A DNA stretch of 64,000 bases, taken from the NCBI GenBank assembly GCA_002167435.2, contig NHBR02000004.1, positions 1 through 64,000 of the forward strand, written 5' to 3'. This document shows, in pieces, positions 1-64,000 of this stretch. The notes under the pieces were generated by a model. That model was not told the origin of the DNA. It saw nothing but the letters and a program-made list of their open reading frames with translations, and ran no database searches. The first letter of the stretch is position 1. Each line of letters opens with the position of its first letter. This DNA comes from Allomuricauda sp. TMED12. GTDB lineage: Bacteria > Bacteroidota > Bacteroidia > Flavobacteriales > Flavobacteriaceae. Position numbers and translations under genes: made by a program.

Positions 1-1149
1 AATAATAAACGTGAGGATTATGAATACGATTTTGCAGGAATTATTATTAGCGAAGGTGTTTTAGAGCTAATGCAAGATGGCTACGGATTTTTAAGATCGG
101 CTGATTATCATTATTTATCCTCCCCTGATGATGTTTATGTATCTCAATCTCAAGTTAAATTTTTTGGACTTAAAACTGGAGACACCATAAAAGGAATTGT
201 AAGACCTCCTAAATTTGGTGAAAGATACTTTCCATTGGTAGAAGTTGATAAAATTAATGGAAGAGATCCAGAATACATCAGAGACAGAGTTCCTTTTGAA
301 TCTTTAACTCCTTTATTTCCATCTGAAAAATTTAACTTAACTGGACACAGCCAAGAATCTATTTCTACTAGAGTTATGGATTTATTTTCTCCTATTGGAA
401 AAGGACAAAGGGGAATGATCGTTTCCCAGCCCAAAACGGGTAAAACCATGTTGTTGAAAGATATTGCCAACGCTATTGCGGCCAACCACCCAGAGGTTTA
501 CCAAATCATTCTTTTAATTGATGAACGCCCTGAAGAGGTTACCGATATGCAACGTAACGTACGTGGTGAAGTAGTGGCTTCTACTTTTGACAAAGAAGCG
601 ACCGAACACGTAAGAGTGGCAAACATTGTACTAGATAAAGCGAAGCGCTTGGTGGAATGTGGTCATGATGTGGTAATTCTTTTGGATTCCATTACCCGTT
701 TGGCCCGTGCCTACAACACCGTGCAACCAGCTTCCGGTAAAGTATTGAGTGGCGGTGTGGATGCCAATGCACTGCACAAGCCAAAACGTTTCTTTGGAGC
801 CGCCCGAAATATTGAGAATGGTGGATCACTTTCCATAATTGCTACGGCATTAACGGAAACAGGTTCCAAGATGGACGAGGTTATCTTTGAGGAATTCAAG
901 GGTACCGGTAACATGGAGCTTCAATTGGACAGAAGAATATCCAACAGAAGAATTTTCCCTGCCATCGACCTTATTTCTTCCTCTACACGAAGAGACGATT
1001 TGTTATTGGACGAAAACACTATTCAACGTATGTGGATCATGCGCAAATATCTTGCAGATATGAATCCTGTGGAAGCCATGGAATTTATGGATCAACGCAT
1101 AAAGCAAACAAAAAACAACGAGGAATTTTTACTCACCATGAGCCAGTAA
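1..1149 (+). CDS. rho: Transcription termination factor Rho (5' partial)
   Basis: RNA-dependent hexameric helicase/ATPase that ends transcription of untranslated RNA. The frame is open from base 1, so the gene begins upstream of the window and lacks its N-terminal region. Visible parts are the end of the RNA-binding cold-shock-like domain (YGFLRS near base 90), the P-loop SQPKTGKTM near 424-450, and the Walker B region [16 protein letters not shown] near 670-717, followed by the Q/R-loop region and the usual C-terminus. Synonymous codon use changes sharply near base 415: TTA/AGA-rich before it, TTG/CGT-rich after it (see findings). A hairpin terminator follows. The assignment is certain. Confidence 0.97.
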
Positions 1150-1181
1150 AAAAATACAACTCCTTGAACCATAAGATTACG

Positions 1182-1210
1182 AGCCCTTCATTTTTTTGAA
1201 GGGCTTTTTG
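1182..1210 (+). terminator. Intrinsic terminator of rho
   Basis: A 9-bp stem AGCCCTTCA / TGAAGGGCT (1182-1190 with 1197-1205) is followed directly by a T-run. It lies 33 bp after the rho stop codon. Confidence 0.85.
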
Positions 1211-1242
1211 TTGAGTCAATTTATAGAAAAGACATATCTTTA
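1211..1242 (+). promoter_or_regulatory. Candidate Bacteroidota promoter for the 1281 lipoprotein
   Basis: TTG at 1211-1213 is followed after 21 bases by TATCTTTA at 1235-1242. The second box matches the -7 consensus TAnnTTTG except for the last base. It sits between the rho terminator and the next start codon, where a promoter is expected. Confidence 0.35.
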
Positions 1243-1280
1243 TTTCAGTTTCCTCAAAACTGAACTTTAAACACTTAACT

Positions 1281-1928
1281 ATGAAAAATTACAAAAAGGC
1301 CTTTCTTGCGCTTTTAGGATTCACATTTTTAGTACTGGGAGCTTGTCAGCAAGGTCCTAAAAAAGAAGAACCGACCGAACCTAAACAGGAGAAGGTTTTA
1401 CCTCCCGAGGGTATTATTTCTTTGGAAGAATCGAAATCCCTGTACGACAATTACACTAGGAACAGGGTAGATATTATTCAGCAATTCGAAGCTGAACGGA
1501 GTCCTGACAAAAAACATATTCCTGCTCGTTTCACATCTTTTACCTATTCCGATATGAAAGATTATATGGCATACGTGGAACAAGAAGCTGAAGAGGCCGG
1601 TGTTAAAGTAGCTTCGCTCCGTTTATATTTTGCAAACTATCCGGACAAGCCCGATTTTCCCGATGGCAAAAAAGTAGTGCACCCTAGACAGAATTCCATT
1701 TTTATTGTGCCCACTACCATGATTGATGGCAAAGAAGAAGGTTTTTATATAGGATCAGATGGAAAGGCCAAACCAATAAGAGCAGTTGTTGGCAACAAGG
1801 AAACCGGAGAAGAAAGTGAACCCAACACCTCACAAGCAAGTTTTGCCCCTAATCTTTTTCAAAGTGGAGATACAAGCTTGAACCTTAACCATGGCTCTTC
1901 AGGACCTCCACCATACACAGATTTTTAA
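1281..1928 (+). CDS. Lipoprotein of unknown function
   Basis: A 215-residue predicted lipoprotein. The N-terminus has a basic start, a hydrophobic stretch and the lipobox LGAC with the lipidated cysteine at residue 22. A short acidic/Pro-Glu-Lys linker follows, then a soluble domain of about 150 residues with no motif I recognise; the C-terminal 50 residues are Ser/Asn/Gly/Pro-rich and probably disordered. It precedes two integral membrane paralogues with only 11 bp to the first, so co-transcription is likely. Membrane attachment is inferred from the lipobox; function is unknown. Confidence 0.8.
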   Translation: MKNYKKAFLALLGFTFLVLGACQQGPKKEEPTEPKQEKVLPPEGIISLEESKSLYDNYTRNRVDIIQQFEAERSPDKKHIPARFTSFTYSDMKDYMAYVEQEAEEAGVKVASLRLYFANYPDKPDFPDGKKVVHPRQNSIFIVPTTMIDGKEEGFYIGSDGKAKPIRAVVGNKETGEESEPNTSQASFAPNLFQSGDTSLNLNHGSSGPPPYTDF

Positions 1929-1939
1929 TATTGGGCGCT

Positions 1940-2629
1940 ATGCCAGATAATCTTATCAGATTTTTAACGGATCATTTTTATATCCCCTTGTACTTATTTA
2001 CTTGGCTTATATCGGTGATTAGGTATAAAAGGTTTTACGATACACCTTTAAAATATCTGCCCATGCTTATTATCTATACTTTTTTTACTGAGGTATTGGG
2101 CTATTTTATTAAGTATTACAATGAATTCGTTTTCTTTTCTGATGGAAGGTATGCTTGGCACAATGTTATTATTTATAATGTTTATCAGATAGTTTTCTTC
2201 CTTTTCTTTTTTGAAGTTTATAGAAAAGTATCGAAGAATAAAGCTATTAAAAAGCAAATTCGCTACCTAAGTATTTTGTGTGCGATAGTCTACCTGATTA
2301 ATGGAATTACCTATAACCCTTTACATAATCAAATGACATACGCTCATATTGTAGGCTCATTTATGATGCTGTATATATTGGTCTTGTATTTTAGGGAAAT
2401 ATATTTGGAGAAAATCTCACATCCTACAAAATACAATTTACTGTTTTGGATAAGCTCAGGCTTAATGGTTTTTTACTCAATTTTTCCAATAATATCAATT
2501 ATTTATCTACTGGATTTAAATATTGGAATCCAAATTTACTTTAGACCACTGCTCCTTACCGCTATAGCTTTGATGTATATTCTTGTAAATATTGGGTTGA
2601 TTTTTGGAAAAAGAAAGGCATTTAAATAA
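1940..2629 (+). CDS. Seven-helix membrane protein, tandem paralogue 1
   Basis: A 229-residue integral membrane protein. I chose the ATG at 1940; a TTG nine bases upstream is also in frame. Hydrophobicity suggests seven helices, roughly at residues 14-30, 39-57, 75-93, 108-124, 134-150, 167-189 and 202-222. It is clearly paralogous to the next gene. Shared motifs are DTPLKY, GYFIK, SDxRYxW with NVIIYN, KYNLxFW and the C-terminal KRKAF. Conserved polar residues lie in the loop between helices 2 and 3. I do not recognise the family, so sensor, transporter or scaffold roles are all possible. Confidence 0.75.
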   Translation: MPDNLIRFLTDHFYIPLYLFTWLISVIRYKRFYDTPLKYLPMLIIYTFFTEVLGYFIKYYNEFVFFSDGRYAWHNVIIYNVYQIVFFLFFFEVYRKVSKNKAIKKQIRYLSILCAIVYLINGITYNPLHNQMTYAHIVGSFMMLYILVLYFREIYLEKISHPTKYNLLFWISSGLMVFYSIFPIISIIYLLDLNIGIQIYFRPLLLTAIALMYILVNIGLIFGKRKAFK

Positions 2630-2654
2630 AGACAAACATTTATATGAACAATTG

Positions 2655-2679
2655 AGCCTCCATATTTGGAGGCTTTTTA
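2655..2679 (+). terminator. Intrinsic terminator between the paralogues
   Basis: Perfect 8-bp stem AGCCTCCA / TGGAGGCT (2655-2662 with 2667-2674), loop TATT, then a T-run. It separates the two tandem membrane genes into distinct transcription units. Confidence 0.85.
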
Positions 2680-2735
2680 TTTCCTATTTTAGCCCATCGA
2701 CAAAACACAGGTAGTTAAAGAATTACGCAACAATA

Positions 2736-3422
2736 ATGGATGCCATTTATACATTTATCACAGAGCAATATATTCTTCCCTTTTACCTTGTTGTTTGGTT
2801 GGTTTCCATGGCATGTTACCGCACGTATTTTGACACCCCATTGAAATATTACCCCATGTATCTTATGTACACCCTATTAACCGAACTTTTGGGGTATTTT
2901 ATAAAATTTCATGAGGAATTCCAGATATTGAGTGACAGTAGGTATGATTGGTACAATGTCATCATATATAATATCTACTCAGTTATTGCCTTTATGTTTT
3001 TCTACCATATTTATTGGCAAGTGTTGCGAAATGCCAAACATAAAAAATGGATCGTGATCGGTGCTGGGATAAGTTTGTCAAGCTATATAATCAGCCTGTT
3101 CTTTCAAGACCCGTTCTACTCCAATCTTTATTACGCCGACCTTGTAGCTTCAATGGTATTGTTATTTAATATATGGCTGTATTATAAGGAAAAGAAGATT
3201 GAATTCAGCCCCTACCCCAAGAGATACAATTTGATGTTCTGGACCAGTTTAGGCTTAGCTGTTTTTCACATATTTTTCCCTTTTCTGATTATTATTGGCT
3301 ACGAAGCCCCAAAAATTTGGATTGAATATAATCTTAGGGATATACTATGGATTTTTATCTTGTTCATGTATGGAACATTTATGATTGGTGTGTTAGTGCA
3401 TAAAAGAAAGGCATTTAGATAG
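2736..3422 (+). CDS. Seven-helix membrane protein, tandem paralogue 2
   Basis: A 228-residue integral membrane protein with the same predicted seven-helix layout as the gene at 1940-2629. It shares the motifs DTPLKY, LGYFIK, SDSRYDW, NVIIYNIY, RYNLMFW and the terminal HKRKAF. Similarity is moderate, pointing to an old duplication. The intervening terminator means it probably has its own promoter. Function unknown. The loop motif (S-D-x-R-Y-x-W) kept in both copies is the best candidate for a functional site. Confidence 0.75.
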   Translation: MDAIYTFITEQYILPFYLVVWLVSMACYRTYFDTPLKYYPMYLMYTLLTELLGYFIKFHEEFQILSDSRYDWYNVIIYNIYSVIAFMFFYHIYWQVLRNAKHKKWIVIGAGISLSSYIISLFFQDPFYSNLYYADLVASMVLLFNIWLYYKEKKIEFSPYPKRYNLMFWTSLGLAVFHIFFPFLIIIGYEAPKIWIEYNLRDILWIFILFMYGTFMIGVLVHKRKAFR

Positions 3423-3442
3423 GTTTGGAATTAGACCCAAAT

Positions 3443-3466
3443 AAAAACGCCCCCAAATTGGAGGCG
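3443..3466 (-). terminator. Terminator of rpsT
   Basis: On the minus strand, CGCCTCC pairs with GGGGGCG (one G-U wobble) across 3466-3448 and is followed by TTTTT at 3447-3443. It lies just beyond the rpsT stop codon. The paralogue gene on the plus strand converges on the same spot. Confidence 0.7.
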
Positions 3467-3492
3467 CTTATTATATAATGTATTGACAAAAT

Positions 3493-3744
3493 TTACATTG
3501 CTGCAACCTTGGTCGTCAATTTACTCTTAAGGTTTGCCGCCTTATTGTTATGAATGATGTTGCGCTTAGCCAATTTATCAATCATCCCAACTACAGTAGG
3601 CAACAAAGCTTCAGCAGCCTTCTTATCTTCTTCATTACGCAATTTCTTGATGGCATTACGCACAGTTTTGTGCTGATACCTGTTACGCAAACGTACTGCT
3701 TCGTTTCTTCTAATTCTCTTTAATGCTGACTTATGGTTTGCCAT
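3493..3744 (-). CDS. rpsT: 30S ribosomal protein S20
   Basis: An 83-residue, strongly basic, helix-forming protein that binds 16S rRNA early in 30S assembly. It begins [20 protein letters not shown] and keeps the typical alternation of Lys/Arg with Ala; the length is normal for S20. It lies 33 bp downstream of two tRNA-Glu genes on the same strand and no terminator separates them, so a tRNA-tRNA-rpsT transcript from the promoter at 4004-4033 is likely (inference). A hairpin terminator follows. Confidence 0.96.
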
Positions 3745-3777
3745 TGCTTAAATTTAATGCTTTCTAAATCCTTTTTG

Positions 3778-3849
3778 TAGCCCGTAGGGGAATCGAACCC
3801 CTGTTACCAGGATGAAAACCTGGCGTCCTAACCCCTAGACGAACGGGCC
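3778..3849 (-). tRNA. tRNA-Glu (anticodon TTC), copy 1
   Basis: On the minus strand a 72-nt cloverleaf runs GGCCCGT ... ACGGGCT plus discriminator A. The anticodon stem CCAGG/CCTGG encloses the loop TTTTCAT with anticodon TTC, and the T arm is CAGGGGTTCGATTCCCCT. The 3' CCA is not encoded (CAA follows). It is identical in sequence to the copy at 3908-3979. Confidence 0.95.
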
Positions 3850-3907
3850 ATTAAATTTCAAAAACTTAGGGCTAAGCCCAAATTTTAAAAGTTTCAATAA
3901 CCTTTTG

Positions 3908-3979
3908 TAGCCCGTAGGGGAATCGAACCCCTGTTACCAGGATGAAAACCTGGCGTCCTAACCCCTAGACGAACGGGCC
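3908..3979 (-). tRNA. tRNA-Glu (anticodon TTC), copy 2
   Basis: Identical to the tRNA-Glu at 3778-3849 over all 72 nt, and the nearest flanking bases (TTTTGTAG on the plus strand) also match. The 58-bp spacer between the copies contains a GGGCTAAGCCC palindrome. It is the promoter-proximal copy on the minus strand. Confidence 0.95.
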
Positions 3980-4003
3980 ATTATGCTTACATAATTGCGG
4001 ATG

Positions 4004-4033
4004 CAAAAATACAACTATTTTTAAGTCTTGCAA
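4004..4033 (-). promoter_or_regulatory. Promoter of the tRNA-Glu / rpsT transcript
   Basis: On the minus strand, TTG (4033-4031) is followed after 19 bases by TATTTTTG (4011-4004), a full match to the flavobacterial TTG / TAnnTTTG consensus. It lies about 25 bp upstream of the first tRNA-Glu. Confidence 0.7.
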
Positions 4034-4060
4034 CAGTAATTTTTATTTTTTGCATCCTCT

Positions 4061-5536
4061 CTAATAGGCCTTTGCAAACAACACCCTTTGAACGGATGGT
4101 TTTCCCGTTACCATACACTTACCTTCTTCCTTTTCCATATTCAACGGAATACAGCGTATTGTGGCCTTGGTCTCTTCTTTTATCCTGTCCTCGGTTTCGG
4201 TTGTTCCATCCCAATGGGCAGAAACAAAACCACCCTTTTCCTCAATAACTTTTTTAAACTCATCATAAGAGTCCACTTTGGTTATATGGTTTTTTCTATA
4301 ATCCAGCGCTTTATTAAATATATTTTCCTGAATCTCATCCATCAACGACACTACTTTATCCACAACTTCCCCGGCCTTTACGATTTCTTTGGTCAAAGTA
4401 TCTCTTCGCGCTACTTCAAAAGTTCCGTTGGCTAAATCGCGTTGACCTACCGCCAAACGTACAGGCACACCTTTCAATTCATACTCATTGAACTTAAAGC
4501 CAGGTTTATGGGTGTCCCTGGTATCGTATTTCACAGTAATACCTCTATCACGCAACTCTTTTACCAATGGGTCCACTTTTTCTGAAATGGCATCCAATTG
4601 GTCCAACCCTTTATAAATAGGAACGATCACTACTTGTATAGGTGCCAATTTAGGAGGAAGTACCAAACCATTGTCATCACTATGGGTCATTACCAAAGCA
4701 CCCATCAATCTGGTAGAAACACCCCAAGATGTAGCCCAAACATATTCTTGTTTACCTTCTTTGCTGGCAAACTTCACATCGAAGGCCTTTGCAAAATTCT
4801 GACCCAAAAAGTGTGAAGTACCTGCCTGCAACGCCTTACCGTCCTGCATCAAAGCTTCAATACAGTAGGTCTCCTCCGCACCAGCAAATCGTTCACTCTC
4901 TGTTTTGGTTCCTTTAATTACAGGAACGCCCATATATTTTTCAGCAAACTCGGCATATACGTTCATCATAAGTTCCGCTTCTTCCACGGCTTCCTCTCGT
5001 GTGGTATGCGCAGTATGACCTTCTTGCCACAAAAATTCCGCAGTCCTAAGAAAAAGACGCGTCCTCATCTCCCAGCGCACCACATTCGCCCACTGATTAA
5101 TTTTGAGCGGTAAATCCCTATAAGACTGCACCCATTTTCTAAACGTATCCCAAATAATGGTTTCAGAGGTTGGTCGAACAATAAGTTCTTCTTCCAATTT
5201 TGCATCTTCATCCACAATAATGCCACTACCGTCCTCGGCATTCTTCAATCGGTAATGCGTTACAACTGCACACTCCTTGGCAAAACCTTCGACATGACTT
5301 GCTTCCTTGCTCAAATAGGATTTTGGAATAAATAATGGGAAATAAGCATTCTCATGACCAGTTTCCTTGAACATTTTATCCAATTGACCCTGCATTTTTT
5401 CCCATATGGCATACCCGTAGGGTTTAATTACCATACATCCTCTAACCCCTGAGTTTTCAGCCAAATCTGACTTTACAACTAGTTCGTTATACCATTTGGA
5501 ATAATCTTCCGCTCTGCTCGTTAAATTTTTACCCAT
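4061..5536 (-). CDS. proS: Prolyl-tRNA synthetase
   Basis: Class II aminoacyl-tRNA synthetase that charges tRNA-Pro. The 491-residue form starting at 5536 ([20 protein letters not shown]) has the typical start and length; the frame extends 51 codons further upstream but that part does not look like the family. Motifs include [20 protein letters not shown] (motif 2), the [10 protein letters not shown] loop, and the C-terminal anticodon-binding and zinc-type domains ending in KAY. It resembles the archaeal/eukaryotic-type short ProRS lacking the bacterial editing insertion, which is common in Bacteroidota (family knowledge). It is divergent from the lipoprotein gene at 5631. No clear terminator follows. 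Confidence 0.95.
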
Positions 5537-5630
5537 GTATTGTAGTTTGGCACAAAACTTGTGACTGTAGTCATGTAATGATTGGGTAAAACTAATTATT
5601 TTTAGTATGTTCAACAATAAAAATTGCGCC

Positions 5631-6944
5631 ATGTTAAAGTCTTTACTCCATAATAAATTTAAAACCTCCACCATATTGGTGGTCGCCACTCTCTTTATGG
5701 CCTCCTGTGGTTCCTACCAACAAGCTTCCTATTACGATGACGGCATTTACTCTACAAACGATCAAGTCGTTAGGGTCGAAAAGAAAAATGCCCAAGCAGT
5801 AAGGATTGAAGAACAGGAAAATAATATCTACGGGGATTATTTTGGCGAAAAGGCAAATGAATATGGTGAAATTTTGGATAGCGAAGTGTTTACGGACATC
5901 GATAGCTACTCTAGCCAAATGTCCAACGACACCATTCCTTATGGTGAACAAACCGATTACTACTCCTACAACAATAATTATAACGGAAATCCAGGGTGGG
6001 GAGATAATCCTACAAGCATTTCTATAAATGTATATGATAATAGTTGGGGATGGGGAGGCTATTACGGCTGGAACAACCCTTACTTTGCTTGGGGATGGAA
6101 CTATCCTTACTACAATTCGTGGGGATGGGGATGGAACAACCCTTGGAGATATAACCGTTGGGGCTGGGGTGGAAACTTTGGCTGGGGTTGGGCCGGAAAC
6201 TGGGGTTGGGGATACCCATACAACAGTTGGGGCTGGGCCGGATATTATGGATGGGGAGGCTATTATGGCAGTTATTGGAACCGCCCATATTATAATAGAG
6301 GTTATTATGGAAGAAATTATGCTTATATGTCCGGAAGAAGAGGTTATGCTTCTCGTATTCCAGGAACAACTCTATCATCCAGAACAAATGGATACACCAG
6401 CAGAATACGAAACAACAGCGGACGTTCCAATGCGGCCTTATCCCGTAGCAACAACAATATAGCAAGAAGAAGCACCCAAGGTTACAGCAACAGATCAAAT
6501 GTAAGAAGATCGGTAAGTACCGATGCAGTTGCTAGAAATAGAAATTATAGAACAAGTAGAAGTACTCGAACTTCACCAAATTACAATAGAAGTTCAAGGA
6601 CGTACCGTTCATATGGAACATCGCCTTCTACAAGAAGTAGTAGAAGTTACAACAGAAGTAGTTCACCTTCAACAAGAAGTTACAGAAGTTCTGGTGGAAG
6701 TGCAAGAAGCTACCAATCCAGAAGCTCAGCGCCAAGCAGAAATTATAGTCGTTCTTCGAGCAGGTCTAGCTCTAGAAGTTACCGCAGCAGTGGTTCTTCC
6801 AGAAGCAGTAGATCAAGTGGAAACTATAGAAGTTCTGGGAGCAGCTCTAGAAGCTCAGGTGTAAGCAGGTCTTCTGGATCATCTAGATCTTCAGGAGCGT
6901 CACGTTCTTCCGGCAGTAGAGGCGGAAGAGGCGGCAGACCATAA
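5631..6944 (+). CDS. Low-complexity lipoprotein: Trp/Gly/Tyr-rich then Ser/Arg-rich
   Basis: A 437-residue predicted lipoprotein with lipobox FMASC (Cys 26). The ATG at 5631 gives a clean signal; an upstream in-frame start at 5607 only lengthens it. Three parts are visible: an acidic N-terminal segment; a Trp/Gly/Tyr/Asn-rich stretch (about residues 136-234) built of repeats such as WGWNNPW and [10 protein letters not shown]; and a 200-residue Ser/Arg/Gly/Tyr tail made of SSRS, RSSG and SYRSS units that is strongly basic. The tail resembles arginine-serine or FUS-like disordered regions. Some Bacteroidota relatives are, to my memory, labelled vitellogenin-like, which says nothing about function. 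It is followed after 41 bp by a FadL-like barrel and is likely co-transcribed. Confidence 0.8.
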
Positions 6945-6985
6945 TTCCCATAAACTGTATTGATTAATCTAAATCATCATAAGAA

Positions 6986-8488
6986 ATGAAACGAATTTCA
7001 ACTTTCATAATGGTATTGGCATGCACCTTCGCTAGTGCACAGACCATTGATGATGTATTGCGCTACAGCAGCGAAAACCTTCAGGGAACTGCTAGGTTTC
7101 AGGCTATGGGCGGTGCATTTGGAGCATTGGGTGGCGATTTATCTGCCCTGAATATCAACCCCGCAGGTTCAGCTGTCTTTAATTTCAGTGAAATAGGCAT
7201 TACCGTTTCCAATTACCATACAGGCAATGATGCCCTTTTTGGCAACACCCTTACCAATACCACCTCCAATTCCTTGGATTTCAACCAAGTGGGTGGTGTA
7301 TTCGTATTCAATTCATCCAATGATGGCCCATGGAAAAAAATTGCATTGGCTTTTAATTATGATATGGTTCAAAATTTCGATAATGAATATATAGCGTCAG
7401 GCAATACATCCATAGGTGTAGACAATTATTTCCTAAATTTTGCGCAAGGAGAACCCTTGGGGCCCCTTCGCACTCAAGAGGGAGAGTTTATCGAAGATGC
7501 CTATTTGGATATCGGTGCCAATCTAGGTTACTCGGCCCAACAAGCATTTCTTGGTTTTCAAGCTGGGATAATAGAGCCTGTTGACGACAATGACCAAAAC
7601 ACTTCCTATTTTTCGAATGCACAATATGCAAACGTCAACCAAAGATATTTACAAAACACTTCTGGATATAACAGTAAGTTCACATTGAATTTTGCAGGTC
7701 AATATGAAGACAATCTTTACTTGGGAGCAACAGTAAACTTCCACAATGTTTTGTATGATAGGATTTCCTATTTAGATGAAGATGGCTATGATGCCGAATC
7801 TCCCGTGCAGTTTACTTCATTCGACAACTTTTTACATACCGAGGGGTATGGTTTCTCTTTTAGCTTAGGAGCAATTGCCAAATTGAATCAATCCATTCGG
7901 GTAGGTGGTAGTTACCAATCACCCACATGGTACACGCTGACAGATGATACATCGCAACGCATCAATTCCAATTTAGCGGTACCCGATATTGACTTCATTA
8001 ATTTTGGTATTGTAAACCTCTATGATGAATATAGAATAAAAACTCCTGAAAAATTTACCGGCAGTGTCGCACTTGTATTTGGGCAAGACGGACTTATAAG
8101 TTTGGATTATTCTTATCAAGATATGTCCAAAGCTGAGCTGAGACCAACTTCTGACCCAAGTTTTACTGCAGAAAACGATTTTATCGCAAGTACTTTGGGC
8201 GCTGTTAACTCCTATCGCTTAGGAGGTGAATATAGAATTGAAGAAGTTAGCCTAAGAGCAGGGTACCGATTTGAGGAAAGCCCTTATGCAGATAGTGATT
8301 TTGTAGGAGACCTTAATGGTTTCTCGGCGGGTATTGGTTACAACTTTGGAGCCAGCCGTTTGGATTTGGCATACAGCAGAACAGAACAAGATGTAAACTC
8401 CTATTTCTTTGATGGTGGCATTAACAGTGCTGCGCTGATCAACAGAATAAACACCAATATTGCTTTGGGTTACACTCTGAAATTTTAA
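6986..8488 (+). CDS. FadL/TodX-like (OMPP1) outer-membrane transport protein
   Basis: A 500-residue outer-membrane beta-barrel. The signal peptide ends in ASAQ (residues 1-19). The OMPP1/FadL hallmark follows: RFQAMGGAFGALGGDLSALN with NPAG. After it come alternating amphipathic strands to the C-terminal aromatic residue (YTLKF). FadL-family barrels move hydrophobic substrates through the outer membrane by a lateral gate; the substrate here is unknown, and such proteins are sometimes loosely annotated as hemin receptors in flavobacteria. It sits 41 bp behind the low-complexity lipoprotein and ends in a bidirectional terminator. Confidence 0.87.
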   Translation: MKRISTFIMVLACTFASAQTIDDVLRYSSENLQGTARFQAMGGAFGALGGDLSALNINPAGSAVFNFSEIGITVSNYHTGNDALFGNTLTNTTSNSLDFNQVGGVFVFNSSNDGPWKKIALAFNYDMVQNFDNEYIASGNTSIGVDNYFLNFAQGEPLGPLRTQEGEFIEDAYLDIGANLGYSAQQAFLGFQAGIIEPVDDNDQNTSYFSNAQYANVNQRYLQNTSGYNSKFTLNFAGQYEDNLYLGATVNFHNVLYDRISYLDEDGYDAESPVQFTSFDNFLHTEGYGFSFSLGAIAKLNQSIRVGGSYQSPTWYTLTDDTSQRINSNLAVPDIDFINFGIVNLYDEYRIKTPEKFTGSVALVFGQDGLISLDYSYQDMSKAELRPTSDPSFTAENDFIASTLGAVNSYRLGGEYRIEEVSLRAGYRFEESPYADSDFVGDLNGFSAGIGYNFGASRLDLAYSRTEQDVNSYFFDGGINSAALINRINTNIALGYTLKF

Positions 8489-8510
8489 AAAGAGAAAAAT
8501 AAAATAATAT

Positions 8511-8537
8511 TAAGGCTGGAAGAAATTCCGGCCTTTT
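8511..8537. terminator. Bidirectional terminator between convergent genes
   Basis: Stem AAGGCTGGAA / TTCCGGCCTT around GAAA with one wobble, followed by seven T on the plus strand and AT-rich sequence on the other. It serves the FadL-like gene and the T9SS substrate gene that converge here. Confidence 0.8.
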
Positions 8538-8538
8538 T

Positions 8539-9981
8539 TTATCGCACTAAAGAAAAGTGTCTCCGTACTTGTGTGGCAACCACTATTCCATTGTCATCAC
8601 GTTCATAATCCAACCTAAACCAATAATCGGAAGAAGGCATATCCCTTCCATTGAATGTTCCATCCCAACCAAAACTGGTATCCAGCTGCTTTAATAATTT
8701 ACCATAGCGATCAAAAATATATACCACTGGATTGCTAAGTTCCTCCACACCAAATACGTTCCAAGTATCGTAAAATGTATCTCCATTGGGAGTGAAAAAT
8801 TTAGGGTACCCTACCACAAGAAATTCAATAGGTTCTGTAATACCACAACCATTCTTATCGTTGATCACCACCGTATTTACACCAGGGGGCACATCGTAGA
8901 ACAAAGGGTCATCTTGAAATTCACCGTCATTTATGGCGTATTCATAATTTCCATCTCCCACAGGAACAATCTCAATATTATATGGGTCTGTTTGGTCACT
9001 GTTCACTAGATCGTCAATCACTCGGACCTCATCCAGTTCAGGAGTTCCATAAAAAGTAATCAATATATCATCCGTTATTGTAGTCCCAAATGTCGATTCT
9101 ATAGTTACACGGTAACGCCCAGAATTTGGACTGGAGACCGTTAACTCGGTCTGTCCCGCACCCGTGGCAAGAACAGTCTCATAAGTACCATCATCATCCG
9201 CATCCAATTCCCATATTATATTGGAAATACTAGGCCCTACAGGTGAGTTCAATGCACTCAAAACAATATCTGGATCACCTTCGCAGGCAACAATATCAAA
9301 CCCTAAAAATTGATCACGGAGCGTACAGTCCAAAGCATTATCCTGATTTTCATCTACCGAACTACCAGTAAAGGTTAGGATAAAGTCCTCCGGTTCATCA
9401 TCAAAATTGGTGTTGTAGTTGTTGATGTACAAATAATAAACCTCTCCTGCGGTAACGTTCAACCATTCATCGTAAGTATTCTGACTCCCTTTAACAAAAG
9501 GCGCCCCTTCCCTACCATCAATTGGATTAATCCCTATTCCAGTGAAATTGGTCTCATTGTATTCGTAATTACAGCGAATGGGCTGTGCACTCCCATCTCC
9601 AATAATAGTGCAAAAATTTTCATTGGAAGTTTCATCAAAAGGACCGTATAAGGCAAAATCCCACTCTGCGGTAATCGGGCTACCGGGATTTACCGGCAAT
9701 GACTCAATATCAAAACCAATTTGGCCATCGGTACCGGCCCTAAACACAAACCAGCCGGTATTGTTCTCAATATTTGCAGAACTCACACTGCCTTTTTCCA
9801 GACATCCCGTTTGGGTAATTACCTCAGGGGCAAAATCATCAATATCGCCACCGCCATCGGTGGTTCCCAAAATAGGTGCATCTGCACAAACAGGTATTGC
9901 TGTTCTGCAATCTGGGGAGTTTTGCGCGCTTACCACTTGGAATAGAAAGAAACAACAGACAGCGCTTAATAGAGCTCTCAT
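8539..9981 (-). CDS. T9SS type B sorting domain (gliding-associated C-terminal) protein
   Basis: A 480-residue secreted or surface protein. The signal peptide is MRALLSAVCCFFLFQVVSAQ. The N-terminal half is a beta-sandwich-like region starting DCRTAIPVCADAP with WFVFRAGTDGQIGFDI. A central Ig-like segment follows, and the last ~95 residues form the type B sorting domain (FFTPNGDTFYDTWNVFG, IFDRYGKLLKQL, GWDGTFNGRDMPSSDYWF, ending RHFSLVR). This domain directs export by the type IX secretion system and attachment or release at the cell surface. It is a paralogue of the next gene upstream. Ligand unknown. Confidence 0.92.
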   Translation of the reverse strand: MRALLSAVCCFFLFQVVSAQNSPDCRTAIPVCADAPILGTTDGGGDIDDFAPEVITQTGCLEKGSVSSANIENNTGWFVFRAGTDGQIGFDIESLPVNPGSPITAEWDFALYGPFDETSNENFCTIIGDGSAQPIRCNYEYNETNFTGIGINPIDGREGAPFVKGSQNTYDEWLNVTAGEVYYLYINNYNTNFDDEPEDFILTFTGSSVDENQDNALDCTLRDQFLGFDIVACEGDPDIVLSALNSPVGPSISNIIWELDADDDGTYETVLATGAGQTELTVSSPNSGRYRVTIESTFGTTITDDILITFYGTPELDEVRVIDDLVNSDQTDPYNIEIVPVGDGNYEYAINDGEFQDDPLFYDVPPGVNTVVINDKNGCGITEPIEFLVVGYPKFFTPNGDTFYDTWNVFGVEELSNPVVYIFDRYGKLLKQLDTSFGWDGTFNGRDMPSSDYWFRLDYERDDNGIVVATQVRRHFSLVR

Positions 9982-10097
9982 AGAATTTTGGGGCTAAAGG
10001 TTATTCTATTTATAACCTGTATAACTCCTTAATTCTCTGTTTTAGTATGTGTTTATCCGAGAAATTTGCAGTTAATCGATAAACGGATAAGTCTGTA

Positions 10098-11900
10098 TTA
10101 TCGCCTCAAAGAAAAATGGCTTTGCAGATATTTGGCATAGGTTCTGTTGCCATCATCATCCACATAGGACAATTTGAACCAATAATCCGTGGAAGGCAGG
10201 GGCTTGCCCTTAAAACTTCCATCCCACCCAGAGTCAAACTCCGTCATTTGCTTGATGAGCTTGCCGTAGCGATCGTAAATGGTTACAATTGGAGCATTTA
10301 AGGTGGAAAGTCCTTCAACTTGCCATGTTTCGTTCAACACATCACCATTGGGCGAAAAAATGGCCAGGAACCCAACCACAACTATCTCTTCCTCGACTTC
10401 ACCACAACCAAAAGGGTCTCGCATGCTTACTGTATGTACTCCCGGAGCAACACCTTCAAAAACATTACTGCTCTGAAAATCATTTCCATCCATACTAAAT
10501 TCATATTCCCCATAGGTTTCCGTATTGATGGTAACCGTATTGTTCACGCTCATATCCTCAATATCAATACTGGAAATAACCGGCACATTGGATATCGCAA
10601 CAGACACTGTTCGTGAAGCTTCACAAATAGTTCCATTGGATTGATTGGTAACTATCAAGGTATATTCCCCCGCTTCCGAAACCATAATGGATGGGGTTTG
10701 CTCACCTGTACTCCATTGATAGGAATAGCTAGGGTTCGGCTGAGTCTCCCCAATTTCCAAACTTCCGACTGCTTCGCATATAACCGCTTGCGCATCAAAA
10801 CTTAAAAGTGGCGTTTCAACAGCGTTCAAAGCAAAGCTTTGGGTAGCATCATAACAATCGGGATTCGCCAAAGAGGTAGTCCTTACATAAATGGTTTCGT
10901 CACCTCCGGTCAATACATATTGTTTCTCCATAGGATTTACGCCAATATCAGCATCGACTTGTGAACTATGGTAACTTACCACAAAATTATCGGGATCCAT
11001 CCCGTCAAGAGCTTCTTCATTCTTTTCATTTAAATCGAAGGTCAAACCTGCTTCATAACAAAAGGTTTCATCAACAAGCATTCCAGTAACAGGCACCTCA
11101 TTAAAGCCAACATGCACGTCACTTACAATACTTTCGCTAGGTGTATTCACCACAACACGGTATTGCCCTGTAGTTAAAACATTATACGTAGCGCCATTCA
11201 CACCTGCAATCAGTTGATATCCACTTCCCGTATCGCTATACCATTCATAGTTAATTGCTCCTGAGGTTGTACCATCCAAAACCACAATGTCTCCTTCGCA
11301 AGCTGCAATCGGTGGTCCGAGTAAATTGCTTACAATGGAACAATCCAAAGCACTATTTGGATAGTCCACCCAAATATCTCCGGTAAACTGAATAGAAAAC
11401 CCAGAATTTAAGTTGCTGAAATTATTGATAAAAAGATAGTAATCCTCTCCCGCTTCCACTTGGACCCAATCCTCATAGTGCACCGAATCCTCATCACCCG
11501 TTGGGTCTACCCCTACTCCAATAAAGCTGGTTCCTTCGCTATTATCAAAAAAATTGCAGCGAACAGGATCTCCCAAATTACTGCAATCACTGGCACGATA
11601 CAGCGCAAAATCCCAATCCTCATTGCTATTATGACCAATATTAAACCCCAACTGACCAGCTTCGGCAGTCCTAAATCGGTACCATGCCGAATTGGATTCT
11701 ATGCCACCTGTTGTGGTTTGCTCCAAACATCCGCTGGATGTTGCTCCATTAAAGTCATCGAAACCAAAACCATTGGTACCACCATTTATAGGCGTATTAC
11801 TGCATATGGGAATTGCATCAGCACAATCTTGGACAACCTGCGCTTGCGCAGTCTGCCAAAACATCAGCAATAATAAGGTCTTTAAAAAAGGTTTAAACAT
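10098..11900 (-). CDS. T9SS type B sorting domain protein, larger paralogue
   Basis: A 600-residue secreted protein. Its signal peptide ends QTAQAQ. The N-terminal domain starts DCADAIPICSNTPINGG and includes WYRFRTAEAGQLGFNI, closely matching the gene at 8539-9981. The middle contains at least two additional Ig/PKD-like segments rich in Cys-linked loops (for example CEGDIVVLDGTTSG and CEAVGSLEIGETQP). The last ~95 residues are the gliding-motility-associated type B domain (FSPNGDVLNETWQVEG, IYDRYGKLIKQM, SGWDGSFKGKPLPSTDYWF, HFSLRR). The two genes probably arose by tandem duplication with gain or loss of middle domains. Adhesion or polymer binding at the surface is an inference. Confidence 0.92.
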   Translation of the reverse strand: MFKPFLKTLLLLMFWQTAQAQVVQDCADAIPICSNTPINGGTNGFGFDDFNGATSSGCLEQTTTGGIESNSAWYRFRTAEAGQLGFNIGHNSNEDWDFALYRASDCSNLGDPVRCNFFDNSEGTSFIGVGVDPTGDEDSVHYEDWVQVEAGEDYYLFINNFSNLNSGFSIQFTGDIWVDYPNSALDCSIVSNLLGPPIAACEGDIVVLDGTTSGAINYEWYSDTGSGYQLIAGVNGATYNVLTTGQYRVVVNTPSESIVSDVHVGFNEVPVTGMLVDETFCYEAGLTFDLNEKNEEALDGMDPDNFVVSYHSSQVDADIGVNPMEKQYVLTGGDETIYVRTTSLANPDCYDATQSFALNAVETPLLSFDAQAVICEAVGSLEIGETQPNPSYSYQWSTGEQTPSIMVSEAGEYTLIVTNQSNGTICEASRTVSVAISNVPVISSIDIEDMSVNNTVTINTETYGEYEFSMDGNDFQSSNVFEGVAPGVHTVSMRDPFGCGEVEEEIVVVGFLAIFSPNGDVLNETWQVEGLSTLNAPIVTIYDRYGKLIKQMTEFDSGWDGSFKGKPLPSTDYWFKLSYVDDDGNRTYAKYLQSHFSLRR

Positions 11901-11986
11901 AAAAGACTGTAGGTTTGGGCATTATAAAAGTACCTTGGTATCTGCCTTAACAATAATTTATGTTGTCAAACCCGCCATACCAGATG

Positions 11987-12014
11987 TTAAATCGGTCATT
12001 AATGTATATCTTTG
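11987..12014 (+). promoter_or_regulatory. Promoter of folE-cysS
   Basis: TTA at 11987-11989 (consensus TTG), 17 bases, then TATCTTTG at 12007-12014, a perfect -7 box. Transcription would start near 12021, leaving a leader of only about 13 nt before folE. Confidence 0.6.
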
Positions 12015-12033
12015 CTCTCCTTAAGCAATAGCT

Positions 12034-12714
12034 ATGAAACTAGAGCAGGCATTGGAAGAACAATATGAAGAAAGAGGAAACGACCACGTTGGTTCCTCAA
12101 CGGATACCCCGATGAGGGAAGATGCTTTTGTATTGAGCGATGAAGAAAAAATCGAAAGAATACAAAAAAGTGTAAGGGAAATTATGCTCACCCTGGGTCT
12201 CGATTTGGATGATGACAGTTTAAAAGGTACTCCAAAACGTGTAGCCAAAATGTATGTACAGGAAATCTTTGGTGGGTTGCATCCAGACAGAAAACCGAAA
12301 TCATCAACTTTTGACAATAAGTACAAGTACGGTGAAATGTTGGTGGAAAAAAACATAGTGCTTTACTCTACATGCGAACACCATTTATTGCCGATTATTG
12401 GACGAGCACATATTGCCTACATCTCTAACGGAACTGTAGTAGGGCTTTCCAAAATGAACCGTGTGGTGGATTATTTTGCAAAGCGACCACAGGTTCAGGA
12501 ACGTTTGAACATCCAAATTGTAAAAGAACTTCAAAAAGTATTGGGCACAGAAGATGTTGCTTGTGTTATAGACGCCAAACACCTTTGCGTAAATTCGAGG
12601 GGAATACGCGATATCGATAGCAGTACAGTAACTGCGGAGTATGGTGGGAAATTTAAAGATGAAGCCACACGAAGGGAGTTTTTGGACTACATCAACCTAG
12701 ATACCGAATTTTAA
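12034..12714 (+). CDS. folE: GTP cyclohydrolase I
   Basis: Converts GTP to 7,8-dihydroneopterin triphosphate, the first step to folate and pterins. The 226-residue protein has the zinc-binding CEHH (Cys114, His117) and the matching downstream cysteine in HLCVNSRG (Cys185), plus GLSKMNRVVDYFAKRPQVQE and the family end TRREFLDYI. Residues 1-40 are an acidic, poorly conserved extension. It lies 14 bp before cysS, and both are driven by the promoter at 11987-12014. Confidence 0.96.
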   Translation: MKLEQALEEQYEERGNDHVGSSTDTPMREDAFVLSDEEKIERIQKSVREIMLTLGLDLDDDSLKGTPKRVAKMYVQEIFGGLHPDRKPKSSTFDNKYKYGEMLVEKNIVLYSTCEHHLLPIIGRAHIAYISNGTVVGLSKMNRVVDYFAKRPQVQERLNIQIVKELQKVLGTEDVACVIDAKHLCVNSRGIRDIDSSTVTAEYGGKFKDEATRREFLDYINLDTEF

Positions 12715-12728
12715 ACATCAACGTTTAA

Positions 12729-14210
12729 ATGCAACTTTACAAAGACCAATCTTTACGAATCCATAATTCACTTACTGGAAAAAAAGATTTATTTGAACCC
12801 ATAAACGAAGGCCACGTGGGCATGTACGTTTGTGGACCTACAGTATATAGTAATGTACACTTGGGTAATTGCCGAACCTTTATGTCGTTTGACATGATTT
12901 TTAGGTACTTCAAACATTTGGGATACAAAGTTAGGTATGTTCGCAATATTACAGATGCTGGGCATTTGGAGAACGATGCAGATGAAGGGGAGGACAAAAT
13001 AGCCAAAAAGGCCAAATTGGAGCAAATTGAACCCATGGAAGTGGTACAGCGCTATACAGTGGATTTCCACAATACCTTGCAGCAATTTAACCTTTTGCCC
13101 CCAAGTATTGAACCCACGGCTACCGGTCACATTATAGAGCAAATAGAAATTATCAAGGAAATTCTTGAAAAAGGATTGGCCTACGAAGTAAATGGTTCGG
13201 TTTATTTTGACGTGGTCAAATTCAACGAAAACCACGATTACGGGAAGTTGAGTGGTAGAAAGTTGGAAGACATGATCACCCATACCCGCGAACTTACCGC
13301 TCAGGATGATAAAAGAAACCCACAGGATTTTGCACTTTGGAAAAAAGCAGAACCCCAACACATCATGCGATGGCCATCACCATGGGGAGACGGTTTCCCT
13401 GGATGGCACTTGGAATGCACAGCGATGAGCACCAAGTATTTGGGTGAAACTTTTGACATTCATGGAGGCGGAATGGATCTTAAATTCCCTCACCACGAAT
13501 GTGAGATAGCCCAAGCCGAGGCCAGTACTGGGAAATCGCCTGTAAACTATTGGATGCATGCCAATATGTTGACCCTGAACGGCAGAAAAATGTCCAAATC
13601 CACGGACAACAATATTTACCCTGCCGAGATTTTTAGTGGTGACAATAATATATTGAGCAAGCCGTATACTCCTTCAGTTGTACGCTTTTTTATGATGCAG
13701 GCCCACTATACCAGTATTTTGGATCTTAGCGATGAAGCTTTGCTAGCATCCGAAAAAGGATACAGCCGTTTGATGGACGCCTTGGAGAATGTTGAAAACC
13801 TAAAAACGGGTGACAAATCCGATTTTGATGTTTCCGCATGGAAACAGAAGTGTTATGACGCCATGAACGACGATTTCAACACACCAATTCTAATCGCTCA
13901 GCTGTTTGAAGCCGTTAAACATATCAATCTTATAAAGGAGGACCAAGAAACCATTTCCAAGGAAGACAAGTCGTTATTGGAAAGCACACTAAAAGCTTTT
14001 GTTTACGACGTGCTTGGTATAGAAAACCAATCAATGGCAAAAGACGACTCCAATACATTGAACGGGGTTATGGAATTATTGATCGATATTAGAAACGAGG
14101 CACGTGCAAATAAAGATTTTGCCACTTCCGATAAAATCCGAGATCAATTGGTTGAATTGGGCATTCAAATAAAAGATGGTAAGGACGGCACTACTTTTAG
14201 TGTAAACTAA
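12729..14210 (+). CDS. cysS: Cysteinyl-tRNA synthetase
   Basis: Class I synthetase that charges tRNA-Cys. The 493-residue length is normal. Visible parts are the zinc cysteine in YVCGPTVY (Cys35), the first signature in the form HLGN (44-47) in place of HIGH, the zinc-binding [10 protein letters not shown] and HHECEIAQ segments, and KMSKS near residue 287. The DALR-type C-terminal helical domain is present. Its stop codon overlaps by 4 bp the stop codon of the convergent AraC regulator, leaving no room for a separate terminator. Confidence 0.96.
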
Positions 14211-15118
14211 GAATGTTTCACAAATTTTGATTGGTACTCACCAGGTGAAACATGTATTTTTCGTTTGAACAGCCGATTAAAATAGGAACGGTTCTCAAAA
14301 CCGCATTCCAAATAAATCTCCTTTATTTTCCTATCAGAATCCTTCAAGAGATTGACGGCCATTTTTATGCGCTCACTATTGATGTAATCTATCGGTGTAA
14401 CCCCTAACTCTTCTTTAAAGGTCTTATGGAAATGAGATTCGCTCATACAAGCCTTTTTGCTCAAATCGCTTACAGATAATGGTTCATGTAAGTGTTGTAA
14501 TATATATTCAATTACATAGGCCAACCTATTATTGGAGCCTAATTTTGAAGCATTCTGCGTATACTTTTCCCATGTATTGCCCTGTAAAATTCGAATAATG
14601 AGCTCTTGCAGCATATTATCCACAAAGAAATCCTTGGACGGATGGTTTTCGGTGAATAAATACAGTAGCCGCTGAATGATTCCATAAATACTGGCATCAT
14701 TGGTAAAGTGGTAATTGTAATCCATCAAGGCCCATTCGGAGCCATCGTGCTTGGGCATCACCTCGTTCATCAAGCCAATCACATTGTTGATTTTCTCATC
14801 AGATATGGACATGGCCAAACAGCGTGTCGGATTATCCTCGTTCGCTTCGGGAAAGTCGATACACATTACTTCATTGGAAGGAAGTATCAGGGATTCTCCG
14901 GGAAGAAAATCAAAAGATTTTTTATCTCTTAAATGCATTACCTTTTTTCCAATCAACATAGAAGCAAGTACAGGTTGGTCAAATTGAAGGAGTACTTTTT
15001 CTGCTTGGGAATGCGTCTCAAAAACATGCATTGAAGCATTGTTCAGCGTGTACGATGTTTGGTTCTCAACTAAATTCTCGAGTTTTCTTTCCTTAAAAAA
15101 TTTATCCGGCAACTGCAT
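14207..15118 (-). CDS. AraC-family transcriptional regulator
   Basis: A 303-residue regulator. Residues ~15-160 resemble the N-terminal ligand-sensing domain found in AraC proteins of the AraC_N type ([33 protein letters not shown]). Residues ~200-300 form the double helix-turn-helix DNA-binding domain ([44 protein letters not shown]). It is divergent from an aldehyde dehydrogenase gene with a 211-bp spacer, the classic layout for a regulator that activates its neighbour in response to an aldehyde or alcohol (inference). Its 3' end overlaps cysS by 4 bp. Confidence 0.92.
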
Positions 15119-15278
15119 GTAAAATATCTACTCCTTAAAATATTATATAAATACTTACTAAATATAAAAAATATGATGCGGTATTCTGTTAAAAATATAA
15201 AAACAAAGAGGATTGGTCATGTCATTAATAGAATACGTCAGATATACAGGGTTCAAAATCAATACTTTTAGAATCAGT

Positions 15279-15301
15279 CACTTGAACAAAGTGTGAACAA
15301 A
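15279..15301. promoter_or_regulatory. Candidate operator upstream of the aldehyde dehydrogenase
   Basis: CACTT-N5-AAGTG (15279-15293) overlaps a direct repeat TGAACAAA repeated with an 11-bp period (15283-15301). It lies 29 bp before the dehydrogenase start and faces the AraC-type gene. AraC proteins often bind direct repeats, so this is a plausible site but is not proven. Confidence 0.3.
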
Positions 15302-15329
15302 CATAAAAATTAACTTTAACAACAGTATT

Positions 15330-16853
15330 ATGAGCAATGTACAAACTACTGAACGCAGTGTTTTGGAAAAACCAAAGTTCAAAGATCAGTATGAAAATTA
15401 CATCGGTGGAAAATGGACCCCACCAACCAAAGGAGAATATTTTGATAATGTTTCTCCGGTAGACGGAAACTCCTTCACCAAAATTGCACGGTCAACTGCA
15501 GAAGATGTTGACAAAGCAATTGATGCCGCTTGGGCGGCCGCACCGGAATGGAACAATTCATCCGCAACATACCGCAGCAACCTACTATTGAAGATCGCCT
15601 ATGTTATGGAGAACAACCTCGAGGTTTTGGCCCGTGCCGAAACTTGGGACAACGGAAAAGCTTTGCGCGAAACACGAGCAGCCGATATGCCATTGGCCGT
15701 GGACCACTTCAGATATTTTGCTGGAGTTATAAGGGCAGAAGAAGGATCTGTGAGCGAGCTGGACTCCAATACCGTTTCCATGAATATTATGGAGCCACTA
15801 GGAGTTGTAGGGCAAATCATCCCTTGGAACTTCCCTATTTTGATGGCCGCTTGGAAAATTGCGCCAGCATTGGCCGCCGGAAACTGCGTGGTACTAAAAC
15901 CCGCAGAGCAAACCCCGGTTGGCATCTTGATTCTTATGGAATTGATTGAGGACATTCTACCTGCAGGAGTGCTCAACATTGTAAATGGATTTGGCCTTGA
16001 AGCAGGAAAACCCTTGGCTTCCAGCCCAAGAATAAAAAAAATTGCCTTTACGGGAGAAACCACCACCGGGCAGTTGATCATGCAGTACGCTTCCAAAAAT
16101 ATTATCCCAGTTACGTTGGAATTGGGCGGTAAATCCCCCAATGTTTTCTTTGAAAGTATCATGGAGGCAGATGATGAATTCTTTGATAAATGTTTGGAAG
16201 GTGCCGTAATGTTCGCCTTGAACCAAGGAGAAGTTTGCACCTGTCCTTCAAGAATCCTGGTACAGGAAAGCATTTATGATAAATTTATGGAACGAGTGGT
16301 AGAACGCACCAAGGCCATCAAACTTGGACACCCGCTAGATCCAAACACGATGATGGGCGCACAGGCATCCAATGATCAGTACGAGAAAATCCTGAACTAC
16401 ATCCAAATTGGTAAAGAAGAAGGATGTGAGGTACTTGCTGGAGGCGAAGCAGCCTACAACGAAGGTCTGGAGGGCGGATACTACATTCAGCCTACAATCT
16501 TAAAAGGAAATAACAAAATGCGTGTGTTCCAGGAAGAAATTTTTGGGCCAGTGGTCTGCGTCACAACCTTTAAAGATGAGGCAGAAGCTCTGGAAATAGC
16601 CAACGATACCCTTTACGGTTTGGGTGCTGGGGTTTGGACACGAGATATGCACCAAGCCTATAAAATTTCCAGACAAATACAAGCAGGTCGCGTTTGGGTA
16701 AATTGCTACCACAACTACCCAGCCCACGCACCATTTGGAGGGTACAAAAAGTCGGGTATCGGACGAGAAAATCACAAAATGATGCTTAGCCATTATACCC
16801 AGACCAAAAACATGTTAATCTCTTACGATAAAAACAAATTGGGCTTTTTCTAG
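15330..16853 (+). CDS. Aldehyde dehydrogenase (NAD-dependent, AldA/ExaC-like)
   Basis: Oxidises an aldehyde, probably acetaldehyde or another short aldehyde, to the acid with NAD(P). It is 507 residues long, normal for the family. Motifs are [20 protein letters not shown], the NAD-fold [32 protein letters not shown] with the general-base Glu (~268), the catalytic cysteine in GEVCTCPSR (~301), EEIFGPV and [13 protein letters not shown]. The extra nearby Cys (CTC) is typical of the ExaC/AldB type. DUF779 follows 1 bp after the stop codon and an AraC regulator is divergent, a known gene set. Confidence 0.95.
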
Positions 16854-16854
16854 G

Positions 16855-17244
16855 ATGGAAAAATTGATAAAACGAGTATTGGTTTCGGACAATGCCAAAA
16901 AAATCATTGACCAACTTAGAGAGCGTCATGGTGAACTTATGTTCCACCAAAGCGGAGGATGTTGCGATGGCTCATCGCCCATGTGTTTCCCAAAAGGCGA
17001 GTTGATGGTAAATGAAAACGATGTGAAATTGGGCACCATCCATGGGTGTGATTTCTTTATGAGCAAAGATCAGTTCGAATATTGGAAACACACACAACTT
17101 ACAGTGGATATAACCACTGGCCGTGGCGCCAGTTTTAGTCTGGAAATACCAATGGGAATTCGTTTTGTTATTAAGTCACGACTATACACGGACGATGAGC
17201 GGGAAAATTTAGAATCCCTGCAATCAACTTCCGAAGAAGTTTAA
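16855..17244 (+). CDS. DUF779 family protein
   Basis: A 129-residue protein with the DUF779 signature: [14 protein letters not shown] (Cys36, 37, 44) and IHGCDFFM (Cys65). The conserved cysteines suggest metal or redox chemistry, but the role is not established to my knowledge. It starts one base after the stop of the aldehyde dehydrogenase, and this pairing recurs in many bacteria, so a helper role for the dehydrogenase is inferred. It ends 5 bases before a strong terminator. Confidence 0.9.
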
Positions 17245-17249
17245 ATTGG

Positions 17250-17273
17250 GCCCCGACTTTGTCGGGGCTTTTT
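17250..17273 (+). terminator. Terminator of the aldehyde dehydrogenase unit
   Basis: Perfect 8-bp GC-rich stem GCCCCGAC / GTCGGGGC (17250-17257 with 17261-17268), loop TTT, then TTTTT. One of the clearest terminators in the window. Confidence 0.9.
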
Positions 17274-17306
17274 GCTACCTTGTATTTTCTTTTAGGAATG
17301 GATAAC

Positions 17307-17528
17307 ATGAAGAAAATATTGATAGCGCCATTTGTTGTTTTGGTGAGATTTTACCAGCTTTTTATCTCCCCAATGCTACCTTCAACTTGTCGCTATTCCC
17401 CCACTTGCTCCCAATACACCTTAGAAGCATTAAAAAAACATGGACTCTTCAAAGGAGGATGGCTTGCCATAAAACGTATCGTAAGTTGTAATCCTTGGGG
17501 AGGAAGCGGATATGACCCCGTTCCATAA
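17307..17528 (+). CDS. yidD: Membrane protein insertion efficiency factor YidD
   Basis: A small (73-residue) amphipathic inner-membrane-associated protein that assists YidC/Sec-dependent insertion. The family core [14 protein letters not shown] and the end [13 protein letters not shown] are both present. I prefer the start at 17307 ([19 protein letters not shown]); an ATG three codons upstream (17298) is equally open. Longer readings would run back into the terminator and are unlikely. It is followed by lgt after 66 bp. Confidence 0.92.
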
Positions 17529-17594
17529 AAATTGAAGTTTAAATAAAACCGTGCAACCGTTCAAAGTCGTTATATTAGTCCCAAAATTTAGATA

Positions 17595-18557
17595 ATGTAT
17601 TTCCTTGGATTTAATTGGAACCCCGAAGGAACCCTTTTTAAACTGGGTTTTTTACAGATAAAATATTACAATCTTCTGTGGATCGCAGCCTTTATTGTTG
17701 GCTGGTTCATCATGAAAAAAATCTTCCTGAACGAAAAGAAATCCATGGAAAAATTGGATTCGCTTTTCATTTATACCGTGGTCTCCATTATGCTGGGAGC
17801 CCGTTTGGGTCACGTCTTTTTTTATGATTGGGACTATTACAAAGAGCATTTGGCAGAAATCCTTTTGCCTATTCGAGAAAGTACGAACGGTTCCCTATTT
17901 GGCATTATAAACGGCTACGAATTTACCGGGTTTACAGGCTTGGCAAGTCATGGCGCTACCATTGCAGCAATTATCGGTATTTGGTTATACACCAGAAAAT
18001 GGAAGGATATCAAAATGCTTTGGTTATTGGACAGACTGGTAGTTCCATCGGCCATTGGTGCCGCTTTTGTCCGGTTTGGTAATTTCTTCAATTCTGAAAT
18101 CAATGGAAAAGTAGTGGACAAATCTTATTTTTTGGCTACACGTTTTATCCGAGATTCGGACGATATGCCAGCGTATCAGGCCATGGCACTTACCAAGGAA
18201 CAAACTCCAAACGCAGCTTACAAGGCCATTCAACATAATCCGGAATTTACGGAAGTTTTGCAGTCCATACCATATCGTCATCCGGCACAGTTGTATGAAG
18301 CTATTTGTTACATTTTCGTGTTTATCGCTTTATATCTTTTGTATTGGAAAACCGATTGGAAGAACAAACCTGGTTTTCTCTTTGGGTTGTTCATGGTTCT
18401 TTTATTCGTAGTTCGATTCTTCGTGGAGTTCTACAAAAAGAGTCAAGGTGGTTTTGAGGATACCCTGGGCATGCTCTCTACAGGCCAATGGCTCAGTATA
18501 CCGATGATACTCATCGGCGTCTATTTCATGGTTAAACCTGCACCCATAGAACTATAA
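17595..18557 (+). CDS. lgt: Prolipoprotein diacylglyceryl transferase
   Basis: Inner-membrane enzyme that attaches diacylglycerol to the lipobox cysteine, the first step of lipoprotein maturation, which is relevant to the many lipoproteins here. The 320-residue protein has about seven membrane helices, the conserved ASHGATIAAI segment and the Lgt signature VRFGNFFNSEINGK. A ~40-residue insertion between the signature and HPAQLYEA is longer than in E. coli but usual in Bacteroidota as far as I recall. A candidate -7 box TATATTAG lies at 17571-17578. Confidence 0.95.
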   Translation: MYFLGFNWNPEGTLFKLGFLQIKYYNLLWIAAFIVGWFIMKKIFLNEKKSMEKLDSLFIYTVVSIMLGARLGHVFFYDWDYYKEHLAEILLPIRESTNGSLFGIINGYEFTGFTGLASHGATIAAIIGIWLYTRKWKDIKMLWLLDRLVVPSAIGAAFVRFGNFFNSEINGKVVDKSYFLATRFIRDSDDMPAYQAMALTKEQTPNAAYKAIQHNPEFTEVLQSIPYRHPAQLYEAICYIFVFIALYLLYWKTDWKNKPGFLFGLFMVLLFVVRFFVEFYKKSQGGFEDTLGMLSTGQWLSIPMILIGVYFMVKPAPIEL

Positions 18558-18561
18558 CAGT

Positions 18562-19047
18562 ATGGTAAAATTTGGCAAAGTAATTCTTTTGGTTTTTGCA
18601 ATTGTTTTGGTTTCATGCAAAACCGAATCTAAACAAGCACTTAAAACAGAGACTATTTCCTTTACCAAAGAGGGAGAGCTTACTGTGATGTCCACTGAAA
18701 CGGATTCCATAAAGGCAAATTTTGATATCGAGATTGCCGAGACGGAATATGAAACCCAAACAGGACTCATGTATAGAAAATCCATGAAAGAGGATAGAGG
18801 AATGTTGTTTATTCAGCCTTCCGAGTCCTTACAGTACTTTTACATGAAGAATACAGAAATCCCTTTAGATATCATCTACATCAATACGGGAATGAAGATT
18901 GTTAGTTTTCAAAAAAATGCGGAACCGTTTAATGAAAACACGCTTCCCTCCAATGCCCCTGCCAAATATGTGTTGGAAATCAATGCAGGACTTTCGGACC
19001 AATTGGGATTGCAAGTAGGCGACAGCATCACATTTTCTCGGAATTAA
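18562..19047 (+). CDS. DUF192 family lipoprotein
   Basis: A 161-residue protein with lipobox VLVSC (Cys19) followed by a DUF192 domain (QTGLMYRKSMKEDRGMLFI, MKNTEIPLDIIYINTG, VLEINAGLSDQLGLQVGD). DUF192 proteins are small beta-barrel-like domains of unknown biochemical role. It starts 4 bp after lgt stops, and its stop codon directly abuts the start of the next gene (TAAATG), so this is a tight operon. Confidence 0.9.
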   Translation: MVKFGKVILLVFAIVLVSCKTESKQALKTETISFTKEGELTVMSTETDSIKANFDIEIAETEYETQTGLMYRKSMKEDRGMLFIQPSESLQYFYMKNTEIPLDIIYINTGMKIVSFQKNAEPFNENTLPSNAPAKYVLEINAGLSDQLGLQVGDSITFSRN

Positions 19048-19572
19048 ATGTCAAAATATCTCTTAGAAAATCAAGAGACCGAACGATTGGCCTTTCGCAA
19101 ATTGGAAGAGTCGGATTTTGAGGATTGGCTGCCTTTTTACCACAATCCAAAATCGACCCAATTTTGGGAAGGACCGCCCGTTGATCCAGTTGAAGCCTGC
19201 AGAACACAATTCGATAGGGTTTTTGAACGATATGAAACCGATTTGGGTGGCATGAATGCACTCATTTCGAAAGAATCGGGAGCGTTGGTTGGCATTTGTG
19301 GCCTGCTTGTTCAAATAGTGGATGACCAAGAAGAATTGGAAATTGGCTATTCCGTGCTTCCCAAGTTTTGGTTAAAAGGCTATGCTTTTGAAGCCGCCCA
19401 AAAATGTAAGGAGTTTGCCTTTGAAAATAACTTTTCCGAATCTGTGATTTCCATTATTCATGTGGATAATGTGCCATCTCAAAAAGTGGCCGAAAAAAAT
19501 GGAATGTATTTGGACAAAACCACGACCTACAAGTATAATCCAGTTCATATTTTTCGGGTGAATCAAGGATAA
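19048..19572 (+). CDS. GNAT-family N-acetyltransferase (RimJ/RimL type)
   Basis: A 174-residue acetyl-CoA-dependent acetyltransferase. It has the typical ETERLAFRKLEESDFEDWLPF start, GICGLL in the central sheet, EIGYSVLPKFWLKGYAFEAA for the CoA pyrophosphate loop region, and the C-terminal HVDNVPSQKVAEKNGM. RimJ/RimL-like members acetylate protein N-termini or small amines; the substrate here cannot be read from the sequence. It begins at the base after the DUF192 stop codon. Confidence 0.9.
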   Translation: MSKYLLENQETERLAFRKLEESDFEDWLPFYHNPKSTQFWEGPPVDPVEACRTQFDRVFERYETDLGGMNALISKESGALVGICGLLVQIVDDQEELEIGYSVLPKFWLKGYAFEAAQKCKEFAFENNFSESVISIIHVDNVPSQKVAEKNGMYLDKTTTYKYNPVHIFRVNQG

Positions 19573-19605
19573 TCGTAATTTTGGGTCAATACCTCCTTTT
19601 AAAGT

Positions 19606-20856
19606 ATGAAATCAGCCAAAAGCTTCGCCATCCTTACCCAAAACAACTCCAATACCAAGCAACTGGTTGAAAATTTGCTAAAAAATCGCCTTGTTAACGG
19701 TTTGAATGAACTGCAGCCTTTGAACGGACTGCTTTTCTCACGTTCAGAAATCAATCGTTACATGGATAAAGAGGAGCGCCATGACATCAAAATTTTAACC
19801 AAGGAAAGTGACCAACCTTTAAAGACCATGAGCAGTGGGGAACAAAAAAAGGCATTGCTCAACCATTTGTTACAACAGAACCCCGATTTTATGGTGTTGG
19901 TGAATCCTTTTGACAATTTGGATGTGACCACACAAGCCAAATTGAAGGAACAACTTTTGGATATCGCTTCCAACAAAATTCTGGTTCAACTAGTCAGTCG
20001 ATTGGATGATATTTTGCCTGTAACCACCAACTTTTTTAAACTGGATGGAGACAGTCTTCATCAGTACGATTCTCCGGATACTTTTTGGAGCAAAAACAAC
20101 ACTGAAACCTTCAATTTTAATGGTTCCATTCCCTTGCCATTATCTCCTGTTGAAGTGGAAGGCATAGAATTGGTCAGTTTTAAAAATGTATCCGTAAGTT
20201 TTGATGGTCGTCAAGTTTTAAACCAAATCAATTGGACTATCCGCAAAGGGGAATTTTGGCAAATAATTGGGCCCAATGGCAGTGGAAAATCCACCCTACT
20301 ATCCATGATTACGGGAGATAGCCATAAAGGATATGGACAAGACCTGACGATTTTTGGACAAAAGAAAGGGAGTGGTGAAAGCGTTTGGGAGCTCAAACAA
20401 AAAATAGGATATTATACTCCGGCAATCACCAATAAGTTCAGAGGCTATCACAGTTTGGAAAATATGATTATTTCAGGGCTCCACGATTCCATTGGGCTTT
20501 ATGTGCAACCTACGGACAGCGAAAAGCACTTAGCCCACGAATGGTTGAACCTTTTAAACTTAAAAGACAGAAAAGAAGACCACTTTCGCGATTTGACTGT
20601 TGGAGAAAAGCGATTGGTAATGGTAGCGAGGGCCATGGTAAAACATCCCCCTCTTCTTATTTTAGATGAGCCCACGGCTGGTTTGGATGATGCCAGCGCG
20701 AATCTTTTTGTTGCTCTGGTGAATAAAATCGCCAAGGAAAGTGATACGGCCATTGTTTTTGTTTCTCACCGGAAAGAGCCGCAACTAAATCCAGAATATA
20801 TTTATGAGCTACGTCCATCGGAAACAGGTTCAAAAGGAATCAAATTAATTTCATAA
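19606..20856 (+). CDS. ModF-like protein with two ABC ATPase domains, the first degenerate
   Basis: A 416-residue soluble protein with two nucleotide-binding domains and no membrane segment. The second (about residues 185-410) is complete: Walker A GPNGSGKST (~223-231), signature LTVGEKR, Walker B LLILDEPTAGLDD (~350), and the switch His in FVSHRK. The first (about 1-160) keeps the signature MSSGEQKK but has a broken Walker A (NNSNTKQL in place of NGSGKSTL) and a Walker B without the Asp-Glu pair (VLVNPFDNLD). ModF-type proteins have been linked to molybdate, but no transporter partner is visible here, so a regulatory or translation-factor-like role is possible. Confidence 0.85.
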   Translation: MKSAKSFAILTQNNSNTKQLVENLLKNRLVNGLNELQPLNGLLFSRSEINRYMDKEERHDIKILTKESDQPLKTMSSGEQKKALLNHLLQQNPDFMVLVNPFDNLDVTTQAKLKEQLLDIASNKILVQLVSRLDDILPVTTNFFKLDGDSLHQYDSPDTFWSKNNTETFNFNGSIPLPLSPVEVEGIELVSFKNVSVSFDGRQVLNQINWTIRKGEFWQIIGPNGSGKSTLLSMITGDSHKGYGQDLTIFGQKKGSGESVWELKQKIGYYTPAITNKFRGYHSLENMIISGLHDSIGLYVQPTDSEKHLAHEWLNLLNLKDRKEDHFRDLTVGEKRLVMVARAMVKHPPLLILDEPTAGLDDASANLFVALVNKIAKESDTAIVFVSHRKEPQLNPEYIYELRPSETGSKGIKLIS

Positions 20857-20938
20857 ACAGTTCATAAACAAATACTTAACCAACTCATCCGTTTTTTTGC
20901 TATCTTATAGGGTATTCAATCGTTAACTATTCCCTTAC

Positions 20939-22402
20939 ATGCAAAAAATTAATGTTAAGCCAGGCGCCAAACTTGTGGATTACAAGGCGTATGGCTCCCT
21001 CTACTCTTCTGTTCTGGATTTTACGGAACAGGCCAAAGAACCTATTGAATCCCTAAAAGGGCGAACCATTTGGATGATTAATTCCACTGCTATCGGTGGC
21101 GGTGTAGCCGAAATGCTACCCAGCCAAATGCGGATATTGCGAGAACTCGGGGTATCCATCGAATGGCTTGTGATCGAAGCTAAAAAGGATGCGTTTTTTG
21201 ATTTGACCAAACGTATCCACAATGCCATTCACGGAAGTGGTAATGGAGTTTTTACGGAGGATGACCGCAAGGTTTACGAGGAGGTTAATCGCAACAACCT
21301 AGCAAAAGCTTTAGAATTGATCAACGATGGTGATATTGTGGTGGTCCATGATCCACAACCGATGCCCTTGGCAGCAATGATCAAAAAAGAAAAGAACGTT
21401 TCCATTATTTGGAGGTGCCACATTGGTCTGGAAGATGATACAGAGGTAACCGATGCTGTATGGAAGTTTTTAGAACCCTACACGAACGATTATGATCATT
21501 TTGTATTTAGCCTTCCCTCCTATGTTCCAAAGCCTTTAAAGAATAGAACATCCATTATTCCTCCGGCTATTGACCCATTGAGCCATAAAAACCGTGAACT
21601 CCAATTGCACAAATGTATCGGTATTTTATATCAATCTGGAATTTTGGACGACCACAAAGCCATATTGTACAATCGATACGAACATTTGGTAAGAAAAGTA
21701 ATGCCAGATGGTTCTTTTGATGTTTTGGATGCAGGCCAAAATCTTGATTTGATTTATCGTCCTATCATTACAGAGATTTCAAGATGGGACCGGCTCAAAG
21801 GTTTTAAGGAATTGATGGAGGCTTTCATTCGAATGAAATTGGATAACCGTAAAAATGGCGATCCAAAAAGTCTAGAATACAAACGTATTGAAATGACACT
21901 GCTGGTGATGGGTGGTCCCGACCCTGCTTTTGTCTCGGATGACCCAGAAGGCAAAGAAGTACTACAAGAACTAACTGAAACCTATAAAAAAGTGGACAGT
22001 AGTATGCAAAATGATATTGCCATCTTATTGTTGCCATTAGACAATCCTAAGCAAAATGCCTTAATTGTAAATGCACTTCAGCGAACATCAAGTATCATTG
22101 TTCAGAATTCAATTCAAGAGGGGTTTGGACTTACGGCGACAGAGGCCATGTGGAAAAGAAAACCTGTATTGGTCTCGAATGCAGCAGGACTTAAATTTCA
22201 AGTAGTTCATAATAAAACAGGTCAAATTAATCCTGACCCAACAGATATTGAAAGTTTATCCAAAACCATGGCCTATATGCTCAACCATCCTAAAGAAAGA
22301 GATAAATGGGGCTTTAATGGCCAGCTCAGGGTAATCCAAAACTTCACCTTGTTTAGCCAACTATTATCCTGGCTGGAAACATTATCAAAAAACAAAACAT
22401 AG
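20939..22402 (+). CDS. Trehalose synthase (TreT)-like GT4 glycosyltransferase
   Basis: A 487-residue glycosyltransferase of the GT-B fold, family GT4. The N-terminal half has the TreT-type IWMINSTAIGGGVAEMLP with VVHDPQPMPLA and IIWRCHIGLED. The C-terminal half has the donor-site VQNSIQEGFGLTATEAMW and RKPVLVSNAAGLKFQV. TreT makes trehalose from a nucleotide-glucose and glucose, reversibly; the exact reaction here is inferred from family resemblance. No other trehalose gene is nearby. It ends at a strong terminator. Confidence 0.85.
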   Translation: MQKINVKPGAKLVDYKAYGSLYSSVLDFTEQAKEPIESLKGRTIWMINSTAIGGGVAEMLPSQMRILRELGVSIEWLVIEAKKDAFFDLTKRIHNAIHGSGNGVFTEDDRKVYEEVNRNNLAKALELINDGDIVVVHDPQPMPLAAMIKKEKNVSIIWRCHIGLEDDTEVTDAVWKFLEPYTNDYDHFVFSLPSYVPKPLKNRTSIIPPAIDPLSHKNRELQLHKCIGILYQSGILDDHKAILYNRYEHLVRKVMPDGSFDVLDAGQNLDLIYRPIITEISRWDRLKGFKELMEAFIRMKLDNRKNGDPKSLEYKRIEMTLLVMGGPDPAFVSDDPEGKEVLQELTETYKKVDSSMQNDIAILLLPLDNPKQNALIVNALQRTSSIIVQNSIQEGFGLTATEAMWKRKPVLVSNAAGLKFQVVHNKTGQINPDPTDIESLSKTMAYMLNHPKERDKWGFNGQLRVIQNFTLFSQLLSWLETLSKNKT

Positions 22403-22411
22403 CTATAAAAA

Positions 22412-22441
22412 ACAAAGGCCCTCAAAATAGAGGGCCTTTGT
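22412..22441. terminator. Bidirectional terminator between treT-like gene and secDF
   Basis: Perfect 11-bp stem ACAAAGGCCCT / AGGGCCTTTGT (22412-22422 with 22431-22441) between convergent genes. T-runs are modest on both sides, so it may rely on stem strength. Confidence 0.75.
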
Positions 22442-22470
22442 TATAAAGTGTAATATAAAAAAACGAAAAA

Positions 22471-25437
22471 CTATGCTCCTGTAGCAGCAGCAATTTTCTT
22501 CTTTAATGAATCGAACATTACAGGGGTTGCTATAAATACGGATGAATAAGTACCTACAACTACACCTACAATCATTGCGAACATAAATCCTCTTAAGCTT
22601 TCACCTCCAAAAATAAAGATGGCCAACAATACGATCAATGTGGTAAGGGAGGTATTCAACGTTCGGCTCAAAGTACTGTTCAATGCCAAGTTGATGTTTT
22701 TGCCATTATCCCATCCTTTTAAACCGGTAATTTCACGAATACGGTCAAAAACTACCACCGTATCGTTCAGGGAGTAACCAATTACCGTGAGAATTGCTGC
22801 AATAAAGGCTTGGTCGATTTCCATGTTAAAAGGCATAATGGTTCCGGTCAAGGAGAAGATACCCAATACAATCATCACATCGTGGAATACGGCAATAACG
22901 GCACCCAAAGAGAATTGCCATTTTCTAAATCGCAATAGGATGTATAGGAAAACAACGGCCAGTGAACCTATAATGGCTAAAATGGCACTCTTCTTAATAT
23001 CATCTGCAATGGTAGGTCCTACTTTACGATATTTCAACACCCCTAGATCTTCTTCGGTACCTCCCGGCTTAAAGTCATCATAAGTGGTGCCATCGGGGAA
23101 ATATTTTTGAAGATGTGTGAACATCTCGTTCAAAATCTCCGTATCCACCTCTGGTCCGTTTTCTTCAAACCTATAATTGGTTGTGATTATAATTTGATTG
23201 TCAGCTCCAAACGTTTTTGCATTGGTTCCACTTCCGAATACCGAGTTCAAATCACCGGCAATCTCCGAAGGGTTTACTGCATGTTCAAATCGGATTTGAT
23301 ACGAACGCCCCCCTACAAAATCCACACCTTGCTGAAGACTTTTGGTTGCTAACGAGAAAATACTCACTGCTAATAAAATTCCAGAAACGATGTAAGCTAC
23401 TTTGCGCTTGGACAAGAAATCAATGCTCAAGTTTTGGAACAGGTTCTTGGTAATTCCAGTACTGAAATCCAATCGACGTCCTTTCTTGTTGGTATATGCA
23501 TTGATCATCAATCGAGTTACAAAAATGGCCGTGAACAGCGAAGTAACAATACCAATCATCAAAGTAGTGGCAAAACCTTTAATCGGTCCTGATCCAAATA
23601 TAAATAAGATAATCGCGGTAAGTCCCGTGGTAATGTTGGCATCCAAAATGGAAGACAAAGCATTTCCAAAACCATCGGCAATGGCTTGAGCTTTTCCTTT
23701 TCCTCGATTCAATTCTTCTTTTATTCTTTCAAAAATAAGTACGTTGGCATCCACCGACATACCTATGGTCAATACAACACCCGCGATACCTGGCAATGTC
23801 AATACAGCTCCTAGGCTGGTCAACACCCCAAAAATCAACAGAATGTTGAACAATAGGGCGATATCGGCAAATACCCCTGCTCTACCGTAGTAGAAAATCA
23901 TCCATACCAATACAAATAGCATTGCTATTGCAAAGGACATAAACCCACTATCGATGGCTTCTTGACCCAATGATGGTCCTACTACGAACGAGTCGATGAT
24001 TTCCGCAGAGGCAGGTAATTTACCTGCACGCAATACGTTGGCGATATCTTTGGTTTCGTTTACAGTAAATGTACCCGTAATTTCCGAACGTCCTCCAGAA
24101 ATAGGTCCTGAAGAAACGCCAGGAGCAGTATACACCTTGTTATCCAAAACAATGGCAATACCTGTTTGATTGTTGTAAGCATCACCTGTCAATTCTTCCC
24201 ATTCCTTGGCGCCACGAGTATTCATCGTCATGCTAACGGCAGGTTTGTTGAACTGGTCAAAAGTATCCTGTGCATCGGAAACCACATCTCCACTTATTCT
24301 TGGAGTGCCGTCCCTGTTTGATTTTAAAGCATACAAATCAACTACCTCAACATCCTTGGAAGGTCTCTCCCAAAGAAACTTGGTAAATTGAATATCGTTA
24401 GGCAACAACCTTTTTATCTCTGGCATTCTCAAATAACCACCAATTTCAGCTGTATCAGATACCATGGCTCGTGCAATGGCGTGGCTACCTGGGTTGGCAG
24501 GAATCAATTTACCCAATATTGGATTGACATCTTGGGTCATATCCAAGGAATCTTGAGCCACATCAGAAAGCAATGAATCAATTTCAGATTCAGGTTTTGA
24601 AACCTCTTCTTCCTTAGCTTCTGGTTCCAAGATATCTTTTAGGCGCTCGTTGGCGTTCACTAAAAAATTTCCAAGACTTTGATTGCTCTGTGGATAGGTT
24701 TCCCAAAATTCCAATTGTGCCGTACTGGATAGTAACTCTTGGGCACGTGCAATATCTTTTGCTCCTGGAAGCTCCACTACAATTCTTCCAGAGTTTCCTT
24801 CTCTTTGTATGTTAGGCTGGGTTACTCCGAATCCATCGATACGTTCACGAAGTACTTCAAATGCAGAAACGATGGATTCATCAATTTTTCTCCTGATGAT
24901 CGGCTTCACCTCATCATCCGTCATTTGAAAGTTGATGTCATCGCTAAGCCCCTTGTTTGCAAAAATATCTGGGGATGCCAATTTGGTCTCACCTTTAATA
25001 TTATCAAAGGCATCAAAGAATAGCTCCAAATAAGTGTCATCACTATTTGTTGATGCTTCATCCGCATCGGCCAAGGCTTTGTTGAAAACTGGGTTCTTGG
25101 TATTGTTGGCCAAGCCTTTCAAGATGTCCTTAACGGAGATCTGCAAGGTAACATTGATACCTCCTTTAAGGTCCAATCCCTTGTTCAACTCTTTTGTCTT
25201 GGCATCCTCATAGCTCGTAAAGCCCAAAACAGTGTTCTTACTAATGGAATCCAAATACGATGCCTCTAAAGCTTCACGCTTTGCAACATAATCTTCCTCA
25301 GCTTCCGAAATTTGGCTAACTGCGTATGCTTCAGCATCATTCTCCAACTTGTTAGTGATGAAAGTATAGGATAACTGATAGATGCTCACCAAGCCAAAAA
25401 GGATCGCGAAAAGCCTTATAAGTCCTTTATTCTGCAT
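22471..25437 (-). CDS. secDF: Fused SecD-SecF protein translocase subunit
   Basis: A 988-residue membrane protein combining SecD (about 1-620) and SecF (about 660-980), which use the proton gradient to pull exported proteins from SecYEG. Visible are the SecD P1 start GLDLKGGINVTLQ, RIDGFGVTQPNIQREG, GKLPASAEII, GVVLTIGMSVDANVLIFERI in the SecD transmembrane part, the SecF start GVDFVGGRSYQIRF, and GYSLNDTVVVFDRIRE. About twelve helices are expected. A coiled Asp/Glu/Lys-rich insertion (~270-300) lies in the P1 region. The fused form is standard in Bacteroidota. Confidence 0.96.
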   Translation of the reverse strand: MQNKGLIRLFAILFGLVSIYQLSYTFITNKLENDAEAYAVSQISEAEEDYVAKREALEASYLDSISKNTVLGFTSYEDAKTKELNKGLDLKGGINVTLQISVKDILKGLANNTKNPVFNKALADADEASTNSDDTYLELFFDAFDNIKGETKLASPDIFANKGLSDDINFQMTDDEVKPIIRRKIDESIVSAFEVLRERIDGFGVTQPNIQREGNSGRIVVELPGAKDIARAQELLSSTAQLEFWETYPQSNQSLGNFLVNANERLKDILEPEAKEEEVSKPESEIDSLLSDVAQDSLDMTQDVNPILGKLIPANPGSHAIARAMVSDTAEIGGYLRMPEIKRLLPNDIQFTKFLWERPSKDVEVVDLYALKSNRDGTPRISGDVVSDAQDTFDQFNKPAVSMTMNTRGAKEWEELTGDAYNNQTGIAIVLDNKVYTAPGVSSGPISGGRSEITGTFTVNETKDIANVLRAGKLPASAEIIDSFVVGPSLGQEAIDSGFMSFAIAMLFVLVWMIFYYGRAGVFADIALLFNILLIFGVLTSLGAVLTLPGIAGVVLTIGMSVDANVLIFERIKEELNRGKGKAQAIADGFGNALSSILDANITTGLTAIILFIFGSGPIKGFATTLMIGIVTSLFTAIFVTRLMINAYTNKKGRRLDFSTGITKNLFQNLSIDFLSKRKVAYIVSGILLAVSIFSLATKSLQQGVDFVGGRSYQIRFEHAVNPSEIAGDLNSVFGSGTNAKTFGADNQIIITTNYRFEENGPEVDTEILNEMFTHLQKYFPDGTTYDDFKPGGTEEDLGVLKYRKVGPTIADDIKKSAILAIIGSLAVVFLYILLRFRKWQFSLGAVIAVFHDVMIVLGIFSLTGTIMPFNMEIDQAFIAAILTVIGYSLNDTVVVFDRIREITGLKGWDNGKNINLALNSTLSRTLNTSLTTLIVLLAIFIFGGESLRGFMFAMIVGVVVGTYSSVFIATPVMFDSLKKKIAAATGA

Positions 25438-25475
25438 TGATTGTTAATTTTTTAGAAGTTTTCTTAAACAGCGTG

Positions 25476-25506
25476 CAAATATATCATTTCCGATAAGATT
25501 TGACAA
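25476..25506 (-). promoter_or_regulatory. Promoter of secDF
   Basis: On the minus strand, TTG (25506-25504) is followed after 20 bases by TATATTTG (25483-25476), an exact -7 box, about 40 bp upstream of the secDF start. Confidence 0.55.
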
Positions 25507-25559
25507 TAGAAATTGATGTAATTGCAATTACGGTTGATGGTTATGCTGTTAAAATGAAA

Positions 25560-25637
25560 TTGTCATTTCAGACAAACCCCGAAATTTCCACACAAATTGA
25601 TGGTCAATCTCTTAATGGGCGACGTCCGAAATGACAA
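25560..25637. repeat. Intergenic repeat element with TTGTCATTTC ends (copy A)
   Basis: A 78-bp segment between mdh and secDF is bounded by a perfect inverted repeat TTGTCATTTC (25560-25569) / GAAATGACAA (25628-25637). The flanks extend the match to 13 bp. The ends resemble those of elements at 33091-33139 and 42497-42583, so it belongs to a dispersed family. Confidence 0.6.
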
Positions 25638-25662
25638 TTTAGTTGGTTATAGTTGATGAGGG

Positions 25663-26589
25663 TTAAAGCTCTAAAAGTCCGTTGGTTTTTTTAACTCCAG
25701 CTGCACTTTCTTGCATTTTGGCTTTTTCGGCATCGGATAATTGAATCTCAACGATTTTTTCAATTCCGTTTTTACCTAGTATCACGGGCACTCCAATGCA
25801 AATATCATCCAAATCGTACTCACCCTCCAAAAGCGTGGAACAAGGGAACATTTTCTTTTGGTCGCATGCAATCGCCTGTACCAATCCAGATACAGCTGCT
25901 CCTGGGGCATACCATGCACTGGTTCCCAACAAGCCTGTTAATGTAGCACCACCTACTTTGGTTTCTTCCACTACCCAATTCATTTTATCATCTGACAAGA
26001 ATTCAGAAACCTTTACGCTATTTCTGGTAGCGTGTCCAATTAACGGAACCATTCCTTTATCACTATGTCCACCGATTACCATACCATCCACATCGGAAAT
26101 TGGCGCTTCCAAAGCTTGGGCCAATCTATACTTAAAACGGGCGCTATCCAATGCACCGCCCATTCCGATAATTTTATTCTTTGGCAATCCAGTGGCCTTA
26201 TGCACCAAATAGGTCATTGTATCCATTGGATTACTCACTACTATAATGGTTACATCCGGGGAGTGCTCAATAAGGTTTGTTGCCACAGTTTTAACAATTC
26301 CAGCGTTGATTCCGATCAATTCCTCACGCGTCATACCCGGTTTACGCGGTATACCGGAGGTAATCACTGCAATATTACTACCTGCAGTTTTGCTGTAATC
26401 ACTGGTACTTCCCGTAATTTTGGTGTCAAATCCGTTCAAGGAGGCCGTCTGCATCAAATCCATGGCTTTTCCTTCAGCATATCCTTCTTTGATATCCAAT
26501 AAAACAACTTCTGCCGCAAAATTTTTCATTGCTATGTATTCAGCACAGCTTGCTCCTACTGCACCTGCTCCAACTACGGTAACTTTCAT
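25663..26589 (-). CDS. mdh: Malate dehydrogenase
   Basis: NAD-dependent TCA-cycle enzyme that interconverts malate and oxaloacetate. The 308-residue LDH-like (not E. coli-like) type has the Rossmann start VTVVGAGAVGASCAEY, the acidic NAD-ribose residue in VVLLDIKEG, the substrate Arg in GIPRKPGMTREE, VVSNPMDTMTYL, GMGGALDSARFKYRLA, and the catalytic His in GGHSDKGMVPL (~174). It is monocistronic. A -7-like TATTTTTG lies upstream on the minus strand. Confidence 0.96.
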   Translation of the reverse strand: MKVTVVGAGAVGASCAEYIAMKNFAAEVVLLDIKEGYAEGKAMDLMQTASLNGFDTKITGSTSDYSKTAGSNIAVITSGIPRKPGMTREELIGINAGIVKTVATNLIEHSPDVTIIVVSNPMDTMTYLVHKATGLPKNKIIGMGGALDSARFKYRLAQALEAPISDVDGMVIGGHSDKGMVPLIGHATRNSVKVSEFLSDDKMNWVVEETKVGGATLTGLLGTSAWYAPGAAVSGLVQAIACDQKKMFPCSTLLEGEYDLDDICIGVPVILGKNGIEKIVEIQLSDAEKAKMQESAAGVKKTNGLLEL

Positions 26590-26614
26590 TTGTATAGATT
26601 TAAATTTTAGTCAT

Positions 26615-26622
26615 CAAAAATA
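26615..26622 (-). promoter_or_regulatory. Candidate -7 box of mdh
   Basis: Reads TATTTTTG on the minus strand, matching TAnnTTTG, 26 bp upstream of the mdh start. No TTG is present at the usual upstream distance, so support is partial. Confidence 0.35.
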
Positions 26623-26833
26623 ATGCATTTAAGGCAGAAAAAAGCTGAATTTTACCAGTTTTAGCGGCCTAATTCTTTCAAAACGCCAAAGTTGCTGTTC
26701 TTTTAATGATAGAGATAAAGCGAGCTTCCACAAGACTAAGAGCATCAAAGCAAATATTTTATCTTTTCAATGCAATAGATTCCTACAAAATTGCGTTCTA
26801 ATAGTCCCAAAATCAATTTAACCTACTTGACCT

Positions 26834-27205
26834 ATGAAAAAACTCTTTTCATTGTTGTCCATTGTTGGCATTATCGCCATAAGCAACTGTACTCGTGTAC
26901 CTGACAACCACGACCCCATTTTGGGCATCTGGGCAAAAACTGAATCTTTCAGCCTTGAAGGAAAAAGCGCAAATACTACACGTGAAGAATGGATTTTCAA
27001 CGATGTTTACCTAGGTAGATACCAGAGATATTCCAACTCCGAGTTAATTTTTTACACCGATTTTAAATGGTCCCAAGAGAATGGAAGCTATTCCCTTATT
27101 TATGGTGACCCTCAGGTAACGGATATTACCGTTAGCCTGGAAAAAGCAAAAGAACCTGAAGTATTGACCTTGGATAATGGCTCGGTCTTCGCCACCAGGG
27201 AATGA
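26834..27205 (+). CDS. Small lipocalin-like lipoprotein
   Basis: A 123-residue predicted lipoprotein with lipobox ISNC (Cys19) and a short domain beginning DPILGIWAKTE. It continues with strands such as EEWIFNDVYLGRYQRY and SLIYGDPQVTDITVSLEK. The pattern (G-x-W near the start, then about eight short strands) resembles lipocalin-like domains of Bacteroidota, but identity cannot be confirmed. It stands alone and converges on an outer-membrane barrel gene across a shared terminator. Confidence 0.7.
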   Translation: MKKLFSLLSIVGIIAISNCTRVPDNHDPILGIWAKTESFSLEGKSANTTREEWIFNDVYLGRYQRYSNSELIFYTDFKWSQENGSYSLIYGDPQVTDITVSLEKAKEPEVLTLDNGSVFATRE

Positions 27206-27232
27206 CGTGAAGACTACATATATGAAAATAGG

Positions 27233-27256
27233 AGGCCCCATAAATGGGGCCTTCTT
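27233..27256. terminator. Bidirectional terminator
   Basis: Stem AGGCCCCA / TGGGGCCT (27233-27240 with 27245-27252), loop TAAA, with T-rich sequence after it on the plus strand. It lies between the convergent genes at 26834 and 27283. Confidence 0.8.
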
Positions 27257-27282
27257 TATTATTGGTTGGTTGATTTGATTTT

Positions 27283-28293
27283 CTATCTGAATCCGAAGTT
27301 TACACCAAAGGTGAAGGTGCTAAATTCAGAGATATTATATTCTGCATTGAGCCGAAAGAAACCCAATTTGATTTTTGTACCTAGATTGGCAGAAACACCA
27401 CTTGCTTTCTTGGAAACAGAGAATGGGTCCACAACGGTTTCAGAGAAGAAAGGTCCATTGGCCTCATAGGTGCCCAATAAATCAATATCCGATTTACCGG
27501 TGATATACCCAACACCACCGTAAAAATTGATTACAGGTATATTTCTGGTGGAAACAACCGCACTGAAGTTCCATGTTTTAAAAGATGCATCAATACGCTG
27601 ATTACTTCCGCTAATGGTGGACGACTCTGTAAAATCATATTCACCATTCAAGTTGGTATACCCGATAACAGCAGATATAGCAACAGGCAACACTTTATCC
27701 GCTGGCAACATCTTTGTAAAGTCATATTGCAATCCAGCTCCAAACAATCCGATTTTGGCATCATCATCAAATTTGATTTTAGGCAAAAAACGAGCTTTTA
27801 CTTCCAATCCTTTGACCAAACCTACACTACCCTGCAGGTATCCTGATGGGATAAAATTGAGGTTTTCAGCGGATAAACCAGTTGGAAGTTCAAATTCTTC
27901 CCGGAATAAACCGCTTTCATCCTCAACAAAAACATTTACTCCTTCAATATCACCTAAACCGGTCGCTACCATTCTAGCCTGACCTGGATTATCTACAAAA
28001 TCCAAGTTTTCGTACTCAGCAGGATTTAGCAGGAAGGCTTTTTTATCATCTTTATTTTTGAACCCGGTCATGTTCCCAATAATGGAAATTTCGAATCCAC
28101 CTAAAGGTTTAGCATCGGCAGTATTGTACCACCCATTGGAAATACTATAAATAGATGCTTCGGATACAGGTGCCAAATAGGCATTGGCAAATCGTTCGGC
28201 ATCAGCAACTCCCGAAACAAAAATATCGTTCAGGTCTTGGGCTTTACCCAAGGTTACAGAAACTAGGGCTAGCACTAAAATTATTCTTTTCAT
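27283..28293 (-). CDS. Outer-membrane beta-barrel protein, possibly DUF6588
   Basis: A 336-residue exported protein. The signal peptide ends LGKAQ (~19). It opens with DLNDIFVSGVADAERFANAYL, a pattern I associate with the flavobacterial DUF6588 family. Regular amphipathic strands follow (GSVGLVKGLEVKARFLPKIK, KIGLFGAGLQYDF, FYGGVGYITGKSDIDLLG), and it ends in FGVNFGFR with the aromatic/Arg-type end of barrels. Function unknown. Only 73 bp separate it from gyrB on the same strand, and a terminator occupies that gap. Confidence 0.75.
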   Translation of the reverse strand: MKRIILVLALVSVTLGKAQDLNDIFVSGVADAERFANAYLAPVSEASIYSISNGWYNTADAKPLGGFEISIIGNMTGFKNKDDKKAFLLNPAEYENLDFVDNPGQARMVATGLGDIEGVNVFVEDESGLFREEFELPTGLSAENLNFIPSGYLQGSVGLVKGLEVKARFLPKIKFDDDAKIGLFGAGLQYDFTKMLPADKVLPVAISAVIGYTNLNGEYDFTESSTISGSNQRIDASFKTWNFSAVVSTRNIPVINFYGGVGYITGKSDIDLLGTYEANGPFFSETVVDPFSVSKKASGVSANLGTKIKLGFFRLNAEYNISEFSTFTFGVNFGFR

Positions 28294-28320
28294 GATGTTG
28301 AAGTTTTTCCCAAAACTAAA

Positions 28321-28345
28321 AAACTCGCCTTGGAGGGGCGAGTTT
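28321..28345 (-). terminator. Terminator of gyrB
   Basis: Stem AAACTCGCC / GGCGAGTTT (28321-28329 with 28337-28345). On the minus strand it ends in a T-rich tract (TTTTTTAG). It lies 22 bp beyond the gyrB stop codon. Confidence 0.8.
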
Positions 28346-28366
28346 TTGTTGTGAAATGCCTATTAT

Positions 28367-30313
<1,947 letters not shown>

Positions 30314-30344
30314 TTAAGTATTTGCCTCAAAATTTCAAATCTTA

Positions 30345-30352
30345 CAAATATA
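30345..30352 (-). promoter_or_regulatory. Candidate -7 box of gyrB
   Basis: TATATTTG on the minus strand, a full match to the -7 consensus, 38 bp upstream of the gyrB start. The nearest TTG on that strand is only 14 bases away (30369-30367), shorter than usual. Confidence 0.45.
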
Positions 30353-30470
30353 ATCAATACCCCGTGCAAATGGCCTCTAAGAGCCTTCCCTACCGCCTAA
30401 GTTATCAACAAATCCTGTGGAAAACAGTCCACTTTTGACAGCTTGCGAGCATACTACCTAAAACAACTAA

Positions 30471-30496
30471 AAAAGCCCCTTGGATAAGGGGCTTTT
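30471..30496 (-). terminator. Terminator of asnB
   Basis: Perfect 11-bp stem AAAAGCCCCTT / AAGGGGCTTTT (30471-30481 with 30486-30496), loop GGAT, with an intrinsic T-run on the minus strand. It lies about 70 bp beyond the asnB stop codon. Confidence 0.8.
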
Positions 30497-30566
30497 CGGA
30501 CTAATTAAAAAATGAAACTAGCTTAGAATTTACTGCTTCATATCGTTTGGTTGGTTTAAACGGGGG

Positions 30567-32237
30567 TTATTTCACATACGCATCGGTGTGAACCTTAGCC
30601 ACAGCTCGTCCCGATGGGTCGTTCATATTCTTAAAAGCTTCATCCCACTCCAAGGCTATCTTGGTACTACAAGCTACCGATGGCTCCTGCGGAACACTCA
30701 ATGCGGCTGCATCCGACGGGAAATGACTTTCAAAAATTGAACGATAATAATATTCTTCTTTGGATGTCGGTGTCTGTATTGGAAACTTGAAATGGGCATT
30801 TTCCAACTGTTCATCACTAATTTCTTCCTCTACCATAGCTTTCAAAGTATCTATCCAGCTGTATCCCACACCATCCGAAAATTGTTCTTTCTGTCTCCAA
30901 GCTACACTTTCCGGTAAATAATCCTCGAAAGCCTTACGCACGACCCATTTCTCCATACGCTCGCCGTTGATCATTTTATCTTTTGGGTTTATACTCATGG
31001 CTACATCCATAAATTCTTTGTCCAAGAAAGGAACTCGCCCTTCAATACCCCATGCAGCTAAAGACTTATTGGCTCTCAAACAATCGTACATATGAAGTTT
31101 GTCCAGCTTTCTTACGGTCTCCTCATGAAAATCCTTTGGGCTTGGCGCCTTATGGAAATACAGGTATCCTCCAAATAATTCATCGGCCCCCTCACCAGAA
31201 AGAACCATCTTAATTCCCATGGATTTGATTACCCTGGCCATTAAATACATGGGTGTGGAGGCTCGAATAGTAGTAATATCGTAGGTTTCCAAGTTGTAGA
31301 TGACATCCTTGATGGCATCCAAACCTTCTTGAATGGTAAATTTTATCTCGTGGTGCACCGTACCAATATAATCTGCCACCTTTTGGGCAGCAGCCAAGTC
31401 GGGCGAACCTTCCAATCCTACAGAAAAAGAGTGCAATTGCGGCCACCAAGCATCGGCGGTATCACCGGATTCCACTCGTTTTTGAGAATATTTTTTGGCA
31501 ATGGCCGATGTCACGGAAGAATCCAATCCTCCAGAAAGCAACACCCCATAAGGTACATCGGACATTAACTGACGGTGCACGGCAGCTTCCAAAGCATCCT
31601 TAATTTTTTGGATACTGGTTTCGTTTTCCTTTACAGCATCATACTCCATCCAGTCACGTTTGTACCATTTCACAAACTCACCATCAGAACTGTGCATATA
31701 GTGCCCAGGAGGAAACAATTGGATTTTTGAACAAGTACCCTCCAAGGCCTTCAACTCTGAAGCTACATAAAAGGTTCCGTTTTTATCCCAACCTATGTAC
31801 AATGGAATAATACCCATATGGTCACGAGCAATGAAATATTCATCTTTCTCCGAATCATAAATGGTAAAACCGAAAATACCGTTCATTTCATCCACAAAAT
31901 CAGGTCCTTTCTCTTTATATAGGGCTAAAATCACTTCACAGTCAGATTGCGTTTGGAAATCATATTTCCCATCAAACTGCTTTCTTAACTGCTGATGGTT
32001 ATATATCTCGCCATTGGCAGCCAAAATCAATTTACCATCCGCACTCAACAATGGTTGTTTTCCTGAAGCAGGATCCACAATGGCCAATCTTTCGTGAGCC
32101 AAAATGGCTTTATCATTGGAGTAAATACCACTCCAATCCGGCCCGCGGTGCCTTACTTTCTTCGACATCTCCAACAATTGGGGCCTAAGTACTTCCGTAC
32201 TTTCTTTTACATCAAATGCGCAAACAATACCACACAT
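30567..32237 (-). CDS. asnB: Asparagine synthase B (glutamine-hydrolysing)
   Basis: Makes asparagine from aspartate, glutamine and ATP. The 556-residue protein starts MCGIVCAF with the nucleophile Cys2 of the class II amidotransferase domain, then RHRGPDWSGIY, HERLAIVDP and NGEIYNHQQLR. The synthetase half has the PP-loop LLSGGLDSSVTSAI (~234) and LSGEGADELFGGYLYFHKAP. Length and order match the family. It is flanked by a terminator and a very AT-rich 238-bp spacer shared with the divergent DUF2911 gene. Confidence 0.96.
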   Translation of the reverse strand: MCGIVCAFDVKESTEVLRPQLLEMSKKVRHRGPDWSGIYSNDKAILAHERLAIVDPASGKQPLLSADGKLILAANGEIYNHQQLRKQFDGKYDFQTQSDCEVILALYKEKGPDFVDEMNGIFGFTIYDSEKDEYFIARDHMGIIPLYIGWDKNGTFYVASELKALEGTCSKIQLFPPGHYMHSSDGEFVKWYKRDWMEYDAVKENETSIQKIKDALEAAVHRQLMSDVPYGVLLSGGLDSSVTSAIAKKYSQKRVESGDTADAWWPQLHSFSVGLEGSPDLAAAQKVADYIGTVHHEIKFTIQEGLDAIKDVIYNLETYDITTIRASTPMYLMARVIKSMGIKMVLSGEGADELFGGYLYFHKAPSPKDFHEETVRKLDKLHMYDCLRANKSLAAWGIEGRVPFLDKEFMDVAMSINPKDKMINGERMEKWVVRKAFEDYLPESVAWRQKEQFSDGVGYSWIDTLKAMVEEEISDEQLENAHFKFPIQTPTSKEEYYYRSIFESHFPSDAAALSVPQEPSVACSTKIALEWDEAFKNMNDPSGRAVAKVHTDAYVK

Positions 32238-32401
32238 AATAAAATATTTAATAACAATTTTAAAACAAAAGTCAAGTTTATTATTATAAAATAAAAGTCT
32301 TATTTAATTATAAATAACATTTATTAACTTTTAATAATAAATAAATACATATTTGTAATTTATACTTCCTTTTTAACTTTTAATCCGAACGTTTTGTAAG
32401 G

Positions 32402-32429
32402 TTGCTTAATTTTCTCGTCTGTATATTTG
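32402..32429 (+). promoter_or_regulatory. Consensus promoter of the DUF2911 gene
   Basis: TTG at 32402-32404, 17 bases, then TATATTTG at 32422-32429: an exact Bacteroidota promoter, 47 bp before the start codon. One of the best examples in the window. Confidence 0.75.
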
Positions 32430-32475
32430 AACAACATTTAATTAAATAGTTTTACAAGGAACTTAAATCACAATC

Positions 32476-33009
32476 ATGAAGAAATTAACATTACTACTTT
32501 TAGTGCTTTGTACTAGTTTGGTTTTTACTACTGATGCCACGGCACAGAAGTTTAGCGGACTCGACAAAAGTCCAGCGGACATTGCTTATTATCCAGCAAG
32601 TTCTAAGGAAACTGCCAAAGCTGCCCGCGTTATTTATAGCCGTCCACAATTAAAAGGACGTAGCTTGGCGGAACTTGCTCCGGTAGGAAAAGTTTGGAGA
32701 ACTGGTGCGAACGAAGCAACAGAAATTACATTTTACAAGGACGCCAAAGTTGGTGGAAAAACCATTAAAGCCGGTTCTTATTCTTTGTTTACCATTCCTG
32801 GTGAAGATGAATGGACGGTTATTCTGAACAGCAACTTGCACCAATGGGGCGCTTATTCGTATAACAGCGATGGTGATGTAGTTCGTGCTACTGCCACTAC
32901 TTCTACCGACAACGAAGAATTGGAAGCATTTGCCATTGCTTTTGATGATGATGGAAATATGGTAATGGGTTGGGGAACTACAAGAGTTACCTTGCCTATC
33001 AGCTACTAG
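32476..33009 (+). CDS. DUF2911 family exported protein
   Basis: A 177-residue protein with a signal peptide ending TDATAQ (~24), then a DUF2911 domain: SPADIAYYP, IYSRPQLKGRSL, PVGKVWRTGANEATEITF, GKTIKAGSYSLFTIPGEDEWTVI. DUF2911 proteins are small periplasmic or outer-membrane-associated proteins common in Bacteroidota, and their role is not known to me. It stands alone, with its own consensus promoter and a strong terminator. Confidence 0.9.
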   Translation: MKKLTLLLLVLCTSLVFTTDATAQKFSGLDKSPADIAYYPASSKETAKAARVIYSRPQLKGRSLAELAPVGKVWRTGANEATEITFYKDAKVGGKTIKAGSYSLFTIPGEDEWTVILNSNLHQWGAYSYNSDGDVVRATATTSTDNEELEAFAIAFDDDGNMVMGWGTTRVTLPISY

Positions 33010-33031
33010 AGAAATTCAGTTTTTACTGTAT

Positions 33032-33056
33032 AAAAGCCCCAAAATGGGGCTTTTTT
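33032..33056. terminator. Terminator of the DUF2911 gene
   Basis: Stem AAAAGCCCC / GGGGCTTTT (33032-33040 with 33046-33054), loop AAAAT, followed by a T-run. It can also act on the convergent amidohydrolase transcript. Confidence 0.85.
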
Positions 33057-33090
33057 ATTGTTTATAGTTTTAAGAAACAAAGATTAAAAT

Positions 33091-33139
33091 AGATTCTTCA
33101 CTTCCTACCCGTTCGGTAAGCAGATGTTCAGAATGACAA
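33091..33139. repeat. Intergenic repeat element (copy B)
   Basis: Read on the minus strand it runs TTGTCATTCTGA (33139-33128), then GAAGTGAAGAATCT (33104-33091). Both blocks match the element at 42497-42583; the 23 bases between them differ and include CTTACCGAACGGGTAG, a small palindromic core. It is a degenerate copy of a dispersed family. Confidence 0.6.
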
Positions 33140-33146
33140 TATCCTA

Positions 33147-34766
33147 TTATTTCTTCTGAACACCTCCCAAGAAAACGTGCTCGGCAGTTACATTGGGGAT
33201 TTCTTCTGATGGAATCGTCATAATATCATCGCTCAAAATCACAAAGTCAGCAAACTTGCCGGGTTCAATACTTCCTTTCTCATCCTCCTCAAAATTGGAA
33301 TAGGCCGCCCAAATGGTCATACCCTTCAATGTTTCTTCCCGGCTCAAGGCATTCTCCATCTGAAAACCTCCTTCGGGATATTGCTCCACATCCTGACGGG
33401 CCACTGCGGCATAAAAGGTCAAGAATGGATTTACTTGCTCCACAGGGAAATCGGTTCCCAAAGCCACCAATCCCGCTTTATCCAATAAATCCTTAAAAGC
33501 ATAGGCCCCCTTGACACGTTCAGGGCCCAACCTATCTTCTGCCCAATACATATCACTTGTGGCATGGGTAGGCTGAACAGATGGGATAATACCATTTTCA
33601 AAATAATCAAAATCTGATTGCGAGATTACCTGTGCGTGCTCCACTTTCCATCTACGGTCCGTTTTACCTTCCAAAGCTTTTTCATATGCCCTGAGGACAA
33701 CTATGTTGGCAGAATCACCAATGGCATGGGTGTTCATCTGGTAGTCGGTCGCGGCAATTCGCTGTGCTAAGGCTTCAATTTGATCCACAGGAGTTACCAT
33801 GGCACCAAAATGTCCAGGCTTATCAGAATAAGGCTCTCGCAAAGCAGCCCCTCTTGAACCCAAAGCACCATCTCCATAAACTTTTACCGAACGAACATTC
33901 AACCCATCGGTTTTGATGATTCCCTTATCCAAAAAGTAATCCAAATTCTCGGGATAGTTGGATACCATTGCATATAACCTGATGGATATTTCACCCGCTT
34001 GTTGCAAACTATCTATCAATTCTATGATTTCCCTGTCCAAACCAGCATCGTTCACAGTAGTCAATCCATAACCCAAAGAAATCCTTTCAGCATCTTTCAG
34101 GGCCTGAATTTGTTGTTCTTTGGTCAATGGAGGCACAATAGGATCGATAAGTCCCATTGGATTATCCACTAAAACACCCGTTAGCTTACCGTTTTTCTTT
34201 ACGATTTCACCCCCCTCGGTTTCAGTATCTACCGTAATTCCAGCCAAATCCAAAGCTTTTTGATTGACCAAAAGGGCATGTCCATCAATTCTACGCAAAG
34301 CAACAGGCGTATCTGGAAACAATTCATCCAATTTCTCTTTGGTCGGGAATTCCTTTACTTCCCAATCGTTTTGATCCCATCCCCTACCCATTACAAAATT
34401 GGATGGGCGCTCCTTGTGAAAGGCAACTACCTTTTCCAATATTTCGTCATAGCTTGAGGTTCCAACCAAATCTACCACTTGCTGATTTTGACCCAAACCA
34501 TAAAAATGGCAATGGGCGTCGATCAAACCAGGAACAATTGTTTTGCCCTCGGCATCCAAAAGTTCTTTGGCATTGTATTTTTCTAAAATTTCTTCAGCAA
34601 CACCAACAGCAACAAACTTTCCATCTTTTATGGCAAAGCTGGATGCATTGGAGAAATTTTCATCCACGGTGTAGATATCGGCATTGGTAACAATAAGGTC
34701 TACCTCTTCTTTGGTTTTGCAAGAAAAAATCAGAAAGGCAGTAGCAATTAAAAGAATCCTTTTCAT
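33147..34766 (-). CDS. Amidohydrolase (Amidohydro_3, YtcJ-like) lipoprotein
   Basis: A 539-residue metal-dependent hydrolase. It has lipobox LIFSC (Cys16), then the cyclic-amidohydrolase start NADIYTVDENFSNASSFAIK. Further metal-site and TIM-barrel markers are GLIDAHCHFYG (~84-88), MGRGWDQNDW, NTHAIGDSAN, WKVEHAQVIS and LGTDFPVEQVNP, ending in KFADFVILS. YtcJ-like enzymes act on N-substituted amides or formamides, but natural substrates are mostly unknown. Attachment to a membrane through the lipobox is unusual for the family in general but common among Bacteroidota homologues (recollection). Confidence 0.92.
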   Translation of the reverse strand: MKRILLIATAFLIFSCKTKEEVDLIVTNADIYTVDENFSNASSFAIKDGKFVAVGVAEEILEKYNAKELLDAEGKTIVPGLIDAHCHFYGLGQNQQVVDLVGTSSYDEILEKVVAFHKERPSNFVMGRGWDQNDWEVKEFPTKEKLDELFPDTPVALRRIDGHALLVNQKALDLAGITVDTETEGGEIVKKNGKLTGVLVDNPMGLIDPIVPPLTKEQQIQALKDAERISLGYGLTTVNDAGLDREIIELIDSLQQAGEISIRLYAMVSNYPENLDYFLDKGIIKTDGLNVRSVKVYGDGALGSRGAALREPYSDKPGHFGAMVTPVDQIEALAQRIAATDYQMNTHAIGDSANIVVLRAYEKALEGKTDRRWKVEHAQVISQSDFDYFENGIIPSVQPTHATSDMYWAEDRLGPERVKGAYAFKDLLDKAGLVALGTDFPVEQVNPFLTFYAAVARQDVEQYPEGGFQMENALSREETLKGMTIWAAYSNFEEDEKGSIEPGKFADFVILSDDIMTIPSEEIPNVTAEHVFLGGVQKK

Positions 34767-34807
34767 TTCTGTTGGTTTCCATCAAAAATAGAAAAAGCGT
34801 GGACAAT

Positions 34808-35890
34808 TTACGGGTTTTCGTCCTCAAACTTCGTCATCACAAATTCCACTCTGCGATTCTTTCTTCGGGCCTCTTCGGTTGGTGTGGTATCCAACGGTTC
34901 GCTATCTCCGAAACCTTTGGATGTGATCCTGTTTTTATCCAATCCCAAATTGATTAAATACTGCGCCACAGAACTAGCTCTTTCGCGAGAAAGCACATCG
35001 TTGTATTCATCGGAACCCAAATCATCGGTATGCCCATTAATGGTAACCTTTAGGTTGGGGTTTTTCTTGAGGTGCTCATAAACATCGCGAAGACTTTGCT
35101 CCGCTTTGGGCTGAAGGTCAAAACGATCAAAATTAAAATTGACGTGGTCCAGCACATAAACTTCATCAGTTTTGTATTCGGGGCCCAGATAGGTCAAAGA
35201 AATATCATCCAAATAGTAATAGGAATAACCTTCCTCCCTTTTTGAAGACTTTATAGTCTTCAAGTAATTAGTACCTGAATTGCTTTTGAAATTTCCAAGA
35301 ATGAGGTAATTTTCAAAACCTTTGGACATAATGTCAAAACTCAATTCCATCCAATTTTGCTTATCCTGATAATACCCAGAAACTGGAAATTGTTTGATAT
35401 GTGATGTTTGGGCAGAGGCGGTATAAAGTTGATTTTGTGAAAGTTCGCGCTTGGTATGCACAGAAAGTGGTTTCTCCGCGAAAACAGCCCCCATATCCAT
35501 CACGGCGCCATCCGATTTCTCTGAAAGACTCAAAAATAAAGTCAATCGGTATCGGCTTCCCTTTACCAAAGTTTCTTTTAACGGTACTTGAATGTACTCA
35601 CGGTAATCACGAGGTGCGAAGAGGTAAAGTCCGGCATAAGCTGCACCTTCGTAAGGTTCTTGCTTGCCCTTAAAATTCATGGGGACACCCAGCTTGGTCC
35701 GGCTGCATTCATTAAAATAATCGGTTGTACCCAAGGTGGGGGCACTCCAATACGCTGCATCTCTATTTAGATTGCTCATTTTAACCGGGCAGGAAACAAA
35801 ATCCTCAAAGCCACCATTTTGTACCAAATTCTGGCTAAAACCCGAAGAAACAATCAGCAAAAATAATATGTACTGAAATCTTACTTTCAT
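34808..35890 (-). CDS. OmpA-family outer-membrane protein
   Basis: A 360-residue protein using the ATG at 35890 (MKVRFQYILFLLIVSSGFSQ); the frame extends three codons upstream. The signal peptide is followed by a ~200-residue beta-rich domain starting NLVQNGGFEDFVSCP, which resembles a carbohydrate-binding-like jelly roll. The C-terminal OmpA domain (~250-355) has FDRFDLQPKAEQSL, TINGHTDDLGSDEYNDVLS with RERA, and RRKNRRVEFVMTK. That domain binds peptidoglycan. The combination suggests an envelope anchor with a surface or periplasmic sugar-binding head (inference). Confidence 0.88.
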   Translation of the reverse strand: MKVRFQYILFLLIVSSGFSQNLVQNGGFEDFVSCPVKMSNLNRDAAYWSAPTLGTTDYFNECSRTKLGVPMNFKGKQEPYEGAAYAGLYLFAPRDYREYIQVPLKETLVKGSRYRLTLFLSLSEKSDGAVMDMGAVFAEKPLSVHTKRELSQNQLYTASAQTSHIKQFPVSGYYQDKQNWMELSFDIMSKGFENYLILGNFKSNSGTNYLKTIKSSKREEGYSYYYLDDISLTYLGPEYKTDEVYVLDHVNFNFDRFDLQPKAEQSLRDVYEHLKKNPNLKVTINGHTDDLGSDEYNDVLSRERASSVAQYLINLGLDKNRITSKGFGDSEPLDTTPTEEARRKNRRVEFVMTKFEDENP

Positions 35891-35992
35891 GTCTTCCAAT
35901 TAATTTGGAACTGACAATCATCAGTAAATCAATGAATTGACAGAAAGTAATGAACGGTATTTTTAACAATTTATTGCGTATTCTCCTACAGG

Positions 35993-37738
35993 TTAGAAGT
36001 CAAACTTATAAGATACGCCCGCCAAAGCTTGGAATCCTTGCACCCTAAAATTGGCCCAACGCTGGTAATTGTTGTTGGCAATGTTGGATGCTTTTACAAA
36101 AATGGAGAGTTGTTCGTTGAACCTATAACCCACATGCGCATTGGCATCAAAAAAGCCGTCCAAGGTAACTTGTTGGAATTGTAGTTCCGAATCAAGAGGA
36201 TTGATTTGGGACAACAGATCATCCCGTTCTCCCACATAGAACAAGTTGGCTCCCATATACCAATGATCAGTGATTTGATAGTCCATGAACACAGAACCTT
36301 TAATGGAAGGTAAGTTCCAAGCGGGATTATCCGTTTCAGTGTCGTAATCATAAAATTCTCCGTTTACGCCCAGTGAAAAGTTACGGTTGATATCCACATT
36401 GATTTCGCCGAATACGCCCAAGGTTTTTACATCATCATAAAAAACTTGAAAGGAATTGCCATAATAATAGCTTTTCTCGTCATCCCTAAAAGTGTTGATT
36501 GGGTTATGAAAGAACAAAGGTTTTCTGTTCTCCGCCATGTAGGAACCTTTGATATTGTAGCCGACATTGGAGGTCAACTGACCTTTTAGTCCCAAATATC
36601 CTTCATATTGCTGGTCGGTGGGGACAATATCCAAAGTTGGTGACACATAAGGGTTTTCATCCACAAAATCGTGATAGGAGTTCTGCTTCAATTCCCCTTC
36701 TATTCCTCCGTAGGCAATCACATTGTCGTCCATAACACGGTACGAAGCCGTTATAGCGGGATAAATATAAAAGTTGTTCTCGCTGTTTTCCATATCCAAC
36801 CCATAAACAAAGTTGGCTCCCAAGTTAATGGTCAGGTCATCACGTAAAATCAAAAGACTTGGGGTTACCCCTGCCTGTAAAAGGCTATAATTTTTCTCGC
36901 CGTCGTTTACCGATTCTGTAATGGTGCTATTCTTAAAATTACCTCCTACATAATCGATCTTTACTCCTATAGTTATCAATTCCTCGGTAATGGGAAGTTC
37001 AAAAGTCGGATTGATTACCGCTCGATTCTCGGTAGATTCCGTGGCATCCCAAAAACGTCTCAGCAATATGTTCCCACTTTTAAAATAGGAATCTTCCATA
37101 TTGAAATGCGCCTTGGCCTCTGCATTGAAATAATTTTGCGTCTCATCCATTGCATTGATTTCGTCTCCCGTAAACAATTCACTCTGGATCCCATACCAAT
37201 TGTAAAGTTGATGCTGTAATCCTATGGCGGCGCCCCAATCCATATACCGATCCTTTTTGGCATAAGAGGCGTTCAACTCGGTATTGTAGAAATCTGTATC
37301 CAGAGGTGTGGAATCCAAATCTCCACGGGAAGAATTGTGGGTAAGTCCAAAATCCAACAAATCTTCTCCCCTATTAAATTCTCGGCTCGTATAAAAATCC
37401 ACCAACGCATTATTGTAGTTGCCCAAACCAACCGATGTATAGGAATTGTACAAGGTGGGCGGTGGTGTTTTCTCCACTCCCGAAGCTTTACCCTTTGCAG
37501 GGGTAAAAGTCGATGCCACGGGCACGGAAAATATGCTGTAATTGATTTTCTTTTTCTGAAGCACGATGGAATCGTTCAAACTGGGCGAAGATTTAATCTT
37601 AAAGGCATCCGAAACGGTAGGGGAATACGGTTTTACCACCGTTACCGTTTCCGTACCAATGTTATCCTCTTCTTGGGCGATAACAGCTCCGCAAAGGCTC
37701 AAAAAAAGTAATGAAAGTATATAGGTTCTCTTTTGCAT
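35993..37738 (-). CDS. Outer-membrane beta-barrel protein paired with a TPR protein
   Basis: A 581-residue exported protein. The signal peptide ends AVIAQ (~22), then EEDNIGTETVTVVKPYSPTV, a TonB-receptor-plug-like N-terminus without a real plug. Many amphipathic strands follow to the final aromatic VSYKFDF. It looks like a TonB-receptor-derived barrel lacking the plug and the carboxypeptidase-regulatory domain. It lies 12 bp after the giant TPR gene on the same strand, and this pair recurs in flavobacteria as far as I recall, so they probably form an envelope complex. Ligand unknown. Confidence 0.8.
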   Translation of the reverse strand: MQKRTYILSLLFLSLCGAVIAQEEDNIGTETVTVVKPYSPTVSDAFKIKSSPSLNDSIVLQKKKINYSIFSVPVASTFTPAKGKASGVEKTPPPTLYNSYTSVGLGNYNNALVDFYTSREFNRGEDLLDFGLTHNSSRGDLDSTPLDTDFYNTELNASYAKKDRYMDWGAAIGLQHQLYNWYGIQSELFTGDEINAMDETQNYFNAEAKAHFNMEDSYFKSGNILLRRFWDATESTENRAVINPTFELPITEELITIGVKIDYVGGNFKNSTITESVNDGEKNYSLLQAGVTPSLLILRDDLTINLGANFVYGLDMENSENNFYIYPAITASYRVMDDNVIAYGGIEGELKQNSYHDFVDENPYVSPTLDIVPTDQQYEGYLGLKGQLTSNVGYNIKGSYMAENRKPLFFHNPINTFRDDEKSYYYGNSFQVFYDDVKTLGVFGEINVDINRNFSLGVNGEFYDYDTETDNPAWNLPSIKGSVFMDYQITDHWYMGANLFYVGERDDLLSQINPLDSELQFQQVTLDGFFDANAHVGYRFNEQLSIFVKASNIANNNYQRWANFRVQGFQALAGVSYKFDF

Positions 37739-37750
37739 CTTATGTCTCGT

Positions 37751-40700
37751 TTAGTTTTCGTTGGGGTCTACGGATGAATTACTCTCGGCTTCTTTGGCTT
37801 TGATAGTGGCTAGCTCACTTTCTGCTTCCGCAACGATATCCTCAAATTCAGAAAAATTTGAGATGACGCTTTCCAAAATATAGGTGGCCTGAAAAGCATC
37901 TCCTAAATTGTAAAAGTTCTTGGACATGATCACCAAGCCCTTTCCGGCCCATTCCTTGTAAGCTGCATAATCCTTGGCCAATTTTTGAACGGACTCGTTG
38001 GATGCTTCAAAAGCCTGTTCCTTATTTTTAAAATAAGCATCGTAGTACCACGCTTCGGCAGCAAGTTCTCCTGAAGCAATTTCCCTTACATCTTGATAGG
38101 CTGTTTTTGCCAAACTTTCATTATTGGTGGCAATAGAGGAACGCGCTATCATGATCTGCGCATCACTTTTGATGCGATCATCAATTTTTGGAGCGTTCAA
38201 CACCTTTTCGGCATAATCAATAGTTTGGGAATAGTCCTTCTGTCCATAAAAACCTTTCATCAAATTGGATTGTGCAAAGGTTTTGTTCTCGGAAATATCC
38301 GCGGTACTCTCCAATCTTTTCAAATATGGAATAGCACTGTTGTAGTCTTGTTTTTCCACGTAGATTTGGCAAACACGGGTCAGTGCTTGTTCGGTATATT
38401 CACCATTCCCGCTATCTGCGACAGCCTTATACTTTGGTAGGGCATTATCTTTTTCTCCGTTCGCAAAATAGAGCTGTGCCAAAGCAAAATTGACATTTTG
38501 GGCGTGCAATCCGTTCGGGAAATCTTTTAGATAATCTTCGTACCCGCGAATGGCTGCTGGAATTTTACCTTCAATCTGTTTTCTTTCGGCAGATTCAAAA
38601 CTGGCATTGTCCAACTCGGTATCGGTGACCTCCACAAAATCCAAGTTTCTGGCCCAAGCTGCATATTCGCTTACCCGACCTTCGTCCACATAAACCAATT
38701 TGGCCGTGGCCACCGCTTGCTTGGCCTCTTGCGTATTGGGATATTTTTGAACCACCTCTTTTAGCTTTTCCAACGCTTGATCGTTACGACTGGAATTGTA
38801 ATACACCAATCCGGAACGCAATAATCCTCTTGGAGCAAATTTGCTACGGGAGAATTCGTCAACAATACGATCGTAGGTTTGCAGTCCTAAACTTTCTTGA
38901 TTGTTTTTGATATAGGAGTTCCCCAATTCAAATAAGGCATCATCTCGTAATGATGAACTTGGGTACATGGTCAAAAACTCGTTGAGACCATCAATCTTTG
39001 CTGAATTATTGCCCAAGAAGCCCTCGCAAAGTGTTTTTTGGAAGGCAGCATAATCCCGCTCGGGTCCATTCATCTTTGATGAAGTATTATAGGCCTTCTT
39101 CGCCAATTGATACTTGCTGTTCACAAAATAGCTATCGCCCAAACGCAAGTAACCATCATTCTTTCTTTGGTCATCAATAGCATTTGAAGCCACCACATTT
39201 TGAAAATAGGATATGGCGTTGTTATAATCCTTTAGTTTGAAATAAGAGTATCCCAAATTGTAATCCAACTGGTCATATTCCGAAAGCGACTTTGCTACTG
39301 GCGAGTTCTGGAACTTAACAAAATCGACCAAGGCTTCCTCAAAACGGTTCAGTCGATAGGCTGATTCTGCTTTCCAGTAGAGTGCACGTGCTTCAAAGTT
39401 TGCGTTATCTGCACTTTTCAGGGATTTATCGAATCTTTCCCAAGCCCCTTCGTAATCACCATCAATAAAAAGTTCAACACCACGGTAGTAGGCCACTTTT
39501 TGGTAGGTCTCTTTGCTAGCGTAGTTTTTATTCTCTTCCAAAAGCTTCATAGCTCCTTCAAAATTCCGGGAAGTAATATAGGAATCCACCAAAAGCTCCT
39601 GAACTTCCATTTGATGCTCATCCTTTGGATATTTTTCCAGATAAGTCGTTAAAACCTGAGGTACGGGTTCGTAGGCATTACCAATTTCGTAACTCAAACG
39701 AGCATAGTTCAACCAAGCATCCTTTTGGATCTCTGGGCTGAACTCCATTTGTGAAGCATTACGAAAAGCGTTCAAAGCTTCGGATTTTTTATCCAACTTC
39801 AAATAACATTCGGCCAAGTGATAGTATGCATTCTGGGAAACCGCATTGCTTCCACCTATAATTTTGTTGAATTGTTGAATAGCTTTTGGGTAATCACCCA
39901 GCTTATAGTGGCTATACCCAAGCAGATAATAATCAGTATTGTTCCATTTACCACGTTTACCACGATATTCCTCCAAATACGGAATAGCCTCCGCATATTG
40001 TTCCAGATTGAAATAGCTTTCCCCAATAATCTTGTTGAGTTCCGAGACTTCTTGACGATTGCTTTTTGGCAATTGCTTTTTGGCCATCGCAATAGCTTCT
40101 TCAAATTTTCCCAGCTTAAAATTCAGGTCTGCCTGATAGTATGATAGTTTTTCGTCAAGTAATTCAGGGTCCTGGATTTGATCGAAACGGGCACTTGCTG
40201 AATTGTAATCGTCCTGTTCGTAGGCAATGTATCCCAAATAATATTTGGCTTGTGAACCATATTTTTGAGAGGTGGTGACCTTATTCAAATAACGTTCAGC
40301 CTCTTTCGGGCGTTTGGATGCGTACAAGGCATAGCCGTTGTTAAAATTAAAGCGATCTCTTTCCGAATAATGCATCGAATTTTCATCTACCTTTTTGTAC
40401 CATTTTAAGGCATAGGGATATTTTCCTGTCTCAAAATAATAATCAGCTACATCCAAAAAAGCGGAATTTCTTTTGGTCGATGTTGGGTATCGTTCCACAA
40501 AATCTTCCATCATTTTATCCGCCCCGCGCTGGTTTAGCCGAATGGCTGCATTTGCTGCATAATATGCGCTATTGGCTTCGGTCTCGCCATCTTTAGTAGA
40601 TGCCTTTACAGACTCAAAAATGTGCTGTGCCGCTTGGTATTGCTCATTGTTATAGAGCGCCAAGGCATCTTGATAGGCTTTGTTTTCGTGGGTATATATT

Positions 40701-40774
40701 TTGGTTTCCTGTGCAGAAAGCACAAAAAAAGTTCCCATTAAAATGGGAATACAAAGAAGGTTTTTTCGATTCAT
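37751..40774 (-). CDS. Large exported TPR-repeat protein
   Basis: A 1007-residue protein whose signal peptide ends FVLSAQ (~21). Essentially the whole chain is tetratricopeptide repeats of ~34 residues, with recurring YxAAxxF and AxYYLGxxYY patterns: for example ALYNNEQYQAAQHIFESV, YPYALKWYKKVD and YNLGYSYFKLKDYNNAISYF. At least 15 repeats are visible, forming a long superhelix for protein binding. Co-transcription with the barrel gene 12 bp downstream suggests a periplasmic scaffold that holds an outer-membrane complex. The C-terminal ~40 residues are acidic and repeat-free. Confidence 0.9.
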   Translation of the reverse strand: MNRKNLLCIPILMGTFFVLSAQETKIYTHENKAYQDALALYNNEQYQAAQHIFESVKASTKDGETEANSAYYAANAAIRLNQRGADKMMEDFVERYPTSTKRNSAFLDVADYYFETGKYPYALKWYKKVDENSMHYSERDRFNFNNGYALYASKRPKEAERYLNKVTTSQKYGSQAKYYLGYIAYEQDDYNSASARFDQIQDPELLDEKLSYYQADLNFKLGKFEEAIAMAKKQLPKSNRQEVSELNKIIGESYFNLEQYAEAIPYLEEYRGKRGKWNNTDYYLLGYSHYKLGDYPKAIQQFNKIIGGSNAVSQNAYYHLAECYLKLDKKSEALNAFRNASQMEFSPEIQKDAWLNYARLSYEIGNAYEPVPQVLTTYLEKYPKDEHQMEVQELLVDSYITSRNFEGAMKLLEENKNYASKETYQKVAYYRGVELFIDGDYEGAWERFDKSLKSADNANFEARALYWKAESAYRLNRFEEALVDFVKFQNSPVAKSLSEYDQLDYNLGYSYFKLKDYNNAISYFQNVVASNAIDDQRKNDGYLRLGDSYFVNSKYQLAKKAYNTSSKMNGPERDYAAFQKTLCEGFLGNNSAKIDGLNEFLTMYPSSSLRDDALFELGNSYIKNNQESLGLQTYDRIVDEFSRSKFAPRGLLRSGLVYYNSSRNDQALEKLKEVVQKYPNTQEAKQAVATAKLVYVDEGRVSEYAAWARNLDFVEVTDTELDNASFESAERKQIEGKIPAAIRGYEDYLKDFPNGLHAQNVNFALAQLYFANGEKDNALPKYKAVADSGNGEYTEQALTRVCQIYVEKQDYNSAIPYLKRLESTADISENKTFAQSNLMKGFYGQKDYSQTIDYAEKVLNAPKIDDRIKSDAQIMIARSSIATNNESLAKTAYQDVREIASGELAAEAWYYDAYFKNKEQAFEASNESVQKLAKDYAAYKEWAGKGLVIMSKNFYNLGDAFQATYILESVISNFSEFEDIVAEAESELATIKAKEAESNSSVDPNEN

Positions 40775-40871
40775 AGTGTTCTACGCTGTTCTCGATTGAC
40801 TTTATTCATAACGTCAAAATTAAGGCCAAAGTATGTCAACACCTAAAGTTGTAACATTTGGTCGTGCAATA

Positions 40872-40903
40872 TTGATGAATAATTTTAGAACTTAGTACCT
40901 TTA
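40872..40903 (+). promoter_or_regulatory. Candidate promoter of ftsE
   Basis: TTG at 40872-40874, 21 bases, then TACCTTTA at 40896-40903 (one mismatch to TAnnTTTG). It lies 18 bp before the start codon, which implies a short leader. Confidence 0.45.
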
Positions 40904-40920
40904 TTCCATAAAGCAATACT

Positions 40921-41604
40921 ATGCCCGAGACCATTGTAAAGTTACAAGACGTAGCCGTTTTCCAGAACGAGAATTTAGTCCTTAACCATATTGACCTTGA
41001 GGTTAAAAAAGGAGAATTTGTTTATGTAATCGGTAAAACTGGTAGCGGGAAAAGTAGTTTTATGAAAACGCTTTACGCCGACCTACCCTTACAACAAGGA
41101 GCTGGAGAGGTAGTGGATTTTGATTTAAAAACCTTGAAAGAAAAAGACATTCCATTTCTACGCAGAAAACTGGGCATTGTTTTTCAAGATTTTAAATTGC
41201 TTCCCGATCGTAACATTAACAACAACCTTAGGTTTGTGCTTAAAGCAACAGGATGGACCGACCCGAAAAAAATGGACAATAAAATCGAAGAAGTTTTGAA
41301 CAAGGTCGGTATGAAAACCAAAGGTTTCAAGTTTCCTCACGAGCTTTCCGGGGGGGAGCAACAACGCATTGCCATTGCCCGTGCACTGTTGAACGACCCT
41401 GAACTAATTTTGGCAGACGAGCCTACAGGAAACCTTGACCCACAGACCAGTGTGGAGGTTATGAAAGTATTGCAGGATATCAATCAAAATGGGAGAACTA
41501 TTATTATGGCCACACATGATTACGCCCTTATCTTGAAATATCCTCATAAAACATTGAAATGTGATGCCAGTAAAGTTTTTGAAGTGATTCAAAAAGCAAT
41601 ATAA
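40921..41604 (+). CDS. ftsE: FtsE-like cell-division ABC ATPase
   Basis: A 227-residue ABC ATPase. With membrane partner FtsX it controls peptidoglycan hydrolases at the septum. Motifs are Walker [10 protein letters not shown] (~37), the Q-loop in [14 protein letters not shown], signature [16 protein letters not shown] (~141), Walker [17 protein letters not shown], and the switch His in MATHDY. The Q-loop segment LLPDR is the FtsE hallmark. ftsX is not adjacent; in flavobacteria the two genes are often apart (recollection), so the partner is likely elsewhere. Confidence 0.88.
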
Positions 41605-41648
41605 TCACCATGAAAAACGTATAGCCCACTGATTTTCAATATAATTAC

Positions 41649-41676
41649 TTGATCAGCAAAAGTTTTTGTTACTTTG
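41649..41676 (+). promoter_or_regulatory. Candidate promoter of ppgK
   Basis: TTG at 41649-41651, 17 bases, then TTACTTTG at 41669-41676 (one mismatch). It lies 25 bp before the start codon. Confidence 0.5.
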
Positions 41677-41701
41677 TCTAAACTAATTTCGCTTCCTATA
41701 T

Positions 41702-42460
41702 ATGGAAATTCTTGGTATTGATATAGGCGGATCGGGCATTAAAGGTGCCCTCGTAAACGCCGAAACTGGGGAAATGTTGACAGAACGTTTCCGAATTCCA
41801 ACTCCAAAATCAAAAAAACCAAAGGACATGGCCAAAGTCGTGGCCCAAATCGTGGATCACTTTAATTATAAAGGCCCTGTAGGCTGTGGATTCCCATCAA
41901 TCGTAAAAAATGGGGTCTGTATGTCTTCAGGAAATCTTCATAAAAGTTGGGTAGGCGTGAATATCGATGAGCTGTTCACCAAATATACCGGTCAAGAATT
42001 TACTGTACTCAACGATGCCGATGCTGCTGGATATGCCTCTATGAACTATGGAGTTGGAAAAGGAAAGAGTGGACTTGTGGTTATGATTACCATTGGGACC
42101 GGTCTTGGAAGCGGTGCATTCTTTAATGGTGTTTTGATTCCGAATTTTGAATTGGGTCAAATTCCTTATAAAAAATACAAGAAAATAGAAAAATGGGCCG
42201 CTGCCTCCGCAAAAGAAAGGGAAGAACTCAGCTTTGAAAAGTGGGGTAAACGCTTCAACAAGTTCTTAAAATATGTAGAGCTTATCATTTCTCCAGATTT
42301 GATTATTGTTGGCGGTGGAACTTCTAAAAAATGGGAGGAATTTAGCCATCATATCAATATTGAAACAAAAGTTGTCAAGGCTGAACTAATGAATCATGCT
42401 GGAATTATAGGAGCTGCCGTATCCTGTTTACGGGAACAGCACCATGGACATTTGCATTAA
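41702..42460 (+). CDS. ppgK: Polyphosphate glucokinase (ROK family)
   Basis: A 252-residue ROK-family kinase that phosphorylates glucose, probably with polyphosphate as well as or instead of ATP. Motifs are the phosphate-binding start LGIDIGGSGIKGALV, GCGFPSIVKNGV, the catalytic Asp in VLNDADAAGYASM, TIGTGLGSGAFFNG, and PDLIIVGGGTSKKWEEF. GSGIKGALV and LGQIPYKKYKKIE match the PpgK subgroup rather than classic ATP glucokinases, which is family inference. It is monocistronic, followed by an intergenic repeat. Confidence 0.85.
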   Translation: MEILGIDIGGSGIKGALVNAETGEMLTERFRIPTPKSKKPKDMAKVVAQIVDHFNYKGPVGCGFPSIVKNGVCMSSGNLHKSWVGVNIDELFTKYTGQEFTVLNDADAAGYASMNYGVGKGKSGLVVMITIGTGLGSGAFFNGVLIPNFELGQIPYKKYKKIEKWAAASAKEREELSFEKWGKRFNKFLKYVELIISPDLIIVGGGTSKKWEEFSHHINIETKVVKAELMNHAGIIGAAVSCLREQHHGHLH

Positions 42461-42496
42461 TTCTAGGATTCAGGACCAAAGGAATCAACACTTCCT

Positions 42497-42583
42497 TTGT
42501 CATTCTGAGCGAGCAAAGCGAGTGAAGAATCTATAACAATAGTTTCTAACTCCCGATTATCATCGGGGCATTCAAAATGACAA
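42497..42583. repeat. Intergenic repeat element (copy C, best preserved)
   Basis: An 87-bp element with terminal inverted repeats TTGTCATTCTGA (42497-42508) and TCAAAATGACAA (42572-42583). It contains GAGCGAGCAAAGCGAGTGAA and an inner hairpin CCCGAT / ATCGGG (42552-42557 with 42562-42567). Similar sequences occur widely in Bacteroidota intergenic regions (recollection), and two degenerate copies lie elsewhere in this window. Confidence 0.7.
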
Positions 42584-42622
42584 TTACCACAAAAAAAACA
42601 AGGAATCCTTATCAAAAAAAGA

Positions 42623-42656
42623 AAAGCGAATGAAGATGATTTTCCTCATTCGCTTT
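42623..42656 (-). terminator. Terminator of typA
   Basis: 11-bp stem AAAGCGAATGA / TCATTCGCTTT (42623-42633 with 42646-42656). On the minus strand it is followed by a long T-rich tract. It lies 24 bp past the typA stop codon. Confidence 0.8.
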
Positions 42657-42679
42657 CCCAAACTACATAGTCTGTTTGA

Positions 42680-44479
42680 TTATACTACTTTGTTTCTTTT
42701 TCTGTCCACTTCTTTTAAATAGATTTTTCTAATCCTCAAGTGATTTGGGGTCACCTCAACGTATTCATCTTTTTGGATATACTCCAAAGCCTCTTCCAAA
42801 GAAAATTTGATGGCCGGCACAATCTTGGCCTTATCATCAGCTCCTGAAGAACGAACGTTGGACAGTTTCTTTGTCTTTGTTACGTTAACCGTCATATCAT
42901 CTTGACGAGAGTTCTCACCAATTACCTGACCTTCGTAAATATCTTCTCCTGGATCAACAAAGAATTTACCTCTATCCTGAAGTTTATCAATTGAATAAGG
43001 AATCGCAGTTCCGTTTTCCATAGATACCAAAGAACCGTTCAATCGCTGAGCGATATCTCCTTTTAAGGGTTGATACTCGAAAAATCTATGCGCCATAATG
43101 GCCTCACCAGCGGTAGCGGTCAACAACTGGTTTCTAAGGCCAATGATTCCCCTAGATGGAATAATGAATTCACACACCATTCTGGAACCTCTTGCTTCCA
43201 TACTGGTCATTTCTCCTTTACGAATGGATACCATTTCCACTGCCTTACCAGATACTTCTTCGGGCAAATCAATGGTCAAATGCTCAACAGGCTCACATTT
43301 AACTCCATCAATCTCTCTGATGATTACCTGTGGCTGACCAATTTGAAGTTCGTAACCTTCTCTTCTCATCGTCTCGATCAAAACAGAAAGGTGCAAAACG
43401 CCTCGACCATAAACCAAAAACTTATCGGCACTATCGGTTTCCTTAACGCGAAGTGCCAAGTTTTTCTCCAGTTCTTTTTCCAAACGTTCTTTAATGTGTC
43501 TGGAAGTAACAAACTTTCCATCCTTACCAAAAAACGGACTATCATTAATGGTGAAAAGCATACTCATAGTCGGCTCATCAATGGCGATGGTTTTTAGTTT
43601 TTCTGGGCTTTCAATATCGGCAACGGTATCACCAATTTCAAAACCTTCCATTCCAACGATAGCACAAATATCTCCAGCAACAACTTCTTCCACTTTTAAA
43701 CGTCCAAGACCTTCAAAAGTATAAAGCTCTTTGATTCTGGTTTTTACAATGGATCCATCTCTTTTTACCAAAGAAACTTGCTGTCCTTCACGAAGCTTTC
43801 CTCTTTGCAATCTACCGATAGCAATTCGTCCGGTAAACGAAGAAAAATCCAATGAAGTGATCAACATCTGGGTTGTTCCTTCTTGGGGTTTAAATTCAGG
43901 AACATGTTCAATGACCATATCCAATAATGGCTCAATGTTTTCGGTAGGCTCTTTCCAATCCTCACCCATCCAGTTGTTCTTTGCAGAACCATAAACAGTT
44001 GGGAAATCCAGCTGCCATTCTTCTGCACCCAATTCGAACATAAGGTCGAACACTTTTTCGTGCACTTCCTCCGGGGTACAGTTCTCTTTATCCACTTTGT
44101 TGATGACCACACATGGTTTTAAACCAAGGTCAATGGCTTTTTGAAGCACAAAACGGGTCTGTGGCATTGGGCCTTCAAAGGCATCAACCAGCAACAAAAC
44201 CCCATCGGCCATATTCAAAACACGCTCAACTTCACCACCGAAATCGGCGTGACCAGGGGTATCTATAATATTAATTTTAGTGTCTTTGTAAACAACGGAA
44301 ACGTTTTTGGAAACGATAGTGATTCCACGCTCCCTTTCCAGGTCGTTGTTGTCCAATATCAGGTCGCCTTTGTTCTCATTATCTCGGAACAACTGGCAAT
44401 GGTACATAATTTTATCGACCAATGTAGTCTTCCCGTGGTCTACGTGTGCAATAATTGCAATGTTTTTAATTTTGGACAT
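42680..44479 (-). CDS. typA: Ribosome-associated GTPase TypA/BipA
   Basis: Translational GTPase of the EF-G family involved in ribosome assembly and stress or cold adaptation. The 599-residue protein has G1 [13 protein letters not shown], the switch I RERGITI, G3 [16 protein letters not shown]4 [10 protein letters not shown], domain II ([17 protein letters not shown]), domain III, and the BipA-specific C-terminal domain ([36 protein letters not shown]). A perfect -7 box lies upstream and a strong terminator follows. Confidence 0.96.
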
Positions 44480-44498
44480 AACCTAAATTTTAAGCCCG

Positions 44499-44506
44499 CA
44501 AAGATA
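44499..44506 (-). promoter_or_regulatory. Candidate -7 box of typA
   Basis: TATCTTTG on the minus strand, a full consensus match 20 bp upstream of the typA start. The -33 position reads GTG in place of TTG, so support is partial. Confidence 0.45.
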
Positions 44507-44576
44507 CTGCTATTTTTTTCTTGTTTGCACACCTAAATGTTATTTTTATCTTATTGATTTAGTGGAAGTTCCAAAT

Positions 44577-45134
44577 CTACAGACCTACACACCAACGCTT
44601 TTCGCTGATAATCCATCCAATACTGAGGTTGACCACGGGTTGAATAGTGCCTTTAAAGGGCCCTACATAATAGCCAGCACCCGCGTCGATGGAGAAGCTA
44701 AAACCTGAATCAAAGCTGCGCTGAATCCCGTAAACCAGTCCACCGTAACCGTGAATTCCATCTACTAACACACCCTCTACAACACGACTTCCCGGCGAAA
44801 AAACTGCCGCTGTAGGCGCAAAATAATTGCCCGAATTCCCATAGATAGACCTTCTGCGCCTCTCCCTACTATTTAGGTTATGATAATAACGGTTTTGAAC
44901 GGTAATGGCTGGAAAAAAATCGAAATCCTCCAAGGGTTGCGTACTCGCAGGCTCCAAAGCTGCTTGATAGGCCACTCGAATATCCAAGGTACTGTTTACA
45001 CCAAGGGCCATTTCGTATTCGATTCCAGGGTTGAAAACATTAAGCTTTAACTGACGAACCTCGCAGTTTGTCCCATATTGGGCATGCATAAAATGACCTG
45101 CTGACAGGAATGCCAAAAGTAGTAAGCGACGCAT
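44577..45134 (-). CDS. Small exported barrel-like protein, tandem paralogue 1
   Basis: A 185-residue protein with a signal peptide ending HFMHAQ (~19). A ~165-residue beta-rich domain follows: KLNVFNPGIEYEMALG, NRYYHNLNSRERRRRSIYGN, SGNYFAPTAA, YGIQRSFDSGFSFSIDAGAGYYVG. It shares these motifs with the next gene upstream on this strand: N-R-Y-Y-H-N, G-N-S-G-N-Y, V-Y-G-I-Q-R, G-A-G-Y-Y. The pattern suggests a small eight-stranded outer-membrane barrel. Function unknown. Confidence 0.75.
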   Translation of the reverse strand: MRRLLLLAFLSAGHFMHAQYGTNCEVRQLKLNVFNPGIEYEMALGVNSTLDIRVAYQAALEPASTQPLEDFDFFPAITVQNRYYHNLNSRERRRRSIYGNSGNYFAPTAAVFSPGSRVVEGVLVDGIHGYGGLVYGIQRSFDSGFSFSIDAGAGYYVGPFKGTIQPVVNLSIGWIISEKRWCVGL

Positions 45135-45199
45135 TGTAGGTTAATTTGGTAGTATTATAACCCTAACTTCGACAAAATAGTATGTTTTGATACGTTTAT

Positions 45200-45781
45200 T
45201 TAATCCAAGTATGGGTCTTTCTTCTTTCTTTTAGTAGCCACCCAGCCAAATGTAAAGTTGATCAACGGCCCATATCCGTTGGGGACACCATCTCCTCGAT
45301 AATATCCTGCACCAACTTCCAAATTAAAGTTGAAGCCTTTTTCGTAGGTCCGCTGAATACCGTAGACCATGCCATAAAATCCCAAATTAAAATCATCCGG
45401 ACCTTCAACATTTGTGGAAATCCGTAACTGCGAAAAGAAGATAGCTTGTGCCGCGGCGATATAGTTTCCCGAATTACCGGAAGTGTTCTTTCCCAACCTA
45501 TCCCTTCTATTGAAATTATGGTAATATCTATAACGGTTGTTGGTTGCCAATCCAAACACATAACCCTCCTCGTAGGTTGCAGTGGCCAAACCTAGATCAA
45601 TGGAAACACTTTGGTTTTTAAATATCCCCAGTTCATAGGAAAGTCCTGGGCTCAATAAATTCAATTTAAACTGGTGGCGCTCCAAATGAGCCAAATCAAA
45701 GGTACCTCCCCGTTCTTGCCATTGAGCATCCGAAATCAACGGAATCAAACAAAGGGTCAACAAAATTATTCTGTATTTCAT
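45200..45781 (-). CDS. Small exported barrel-like protein, tandem paralogue 2
   Basis: A 193-residue protein with signal peptide MKYRIILLTLCLIPLISDAQ and a domain closely following the paralogue at 44577-45134: KLNLLSPGLSYELGIF, NRYRYYHNFNRRDRLGKN, TSGNSGNYIAAAQA, YGIQRTYEKGFNFNLEVGAG. The C-terminus is more charged (KRKKKDP), so the two differ at the end that would face the periplasm. Same orientation, 65 bp apart. Probably a small outer-membrane barrel; role unknown. Confidence 0.75.
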   Translation of the reverse strand: MKYRIILLTLCLIPLISDAQWQERGGTFDLAHLERHQFKLNLLSPGLSYELGIFKNQSVSIDLGLATATYEEGYVFGLATNNRYRYYHNFNRRDRLGKNTSGNSGNYIAAAQAIFFSQLRISTNVEGPDDFNLGFYGMVYGIQRTYEKGFNFNLEVGAGYYRGDGVPNGYGPLINFTFGWVATKRKKKDPYLD

Positions 45782-45831
45782 AGTTGATGGTTTATCTAGA
45801 TAAATCTAAAAAGGATACCATCGTTTAATAC

Positions 45832-45839
45832 TATATTTG
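45832..45839 (+). promoter_or_regulatory. Candidate -7 box of kdsA
   Basis: TATATTTG, a full match, ending 15 bp before the kdsA start codon. The transcript would have a leader of only a few nucleotides. The -33 TTG is not at the usual distance. Confidence 0.45.
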
Positions 45840-45854
45840 TGCAAACTTTAAGAA

Positions 45855-46673
45855 ATGGACATCACTAAAATTCCACAGATAAAACATACGGACAGCGATA
45901 ACTTTTTCTTGTTGGCAGGACCTTGCGCCATAGAGGGCGAGGATATGGCCATGCGAATTGCGGAAAAGGTCGTTGCCATTACGGACAAGCTGAACATTCC
46001 TTATGTTTTTAAAGGAAGTTTTAAAAAAGCCAACCGTAGCCGTATTGATTCCTTTACTGGGATTGGTGATGAAAAAGCCCTGAAAATTTTGAGAAAAGTC
46101 TCTGAAACTTTTAAAGTTCCAACAGTTACCGATATCCACGAAATTTCTGATGCCGCCATGGCAGCGGAGTATGTGGATGTGCTTCAAATTCCTGCTTTTT
46201 TGGTGAGACAGACCGACTTGGTCGTTGCTGCTGCTGAAACAGGAAAAGTCGTTAACCTGAAGAAAGGGCAGTTTATGAGCCCTGAAAGCATGAAACATGC
46301 AGTTACCAAAGTTACCGATACTGGAAATGAGCAAGTATGGATCACGGACCGTGGAACTATGTTCGGGTATCAGGATATGATAGTGGATTTTCGTGGCGTT
46401 CCCACAATGAAACAATACGCTCCCGTGATACTCGATGTTACCCATTCGCTTCAACAGCCAAATCAGTTATCAGGGGTTACGGGCGGTAGACCTGCTTTGA
46501 TTGGAACAATGGCTCGTGCAGGAATTGCAGCAGGTGTGGACGGACTTTTTATGGAGACTCATTTTGATCCAGCCAATGCCAAAAGTGATGGTGCCAACAT
46601 GTTGGATTTAAGTTTATTGGAAAAACTACTTACCGATTTAACCGCTATCCGAAACACAATCAATTCTCTTTAA
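45855..46673 (+). CDS. kdsA: 3-deoxy-8-phosphooctulonate synthase
   Basis: Condenses phosphoenolpyruvate with arabinose 5-phosphate to make KDO 8-phosphate for lipopolysaccharide inner core. The 272-residue TIM barrel has LLAGPCAIEGEDMAM, the KdsA signature VFKGSFKKANRSRIDSFTG, IPAFLVRQTDLVVAAAETGK, VWITDRGTMFGYQDMIVDFR, LDVTHSLQQP and METHFDPANAKSDGANML. The Cys-containing metal site of the metal-dependent class is not obvious, as the GPCAIE Cys is the only early one. Monocistronic. Confidence 0.95.
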   Translation: MDITKIPQIKHTDSDNFFLLAGPCAIEGEDMAMRIAEKVVAITDKLNIPYVFKGSFKKANRSRIDSFTGIGDEKALKILRKVSETFKVPTVTDIHEISDAAMAAEYVDVLQIPAFLVRQTDLVVAAAETGKVVNLKKGQFMSPESMKHAVTKVTDTGNEQVWITDRGTMFGYQDMIVDFRGVPTMKQYAPVILDVTHSLQQPNQLSGVTGGRPALIGTMARAGIAAGVDGLFMETHFDPANAKSDGANMLDLSLLEKLLTDLTAIRNTINSL

Positions 46674-46753
46674 GCAGCATAAAACTGTTAAAATTTACTT
46701 TACAACACTCTGTTTAACAAGTAGATGGATTATACCTGAAATCATTATTTATA

Positions 46754-46765
46754 ATTAGTCTAAAT
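46754..46765. promoter_or_regulatory. Regulator box 1 (ATTAGTCTAAAT) upstream of the metal-uptake operon
   Basis: 12-bp box with the near-palindromic core TTAG-T-CTAA, ending 5 bp before the -33 element. Its exact reverse complement stands at 46813-46824. The core resembles half-sites of DtxR/IdeR/MntR-type iron or manganese repressors (family knowledge), and the downstream genes fit metal control. Confidence 0.6.
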
Positions 46766-46770
46766 ATATT

Positions 46771-46801
46771 TTGGATAAACAACCATTGGCCTATACATTT
46801 G
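46771..46801 (+). promoter_or_regulatory. Promoter of the TonB-receptor operon
   Basis: TTG at 46771-46773, 20 bases, then TACATTTG at 46794-46801, a full -7 match. Transcription would start near 46808. The promoter is bracketed by the two TTAGnCTAA boxes. Confidence 0.65.
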
Positions 46802-46812
46802 TCAAAATCTTT

Positions 46813-46824
46813 ATTTAGACTAAT
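46813..46824. promoter_or_regulatory. Regulator box 2 (ATTTAGACTAAT), inverted copy
   Basis: Exact reverse complement of the box at 46754-46765, located at about +5 to +16 of the predicted transcript and 13 bp before the start codon. A protein bound here would block initiation or early elongation, as expected for a metal-responsive repressor. Confidence 0.6.
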
Positions 46825-46837
46825 TTAAAATAATAAA

Positions 46838-49300
46838 ATGAAACATATACTACTCATGCTGAGCTTGGCTTTTTATTCCTTAGCACAAGCGCAATCAGGA
46901 AACATCTCAGGAAAAGTAACAGACCAAAGAAACAACCCTTTGGCCAATGTTAATATTGCAGTTTCCAATACCAGTTTAGGCACAAACACAAATTATTCAG
47001 GGGACTATGAAATATCCGACCTTGCCCCTGGCTCCTATACGTTGACTTTTTCAATGGTAGGTTTTGGAACTCAGAATAAAACCGTAACCATTTATGCCAA
47101 TCAGACCACTAATGTACCGGTTATATCTTTGGTAGAGCGTCAAGAACAACTTAATGAAGTTGTGGTGGAAGGAAACCAAGTGAACAAATTTGCTCGCAAA
47201 GCAAGTGTTTACGTGTCCAAAATGCCATTAAAGGACATTGAAAACCCACAGGTTTACAATTCCATTTCCACCGAGTTGTTGCAGGACCAGGTAATCACCA
47301 ATTTTGATGACGCCCTTAAAAATGCCCCTGGAATCGATAAACTATGGGAGTCCACAGGTAGAGGAAACGACGGAGCAGGTTATTTCTCCCTTCGTGGATT
47401 TGCTGTTCAACCCACAATGATAAACGGCTTGCCCGGCTTGACCAATGGTAGTCCAGACCCAGCAAATATTGAATCCATCGAAGTGATCAAAGGCCCATCG
47501 GGAACGCTATATGGCAGTAGTTTAATTTCCTACGGTGGTTTGATCAACATCAATACCAAAAAACCATACTACGGATTCGGAGGAAACATCTCCTACACTT
47601 CTGGAAGTTATGGATTGAACCGAGTTAGCGCCGATGTCAATACTACTTTGGGCAACCAGAACAATATTGCACTTAGAGTGAATACCGCCTATCACACGCA
47701 AAATAGCTATCAAGATGCTGGATTTAGAAAATCCTTCTTCTTCGCACCTTCATTGGCGTTCCAGGCAAGTGATAGACTTTCTTTTAACATCAACACCGAA
47801 TTTTATAACGGCAGAAGCACTAACCAAACGATGCTCTTCCTAGATAGAGGTTCGCCACTTCGTGTGACCAATTTGGATGAATTGGGTTACGATTTCAAAC
47901 GTTCGTACACCAGTAACGATTTGTATATAGACACTCCAACCTACAGCCTTCAAGGTCAGATGAACTACATTTTGAGCGATTCTTGGACTTCACAGACCGT
48001 AATATCTAGATCTAATGCAAAGTCTGATGGCTACTATTCCTACCTGTACGAAGTAAGCTCAACGGTAGAAGGTCTTTCTGGTGCTCCACTTGAAGACGGA
48101 ATTATATTGGCCCGCTACACCAGCAACCAAAACTCCGAGACCTTGGGAACCGATATACAACAAAATTTTATCGGAGATTTTAATATTGGAACCATGCGCA
48201 ATCGCTTAGTAATTGGATTGGATTACCTTAAAACCAGAACCATTAACAATAGCACGGGCTACGGAAACCAAGGCTTTATTTATGTAGGTCAAAACCCCAA
48301 TGAGTTCCAAGCTGTTGCCCCTGCCCTACACGATTACTTTGGAACCCCAATGGGAACCGGTTTGTACGACTCCGGTGTTTTGACACAAGCTGGAGCGGAT
48401 GCAGGAATTGCCACCTTGGCCAATCCAGGAGCACAATTCAGTGAGGCTGAGCAAGAAATTTTCAGTGCCTATGCCTCCAACGTGATTAATCTATTACCGG
48501 AATTGTCAGCTATGGCAAGTTTGCGTGTGGACCGTTTTTCTAACGACGGATACAATCAGACCGCATTTTCACCAAAATTTGGTTTGGTGTACCAACCCAT
48601 TTTGAACAAAGTATCCGTGTTTGCCAATTACATGAACGGATTCAGTAATGTCGCTCCAGTGACCGAACTATCCAATGGAAACACTTCCGTGAGAGCTTTG
48701 AACCCTGAGCACGCCAACCAGTTCGAAGTAGGTACAAAATTGAACCTGTTCAACGACAAGCTTTCTGCCACCTTGAGCTACTACAACATTACCGTAAGCG
48801 ATATGGCACAGCGAATCGATACCGATGCCAACAACTATTTCTATACCCAAGATGGCGAACAGACCAGTAAGGGGTTTGAAGCGAGTATCATCGCCTCTCC
48901 AGTTGACGGGCTGAACATTATTGCGGGCTACAGCTATAACGACAGTAAGTTGGTAGAAGGCGCTGACAGCTTTACCGGTTTTAGACCTGAGAGTGCTGGC
49001 CCCATGAACTTGGCCAACGTTTGGGCAAGCTACAGATTTACTCAAGGTACCTTGGAAAACTTTGGACTTGGATTCGGAGGTAACTACGCCAGCGAGAACA
49101 AAATCTTCAATAGATCCAATGGAACATTTGCCATTGACGAGTACACCATTCTTAATGCATCTGCTTTTTACGATGCCAGAGACTTCAGAATCACGTTGAA
49201 GTTGGACAATATTGCCAACAAGGACTACTACAAAGGCTGGTCAACCATCAGCCCTCAGAACTTGAGAAGTCTTTCTGCCAATTTCACTTATAAATTCTAA
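46838..49300 (+). CDS. TonB-dependent siderophore receptor
   Basis: An 820-residue outer-membrane receptor. Parts in order: signal peptide ending LAQAQ (~19); CarboxypepD-regulatory-like domain (~22-100; NISGKVTDQRNNPLANVNIA, GDYEISDLAPGSYTL); plug (~125-240; DALKNAPGIDKLWE, YFSLRGFAVQPTMINGLPGL, SIEVIKGPSGTLYGS, GGLININTKKP); 22-strand barrel ending SANFTYKF. The plug pattern matches ferric-siderophore receptors of the FhuA/FoxA type. The operon partners (DUF4198, DUF3325-like, DUF3649-like, PepSY) are classic companions of siderophore receptors. Two inverted regulator boxes flank the promoter. Confidence 0.93.
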   Translation: MKHILLMLSLAFYSLAQAQSGNISGKVTDQRNNPLANVNIAVSNTSLGTNTNYSGDYEISDLAPGSYTLTFSMVGFGTQNKTVTIYANQTTNVPVISLVERQEQLNEVVVEGNQVNKFARKASVYVSKMPLKDIENPQVYNSISTELLQDQVITNFDDALKNAPGIDKLWESTGRGNDGAGYFSLRGFAVQPTMINGLPGLTNGSPDPANIESIEVIKGPSGTLYGSSLISYGGLININTKKPYYGFGGNISYTSGSYGLNRVSADVNTTLGNQNNIALRVNTAYHTQNSYQDAGFRKSFFFAPSLAFQASDRLSFNINTEFYNGRSTNQTMLFLDRGSPLRVTNLDELGYDFKRSYTSNDLYIDTPTYSLQGQMNYILSDSWTSQTVISRSNAKSDGYYSYLYEVSSTVEGLSGAPLEDGIILARYTSNQNSETLGTDIQQNFIGDFNIGTMRNRLVIGLDYLKTRTINNSTGYGNQGFIYVGQNPNEFQAVAPALHDYFGTPMGTGLYDSGVLTQAGADAGIATLANPGAQFSEAEQEIFSAYASNVINLLPELSAMASLRVDRFSNDGYNQTAFSPKFGLVYQPILNKVSVFANYMNGFSNVAPVTELSNGNTSVRALNPEHANQFEVGTKLNLFNDKLSATLSYYNITVSDMAQRIDTDANNYFYTQDGEQTSKGFEASIIASPVDGLNIIAGYSYNDSKLVEGADSFTGFRPESAGPMNLANVWASYRFTQGTLENFGLGFGGNYASENKIFNRSNGTFAIDEYTILNASAFYDARDFRITLKLDNIANKDYYKGWSTISPQNLRSLSANFTYKF

Positions 49301-49309
49301 GACGACAAA

Positions 49310-50026
49310 ATGAAAAAATTCATAGCAACATTATTGCTCATTACCCTGCCCGTACTGTCGGCCTCAGCTCACTATCTTTGGATCGAGACCAACGGTACAG
49401 GGGCCTTGGGCCAAACACAGGAAGTTCGTGTGCATTATGGAGAATACACCTATGGTGTAATTGAAAAAGTGGAGGGCGAAGCTTTTCCATTGGTTTCCAA
49501 GTTTACCCTTTGGGTAATTGCTCCAGATGGCACAAAGACCGAGTTAGGTAAAAAAGCCAAGGAAGACCATTATTTGGCAAGCTTTACACCATCTCAAAAA
49601 GGTGTGTATACCATCGCTTTGAACAACAATGAAATCGATGTGATCGATTATACCCAATATGACTTTGGAATTTTCAAGACACATTATCATTCCACTGCAA
49701 AGGTTCAGGTGGGAGCTGATGGCGATACAAAAACTGCCAATCCTAACGGAATTGTGGTAAAGCAGTTGAAAAACGACGGAGAGGAAATCAAACTTCAAGT
49801 ATTGTACAAAGGTGAGCCTATCGCCAAAAACGAGCTTAAAGTCTATGTTTCCGACCTATGGTCCAAAACCTTGTGCACCGACGATAATGGAGAGGTTTCC
49901 TTTGCCTTGCCTTGGGACACACAGTATATTGTGGAGACCACTACCAAGGAAGAAATGCCCGGCACTTACAATGGTGAGGATTATGAATTTATTTGGCATT
50001 GTGCCACGTATTGTATAAAACGATAA
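49310..50026 (+). CDS. DUF4198-like exported protein
   Basis: A 238-residue protein with a signal peptide ending SASA (~21), then HYLWIETNGTGALGQTQEVR, the typical opening of DUF4198 domains, with Ig-like strands (VHYGEYTYGV, SFTPSQKGVYTIAL, LKVYVSDLWSKTLCTDDNGE). It ends with a Cys/His pair motif IWHCATYCIKR that may bind a metal. DUF4198 proteins often sit beside metal-uptake receptors and are suspected periplasmic metal-binding or carrier proteins (inference). It lies 9 bp after the receptor gene. Confidence 0.87.
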   Translation: MKKFIATLLLITLPVLSASAHYLWIETNGTGALGQTQEVRVHYGEYTYGVIEKVEGEAFPLVSKFTLWVIAPDGTKTELGKKAKEDHYLASFTPSQKGVYTIALNNNEIDVIDYTQYDFGIFKTHYHSTAKVQVGADGDTKTANPNGIVVKQLKNDGEEIKLQVLYKGEPIAKNELKVYVSDLWSKTLCTDDNGEVSFALPWDTQYIVETTTKEEMPGTYNGEDYEFIWHCATYCIKR

Positions 50027-50029
50027 GCC

Positions 50030-50362
50030 ATGGTGACCCTAATTTCATTCCTCACTTTTATCGCCTTTTATCTGCTTTACGGTACTTCCAAAAAGATGGT
50101 CGCCGTAAGTGAGCTGGGCACCGGGAAATGGAAGTGTAAAAACAAAAAAATAGCTCAATTAACCAGTTTGGCCTTAATGATTTTATCATTGGGGCTTAGC
50201 TGCTACTACTGGGGCCTTGGTTCGGGGACGTTCAGTTTTTTTATCCTTTTGATGACAGTTGCCAGTTTAGTGATTCTTCTTGCTCCATTAAGATTATTGA
50301 ACTACCGCTTTTTAGGCATTCTTTTTTTGTGCTTCATCCTTTTTGAAACCTTTTTGTTTTAA
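50030..50362 (+). CDS. DUF3325-like small membrane protein
   Basis: A 110-residue protein with three or four membrane helices (about residues 2-20, 41-60, 64-85, 92-110). It has the DUF3325-type opening FLTFIAFYLLYGTSKKMVAV and a central basic patch KWKCKNKKIA. DUF3325 genes occur next to PepSY membrane proteins and siderophore receptors in proteobacteria (recollection). It begins 3 bases after the previous stop codon. Function unknown; possibly a subunit of an inner-membrane ferric-siderophore reductase. Confidence 0.75.
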   Translation: MVTLISFLTFIAFYLLYGTSKKMVAVSELGTGKWKCKNKKIAQLTSLALMILSLGLSCYYWGLGSGTFSFFILLMTVASLVILLAPLRLLNYRFLGILFLCFILFETFLF

Positions 50363-50365
50363 TCT

Positions 50366-50665
50366 ATGCCAGCCAATAAAAAATATTTGAACCCATCACC
50401 CTCGCAACGATTTGCTAAAATTACCGCTGCCATTTTTGGCGGTCTTCTTGTGGCCGTATTGTTTCACATGGCCTTGGCCAGTTGGTTCAATCATGTAGCA
50501 GTGATCATTACCAGTACTTTTTCAGCATTTATCCTATGGGCCATTTTAATGGTAGTTGCCTTTTTGGGCAAAAACGGCTGGAAAGTCTGGGGCATTTACC
50601 TTTTGGTCAGCCTATCGCTCTTTGTCATATTTTATTTTGGAAACCAAAACAACCCACTTGTTTAA
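50366..50665 (+). CDS. DUF3649-like small membrane protein
   Basis: A 99-residue protein with a basic cytoplasmic start (NKKYLNPSPSQRFAKIT) and three membrane helices (about 18-36, 43-65, 73-92). The middle helix pair is AVIITSTFSAFILWAILMVV. Position and size match the DUF3649 proteins that accompany PepSY proteins in siderophore loci, but the family call rests on context. Starts 3 bp after the previous stop codon. Confidence 0.65.
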   Translation: MPANKKYLNPSPSQRFAKITAAIFGGLLVAVLFHMALASWFNHVAVIITSTFSAFILWAILMVVAFLGKNGWKVWGIYLLVSLSLFVIFYFGNQNNPLV

Positions 50666-50668
50666 ACT

Positions 50669-52240
50669 ATGGGAAACCGCATTTACAATATTTTGTTCCA
50701 TACACATACCGTAAGTGGTATTGTGATCAGTGTAGCACTCTACGTTATTTTCTTCACAGGGTCTTTCTCTTTTTTTAGGGATGAAATCGCAAATTGGCAA
50801 CGTGGACATTTCGTTAGTCAAGAAGATGCCTTGCCAGGTAGTGTGGATGGTCGTCTCAACGACCTTTCCAAAGAGTACAATTTATACGGCCGTGATGTGG
50901 AACTAAGACATTACTACAACGAAAGAAGCATTTCTGTCAACTTGGGGGCTTCGAAAGATTCATTGGCTTCTGAGGAGGACAAAGCACCTATATTTTTCTA
51001 TTTGGACCCGGAATCCAAAACCAAAACGGCCGATTATGCAAGCAATTATCATTTGGGGGAATTCTTGTACCGCCTCCACTTTTTAGATCAAATCCCCTAC
51101 CCTTACGGCAGGACTTTGGCGGGGTTTGTGGCCTTCTTTTTCCTTTTTGCGATCATCACTGGAATCTTGGTACATTGGAACAAAATCGTTTCTAACTTTT
51201 ACACCTTTAGGCCATGGGCCAAACTCAAAACCATGTGGACAGATGCCCATACCGCCCTTGGTGTGATTGGATTTCCATTTCAGTTTGTGTATGCCGTAAC
51301 GGGAGCTTTCTTTTTACTGAAAGGTATTTTGGTGCTTCCCATGGTTATGGGATTGTATGATGGTGATCAAAACCAATTGTACGAAGATTTGGAGTACAAC
51401 CATCCCGTATACGAATTCCAGAATCAAAAATTGGAAAACAATATCAACTTGGACCAATATGTTCAGGAAATGAAAGAAGAATGGGGCGATTTCAGGGTTA
51501 CGGAGACGCACATTTTCAACTACGGCGACCAAAACATGCACGCCGCCATTAGTGGTTATCTGGGCTACGACACCAAACTTAATGGTTTGGGCTACCGTAT
51601 CTACAAAATTGCCGATGATTCCATAGCAAAGGAAAAAGTACCGATTGCCCCAACTTCCTATTTGGATGGTGTAAAAAACATGATGTTCCGTCTTCATTTT
51701 GGCGATTACGGCGGCTATGGGTTACGCGTGATCTCCTTTATCCTCGGATTGGTTTCCTGTTTTGTGATTATATCTGGGATTATGATCTGGCTTGTGGCCA
51801 GGGACAAAAAAAACATTCCGGAAAAACGCCGAAAGTTCAACCAAAAAGTAGCCAATATTTATATGTCCATTTGCTTGAGCATGCTTCCTGTAACAGCTTT
51901 GGAATTTATAATTGTAAAGTTTGCACCAACCGTAAACATGGGCTTTCTCTACCAGACGTATTTTTCGATTTGGTTGGTGGCTACCATATTCTTTATCCTT
52001 AAAAAGGATATTGCCTTTACCAATAAATGGACATTGATTTCTGGCGGTATTTTAGGATTGTCGGTTCCGGTTGCAAATGGAATTGCTACGGGCAATTGGG
52101 TATTGGCAGCGTATCAAAATGGGTATCAGCACATCCTTTTAGTGGATTTGCTCTGGTTGATTTTGGGCATTGTATCGCTTTGGATTGCTTTCTTTAAACT
52201 AAAGACAAAAAGGTCAGAACTTGCTCCAACCAAAGGTTGA
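50669..52240 (+). CDS. PepSY-associated membrane protein (putative ferric-siderophore reductase)
   Basis: A 523-residue inner-membrane protein of the PepSY_TM family. It has the opening FHTHTVSGIVISVALYVIFF, helix 2 with GRTLAGFVAFFFLFAIITGI, TMWTDAHTALGVIGFPFQF, and a second periplasmic PepSY-like segment. RLHFGDYGGYGLRVISFILG and further C-terminal helices follow. Conserved His in HTHTVSG, LHFLDQ, DAHTALG and LHFGDYGG are candidate heme ligands. Homologues such as FpvG reduce iron from siderophores (family knowledge). It begins 3 bp after the previous gene and ends one base before the convergent DUF1801 stop. Confidence 0.88.
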   Translation: MGNRIYNILFHTHTVSGIVISVALYVIFFTGSFSFFRDEIANWQRGHFVSQEDALPGSVDGRLNDLSKEYNLYGRDVELRHYYNERSISVNLGASKDSLASEEDKAPIFFYLDPESKTKTADYASNYHLGEFLYRLHFLDQIPYPYGRTLAGFVAFFFLFAIITGILVHWNKIVSNFYTFRPWAKLKTMWTDAHTALGVIGFPFQFVYAVTGAFFLLKGILVLPMVMGLYDGDQNQLYEDLEYNHPVYEFQNQKLENNINLDQYVQEMKEEWGDFRVTETHIFNYGDQNMHAAISGYLGYDTKLNGLGYRIYKIADDSIAKEKVPIAPTSYLDGVKNMMFRLHFGDYGGYGLRVISFILGLVSCFVIISGIMIWLVARDKKNIPEKRRKFNQKVANIYMSICLSMLPVTALEFIIVKFAPTVNMGFLYQTYFSIWLVATIFFILKKDIAFTNKWTLISGGILGLSVPVANGIATGNWVLAAYQNGYQHILLVDLLWLILGIVSLWIAFFKLKTKRSELAPTKG

Positions 52241-52606
52241 TTATTTCCAAAATCCCTTATGGTTAACGGATTCTGCATCTTTGATGACAGCCACAAAAAC
52301 TTCGGCATCAATATCATCCAAGGTATGGTAACGGAGCGAACGCATGACCTTTCTGCCCTCGGTTATCATTTTATCCAAATGAACACTGAGGTGTGCCGAA
52401 CTCCAAAAGCCAACATCCACGTACCCCTTTTTTCGGGAAACGTTGAAATAGCAAAAAGGTTTTCCGTTCAGGTAATAGAATGGCAGTCGGTATTTATATT
52501 TCAGTTCCAAGTGGGGAACCGAGGTCTCCACCAAAACCTGTAGTTGCAGCAGTATGCTTTTAAAAGGTTCTTCTTGGTTGATGATGTAATCCTCGGCGGG
52601 GTTCAT
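52241..52606 (-). CDS. DUF1801 family protein
   Basis: A 121-residue soluble protein of the DUF1801 (YdhG-like) family. It opens with PAEDYIINQEEPFKSILLQL, continues with ELKYKYRLPFYYLNGKPFCY and VDVGFWSSAHLSVHLDKM, and ends RSLRYHTLDDIDAEVFVAVI. The family fold is small alpha/beta; its role is unclear to me. Its stop codon abuts that of the PepSY gene (52240/52241), so the two convergent genes share no spacer. Confidence 0.85.
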   Translation of the reverse strand: MNPAEDYIINQEEPFKSILLQLQVLVETSVPHLELKYKYRLPFYYLNGKPFCYFNVSRKKGYVDVGFWSSAHLSVHLDKMITEGRKVMRSLRYHTLDDIDAEVFVAVIKDAESVNHKGFWK

Positions 52607-52621
52607 GAAAAAGCTTACTGA

Positions 52622-53491
52622 TTATTTACGCTTAAATAGTTTTTTGACCAACTTCATTAACAGAAGTGCAACAAAACCAATTACCAATCCAAAAATAAAA
52701 TCCTTGAGCAGTGTAGGCAGGCCCGGGAACAAATGGTGGAAAAATTCGATATTATGGTTGAAAATACCACCTGAAACCAATAATAGAGCCAAAGTTCCAA
52801 CAATGGACAGCGCTTTTATAATTTTAGGAAGGGCATTTACCAAAACTCTTCCAACCTGATCGGAAAAACTGTTATGCTCCTCATTCATATTAATGAGCCT
52901 GTAACCGTAATCATCCATACGAACGATCAACGCTACAATACCGTAGACTCCGACAGTCGCCAATAACGCCACTACCGAAACCGTTACTATCTGAATGGTC
53001 AAAGACTCATTCACTACCGTACTCAATGCGATAATGACAATCTCAACGGACAAGATAAAGTCTGTAATTATCGCCTGCTTTATTTTTTTCTTTTCAAGTT
53101 CTGGCAACTCTTCCTCGGGAATATCAATTGGGTCTTTCGAATGCTCTTCCCCTTTTCGGTGAAAAATATATTCGTACACTTTCTCTGCACCTTCGTAGGC
53201 CAAATACACCCCTCCCAAAATCAAAATAACCGTAATGGCAACAGGCAAATAAGCACTCAATAAAAATGCAATGGGAAGAATGATCAACTTGTTCAGAAAT
53301 GATCCTTTAGTGATGGCCCATAAAACCGGGATTTCGCGGCTTGATAAAAAACCGGTCGCCTTTTCTGCATTCACCGCCAAATCATCGCCCAAAATGCCCG
53401 CTGTTTTCTTTGTTGCGATCTTACTCATGGTTGCCACATCGTCCATCAATGTGGAAATATCATCCAAAACAGCAAAAAAACCGGAAGCCAT
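52622..53491 (-). CDS. DUF808 family membrane protein
   Basis: A 289-residue inner-membrane protein. The DUF808 start MASGFFAVLDDISTLMDDVA, SKIATKKTAGILGDDLAVNA and EIPVLWAITKGSFLNKLII are followed by seven or so helices (LPIAFLLSAYLPVAI, LILGGVYLAYEGAEKVYEY and others) and a Lys-rich C-terminus. E. coli YedI belongs here. It is proposed to be a transporter or membrane-organising protein but is unproven. Separated by 15 bp from the DUF1801 gene on the same strand. Confidence 0.9.
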   Translation of the reverse strand: MASGFFAVLDDISTLMDDVATMSKIATKKTAGILGDDLAVNAEKATGFLSSREIPVLWAITKGSFLNKLIILPIAFLLSAYLPVAITVILILGGVYLAYEGAEKVYEYIFHRKGEEHSKDPIDIPEEELPELEKKKIKQAIITDFILSVEIVIIALSTVVNESLTIQIVTVSVVALLATVGVYGIVALIVRMDDYGYRLINMNEEHNSFSDQVGRVLVNALPKIIKALSIVGTLALLLVSGGIFNHNIEFFHHLFPGLPTLLKDFIFGLVIGFVALLLMKLVKKLFKRK

Positions 53492-53574
53492 AGAAATTTT
53501 TTAAGGTTAGCGATCAGGTAAGCAAAATAAATAAATCCAACCTTAACATCGGTAAAAATTGAAAAAACTATCTG

Positions 53575-54030
53575 CTACACCCCTTCCATGGACATTAAAG
53601 TAGCCACCCAAATAATGACTGAGGAAAAGAAAATACCGATAGTGTTGGCAGCAAAGGCCTTTCGTTTTTTCATTTTAAAAAGGTAGGCGGCAATGCTTCC
53701 CGCATAGACTCCCGTACCCGGAAGCGGAATCATTACAAAGAGCACAATGCCCAAAAACCCGAAGCGCTGAATTTTTTTACCGGACCCTTTTTTTGCTCTT
53801 TGCCCAACAAACACAGCGGATTTTTTATAAAAACGCCATTTGATCAGGTGGCGGTTAACGTACTCCAAAAAGAACATCATCATTGGAAATACCAACACAT
53901 TGGCGCCAAAACACACCGCAAAAACCAGATATTCGTTCACCCCTTGGTACATCCCATAGGGAATGCCCACTTTGGCCTCACCAAATGGCGATAAGCTCCA
54001 CAATGCCGCTATAATCAAATCAATGTGCAA
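53575..54030 (-). CDS. Small multidrug-export family membrane protein
   Basis: A 151-residue inner-membrane protein of the COG2426 / PF06695 type. It has LWSLSPFGEAKVGIPYGMYQ, an amphipathic second helix, IPLPGTGVYAGSIAAYLFKM and a basic Lys/Arg patch KKRKAFAANTIGIF. The family name implies drug export, but there is no direct evidence of it here. The only start in frame is TTG at 54030; the next ATG is 26 codons in, which would remove a conserved segment, so TTG is likely real. Confidence 0.8.
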   Translation of the reverse strand: MHIDLIIAALWSLSPFGEAKVGIPYGMYQGVNEYLVFAVCFGANVLVFPMMMFFLEYVNRHLIKWRFYKKSAVFVGQRAKKGSGKKIQRFGFLGIVLFVMIPLPGTGVYAGSIAAYLFKMKKRKAFAANTIGIFFSSVIIWVATLMSMEGV

Positions 54031-54241
54031 GGTAACGAAGTTTTAAGCTGACAAACCTAACAAGGAATTTGTGTTACCTCCTCATTTTTATACTTAAATA
54101 TTTATTAATTGTGATTTGCGACAAATGCAAATTGCTCCCCTTTTTCCCAACTACTTTATCTTCAGGTTAACAGTTTGTAAAATGTGATGTCAAGGATTGA
54201 AACACAATCAAAGGTTTCATAGTTTTGATAAAACCATCATC

Positions 54242-55357
54242 ATGAAATTCCAACCATTATTCATTGCTTTATTTACAGTTTCGTTTCTCGTTGCCCAAGA
54301 GCATTCACACCAAAGTTCGAGAGCACTTGAATTTCCGAATATTCCAGGATACACCACATTAAAAACCGATTTGCACCAACATACCGTTTTCTCTGATGGA
54401 AATGTTTGGCCGAACATTCGGGTGATGGAAGCATTACGTGATAATTTGGATGTAATTTCGCTAACCGAGCATATTGAGTACCAACCACACAAAGAAGATA
54501 TTCCACATCCTGATAGAAACCGTTCGTATGAGATTGCCTTGAAAGAAGCCAAAGACCATGACCTAATTCTTGTTCATGGATCAGAAATAACGCGCCAAGC
54601 CCCAGTTGGGCATAACAATGCCATTTTTATTAAGGATGCCAATCAACTTTTGGTAGAGGACGCTCAGAATTCCTTTGCGGAAGCAAAAAAGCAAGATGCT
54701 TTTGTTTTTTGGAACCACCCTGCTTGGTATGCCCAATCACCAAAGGGTAATCCGGTTTTGAGCGATTTTCAAAAAGAGCGAATCAAAAATGGGGAATTGC
54801 ATGGAATCGAGGTAATCAATACTGGCGATTATTCAGAAGAATCCTTGGGGCTGGCCCTTGATAACAACCTGACCATTATGGGTACAAGCGATATACATGG
54901 CCTTATTGATTGGGATTACGTGGAAAAAGGACACACGCGCCCAATCACACTTGTCTTTGCAAAGGAGAGAACTGTGGAATCCCTTAAAGAAGCGTTATTT
55001 GCCGGAAGGACTGTCGCAGTTTTTAATTCATTGTTAGTGGGAAAAACGGAAAATCTGGTACCGTTGCTCAATGCTTCGGTAAAATTTGAAAAGGCGAAAT
55101 ACATTGACAACACCACAATTCTGGAGGTGACTTTACGCAACGTTACCAGTAGTGACCTGATCTTTGAAAATCAAATGCCCTACACCTTCTATTCCAGTTC
55201 CCCAGTTTTCACTATACCTGCCGGTGGCACTAAAACACTACAAATAAAAACCCTTGAAAAAATAGTGGACCTGCCCATTAAATTAAAGGCATTGGGTGCC
55301 TACATTGCTCCAAACGAGCATCCCATTATTACCTGGAACATTAGATTGGAAGAATAG
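54242..55357 (+). CDS. PHP-domain phosphoesterase (exported)
   Basis: A 371-residue protein using the ATG at 54242, which gives the signal peptide MKFQPLFIALFTVSFLVAQ; a longer in-frame start at 54197 is not needed. The PHP fold follows: TDLHQHTVFSDGNVWPN, ISLTEHIEYQPHKEDIPHP, LVHGSEITRQAPVGHNN, FWNHPAWYAQSP and MGTSDIHGLIDWDY, with His/Asp/Glu metal ligands. This matches exported metal-dependent PHP phosphoesterases, not HisB-type histidinol phosphatases. The C-terminal ~90 residues form a separate beta domain. Substrate unknown. Confidence 0.88.
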   Translation: MKFQPLFIALFTVSFLVAQEHSHQSSRALEFPNIPGYTTLKTDLHQHTVFSDGNVWPNIRVMEALRDNLDVISLTEHIEYQPHKEDIPHPDRNRSYEIALKEAKDHDLILVHGSEITRQAPVGHNNAIFIKDANQLLVEDAQNSFAEAKKQDAFVFWNHPAWYAQSPKGNPVLSDFQKERIKNGELHGIEVINTGDYSEESLGLALDNNLTIMGTSDIHGLIDWDYVEKGHTRPITLVFAKERTVESLKEALFAGRTVAVFNSLLVGKTENLVPLLNASVKFEKAKYIDNTTILEVTLRNVTSSDLIFENQMPYTFYSSSPVFTIPAGGTKTLQIKTLEKIVDLPIKLKALGAYIAPNEHPIITWNIRLEE

Positions 55358-55362
55358 ACTAT

Positions 55363-55632
55363 TTAGGCCACCGAAGAAAAGGATGTGCCGTTGATGGCCT
55401 GATCAAAGTCAGGCAATATTTTTCGAATATATTTTTTTGGGGTCTTGTCGGAGATAGTCACCCACTTTTTATCTACGTTGACATCAAAATGGAAAGTGGA
55501 AAAGTCAGTATCCACATCCAATCGGGACAACAGGAACCGCATAATCCTTGGCCTTAAACTGTATTCCAAATCGATACAGGTTCGTTGCATTGCTGGATTG
55601 TCATCTCCAGAAAACACCCAATTGAACTTCAC
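55363..55632 (-). CDS. Hypothetical protein downstream of the dehydrogenase
   Basis: An 89-residue soluble protein with no recognised motif. It starts with a GTG at 55632 (reading MKFNWVFSGDDNP); the frame stays open 10 codons further upstream to a TAG at 55663-55665, without an ATG. It is compositionally normal (DFSTFHFDVNVDKKWVTISD), so likely real. It is 80 bp downstream of the alanine/saccharopine dehydrogenase-like gene, same strand. The competing plus-strand frame looks less protein-like. Confidence 0.5.
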   Translation of the reverse strand: MKFNWVFSGDDNPAMQRTCIDLEYSLRPRIMRFLLSRLDVDTDFSTFHFDVNVDKKWVTISDKTPKKYIRKILPDFDQAINGTSFSSVA

Positions 55633-55712
55633 TGGCTTTTGAGAATTAGGATATACAATATACTAAAAAACAACACATTACCAACCTTTTACCATTGTTT
55701 TTGGTTGGATGG

Positions 55713-56918
55713 TCATTCTTTGCCGTCGACGTAGTCCTGAAGGTAAGCGTACCTTGTCGTCAATTTACCATTTTGAGTCATCCGGGCCCTATCGAGCACA
55801 CCATCCTTATCGTTGTTAAAGAATGAGGGAATCACATGCTTGGAAAAGGCCTCTCCGAAACCAATGCTTGCATCCCTGGGTAATTCGCAAGGCAGATTGT
55901 CCACGGCCATTACTGCGATGGCATTTTCTGCTTTAAAATCAATTTCCTTTTCGGATACTGGATCATAACCATAAATAGGGTCGGCAATGGTAGATGGTCT
56001 AATGGTAGTGGCCACAGGACCATCAATATCGCAACTGATATCGGCCACCACCTTTATGTTGAAGTCAGGTTGCTTGGCATCTTTTCGAGTATAAAGATAA
56101 GGAGCGCCATCTCCATAAAAATGTCCTGCAATATAAAAATCAGTCACTCTGACGAAACGGAAAAAGTCGGACTTATAGGCCTCGGGGTTTTGAAAAAAAT
56201 CAGCTTTGTTTCCACGCACTCCATCTTTGCGTTTATTGTATTCCGAAGCATCTATCTGACAATATACAGGATTATTGAAATCTTCTTTTAAGTATTCTTC
56301 GACGCCAACTTGTTCCAATCCCATGGCATCGAGCATTTCTTTGGCACCATTACCTACTCTGCCTTTTCCCGTGAGCAATATTTTAATATTGGGCAATTGT
56401 ATCTTTTTTAGTTCGGCAATGAGTGCTTGCTGATCCAATAACGACTCTGCCTTTGGCATTTTGTACAAATTGTACTTTAATCCATACGCCCTAAAACCGT
56501 TATAGGCGCCAACAATCCCTGCATATCGACCAAAAGCAACCAAACGGGCACCCTTGGCATTTGTAATGACCTCGTGATCGTACAATTCTATATTCTTGTC
56601 CAAAATTGCACGAAGCAGCTCGCGATTATAGGGTTGCTTTTTTATGGTGTGTGAAAAGAAAAAATATTTCTTATTGGGAATCAATACCTCGATGGGAACT
56701 TCCTTGACCCCGAGCAGCACTTCGCAAGTTTCCATATGCTCCACCACTGGCAGACCCTTTTCCGCATACTCCTTATCGGAAAAAACCCGAATGGGGGACG
56801 ATTCCACTAAAATTTCAGCTTTTGGAAATTTGGATAGGACATTTTGACATTCCTCTGGTGACAGTACCACTCTGCGATCGGGCGGATTTTTGCGTTCTCT
56901 GATGATTCCGAACTTCAT
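55713..56918 (-). CDS. Alanine dehydrogenase / saccharopine dehydrogenase-like NAD(P) oxidoreductase
   Basis: A 401-residue oxidoreductase. The AlaDH/PNT N-terminal fold opens with MKFGIIRERKNPPDRRVVLS and LLGVKEVPIEVLIPNKKYFFF. The NAD-binding half has the glycine-rich ILLTGKGRVGNGAKEML, ADISCDIDGPVATTIRPSTI, and AVDNLPCELPRDASIGFGEA. This resembles the lysine-forming saccharopine dehydrogenase (Lys1) subgroup. The substrate could be an N-carboxyalkyl amino acid; exact chemistry is inferred from the fold only. Confidence 0.85.
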   Translation of the reverse strand: MKFGIIRERKNPPDRRVVLSPEECQNVLSKFPKAEILVESSPIRVFSDKEYAEKGLPVVEHMETCEVLLGVKEVPIEVLIPNKKYFFFSHTIKKQPYNRELLRAILDKNIELYDHEVITNAKGARLVAFGRYAGIVGAYNGFRAYGLKYNLYKMPKAESLLDQQALIAELKKIQLPNIKILLTGKGRVGNGAKEMLDAMGLEQVGVEEYLKEDFNNPVYCQIDASEYNKRKDGVRGNKADFFQNPEAYKSDFFRFVRVTDFYIAGHFYGDGAPYLYTRKDAKQPDFNIKVVADISCDIDGPVATTIRPSTIADPIYGYDPVSEKEIDFKAENAIAVMAVDNLPCELPRDASIGFGEAFSKHVIPSFFNNDKDGVLDRARMTQNGKLTTRYAYLQDYVDGKE

Positions 56919-56981
56919 AGATTATTTTGGTATAATTGTTGACCAAAATAAGGGTAATAGGCAGGGTAAGCAAACTTTTTA

Positions 56982-57008
56982 TTGTTTGATGGATATGCGT
57001 TACCTTTG
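56982..57008 (+). promoter_or_regulatory. Promoter of ssrA
   Basis: TTG at 56982-56984, 16 bases, then TACCTTTG at 57001-57008, a perfect -7 box. It lies ~200 bp upstream of the mature tmRNA 5' end, implying a long pre-tmRNA leader. Confidence 0.6.
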
Positions 57009-57057
57009 CCGACCGCGTTAGGAATAGAGGCAGGTACCTTGTACGGCCGATAGCCCG

Positions 57058-57173
57058 ACCGAAATGTTGCAAAGCAAGATTTCGGTAACGCCCACACTTC
57101 GACTGCGCTCAGTGCAGGCCAAGTTCTTTGATAAAAAAGTGAGTAGGATGAGGTCCCGAAACAAGTTCGGGAC
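57058..57173. repeat. Leader of ssrA with three dispersed repeat hairpins
   Basis: Within the spacer between the promoter and tmRNA are three structures. ACCGAAAT/ATTTCGGT occurs at 57058-57065 and 57079-57086. CACTTCGACTGCGCTCAGTG lies at 57095-57114. GTCCCGAA/TTCGGGAC lies at 57153-57160 and 57166-57173. The last two are sequences common in Bacteroidota intergenic regions (recollection). They suggest repeat insertions between the promoter and ssrA. Confidence 0.5.
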
Positions 57174-57214
57174 GTAATTCGATTACGCAAATTAAAAATT
57201 TGCTATCTCATTAC

Positions 57215-57611
57215 GGGGCCGACCGGTTTTGACAGCAAGACCAATGGCGATGTAAGCATGCCGAGCGCTGGGATACAGCTCGTAAATCTCATGTTTCACA
57301 CTTTTAATTGGCGAAAATAATTACGCTCTTGCCGCATAATCTGAATTATAGTAGGATTTGCCTCGTCCCTACTAGGTAGGGAAGCGAGATGTTCCTGAAT
57401 AGCCCTTGTTGACGGCGATTCGTTTAGGAGCACCAAAAAAGTCAACACAAGGGTGTCCGTTCGCTTTGGCGACACCTCTAAAACCTAAAGAAGATAAGTG
57501 TATATTAGGCCGTATCTGGTCAGGTATGCAACGAAAATCAAGCAGATACTAAGCATGTAGAAGGCATGGTTATTGCTTGTTTGGACGAGGGTTCGAATCC
57601 CTCCGGCTCCA
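57215..57611 (+). ncRNA. ssrA: Transfer-messenger RNA (tmRNA)
   Basis: Rescues stalled ribosomes and tags incomplete proteins. The tRNA-like ends pair GGGGCCG (57215-57221) with CGGCTCC (57604-57610), discriminator A at 57611, and the T arm GAGGGTTCGAATCCCTC is at 57587-57603. The 3' CCA is not encoded (CTA follows). The internal reading frame at 57310-57339 codes GGC GAA AAT AAT TAC GCT CTT GCC GCA stop, i.e. tag GENNYALAA (preceded by the tRNA-loaded Ala), the usual Bacteroidota tag. The 397-nt length fits. Confidence 0.97.
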
Positions 57612-57638
57612 CTAAAACACCATCAAAACAACACATTA

Positions 57639-57672
57639 AACCTGTAAATTACTGATTTACAGGTTTTTTTAT
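57639..57672 (+). terminator. Terminator of ssrA
   Basis: 11-bp stem AACCTGTAAAT / ATTTACAGGTT (57639-57649 with 57655-57665) followed by a seven-base T-run. Confidence 0.9.
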
Positions 57673-58280
57673 TTTATTTGGTTTCGTTTGATATCAAATA
57701 TTACCATTAAAAAAGGGACCTATTCGGTGAGCATAAATTTACTTCAAAAAGACTCACCGATTTCTCTGTAGTTAATTGATTTTGTGTTAAATAAAAAATA
57801 TAATTTTTCTGTTTTATACGTTTATTTCTGTTAAAAAAGATAACCAAAATGAGCCAATCTTTCTCTAAATTATTCTATCTTAAAGGAAAAGATGTGAAAA
57901 CCCAAATATACCTAAGTTTAACGGTCAATGGTTAACAAATTGAATTGTGCGTTTCACGTAAAGTTGACCTTTCTAGGGAGGAATTCTTGGAATCAACATA
58001 ACAAACGCTTTTTTCCTGGTAGTCACAATATTGTTTTTCCACAGATTACAAAATTCATAACAAGTTTGCAGGGCTGTTGGTATTATACAAAATACAGGTA
58101 GACGGAAAACAGTTTTAGGGGAAGCAATAGGAACAGTACGATGGGAAACAAAAAATGAGTGATCTATTATCCCTATGCACATTTAACGATTACAGACCAG
58201 TCATGAAAGGTCTGGAATTTGGTCTCGAAATTGACTAAAAACGTTTCTTTGTCACCTCATTAAGTTGTTGGAATAAGGGT
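57673..58280. other. Gene-poor, decayed region downstream of ssrA
   Basis: About 600 bp with no intact gene. It includes a decayed tyrosine-recombinase start (57849-58001) and scattered short frames, none convincing. A 69-codon minus-strand frame at 57973-58182 overlaps the recombinase remnant's end and has no protein-like features. AT-rich throughout. Confidence 0.6.
57849..58001 (+). pseudogene. Decayed tyrosine recombinase (integrase) N-terminus
   Basis: From the ATG at 57849 one reads MSQSFSKLFYLKGKDVKTQI, then YLSLTVNG, then a stop (57933-57935), then QIELCVSRKVDLSREEFLES and another stop (57999-58001). The F-S-x-L-F-Y-L-K, I-Y-x-x-x-T-V-N-G and later basic/Val pattern is the N-terminal arm-binding domain of Bacteroidota integrases, broken by stops. 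The catalytic R-H-R-Y domain is absent. It sits 237 bp after ssrA, a classic integration site. Confidence 0.7.
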
Positions 58281-58727
58281 TTATCCCATAGGCTTTATGA
58301 ATACGGTTTTATAGTTTTTAAAATGCCACAGCAGTAAGAATATATTTCCTAGAACCATGGCAGAAGTAACTATTGGTGTTACTCTCATATTAAGCGTTAT
58401 GGAAACTAGAAAAATGTTTGTCACAACTGGCATCATAAGCAGACTTGATATAACAACAAATCGATTGAAGAATATCAGTATGCCAATAAGAATTTGGAAA
58501 TATCCAATGAAATTCCAATAAAAGCCGGTAGCATACATGGCTTCAAAATAAAATCCAATTGGATTATCAATTGGTAAAGCAGTGAATTTAACTCCAGGCA
58601 ATTTTCTTATACCTGATAATATAAATGTCAATCCCATACCTATTCTTGTACACCAATACAGGAGTACAAAAATCTTGTATTTTTTAGACTTTTCTAATTT
58701 TTCCAAAATGTTCAAGCTTTTATTCAA
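58281..58727 (-). CDS. DoxX-like membrane protein
   Basis: A 148-residue inner-membrane protein with four predicted helices (residues ~20-38, ~70-90, ~93-115, ~120-140). The GMGLTFILSGIRKLPGVKF opening with YWNFIGYFQILIGILIFF is DoxX-like (G-x-x-F-x-x-x-G-x-x-K-L). DoxX-family proteins lack a firm general function; roles in redox or stress are suggested for some. It is the first gene of the accessory stretch and is transcribed toward the ssrA scar. Confidence 0.8.
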   Translation of the reverse strand: MNKSLNILEKLEKSKKYKIFVLLYWCTRIGMGLTFILSGIRKLPGVKFTALPIDNPIGFYFEAMYATGFYWNFIGYFQILIGILIFFNRFVVISSLLMMPVVTNIFLVSITLNMRVTPIVTSAMVLGNIFLLLWHFKNYKTVFIKPMG

Positions 58728-59325
58728 AACGAATGAGTTGATTATTTGTTACAGTTGTAATTATACACAACGATTATCTTATTCTTTGAATCCAAATTTT
58801 AATAAGATAACAGTGTGTAACAAGAACTGACCCTAAGTTGGGTCTTTCGAGACATATCAGTTTTTTTCTCCCAAGTGTGGCGCATATGGTACAAATTGGA
58901 AAATTAGGTGTATCAGCGGCTCATCAAGGTAAAAGTTTTTGCAATGCAGTTATAAATTCGTTAAGGATTATATAAAACTATAAAGAACCATCAATGGAGA
59001 TAGGTATTACGTAAATCCAAGAAGGTTCAAAAAATAGGATATTCTGCAGTCGAAAAATCCCATGATTGAGCATTAAACAATTGAGTAACGGAAGTCATTG
59101 AGATTCAGGTATTCGCTCGATAAAATGACAATACCAGGCATTTCGAGGCGAATTGAGCCATTACCCCTGTTCCCGCATTGGCACCTATTTGCTTCCTAAA
59201 ATGAATAGCCACGAAACAAGAAAAAAAATTGGCGCTTGTATCAAATCTAAATTGAGACATATTCAATCTAAAACCATATTCATGGAAACGGTCATTTTCG
59301 TTTTTTTGCATAAACAACAAGACTC
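58728..59325. other. Gene-poor gap with decayed GNAT fragment
   Basis: About 600 bp. The stretch 58832-58975 holds a recognisable acetyltransferase remnant. The rest, to the start of the gene at 59326, has only short frames (for example 59105-59320 minus and 59153-59347 plus) without protein-like features, so I call no gene there. Confidence 0.55.
58832..58975 (+). pseudogene. Remnant of a GNAT acetyltransferase
   Basis: The frame ending at the TAA 58973-58975 reads FFLPSVAHMVQIGKLGVS, then AAHQGKSFCNAVINSLRII. The I-G-K-L-G-V-S-x-x-x-Q-G-K-x-x-x-x-A-V-I-N pattern is the acetyl-CoA-binding A motif of toxin-like GNAT enzymes. The usual Q-G-x-G-I-G is altered to Q-G-K-S-F-C, the start is missing, and the C-terminal part is frameshifted or lost. 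Decay is clear; the parent could have been a small TacT/AtaT-like acetyltransferase. Confidence 0.55.
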
Positions 59326-59775
59326 ATGCGAAACTGCTTTAAAATAATCTGGGTGGGGCTTTTAGCCGGGTTGGCCAGTGAACTGTTCTTGGGAGCACTG
59401 TTCATGAGTTCCCCTGTTCAATCCGTTCTATACGACCCAGATTACCAAAGCAAACTTTTTCTAGAGGTAACCCTACAAAGAAATATGGCCATCTCCATCA
59501 TAGGACTGATTATGTTGAGTGTCGTTCACAGTTGGTTATTCTCCCTACTCTCACCGTCCATGCCAGGCGGGAATTGGAAGCAAAAAGGTCTTTTTTGGGG
59601 ATTCACTATTTGGGTCATGTATTGGGTATTTCAAGAATGGTTCATCTATTACACCCTCTTGGGTGAACCCATACCACTGGCAATACTTGAGCTTACCATT
59701 TTACTGGTGGGAAGCATCGTTGAGGGACTCCTTATCTCTAAGTTTCTGTATATTCAAAAACAGTCTAAACCCTAG
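59326..59775 (+). CDS. Small integral membrane protein of unknown function
   Basis: A 149-residue membrane protein with four helices (about 8-28, 53-73, 88-106, 117-140). The first loop region has SSPVQSVLYDPDYQSKLFLE, a hydrophilic segment likely outside, and GNWKQKGLFWGFTIWVMYWV marks helix 3. No known family comes to mind. It lies 5 bp before the S41 peptidase gene, so the two are likely co-transcribed. Confidence 0.7.
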   Translation: MRNCFKIIWVGLLAGLASELFLGALFMSSPVQSVLYDPDYQSKLFLEVTLQRNMAISIIGLIMLSVVHSWLFSLLSPSMPGGNWKQKGLFWGFTIWVMYWVFQEWFIYYTLLGEPIPLAILELTILLVGSIVEGLLISKFLYIQKQSKP

Positions 59776-59780
59776 GTTTT

Positions 59781-60806
59781 ATGAAACAATTGACCTTTAT
59801 AATCGGTTGCATCCTTGTCATTACGGTGGCAAAAGCCCAAGACCAACGAAAACCCAATGACAGTATTAAGGTATTGGTGGATTCGACATTTACCCTCTTC
59901 GAAGAACATTCACTTTACAGTTCCCAAATGGACTGGATAAAACGTAAAAAAGCCTTTTATCGCCAAGCAAAAGCTGCACATACGTTTTCGGAAGTGTTCC
60001 CCATGTTTCAAACCATCTTTGACGAACTTCAGGATCATCACAGCTTTTTCTGGTTCAACAATCAAAAATATGCTTCCAACTATGGACAATTGGATGAATC
60101 CAATATCAGAAAGCCCTTAATGGAGGCAATGGAAAAAGGAGAGGCCATACATACGGTAAAGCTTTTAGGGGATATTGGCTACATTAGGATTTCACAGGAT
60201 AACACCTCGGATGACTTTGGGGATATGCAAAAGGCGGCCCAGCAAATTCAAGATATGATTTGTGAGATACATCGACCTGACATAAAGGGCTGGATTTTGG
60301 ACCTGAGATTAAACAGCGGTGGGAATATGTATCCTATGCTAAGTGGTATATCATCCTTCTTGGAAGATGGCACCTTTGCCATCACGATAGACCGTAAGAA
60401 CCATAGGAAATCATGGTCGCTTTCCGGTAAGGCCATTTATGAAGGTGAAAAAAAAATAACCGAACTTCAGCTTCAATGCTTACCCGAAATGACGGATAAG
60501 AAAATTGCTGTTTTGACCAGTCAGGTGACTGGTAGTTCAGGTGAAATTACCGCTTTGGCACTGCGTAACCGTGACAACACCATATTTATTGGGGAAAAGA
60601 CAGCGGGATTCATGACCTCAAACGAACTGTTTAGACTGCCTTTCAACACCTTCCTCTTGCTCACATACGCGGAAATCGCTGACAACAACGGAATCGTATA
60701 CAAATACATTGAGCCAGATATTGAGATCATTGAAGGTGATAACTTCAATGAGTTGACAAAAGATAAAAAAATACAAACAGCAATCAATTGGATAAATCAT
60801 GAGTGA
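59781..60806 (+). CDS. Exported S41-family peptidase
   Basis: A 341-residue protein with a signal peptide ending VAKAQ (~20). A tail-specific-protease-like domain follows: DIGYIRISQDNTSDDFGD, KGWILDLRLNSGGNMYPML, and the catalytic serine in TSQVTGSSGEITALALR (Ser ~252) with FIGEKTAGFMTSNELFRL. It lacks the PDZ domain of classic CtpA peptidases, which suggests a smaller or specialised enzyme. It overlaps the next gene by 8 bp (ATGAGTGA), pointing to translational coupling. Confidence 0.87.
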   Translation: MKQLTFIIGCILVITVAKAQDQRKPNDSIKVLVDSTFTLFEEHSLYSSQMDWIKRKKAFYRQAKAAHTFSEVFPMFQTIFDELQDHHSFFWFNNQKYASNYGQLDESNIRKPLMEAMEKGEAIHTVKLLGDIGYIRISQDNTSDDFGDMQKAAQQIQDMICEIHRPDIKGWILDLRLNSGGNMYPMLSGISSFLEDGTFAITIDRKNHRKSWSLSGKAIYEGEKKITELQLQCLPEMTDKKIAVLTSQVTGSSGEITALALRNRDNTIFIGEKTAGFMTSNELFRLPFNTFLLLTYAEIADNNGIVYKYIEPDIEIIEGDNFNELTKDKKIQTAINWINHE

Positions 60807-61491
60807 CCATCATAAATTGAACACCATTGTTAGAGTTCAAAGTATCGCCATCATTCTTCTTTTTTTTGGTATGGGGATAATACTTGACAATACCTACCTT
60901 AAGGAAAAGAAGGATCCTGACATCCTTACGGCCCGGGGAATCATCATCGTAGATGCCAATGGAAAGGAGCGTATTCTTATTGGGGCTCCAATTCCACAGT
61001 CCAAGGATAGAATCCGGGACGATTACGACAAAGTCGAAAAAACTTACGGGGATTGGTTTCCACCAGAAGCAAATTTTATGTCCGTATTTAAGGAACAAGT
61101 GAACAATGATGCTTATGGAATGCTTATTTTGGATGAGCATGGATATGACAAAATGGCCATCGGAGATCCAGTTCCCGATTTGTACTATGGACGACGTATT
61201 GGACCTTCGACCGGTATTGTAATCAATGATTCCACTGGTACAGAACGCTCGGGCTATGGATTGATCAAATTAAAGGACAGATATATGGTATCCATGGGGT
61301 TTGACAGAAATGATGGTTATGAGGGCATGGTATTTAGTCTGGACGATAAAGGGGAAGCCCAAATAAAAATAAGGGAAAAAAGCCTTTCCAAATCATTGCT
61401 TTTGGGGCAGTCAATTGATAAGGGGTTATTTGGCATCCAATATATCGACAAAAGGGATACTACATCTACAAAAACCTTGGAGTTCAATTAG
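60799..61491 (+). CDS. Membrane-anchored protein with internal beta repeats, function unknown
   Basis: A 230-residue protein with a single N-terminal membrane helix (~11-30) and an exterior domain built of four related beta-hairpin units. Units lie at about residues 46-66 (RGIIIVDANGKERILIGAPI), 107-126 (GMLILDEHGYDKMAIGDPVP), 138-158 (TGIVINDSTGTERSGYG) and 176-192 (GMVFSLDDKGEAQIKIR), each with a G-[IM]-[IVL]-[IV]-x-D-x-x-G pattern. I do not recognise the family. Its start overlaps the S41 peptidase stop, so the two are co-translated. Confidence 0.75.
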   Translation: MSDHHKLNTIVRVQSIAIILLFFGMGIILDNTYLKEKKDPDILTARGIIIVDANGKERILIGAPIPQSKDRIRDDYDKVEKTYGDWFPPEANFMSVFKEQVNNDAYGMLILDEHGYDKMAIGDPVPDLYYGRRIGPSTGIVINDSTGTERSGYGLIKLKDRYMVSMGFDRNDGYEGMVFSLDDKGEAQIKIREKSLSKSLLLGQSIDKGLFGIQYIDKRDTTSTKTLEFN

Positions 61492-61554
61492 TGAAACCAG
61501 GCTAATAAAAGTGTAAGGGTACAGAAAAATAAGTTTAATTATATTATCATATCT

Positions 61555-62526
61555 GTGTTACGAAAAAAAATACTCTTGAATTCGATTCTTTTATTAATGT
61601 TTTTATCCATAGGAGGCTGTAAAAAAGAATCCTATTTTCGGGATACGGCGCCTATTCTGGAAGCAAATTCCAAGATCTTAACCTACGATTCCGTTCAACA
61701 GTCCAGTGTGATGGTACTTGGGGTTTTTCATTTTGGAAAGAACACACTTGCCGAAAAGAACCAAAACAGTATCAAAGAATTGGTGGCTTTGCTCAAAGCG
61801 TATAAGCCAACAAAAATCGTAGTGGAATGGGAGCCTGAAAGGTCGCCATTAGCAAATGAACAGTACCAGATGTACCTCAAAGATTCCTTCGATATTTCCA
61901 ATAAACACAATGAAGTATACCAACTCGGGTTTAGGTTAGCGAAAGCGATGGGGCATGATAGTATTTTCATGTTTGATGACCAGACCGATTATATTGGATC
62001 TTTGGCGGAGTTTGCAACCGAAGACGACCCTTTTTCCTTTGAACTTTTTTCCGATTATGCCAATGGTGAGAGTAACGGGTTTTACAACGTCCATGAAAAC
62101 CTGTTAAGGCATGTTTATGGTGAAAATTCCAAATTAAGGAATAGCATGAACCTATTGGAGCATATCACTTTATTAAATTCACCCATACATCAAAAAACAA
62201 ACGCACAACGAATGCATATGTATGAAGTCAGGGTGGGTATACAAAAAAATTGGGCAGGGCCCGATTGGCTGGGCAGATGGTATAGACGCAATGTGCGTAT
62301 GATGGCCAACACACTGAAAATGATGGAAAACGGGGATAATTTATTATTGATTGTTGGTGATAATCACAAATGGACCTTGGACATGTTGTTTGAAAACACT
62401 CCCGATTTTAAAGTGGATTCCAGTTGGGATTTTTTAATACGACAATCAATTATGGAAGAAGCCGAATCACTGGGATTTTTTTTCAAATACCAGCAAGACT
62501 ATATTACCAAGAAAATGATGCAATGA
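61555..62526 (+). CDS. DUF5694 / TraB-like lipoprotein
   Basis: A 323-residue predicted lipoprotein starting from GTG at 61555, with lipobox SIGGC (Cys22). The DUF5694 domain has VMVLGVFHFGKNTLAEKNQN, TKIVVEWEPERSPLANEQYQ, FMFDDQTDYIG, and NLLLIVGDNHKWTLDMLFEN. Its GxFHFG, E-W-E and GDNH motifs recall the TIKI/TraB/EreA superfamily of metalloprotease-like or esterase-like domains, where these residues bind metal or catalyse. The true reaction is unknown. It follows the repeat protein after 63 bp. Confidence 0.8.
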   Translation: MLRKKILLNSILLLMFLSIGGCKKESYFRDTAPILEANSKILTYDSVQQSSVMVLGVFHFGKNTLAEKNQNSIKELVALLKAYKPTKIVVEWEPERSPLANEQYQMYLKDSFDISNKHNEVYQLGFRLAKAMGHDSIFMFDDQTDYIGSLAEFATEDDPFSFELFSDYANGESNGFYNVHENLLRHVYGENSKLRNSMNLLEHITLLNSPIHQKTNAQRMHMYEVRVGIQKNWAGPDWLGRWYRRNVRMMANTLKMMENGDNLLLIVGDNHKWTLDMLFENTPDFKVDSSWDFLIRQSIMEEAESLGFFFKYQQDYITKKMMQ

Positions 62527-63029
62527 CCAAGTAGAAACGCCTAAATATCATCTGATGAGCCTACTGAATAAATTCGTATGCAGCCAATACCCCGCACTAC
62601 AAAATGCAACACCAATAGCTTTCGAACACTAAAGAAATACACAACCTTACAGGAAGGTTTTTCCGGCCCGTTAACAATAAAGGCAATAACAAGCATTATG
62701 ACGGCCTGGCTCATTAGATCCAAAACCTAGAATTTGATCAATATGGAAGAAGGTTCATCATAAACAAAGGTTTTCCTCAACTGTAATGACCTTGGGCATT
62801 GAAGTAGTTTCATGCATAGCCTGGAAAATAGAATTGTTCGGTCTGAACATCTAGGTCCATGTCATTTGTAGAATCATAAGGAACTAGCGTCAAAAACAAA
62901 TAATGGCTAACTATGAGCATCCGTTTCAACTAATCCTAATCAGCACCATCATCATTCCCAACTCTGTTATAATAGGGCATCAAATAGAATTCAACCTCCA
63001 AGATGTCGCACAGAAAAGTCTAATGTAAA
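62527..63029. other. Gene-poor 500-bp gap
   Basis: No convincing gene, RNA or repeat. A 60-codon minus-strand frame at 62541-62723 is hydrophobic but has no family features. The stretch separates the DUF5694 gene from a convergent TPR gene and has no clear terminator hairpin, so it is probably decayed sequence. Confidence 0.55.
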
Positions 63030-63911
63030 TCACTGATTTCTCCCTGTCAAATTCAGTAAGGCATTTTTAGCTTGTTCAAATTCTGGATTAAGGTGAAGTG
63101 CATTTTTTAGAGAGTTTATGGCCATATCATTTTTTGATTGAAGGGCATACACCTGCCCCAATCTAAAATGGGCCCAATATTTTTTTGGAAGATTCGAAGG
63201 TATATCTGATTTAAGATATAGGTTCAGGTTTGTTATGGCTTCTTCAATGGCTAAACCACTTAAGGCAGAAACCTTACCAAATTGATAATAGCCCATTAAA
63301 TAGTCAGGAAATTCAGATATGGATTTCCTACAGTATCCAATAGCCTCAACGTAGCTTTTCTCGGCAATGCTAATATTGGATAGGCGGTAATACACTTTGT
63401 TATCCGCTTGGTTATTTTCAATGAGGTTGAGATAAACAGCCTTGGCCTTATCATATTCCTTTTGTTCCATATAAACGGTTGCCTCCATGGCTCTCCCTGA
63501 AGCAACATCATATTTGGCAATTTCAAGGGCCTGATCTAAAGCCTTGGTAAAACTGCCACCGGCAATCATTGGCGCACTGATATAATAATTGGCCAGTTGA
63601 ATACGTGCCTCCACTTTAGATGGTTCCAGTTCAATAGCAGATAACAGGTGGCTCTTGGCTTTAAAAGATAGACTGGCCTTTTGAAAAATATTGGCCTCCT
63701 CAAGATGCGCGATACAAGACTTAGCCAACCAAAAATGTGCATCTGCATCATCCGGAGCGTGTTCCAGTATCCTTTCGAACTCGTCAATGGCTTGTTCATA
63801 TTCCTTTTTTTCAAACAAAACCTTCGCATTCTCAAATGAAGTTTTCTGCGCCATTCCACCCGTAAAGGCAAATGAGATAAAGAGCACGCTAATCGATATT
63901 TTCCTCCACAT
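63030..63911 (-). CDS. Exported TPR-repeat protein
   Basis: A 293-residue protein from the ATG at 63911 (MWRKISISVLFISFAFTGGM); a start four codons upstream at 63923 is also possible. The signal peptide ends GGMAQ. Then come about six TPR units: AKVLFEKKEYEQAIDEFERI, LEHAPDDADAHFWLAKSCIA, NKVYYRLSNISIAEKSYVEA, WAHFRLGQVYALQSKNDMAI. It is likely a periplasmic scaffold. Its start overlaps the end of another reading frame on the same strand (63889-64000), suggesting an operon continuing beyond the window. Confidence 0.85.
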   Translation of the reverse strand: MWRKISISVLFISFAFTGGMAQKTSFENAKVLFEKKEYEQAIDEFERILEHAPDDADAHFWLAKSCIAHLEEANIFQKASLSFKAKSHLLSAIELEPSKVEARIQLANYYISAPMIAGGSFTKALDQALEIAKYDVASGRAMEATVYMEQKEYDKAKAVYLNLIENNQADNKVYYRLSNISIAEKSYVEAIGYCRKSISEFPDYLMGYYQFGKVSALSGLAIEEAITNLNLYLKSDIPSNLPKKYWAHFRLGQVYALQSKNDMAINSLKNALHLNPEFEQAKNALLNLTGRNQ

Positions 63912-64000
63912 AGATGGTAACATAGGATGGGTGTTTTTCTGAATGAAATATTGTATGCTTGACCGGTTTAAAATCCATGGCTTTCAAGGGATCCTCACCG
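63889..64000 (-). CDS. C-terminal end of an unknown upstream gene (partial)
   Basis: The minus-strand frame open from the window edge reads GEDPLKAMDFKPVKHTIFHS, then EKHPSYVTIYVEENID, and stops at 63891-63889, 23 bp into the TPR gene. The composition looks protein-like and the overlap is typical of coupled genes, but only 36 codons are visible, so identity and reality are both uncertain. Confidence 0.4.
   Translation of the reverse strand, partial: GEDPLKAMDFKPVKHTIFHSEKHPSYVTIYVEENID

Follow-up and report, generated by a model that had tools for sequence, protein, structure and literature searches.

We propose that two boxes on either side of the promoter at 46770-46801 of the window (the whole 64-kb stretch of DNA analysed here) are Fur operators (Fur boxes of the flavobacterial type) that belong to a TonB-dependent siderophore-receptor operon. 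Judging from sequence and its conservation, we put the probability of this reading at about 84%. The same evidence gives good support to repression in response to metal, exerted through two operators, as the likely mode of control.

A first-pass annotation had described two 12-bp copies, at 46754-46765 (ATTAGTCTAAAT) and 46813-46824 (ATTTAGACTAAT), as exact reverse complements of each other, and direct reading confirms this. The exact inverted pair is in fact longer than the 12-mers and comprises 14 bp (46753-46766 and 46812-46825). Further, each copy forms part of a 19-bp pseudopalindrome of 9-1-9 structure that resembles the Fur box of Riemerella anatipestifer. The left box, ATTTAGACTAATTATAAAT, occupies 46747-46765 on the minus strand, at roughly -59 to -41 relative to the implied transcription start. 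The right box, ATTTAGACTAATTTAAAAT, occupies 46813-46831 on the plus strand (about +8 to +26) and lies within the implied 5' untranslated leader. The distance between centres is 66 bp for the 19-mers and 59 bp for the 12-mers. There are 72 bases from the left box and 6 from the right box to the ATG at 46838, which places both less than roughly 100 bp from the start codon of an iron-uptake gene, the criterion given in the available part of PMC5609570.

The promoter between the boxes consists of a -33 element TTTG at 46770-46773 and a -7 element TACATTTG at 46794-46801, both read directly on the plus strand. According to the accessible portion of PMC9723704, the sigma-A -7 consensus is TAnnTTTG and spans -12 to -5; the implied transcription start is therefore located at about 46806. 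That the pair brackets a consensus promoter was thus a sound observation, as both elements fit the flavobacterial type. The promoter at 46770-46801 is absent from an E. coli-type promoter scan, which is uninformative for flavobacterial DNA here.

The gene that follows (46838-49300, plus strand) encodes a TonB-dependent siderophore receptor of 820 aa with Pfam plug and barrel domains. It scores 264.8 bits with NCBIfam TIGR01783 against a cut-off of 223.5, in agreement with the earlier assignment of a siderophore-receptor operon. Among the matches listed, its closest named relative is from [Muricauda] okinawensis (97%), which assigns the window to a flavobacterium of the Flagellimonas/Allomuricauda type. 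Four more genes lie downstream in the same orientation, with gaps of 3 to 9 bases from one gene to the next, and their occurrence downstream of related receptors can be given for 80 loci (the best 80 of 582). A DUF4198 protein identified by Pfam (49310-50026), a probable operon member, is present in 20 of the 80. A 110-aa protein with a DUF3325 match below the family cut-off (50030-50362) is present in 58, a 99-aa protein without a Pfam match (50366-50665) in 60, and a PepSY_TM protein (50669-52240; PF03929, E 3.9e-54) in 62. The last of these may, to judge from its family, be a ferric-siderophore reductase.

How much weight can the bare inverted pair carry? The two exact 12-bp copies had been considered very unlikely by chance, a claim that we cannot uphold. 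At least one exact 12-mer inverted pair 30-90 bp apart is found in 83 of 200 first-order Markov simulations of the window (4 of 20 in an earlier, smaller run), so two such copies are by themselves not unlikely. The window holds them in two places, starting at 46753 and 25557; the second is an exact 13-bp pair at 25557-25640, AAATTGTCATTTC and its complement, whose starts are separated by 71 bp. Pairs of at least 14 bp occur in 3 of 200 simulations and within the window only at the 46753 place. Taken alone, the 14-bp pair is suggestive at best. The motif TTAGnCTAA is present three times in the 64-kb window against a mean of 0.94 in 100 shuffles, seven of which reach three. Strong evidence comes from the 19-bp form and from its conservation rather than from the inverted pair as such.

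The 19-bp form was scored with two matrices compared at equal per-site probability. The Fur matrix was made from the 11 boxes published for Riemerella, all of them from outside the 80 loci, and the DtxR matrix from boxes upstream of 19 flavobacterial dtxR genes. With the Fur matrix the left box reaches 20.7 and the right box 17.0 bits (maximum 22.7); with the DtxR matrix the left box reaches 7.4 and the right box (46814-46829) 17.4 (maximum 24.0). The skeleton ATTTANANTNANTNTAAAT is matched by the left box with no mismatch and by the right box with one. The left box is its sole zero-mismatch match in the 4.34-Mb genome; with one mismatch allowed, there are 12 places in the genome against 6 for a control pattern.

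As a comparison set we took named loci that code for receptor relatives, using the best 80 of the 582 that were confirmed. Because these loci are related to each other (49 are Flavobacterium by title), counts over them are not independent trials. In 59 of the 80 promoters the Fur matrix finds the full bracket, that is a box, TAnnTTTG and another box; the bracket is missing in the other 21 at the thresholds used. It is found in none of 2580 simulated promoters and in none of 3514 control stretches taken from the same loci, a number that includes both strands. At least one Fur-matrix site is present in 79 of the 80 best loci and at least two in 63, while 305 of the 2580 simulated promoters have at least one and 13 have two. 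The idea of two operator-like sites bracketing the promoter is therefore borne out by its recurrence in orthologous promoters.

The geometry of the 59 bracketed promoters is also conserved. In 58 of them, the end of the left box lies 25-28 bp ahead of the -7 element. On the other side, the right box begins 4 bp past this element in 40, 6-7 bp past it in 7 and 11-13 bp past it in 12. Box centres are 57-61 bp apart in 46 promoters, 66-67 bp apart in 12 and 78 bp apart in one. The sequences of the boxes are ATTTATAATTAGTCTAAAT and ATTTAGACTAATTTTAAAT-like in Flagellimonas-type relatives, ATTTAAATTAAGTCTAAAT and ATTTTAATTTAATCTAAAT in Leeuwenhoekiella, and ATTTAGAATAAATAAAAAT and ATTAAAATCAATTCTAAAT in Flavobacterium. 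All of them are 19-bp pseudopalindromes of the 9-1-9 type, and the strong half faces differently between genera, as expected of dimer sites and unlike a conserved hairpin.

These data bear on the simplest alternative, namely that the inverted repeat arose by chance or serves to form a stem. The simulation counts for 12-bp and 14-bp pairs speak in its favor. However, the placement of the boxes is kept in most of the 80 best loci and in none of the controls, while their sequence differs between genera, and the strong half-sites of Flavobacterium face the other way, so no fixed hairpin is kept. Conservation largely refutes this explanation, and we find it scarcely credible.

Whole genomes were covered by a search of 17 (the species' own, 10 of the same genus and 6 of the same order), all of which contain matches at E <= 2. 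The search for pairs covered 37 match coordinates selected from the listed matches. The receptor's pair was seen in its own genome and in at least 6 of the 10 same-genus genomes (G149, G152, G154, G155, G157 and G158). In G156, a pair 65 bp apart lies upstream of a gene with a porin match below the cut-off. Four other pairs, 40-62 bp apart, were seen, two in G155 and two in G163.

Which metal-responsive repressor would read the boxes? The first-pass annotation favored one of the DtxR/MntR kind. A metal-responsive repressor is indeed likely, but the DtxR/MntR family does not hold as the main regulator. The genome contains two genes that pass the PF01325 cut-off, on C15 (63.9 bits) and on C31 (35.3 bits); the C31 protein looks MarR-like, by reading rather than by database match. 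The C15 protein has 221 aa, its best solved relative is ScaR, and just upstream of its gene lies a 16-bp even-centred box of its own, TTTAGACAAATCTAAA. The box (C15:126147-126162, locus L032) lies in the intergenic region between this gene and a divergent TonB-dependent receptor, and the gene is followed by a ZIP-like transporter (by reading). Thirty dtxR loci were collected, and the start of the gene was located in 19 of them, own genome included. Within 200 bp of dtxR, the even-centred consensus is matched at 14 or more of 16 positions in 17 of the 19 loci and at 12 and 13 in the other two, figures biased towards the consensus since each box was picked as the best match to it in these 200 bp. 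The presence of a similar box before dtxR in most of the located loci suggests autoregulation. As a count, the relaxed even palindrome (up to two mismatches) is useless, because its 336 matches per strand fall below the 681 of its backwards control; its top matches did reveal the dtxR box.

The possibility that the boxes are operators of this C15 repressor draws on several likenesses. The half-site TTTAGA is common to both motifs, the right box scores high with the DtxR matrix, the dtxR gene itself carries such a box, as do most of its counterparts, and at least one DtxR-matrix site is present in 39 of the 80 promoters (best 80 of 582). Against it, the left box is a poor DtxR match, and of the 80 best loci only 7 show the full bracket and 9 at least two sites with the DtxR matrix, in contrast to the Fur counts at equal per-site probability. 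Nor is the fit of the right box to the DtxR motif kept among relatives. In nine Flagellimonas-type relatives, the right box gives DtxR scores of -0.5, 12.4, 3.3, 3.3, 17.4, 12.4, 3.3, 7.4 and 7.4, whereas its Fur scores remain at 12.5-20.3. Conversely, only 1 of the 19 dtxR upstream regions reaches the Fur threshold. The DtxR-family box of this genome also differs in build from the Fur-type boxes, having 16 bp, an even centre and a spacer one base shorter, and it stands before dtxR and a di-haem peroxidase gene. We consequently reject DtxR/MntR as the main regulator and regard operators of the C15 repressor as very improbable.

A compromise would be dual control, with Fur on both boxes and the DtxR/MntR-family protein also on the right one, so that two metal signals are integrated. 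The right box is readable by both matrices (17.0 and 17.4), relative L049 has the same two scores, and both motifs contain TTTAGA...TCTAAA, one base of spacer apart. Yet the DtxR score of the right box varies from -0.5 to 17.4 among the nine relatives, and this fit is thus under no evident selection. We think dual control improbable, and prefer two Fur operators without a second regulator.

A small separate DtxR/MntR regulon is suggested by an exact DtxR-type box, TTTAGACTAAACTAAA, at C98:27289-27304 (locus L030; DtxR matrix 21.0, Fur 9.1), which is situated some 36 bp upstream of a gene for a di-haem oxidoreductase/peroxidase (PF06537). Several relatives have second DtxR-like matches in frames of about 340-370 aa adjoining dtxR (e.g. 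G131:C1:955917-956531); possibly, these are transporter subunits fused to a DtxR domain. In the accessible literature on the DtxR regulon of Bacteroidetes, as far as its available text goes, no binding site was found.

Other Fur-type sites are present in the same genome. They were searched for with a sequence-only model (R1) built from 40 boxes of relatives, some of them nearly identical to those of the window. The search scored 150 of 3245 first-look candidates, and its site list may be incomplete. It returned at least 14 matches at E <= 10, two of which are the left and right boxes at ranks 1 and 2. Because of the origin of R1 these two ranks are partly achieved by construction; the remaining matches are independent. 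E-values extend from 0.03 to 9, chance matches being included. Five of the 12 matches outside the window, at four loci, precede iron genes: feoAB (C15:104000; FeoB by Pfam, FeoA by reading frame), sufA/sufB (C97:87551), a 106-aa ORF with ferritin downstream of it (C140:51372) and, with two matches (C41:27323 and 27388), a second TonB-dependent receptor. The latter two boxes score 18.1 and 12.7 with the Fur matrix and again bracket a TACATTTG. The other seven of the 12 have no evident link to iron. A genome scan for further sites near metal genes had been recommended, with their absence named as an argument against regulation by metal; since iron genes elsewhere in the genome carry the motif, this argument falls away. 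The short pattern TTTAGnCTAA is less informative, as it has 27 matches in the whole genome (16 forward, 11 reverse) versus 131 for its backwards control, many of them inside genes.

Several further sites deserve mention in their own right. A weaker Fur-type match (C97:76328-76346, locus L177; E 0.37) precedes an apparent succinate dehydrogenase cytochrome b gene (by reading) and is not counted among the iron genes. A strong Fur-type box at C15:27264-27286 (L161/L173) precedes a small frame rich in Lys and Cys (MGKKKDKKKIKKTKLRELPPTGKVKSKCC...), and a similar frame with such a box directly follows a ferritin-like gene in the same-genus genome of locus L210 (by reading). The small frame may encode an uncharacterised iron-regulated small protein. 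In three same-genus loci (L186, L189 and L203), Fur-type boxes stand before a DUF6686-like gene adjoining guaB (by reading; L186 by Pfam scan). The guaB-adjacent place of the own genome is occupied by a Fur-boxed TonB-dependent receptor instead.

The genome encodes four FUR-family genes. The most plausible reader of the boxes is a 156-aa protein (C128; L155:1465-1932) with a PF01475 match of 93.7 bits. Among its solved relatives, the nine best are Fur proteins and the tenth is a PerR. Because NCBIfam Fur models match it only below their curated cut-offs, the name Fur rests on Pfam, on the solved relatives and on the gene neighbourhood. The protein has no CxxC motif (HDHVILTDTGEVVEFCD, by reading), a motif that is usual for the structural zinc site of Fur. 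Its gene adjoins purA (PurA by reading), and the single fur of F. psychrophilum is likewise located beside purA, according to the available part of PMC9331221.

We infer that the DNA specificity of Riemerella Fur carries over to this species, that its own Fur binds the boxes, that binding represses, that the response depends on iron and that the two sites act together. A possible course of events is as follows. When iron is plentiful, metal-loaded Fur would occupy both boxes. The left Fur would abut the -33 element on its upstream side, and the right one would sit just past the transcription start. In the simplest reading, Fur dimers on both shoulders of the polymerase site would then block RNA polymerase from both sides. 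When iron becomes scarce, Fur would leave and the receptor operon would be expressed. The two boxes may co-operate through looping or wrapping; the two clusters of spacing (57-61 and 66-67 bp) rule out a single fixed helical phase as a conserved requirement. Because there are four FUR-family genes, a paralogue could be the binder instead.

There is nothing unusual in a Fur operator upstream of a siderophore receptor. For the conserved twin-box bracket, no description in this class was found in the available text of the open-licence PMC literature. Further, the TTAG/TTTAGA boxes of these genomes apparently serve two or more families of metal regulators with similar half-sites, so their assignment to DtxR/MntR by eye is unsafe. 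A bolder generalization is imaginable, which we consider doubtful as a whole: in Flavobacteriia, Fur and the DtxR/MntR repressor would read a near-identical half-site (TTTAGA...TCTAAA) and be distinguished by a spacer difference of one base pair (17- versus 16-bp core), siderophore-receptor genes of this type would usually carry a conserved promoter-caging Fur twin, and the right box here would be readable by both proteins, two metal signals meeting at one promoter. On the practical side, the flavobacterial Fur box, with its consensus spelled out in the accessible text of PMC5609570, is extended to a marine genus, and the box-promoter-box layout could help to predict iron-regulated receptors in environmental flavobacteria.

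The closest known system is that of R. anatipestifer. Its Fur box, predicted in silico, is ATTTAGAATTATTCTAAAT, and 11 boxes are tabulated in the available part of PMC5609570, several of them poor matches to the consensus. The same portion of that paper reports that purified Riemerella Fur shifted four promoter fragments in EMSA. A Fur box before rhuB is accompanied by EMSA and one for rhuH by a Fur-box mutant (PMC10986502 and PMC11967795, in the parts accessible). The literature is not uniform on this box, because PMC7976709, in its available portion, gives for Riemerella the consensus of the E. coli Fur box. No Fur box was found in the accessible parts of the literature on iron responses of Flavobacterium and Elizabethkingia.

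Like the sites described here, the Riemerella box is a 19-bp pseudopalindrome of 9-1-9 structure (type ATTTAGAAT-N-ATTCTAAAT), and it likewise precedes genes for TonB-dependent receptors and haem uptake in a bacterium with -33/-7 promoters. It differs in the letters around its centre. Binding in Riemerella was seen with promoter fragments, whereas our sites are predicted from sequence. The classical E. coli Fur box (GATAATGATAATCATTATC in the available part of PMC5609570) also has 19 bp, 9-1-9 structure and a place in iron-uptake promoters; its half-site is GATAATGAT, in contrast to ATTTAGAnT here. Finally, the Riemerella table gives one box per gene, whereas two boxes bracket the promoter of the receptor operon described here.
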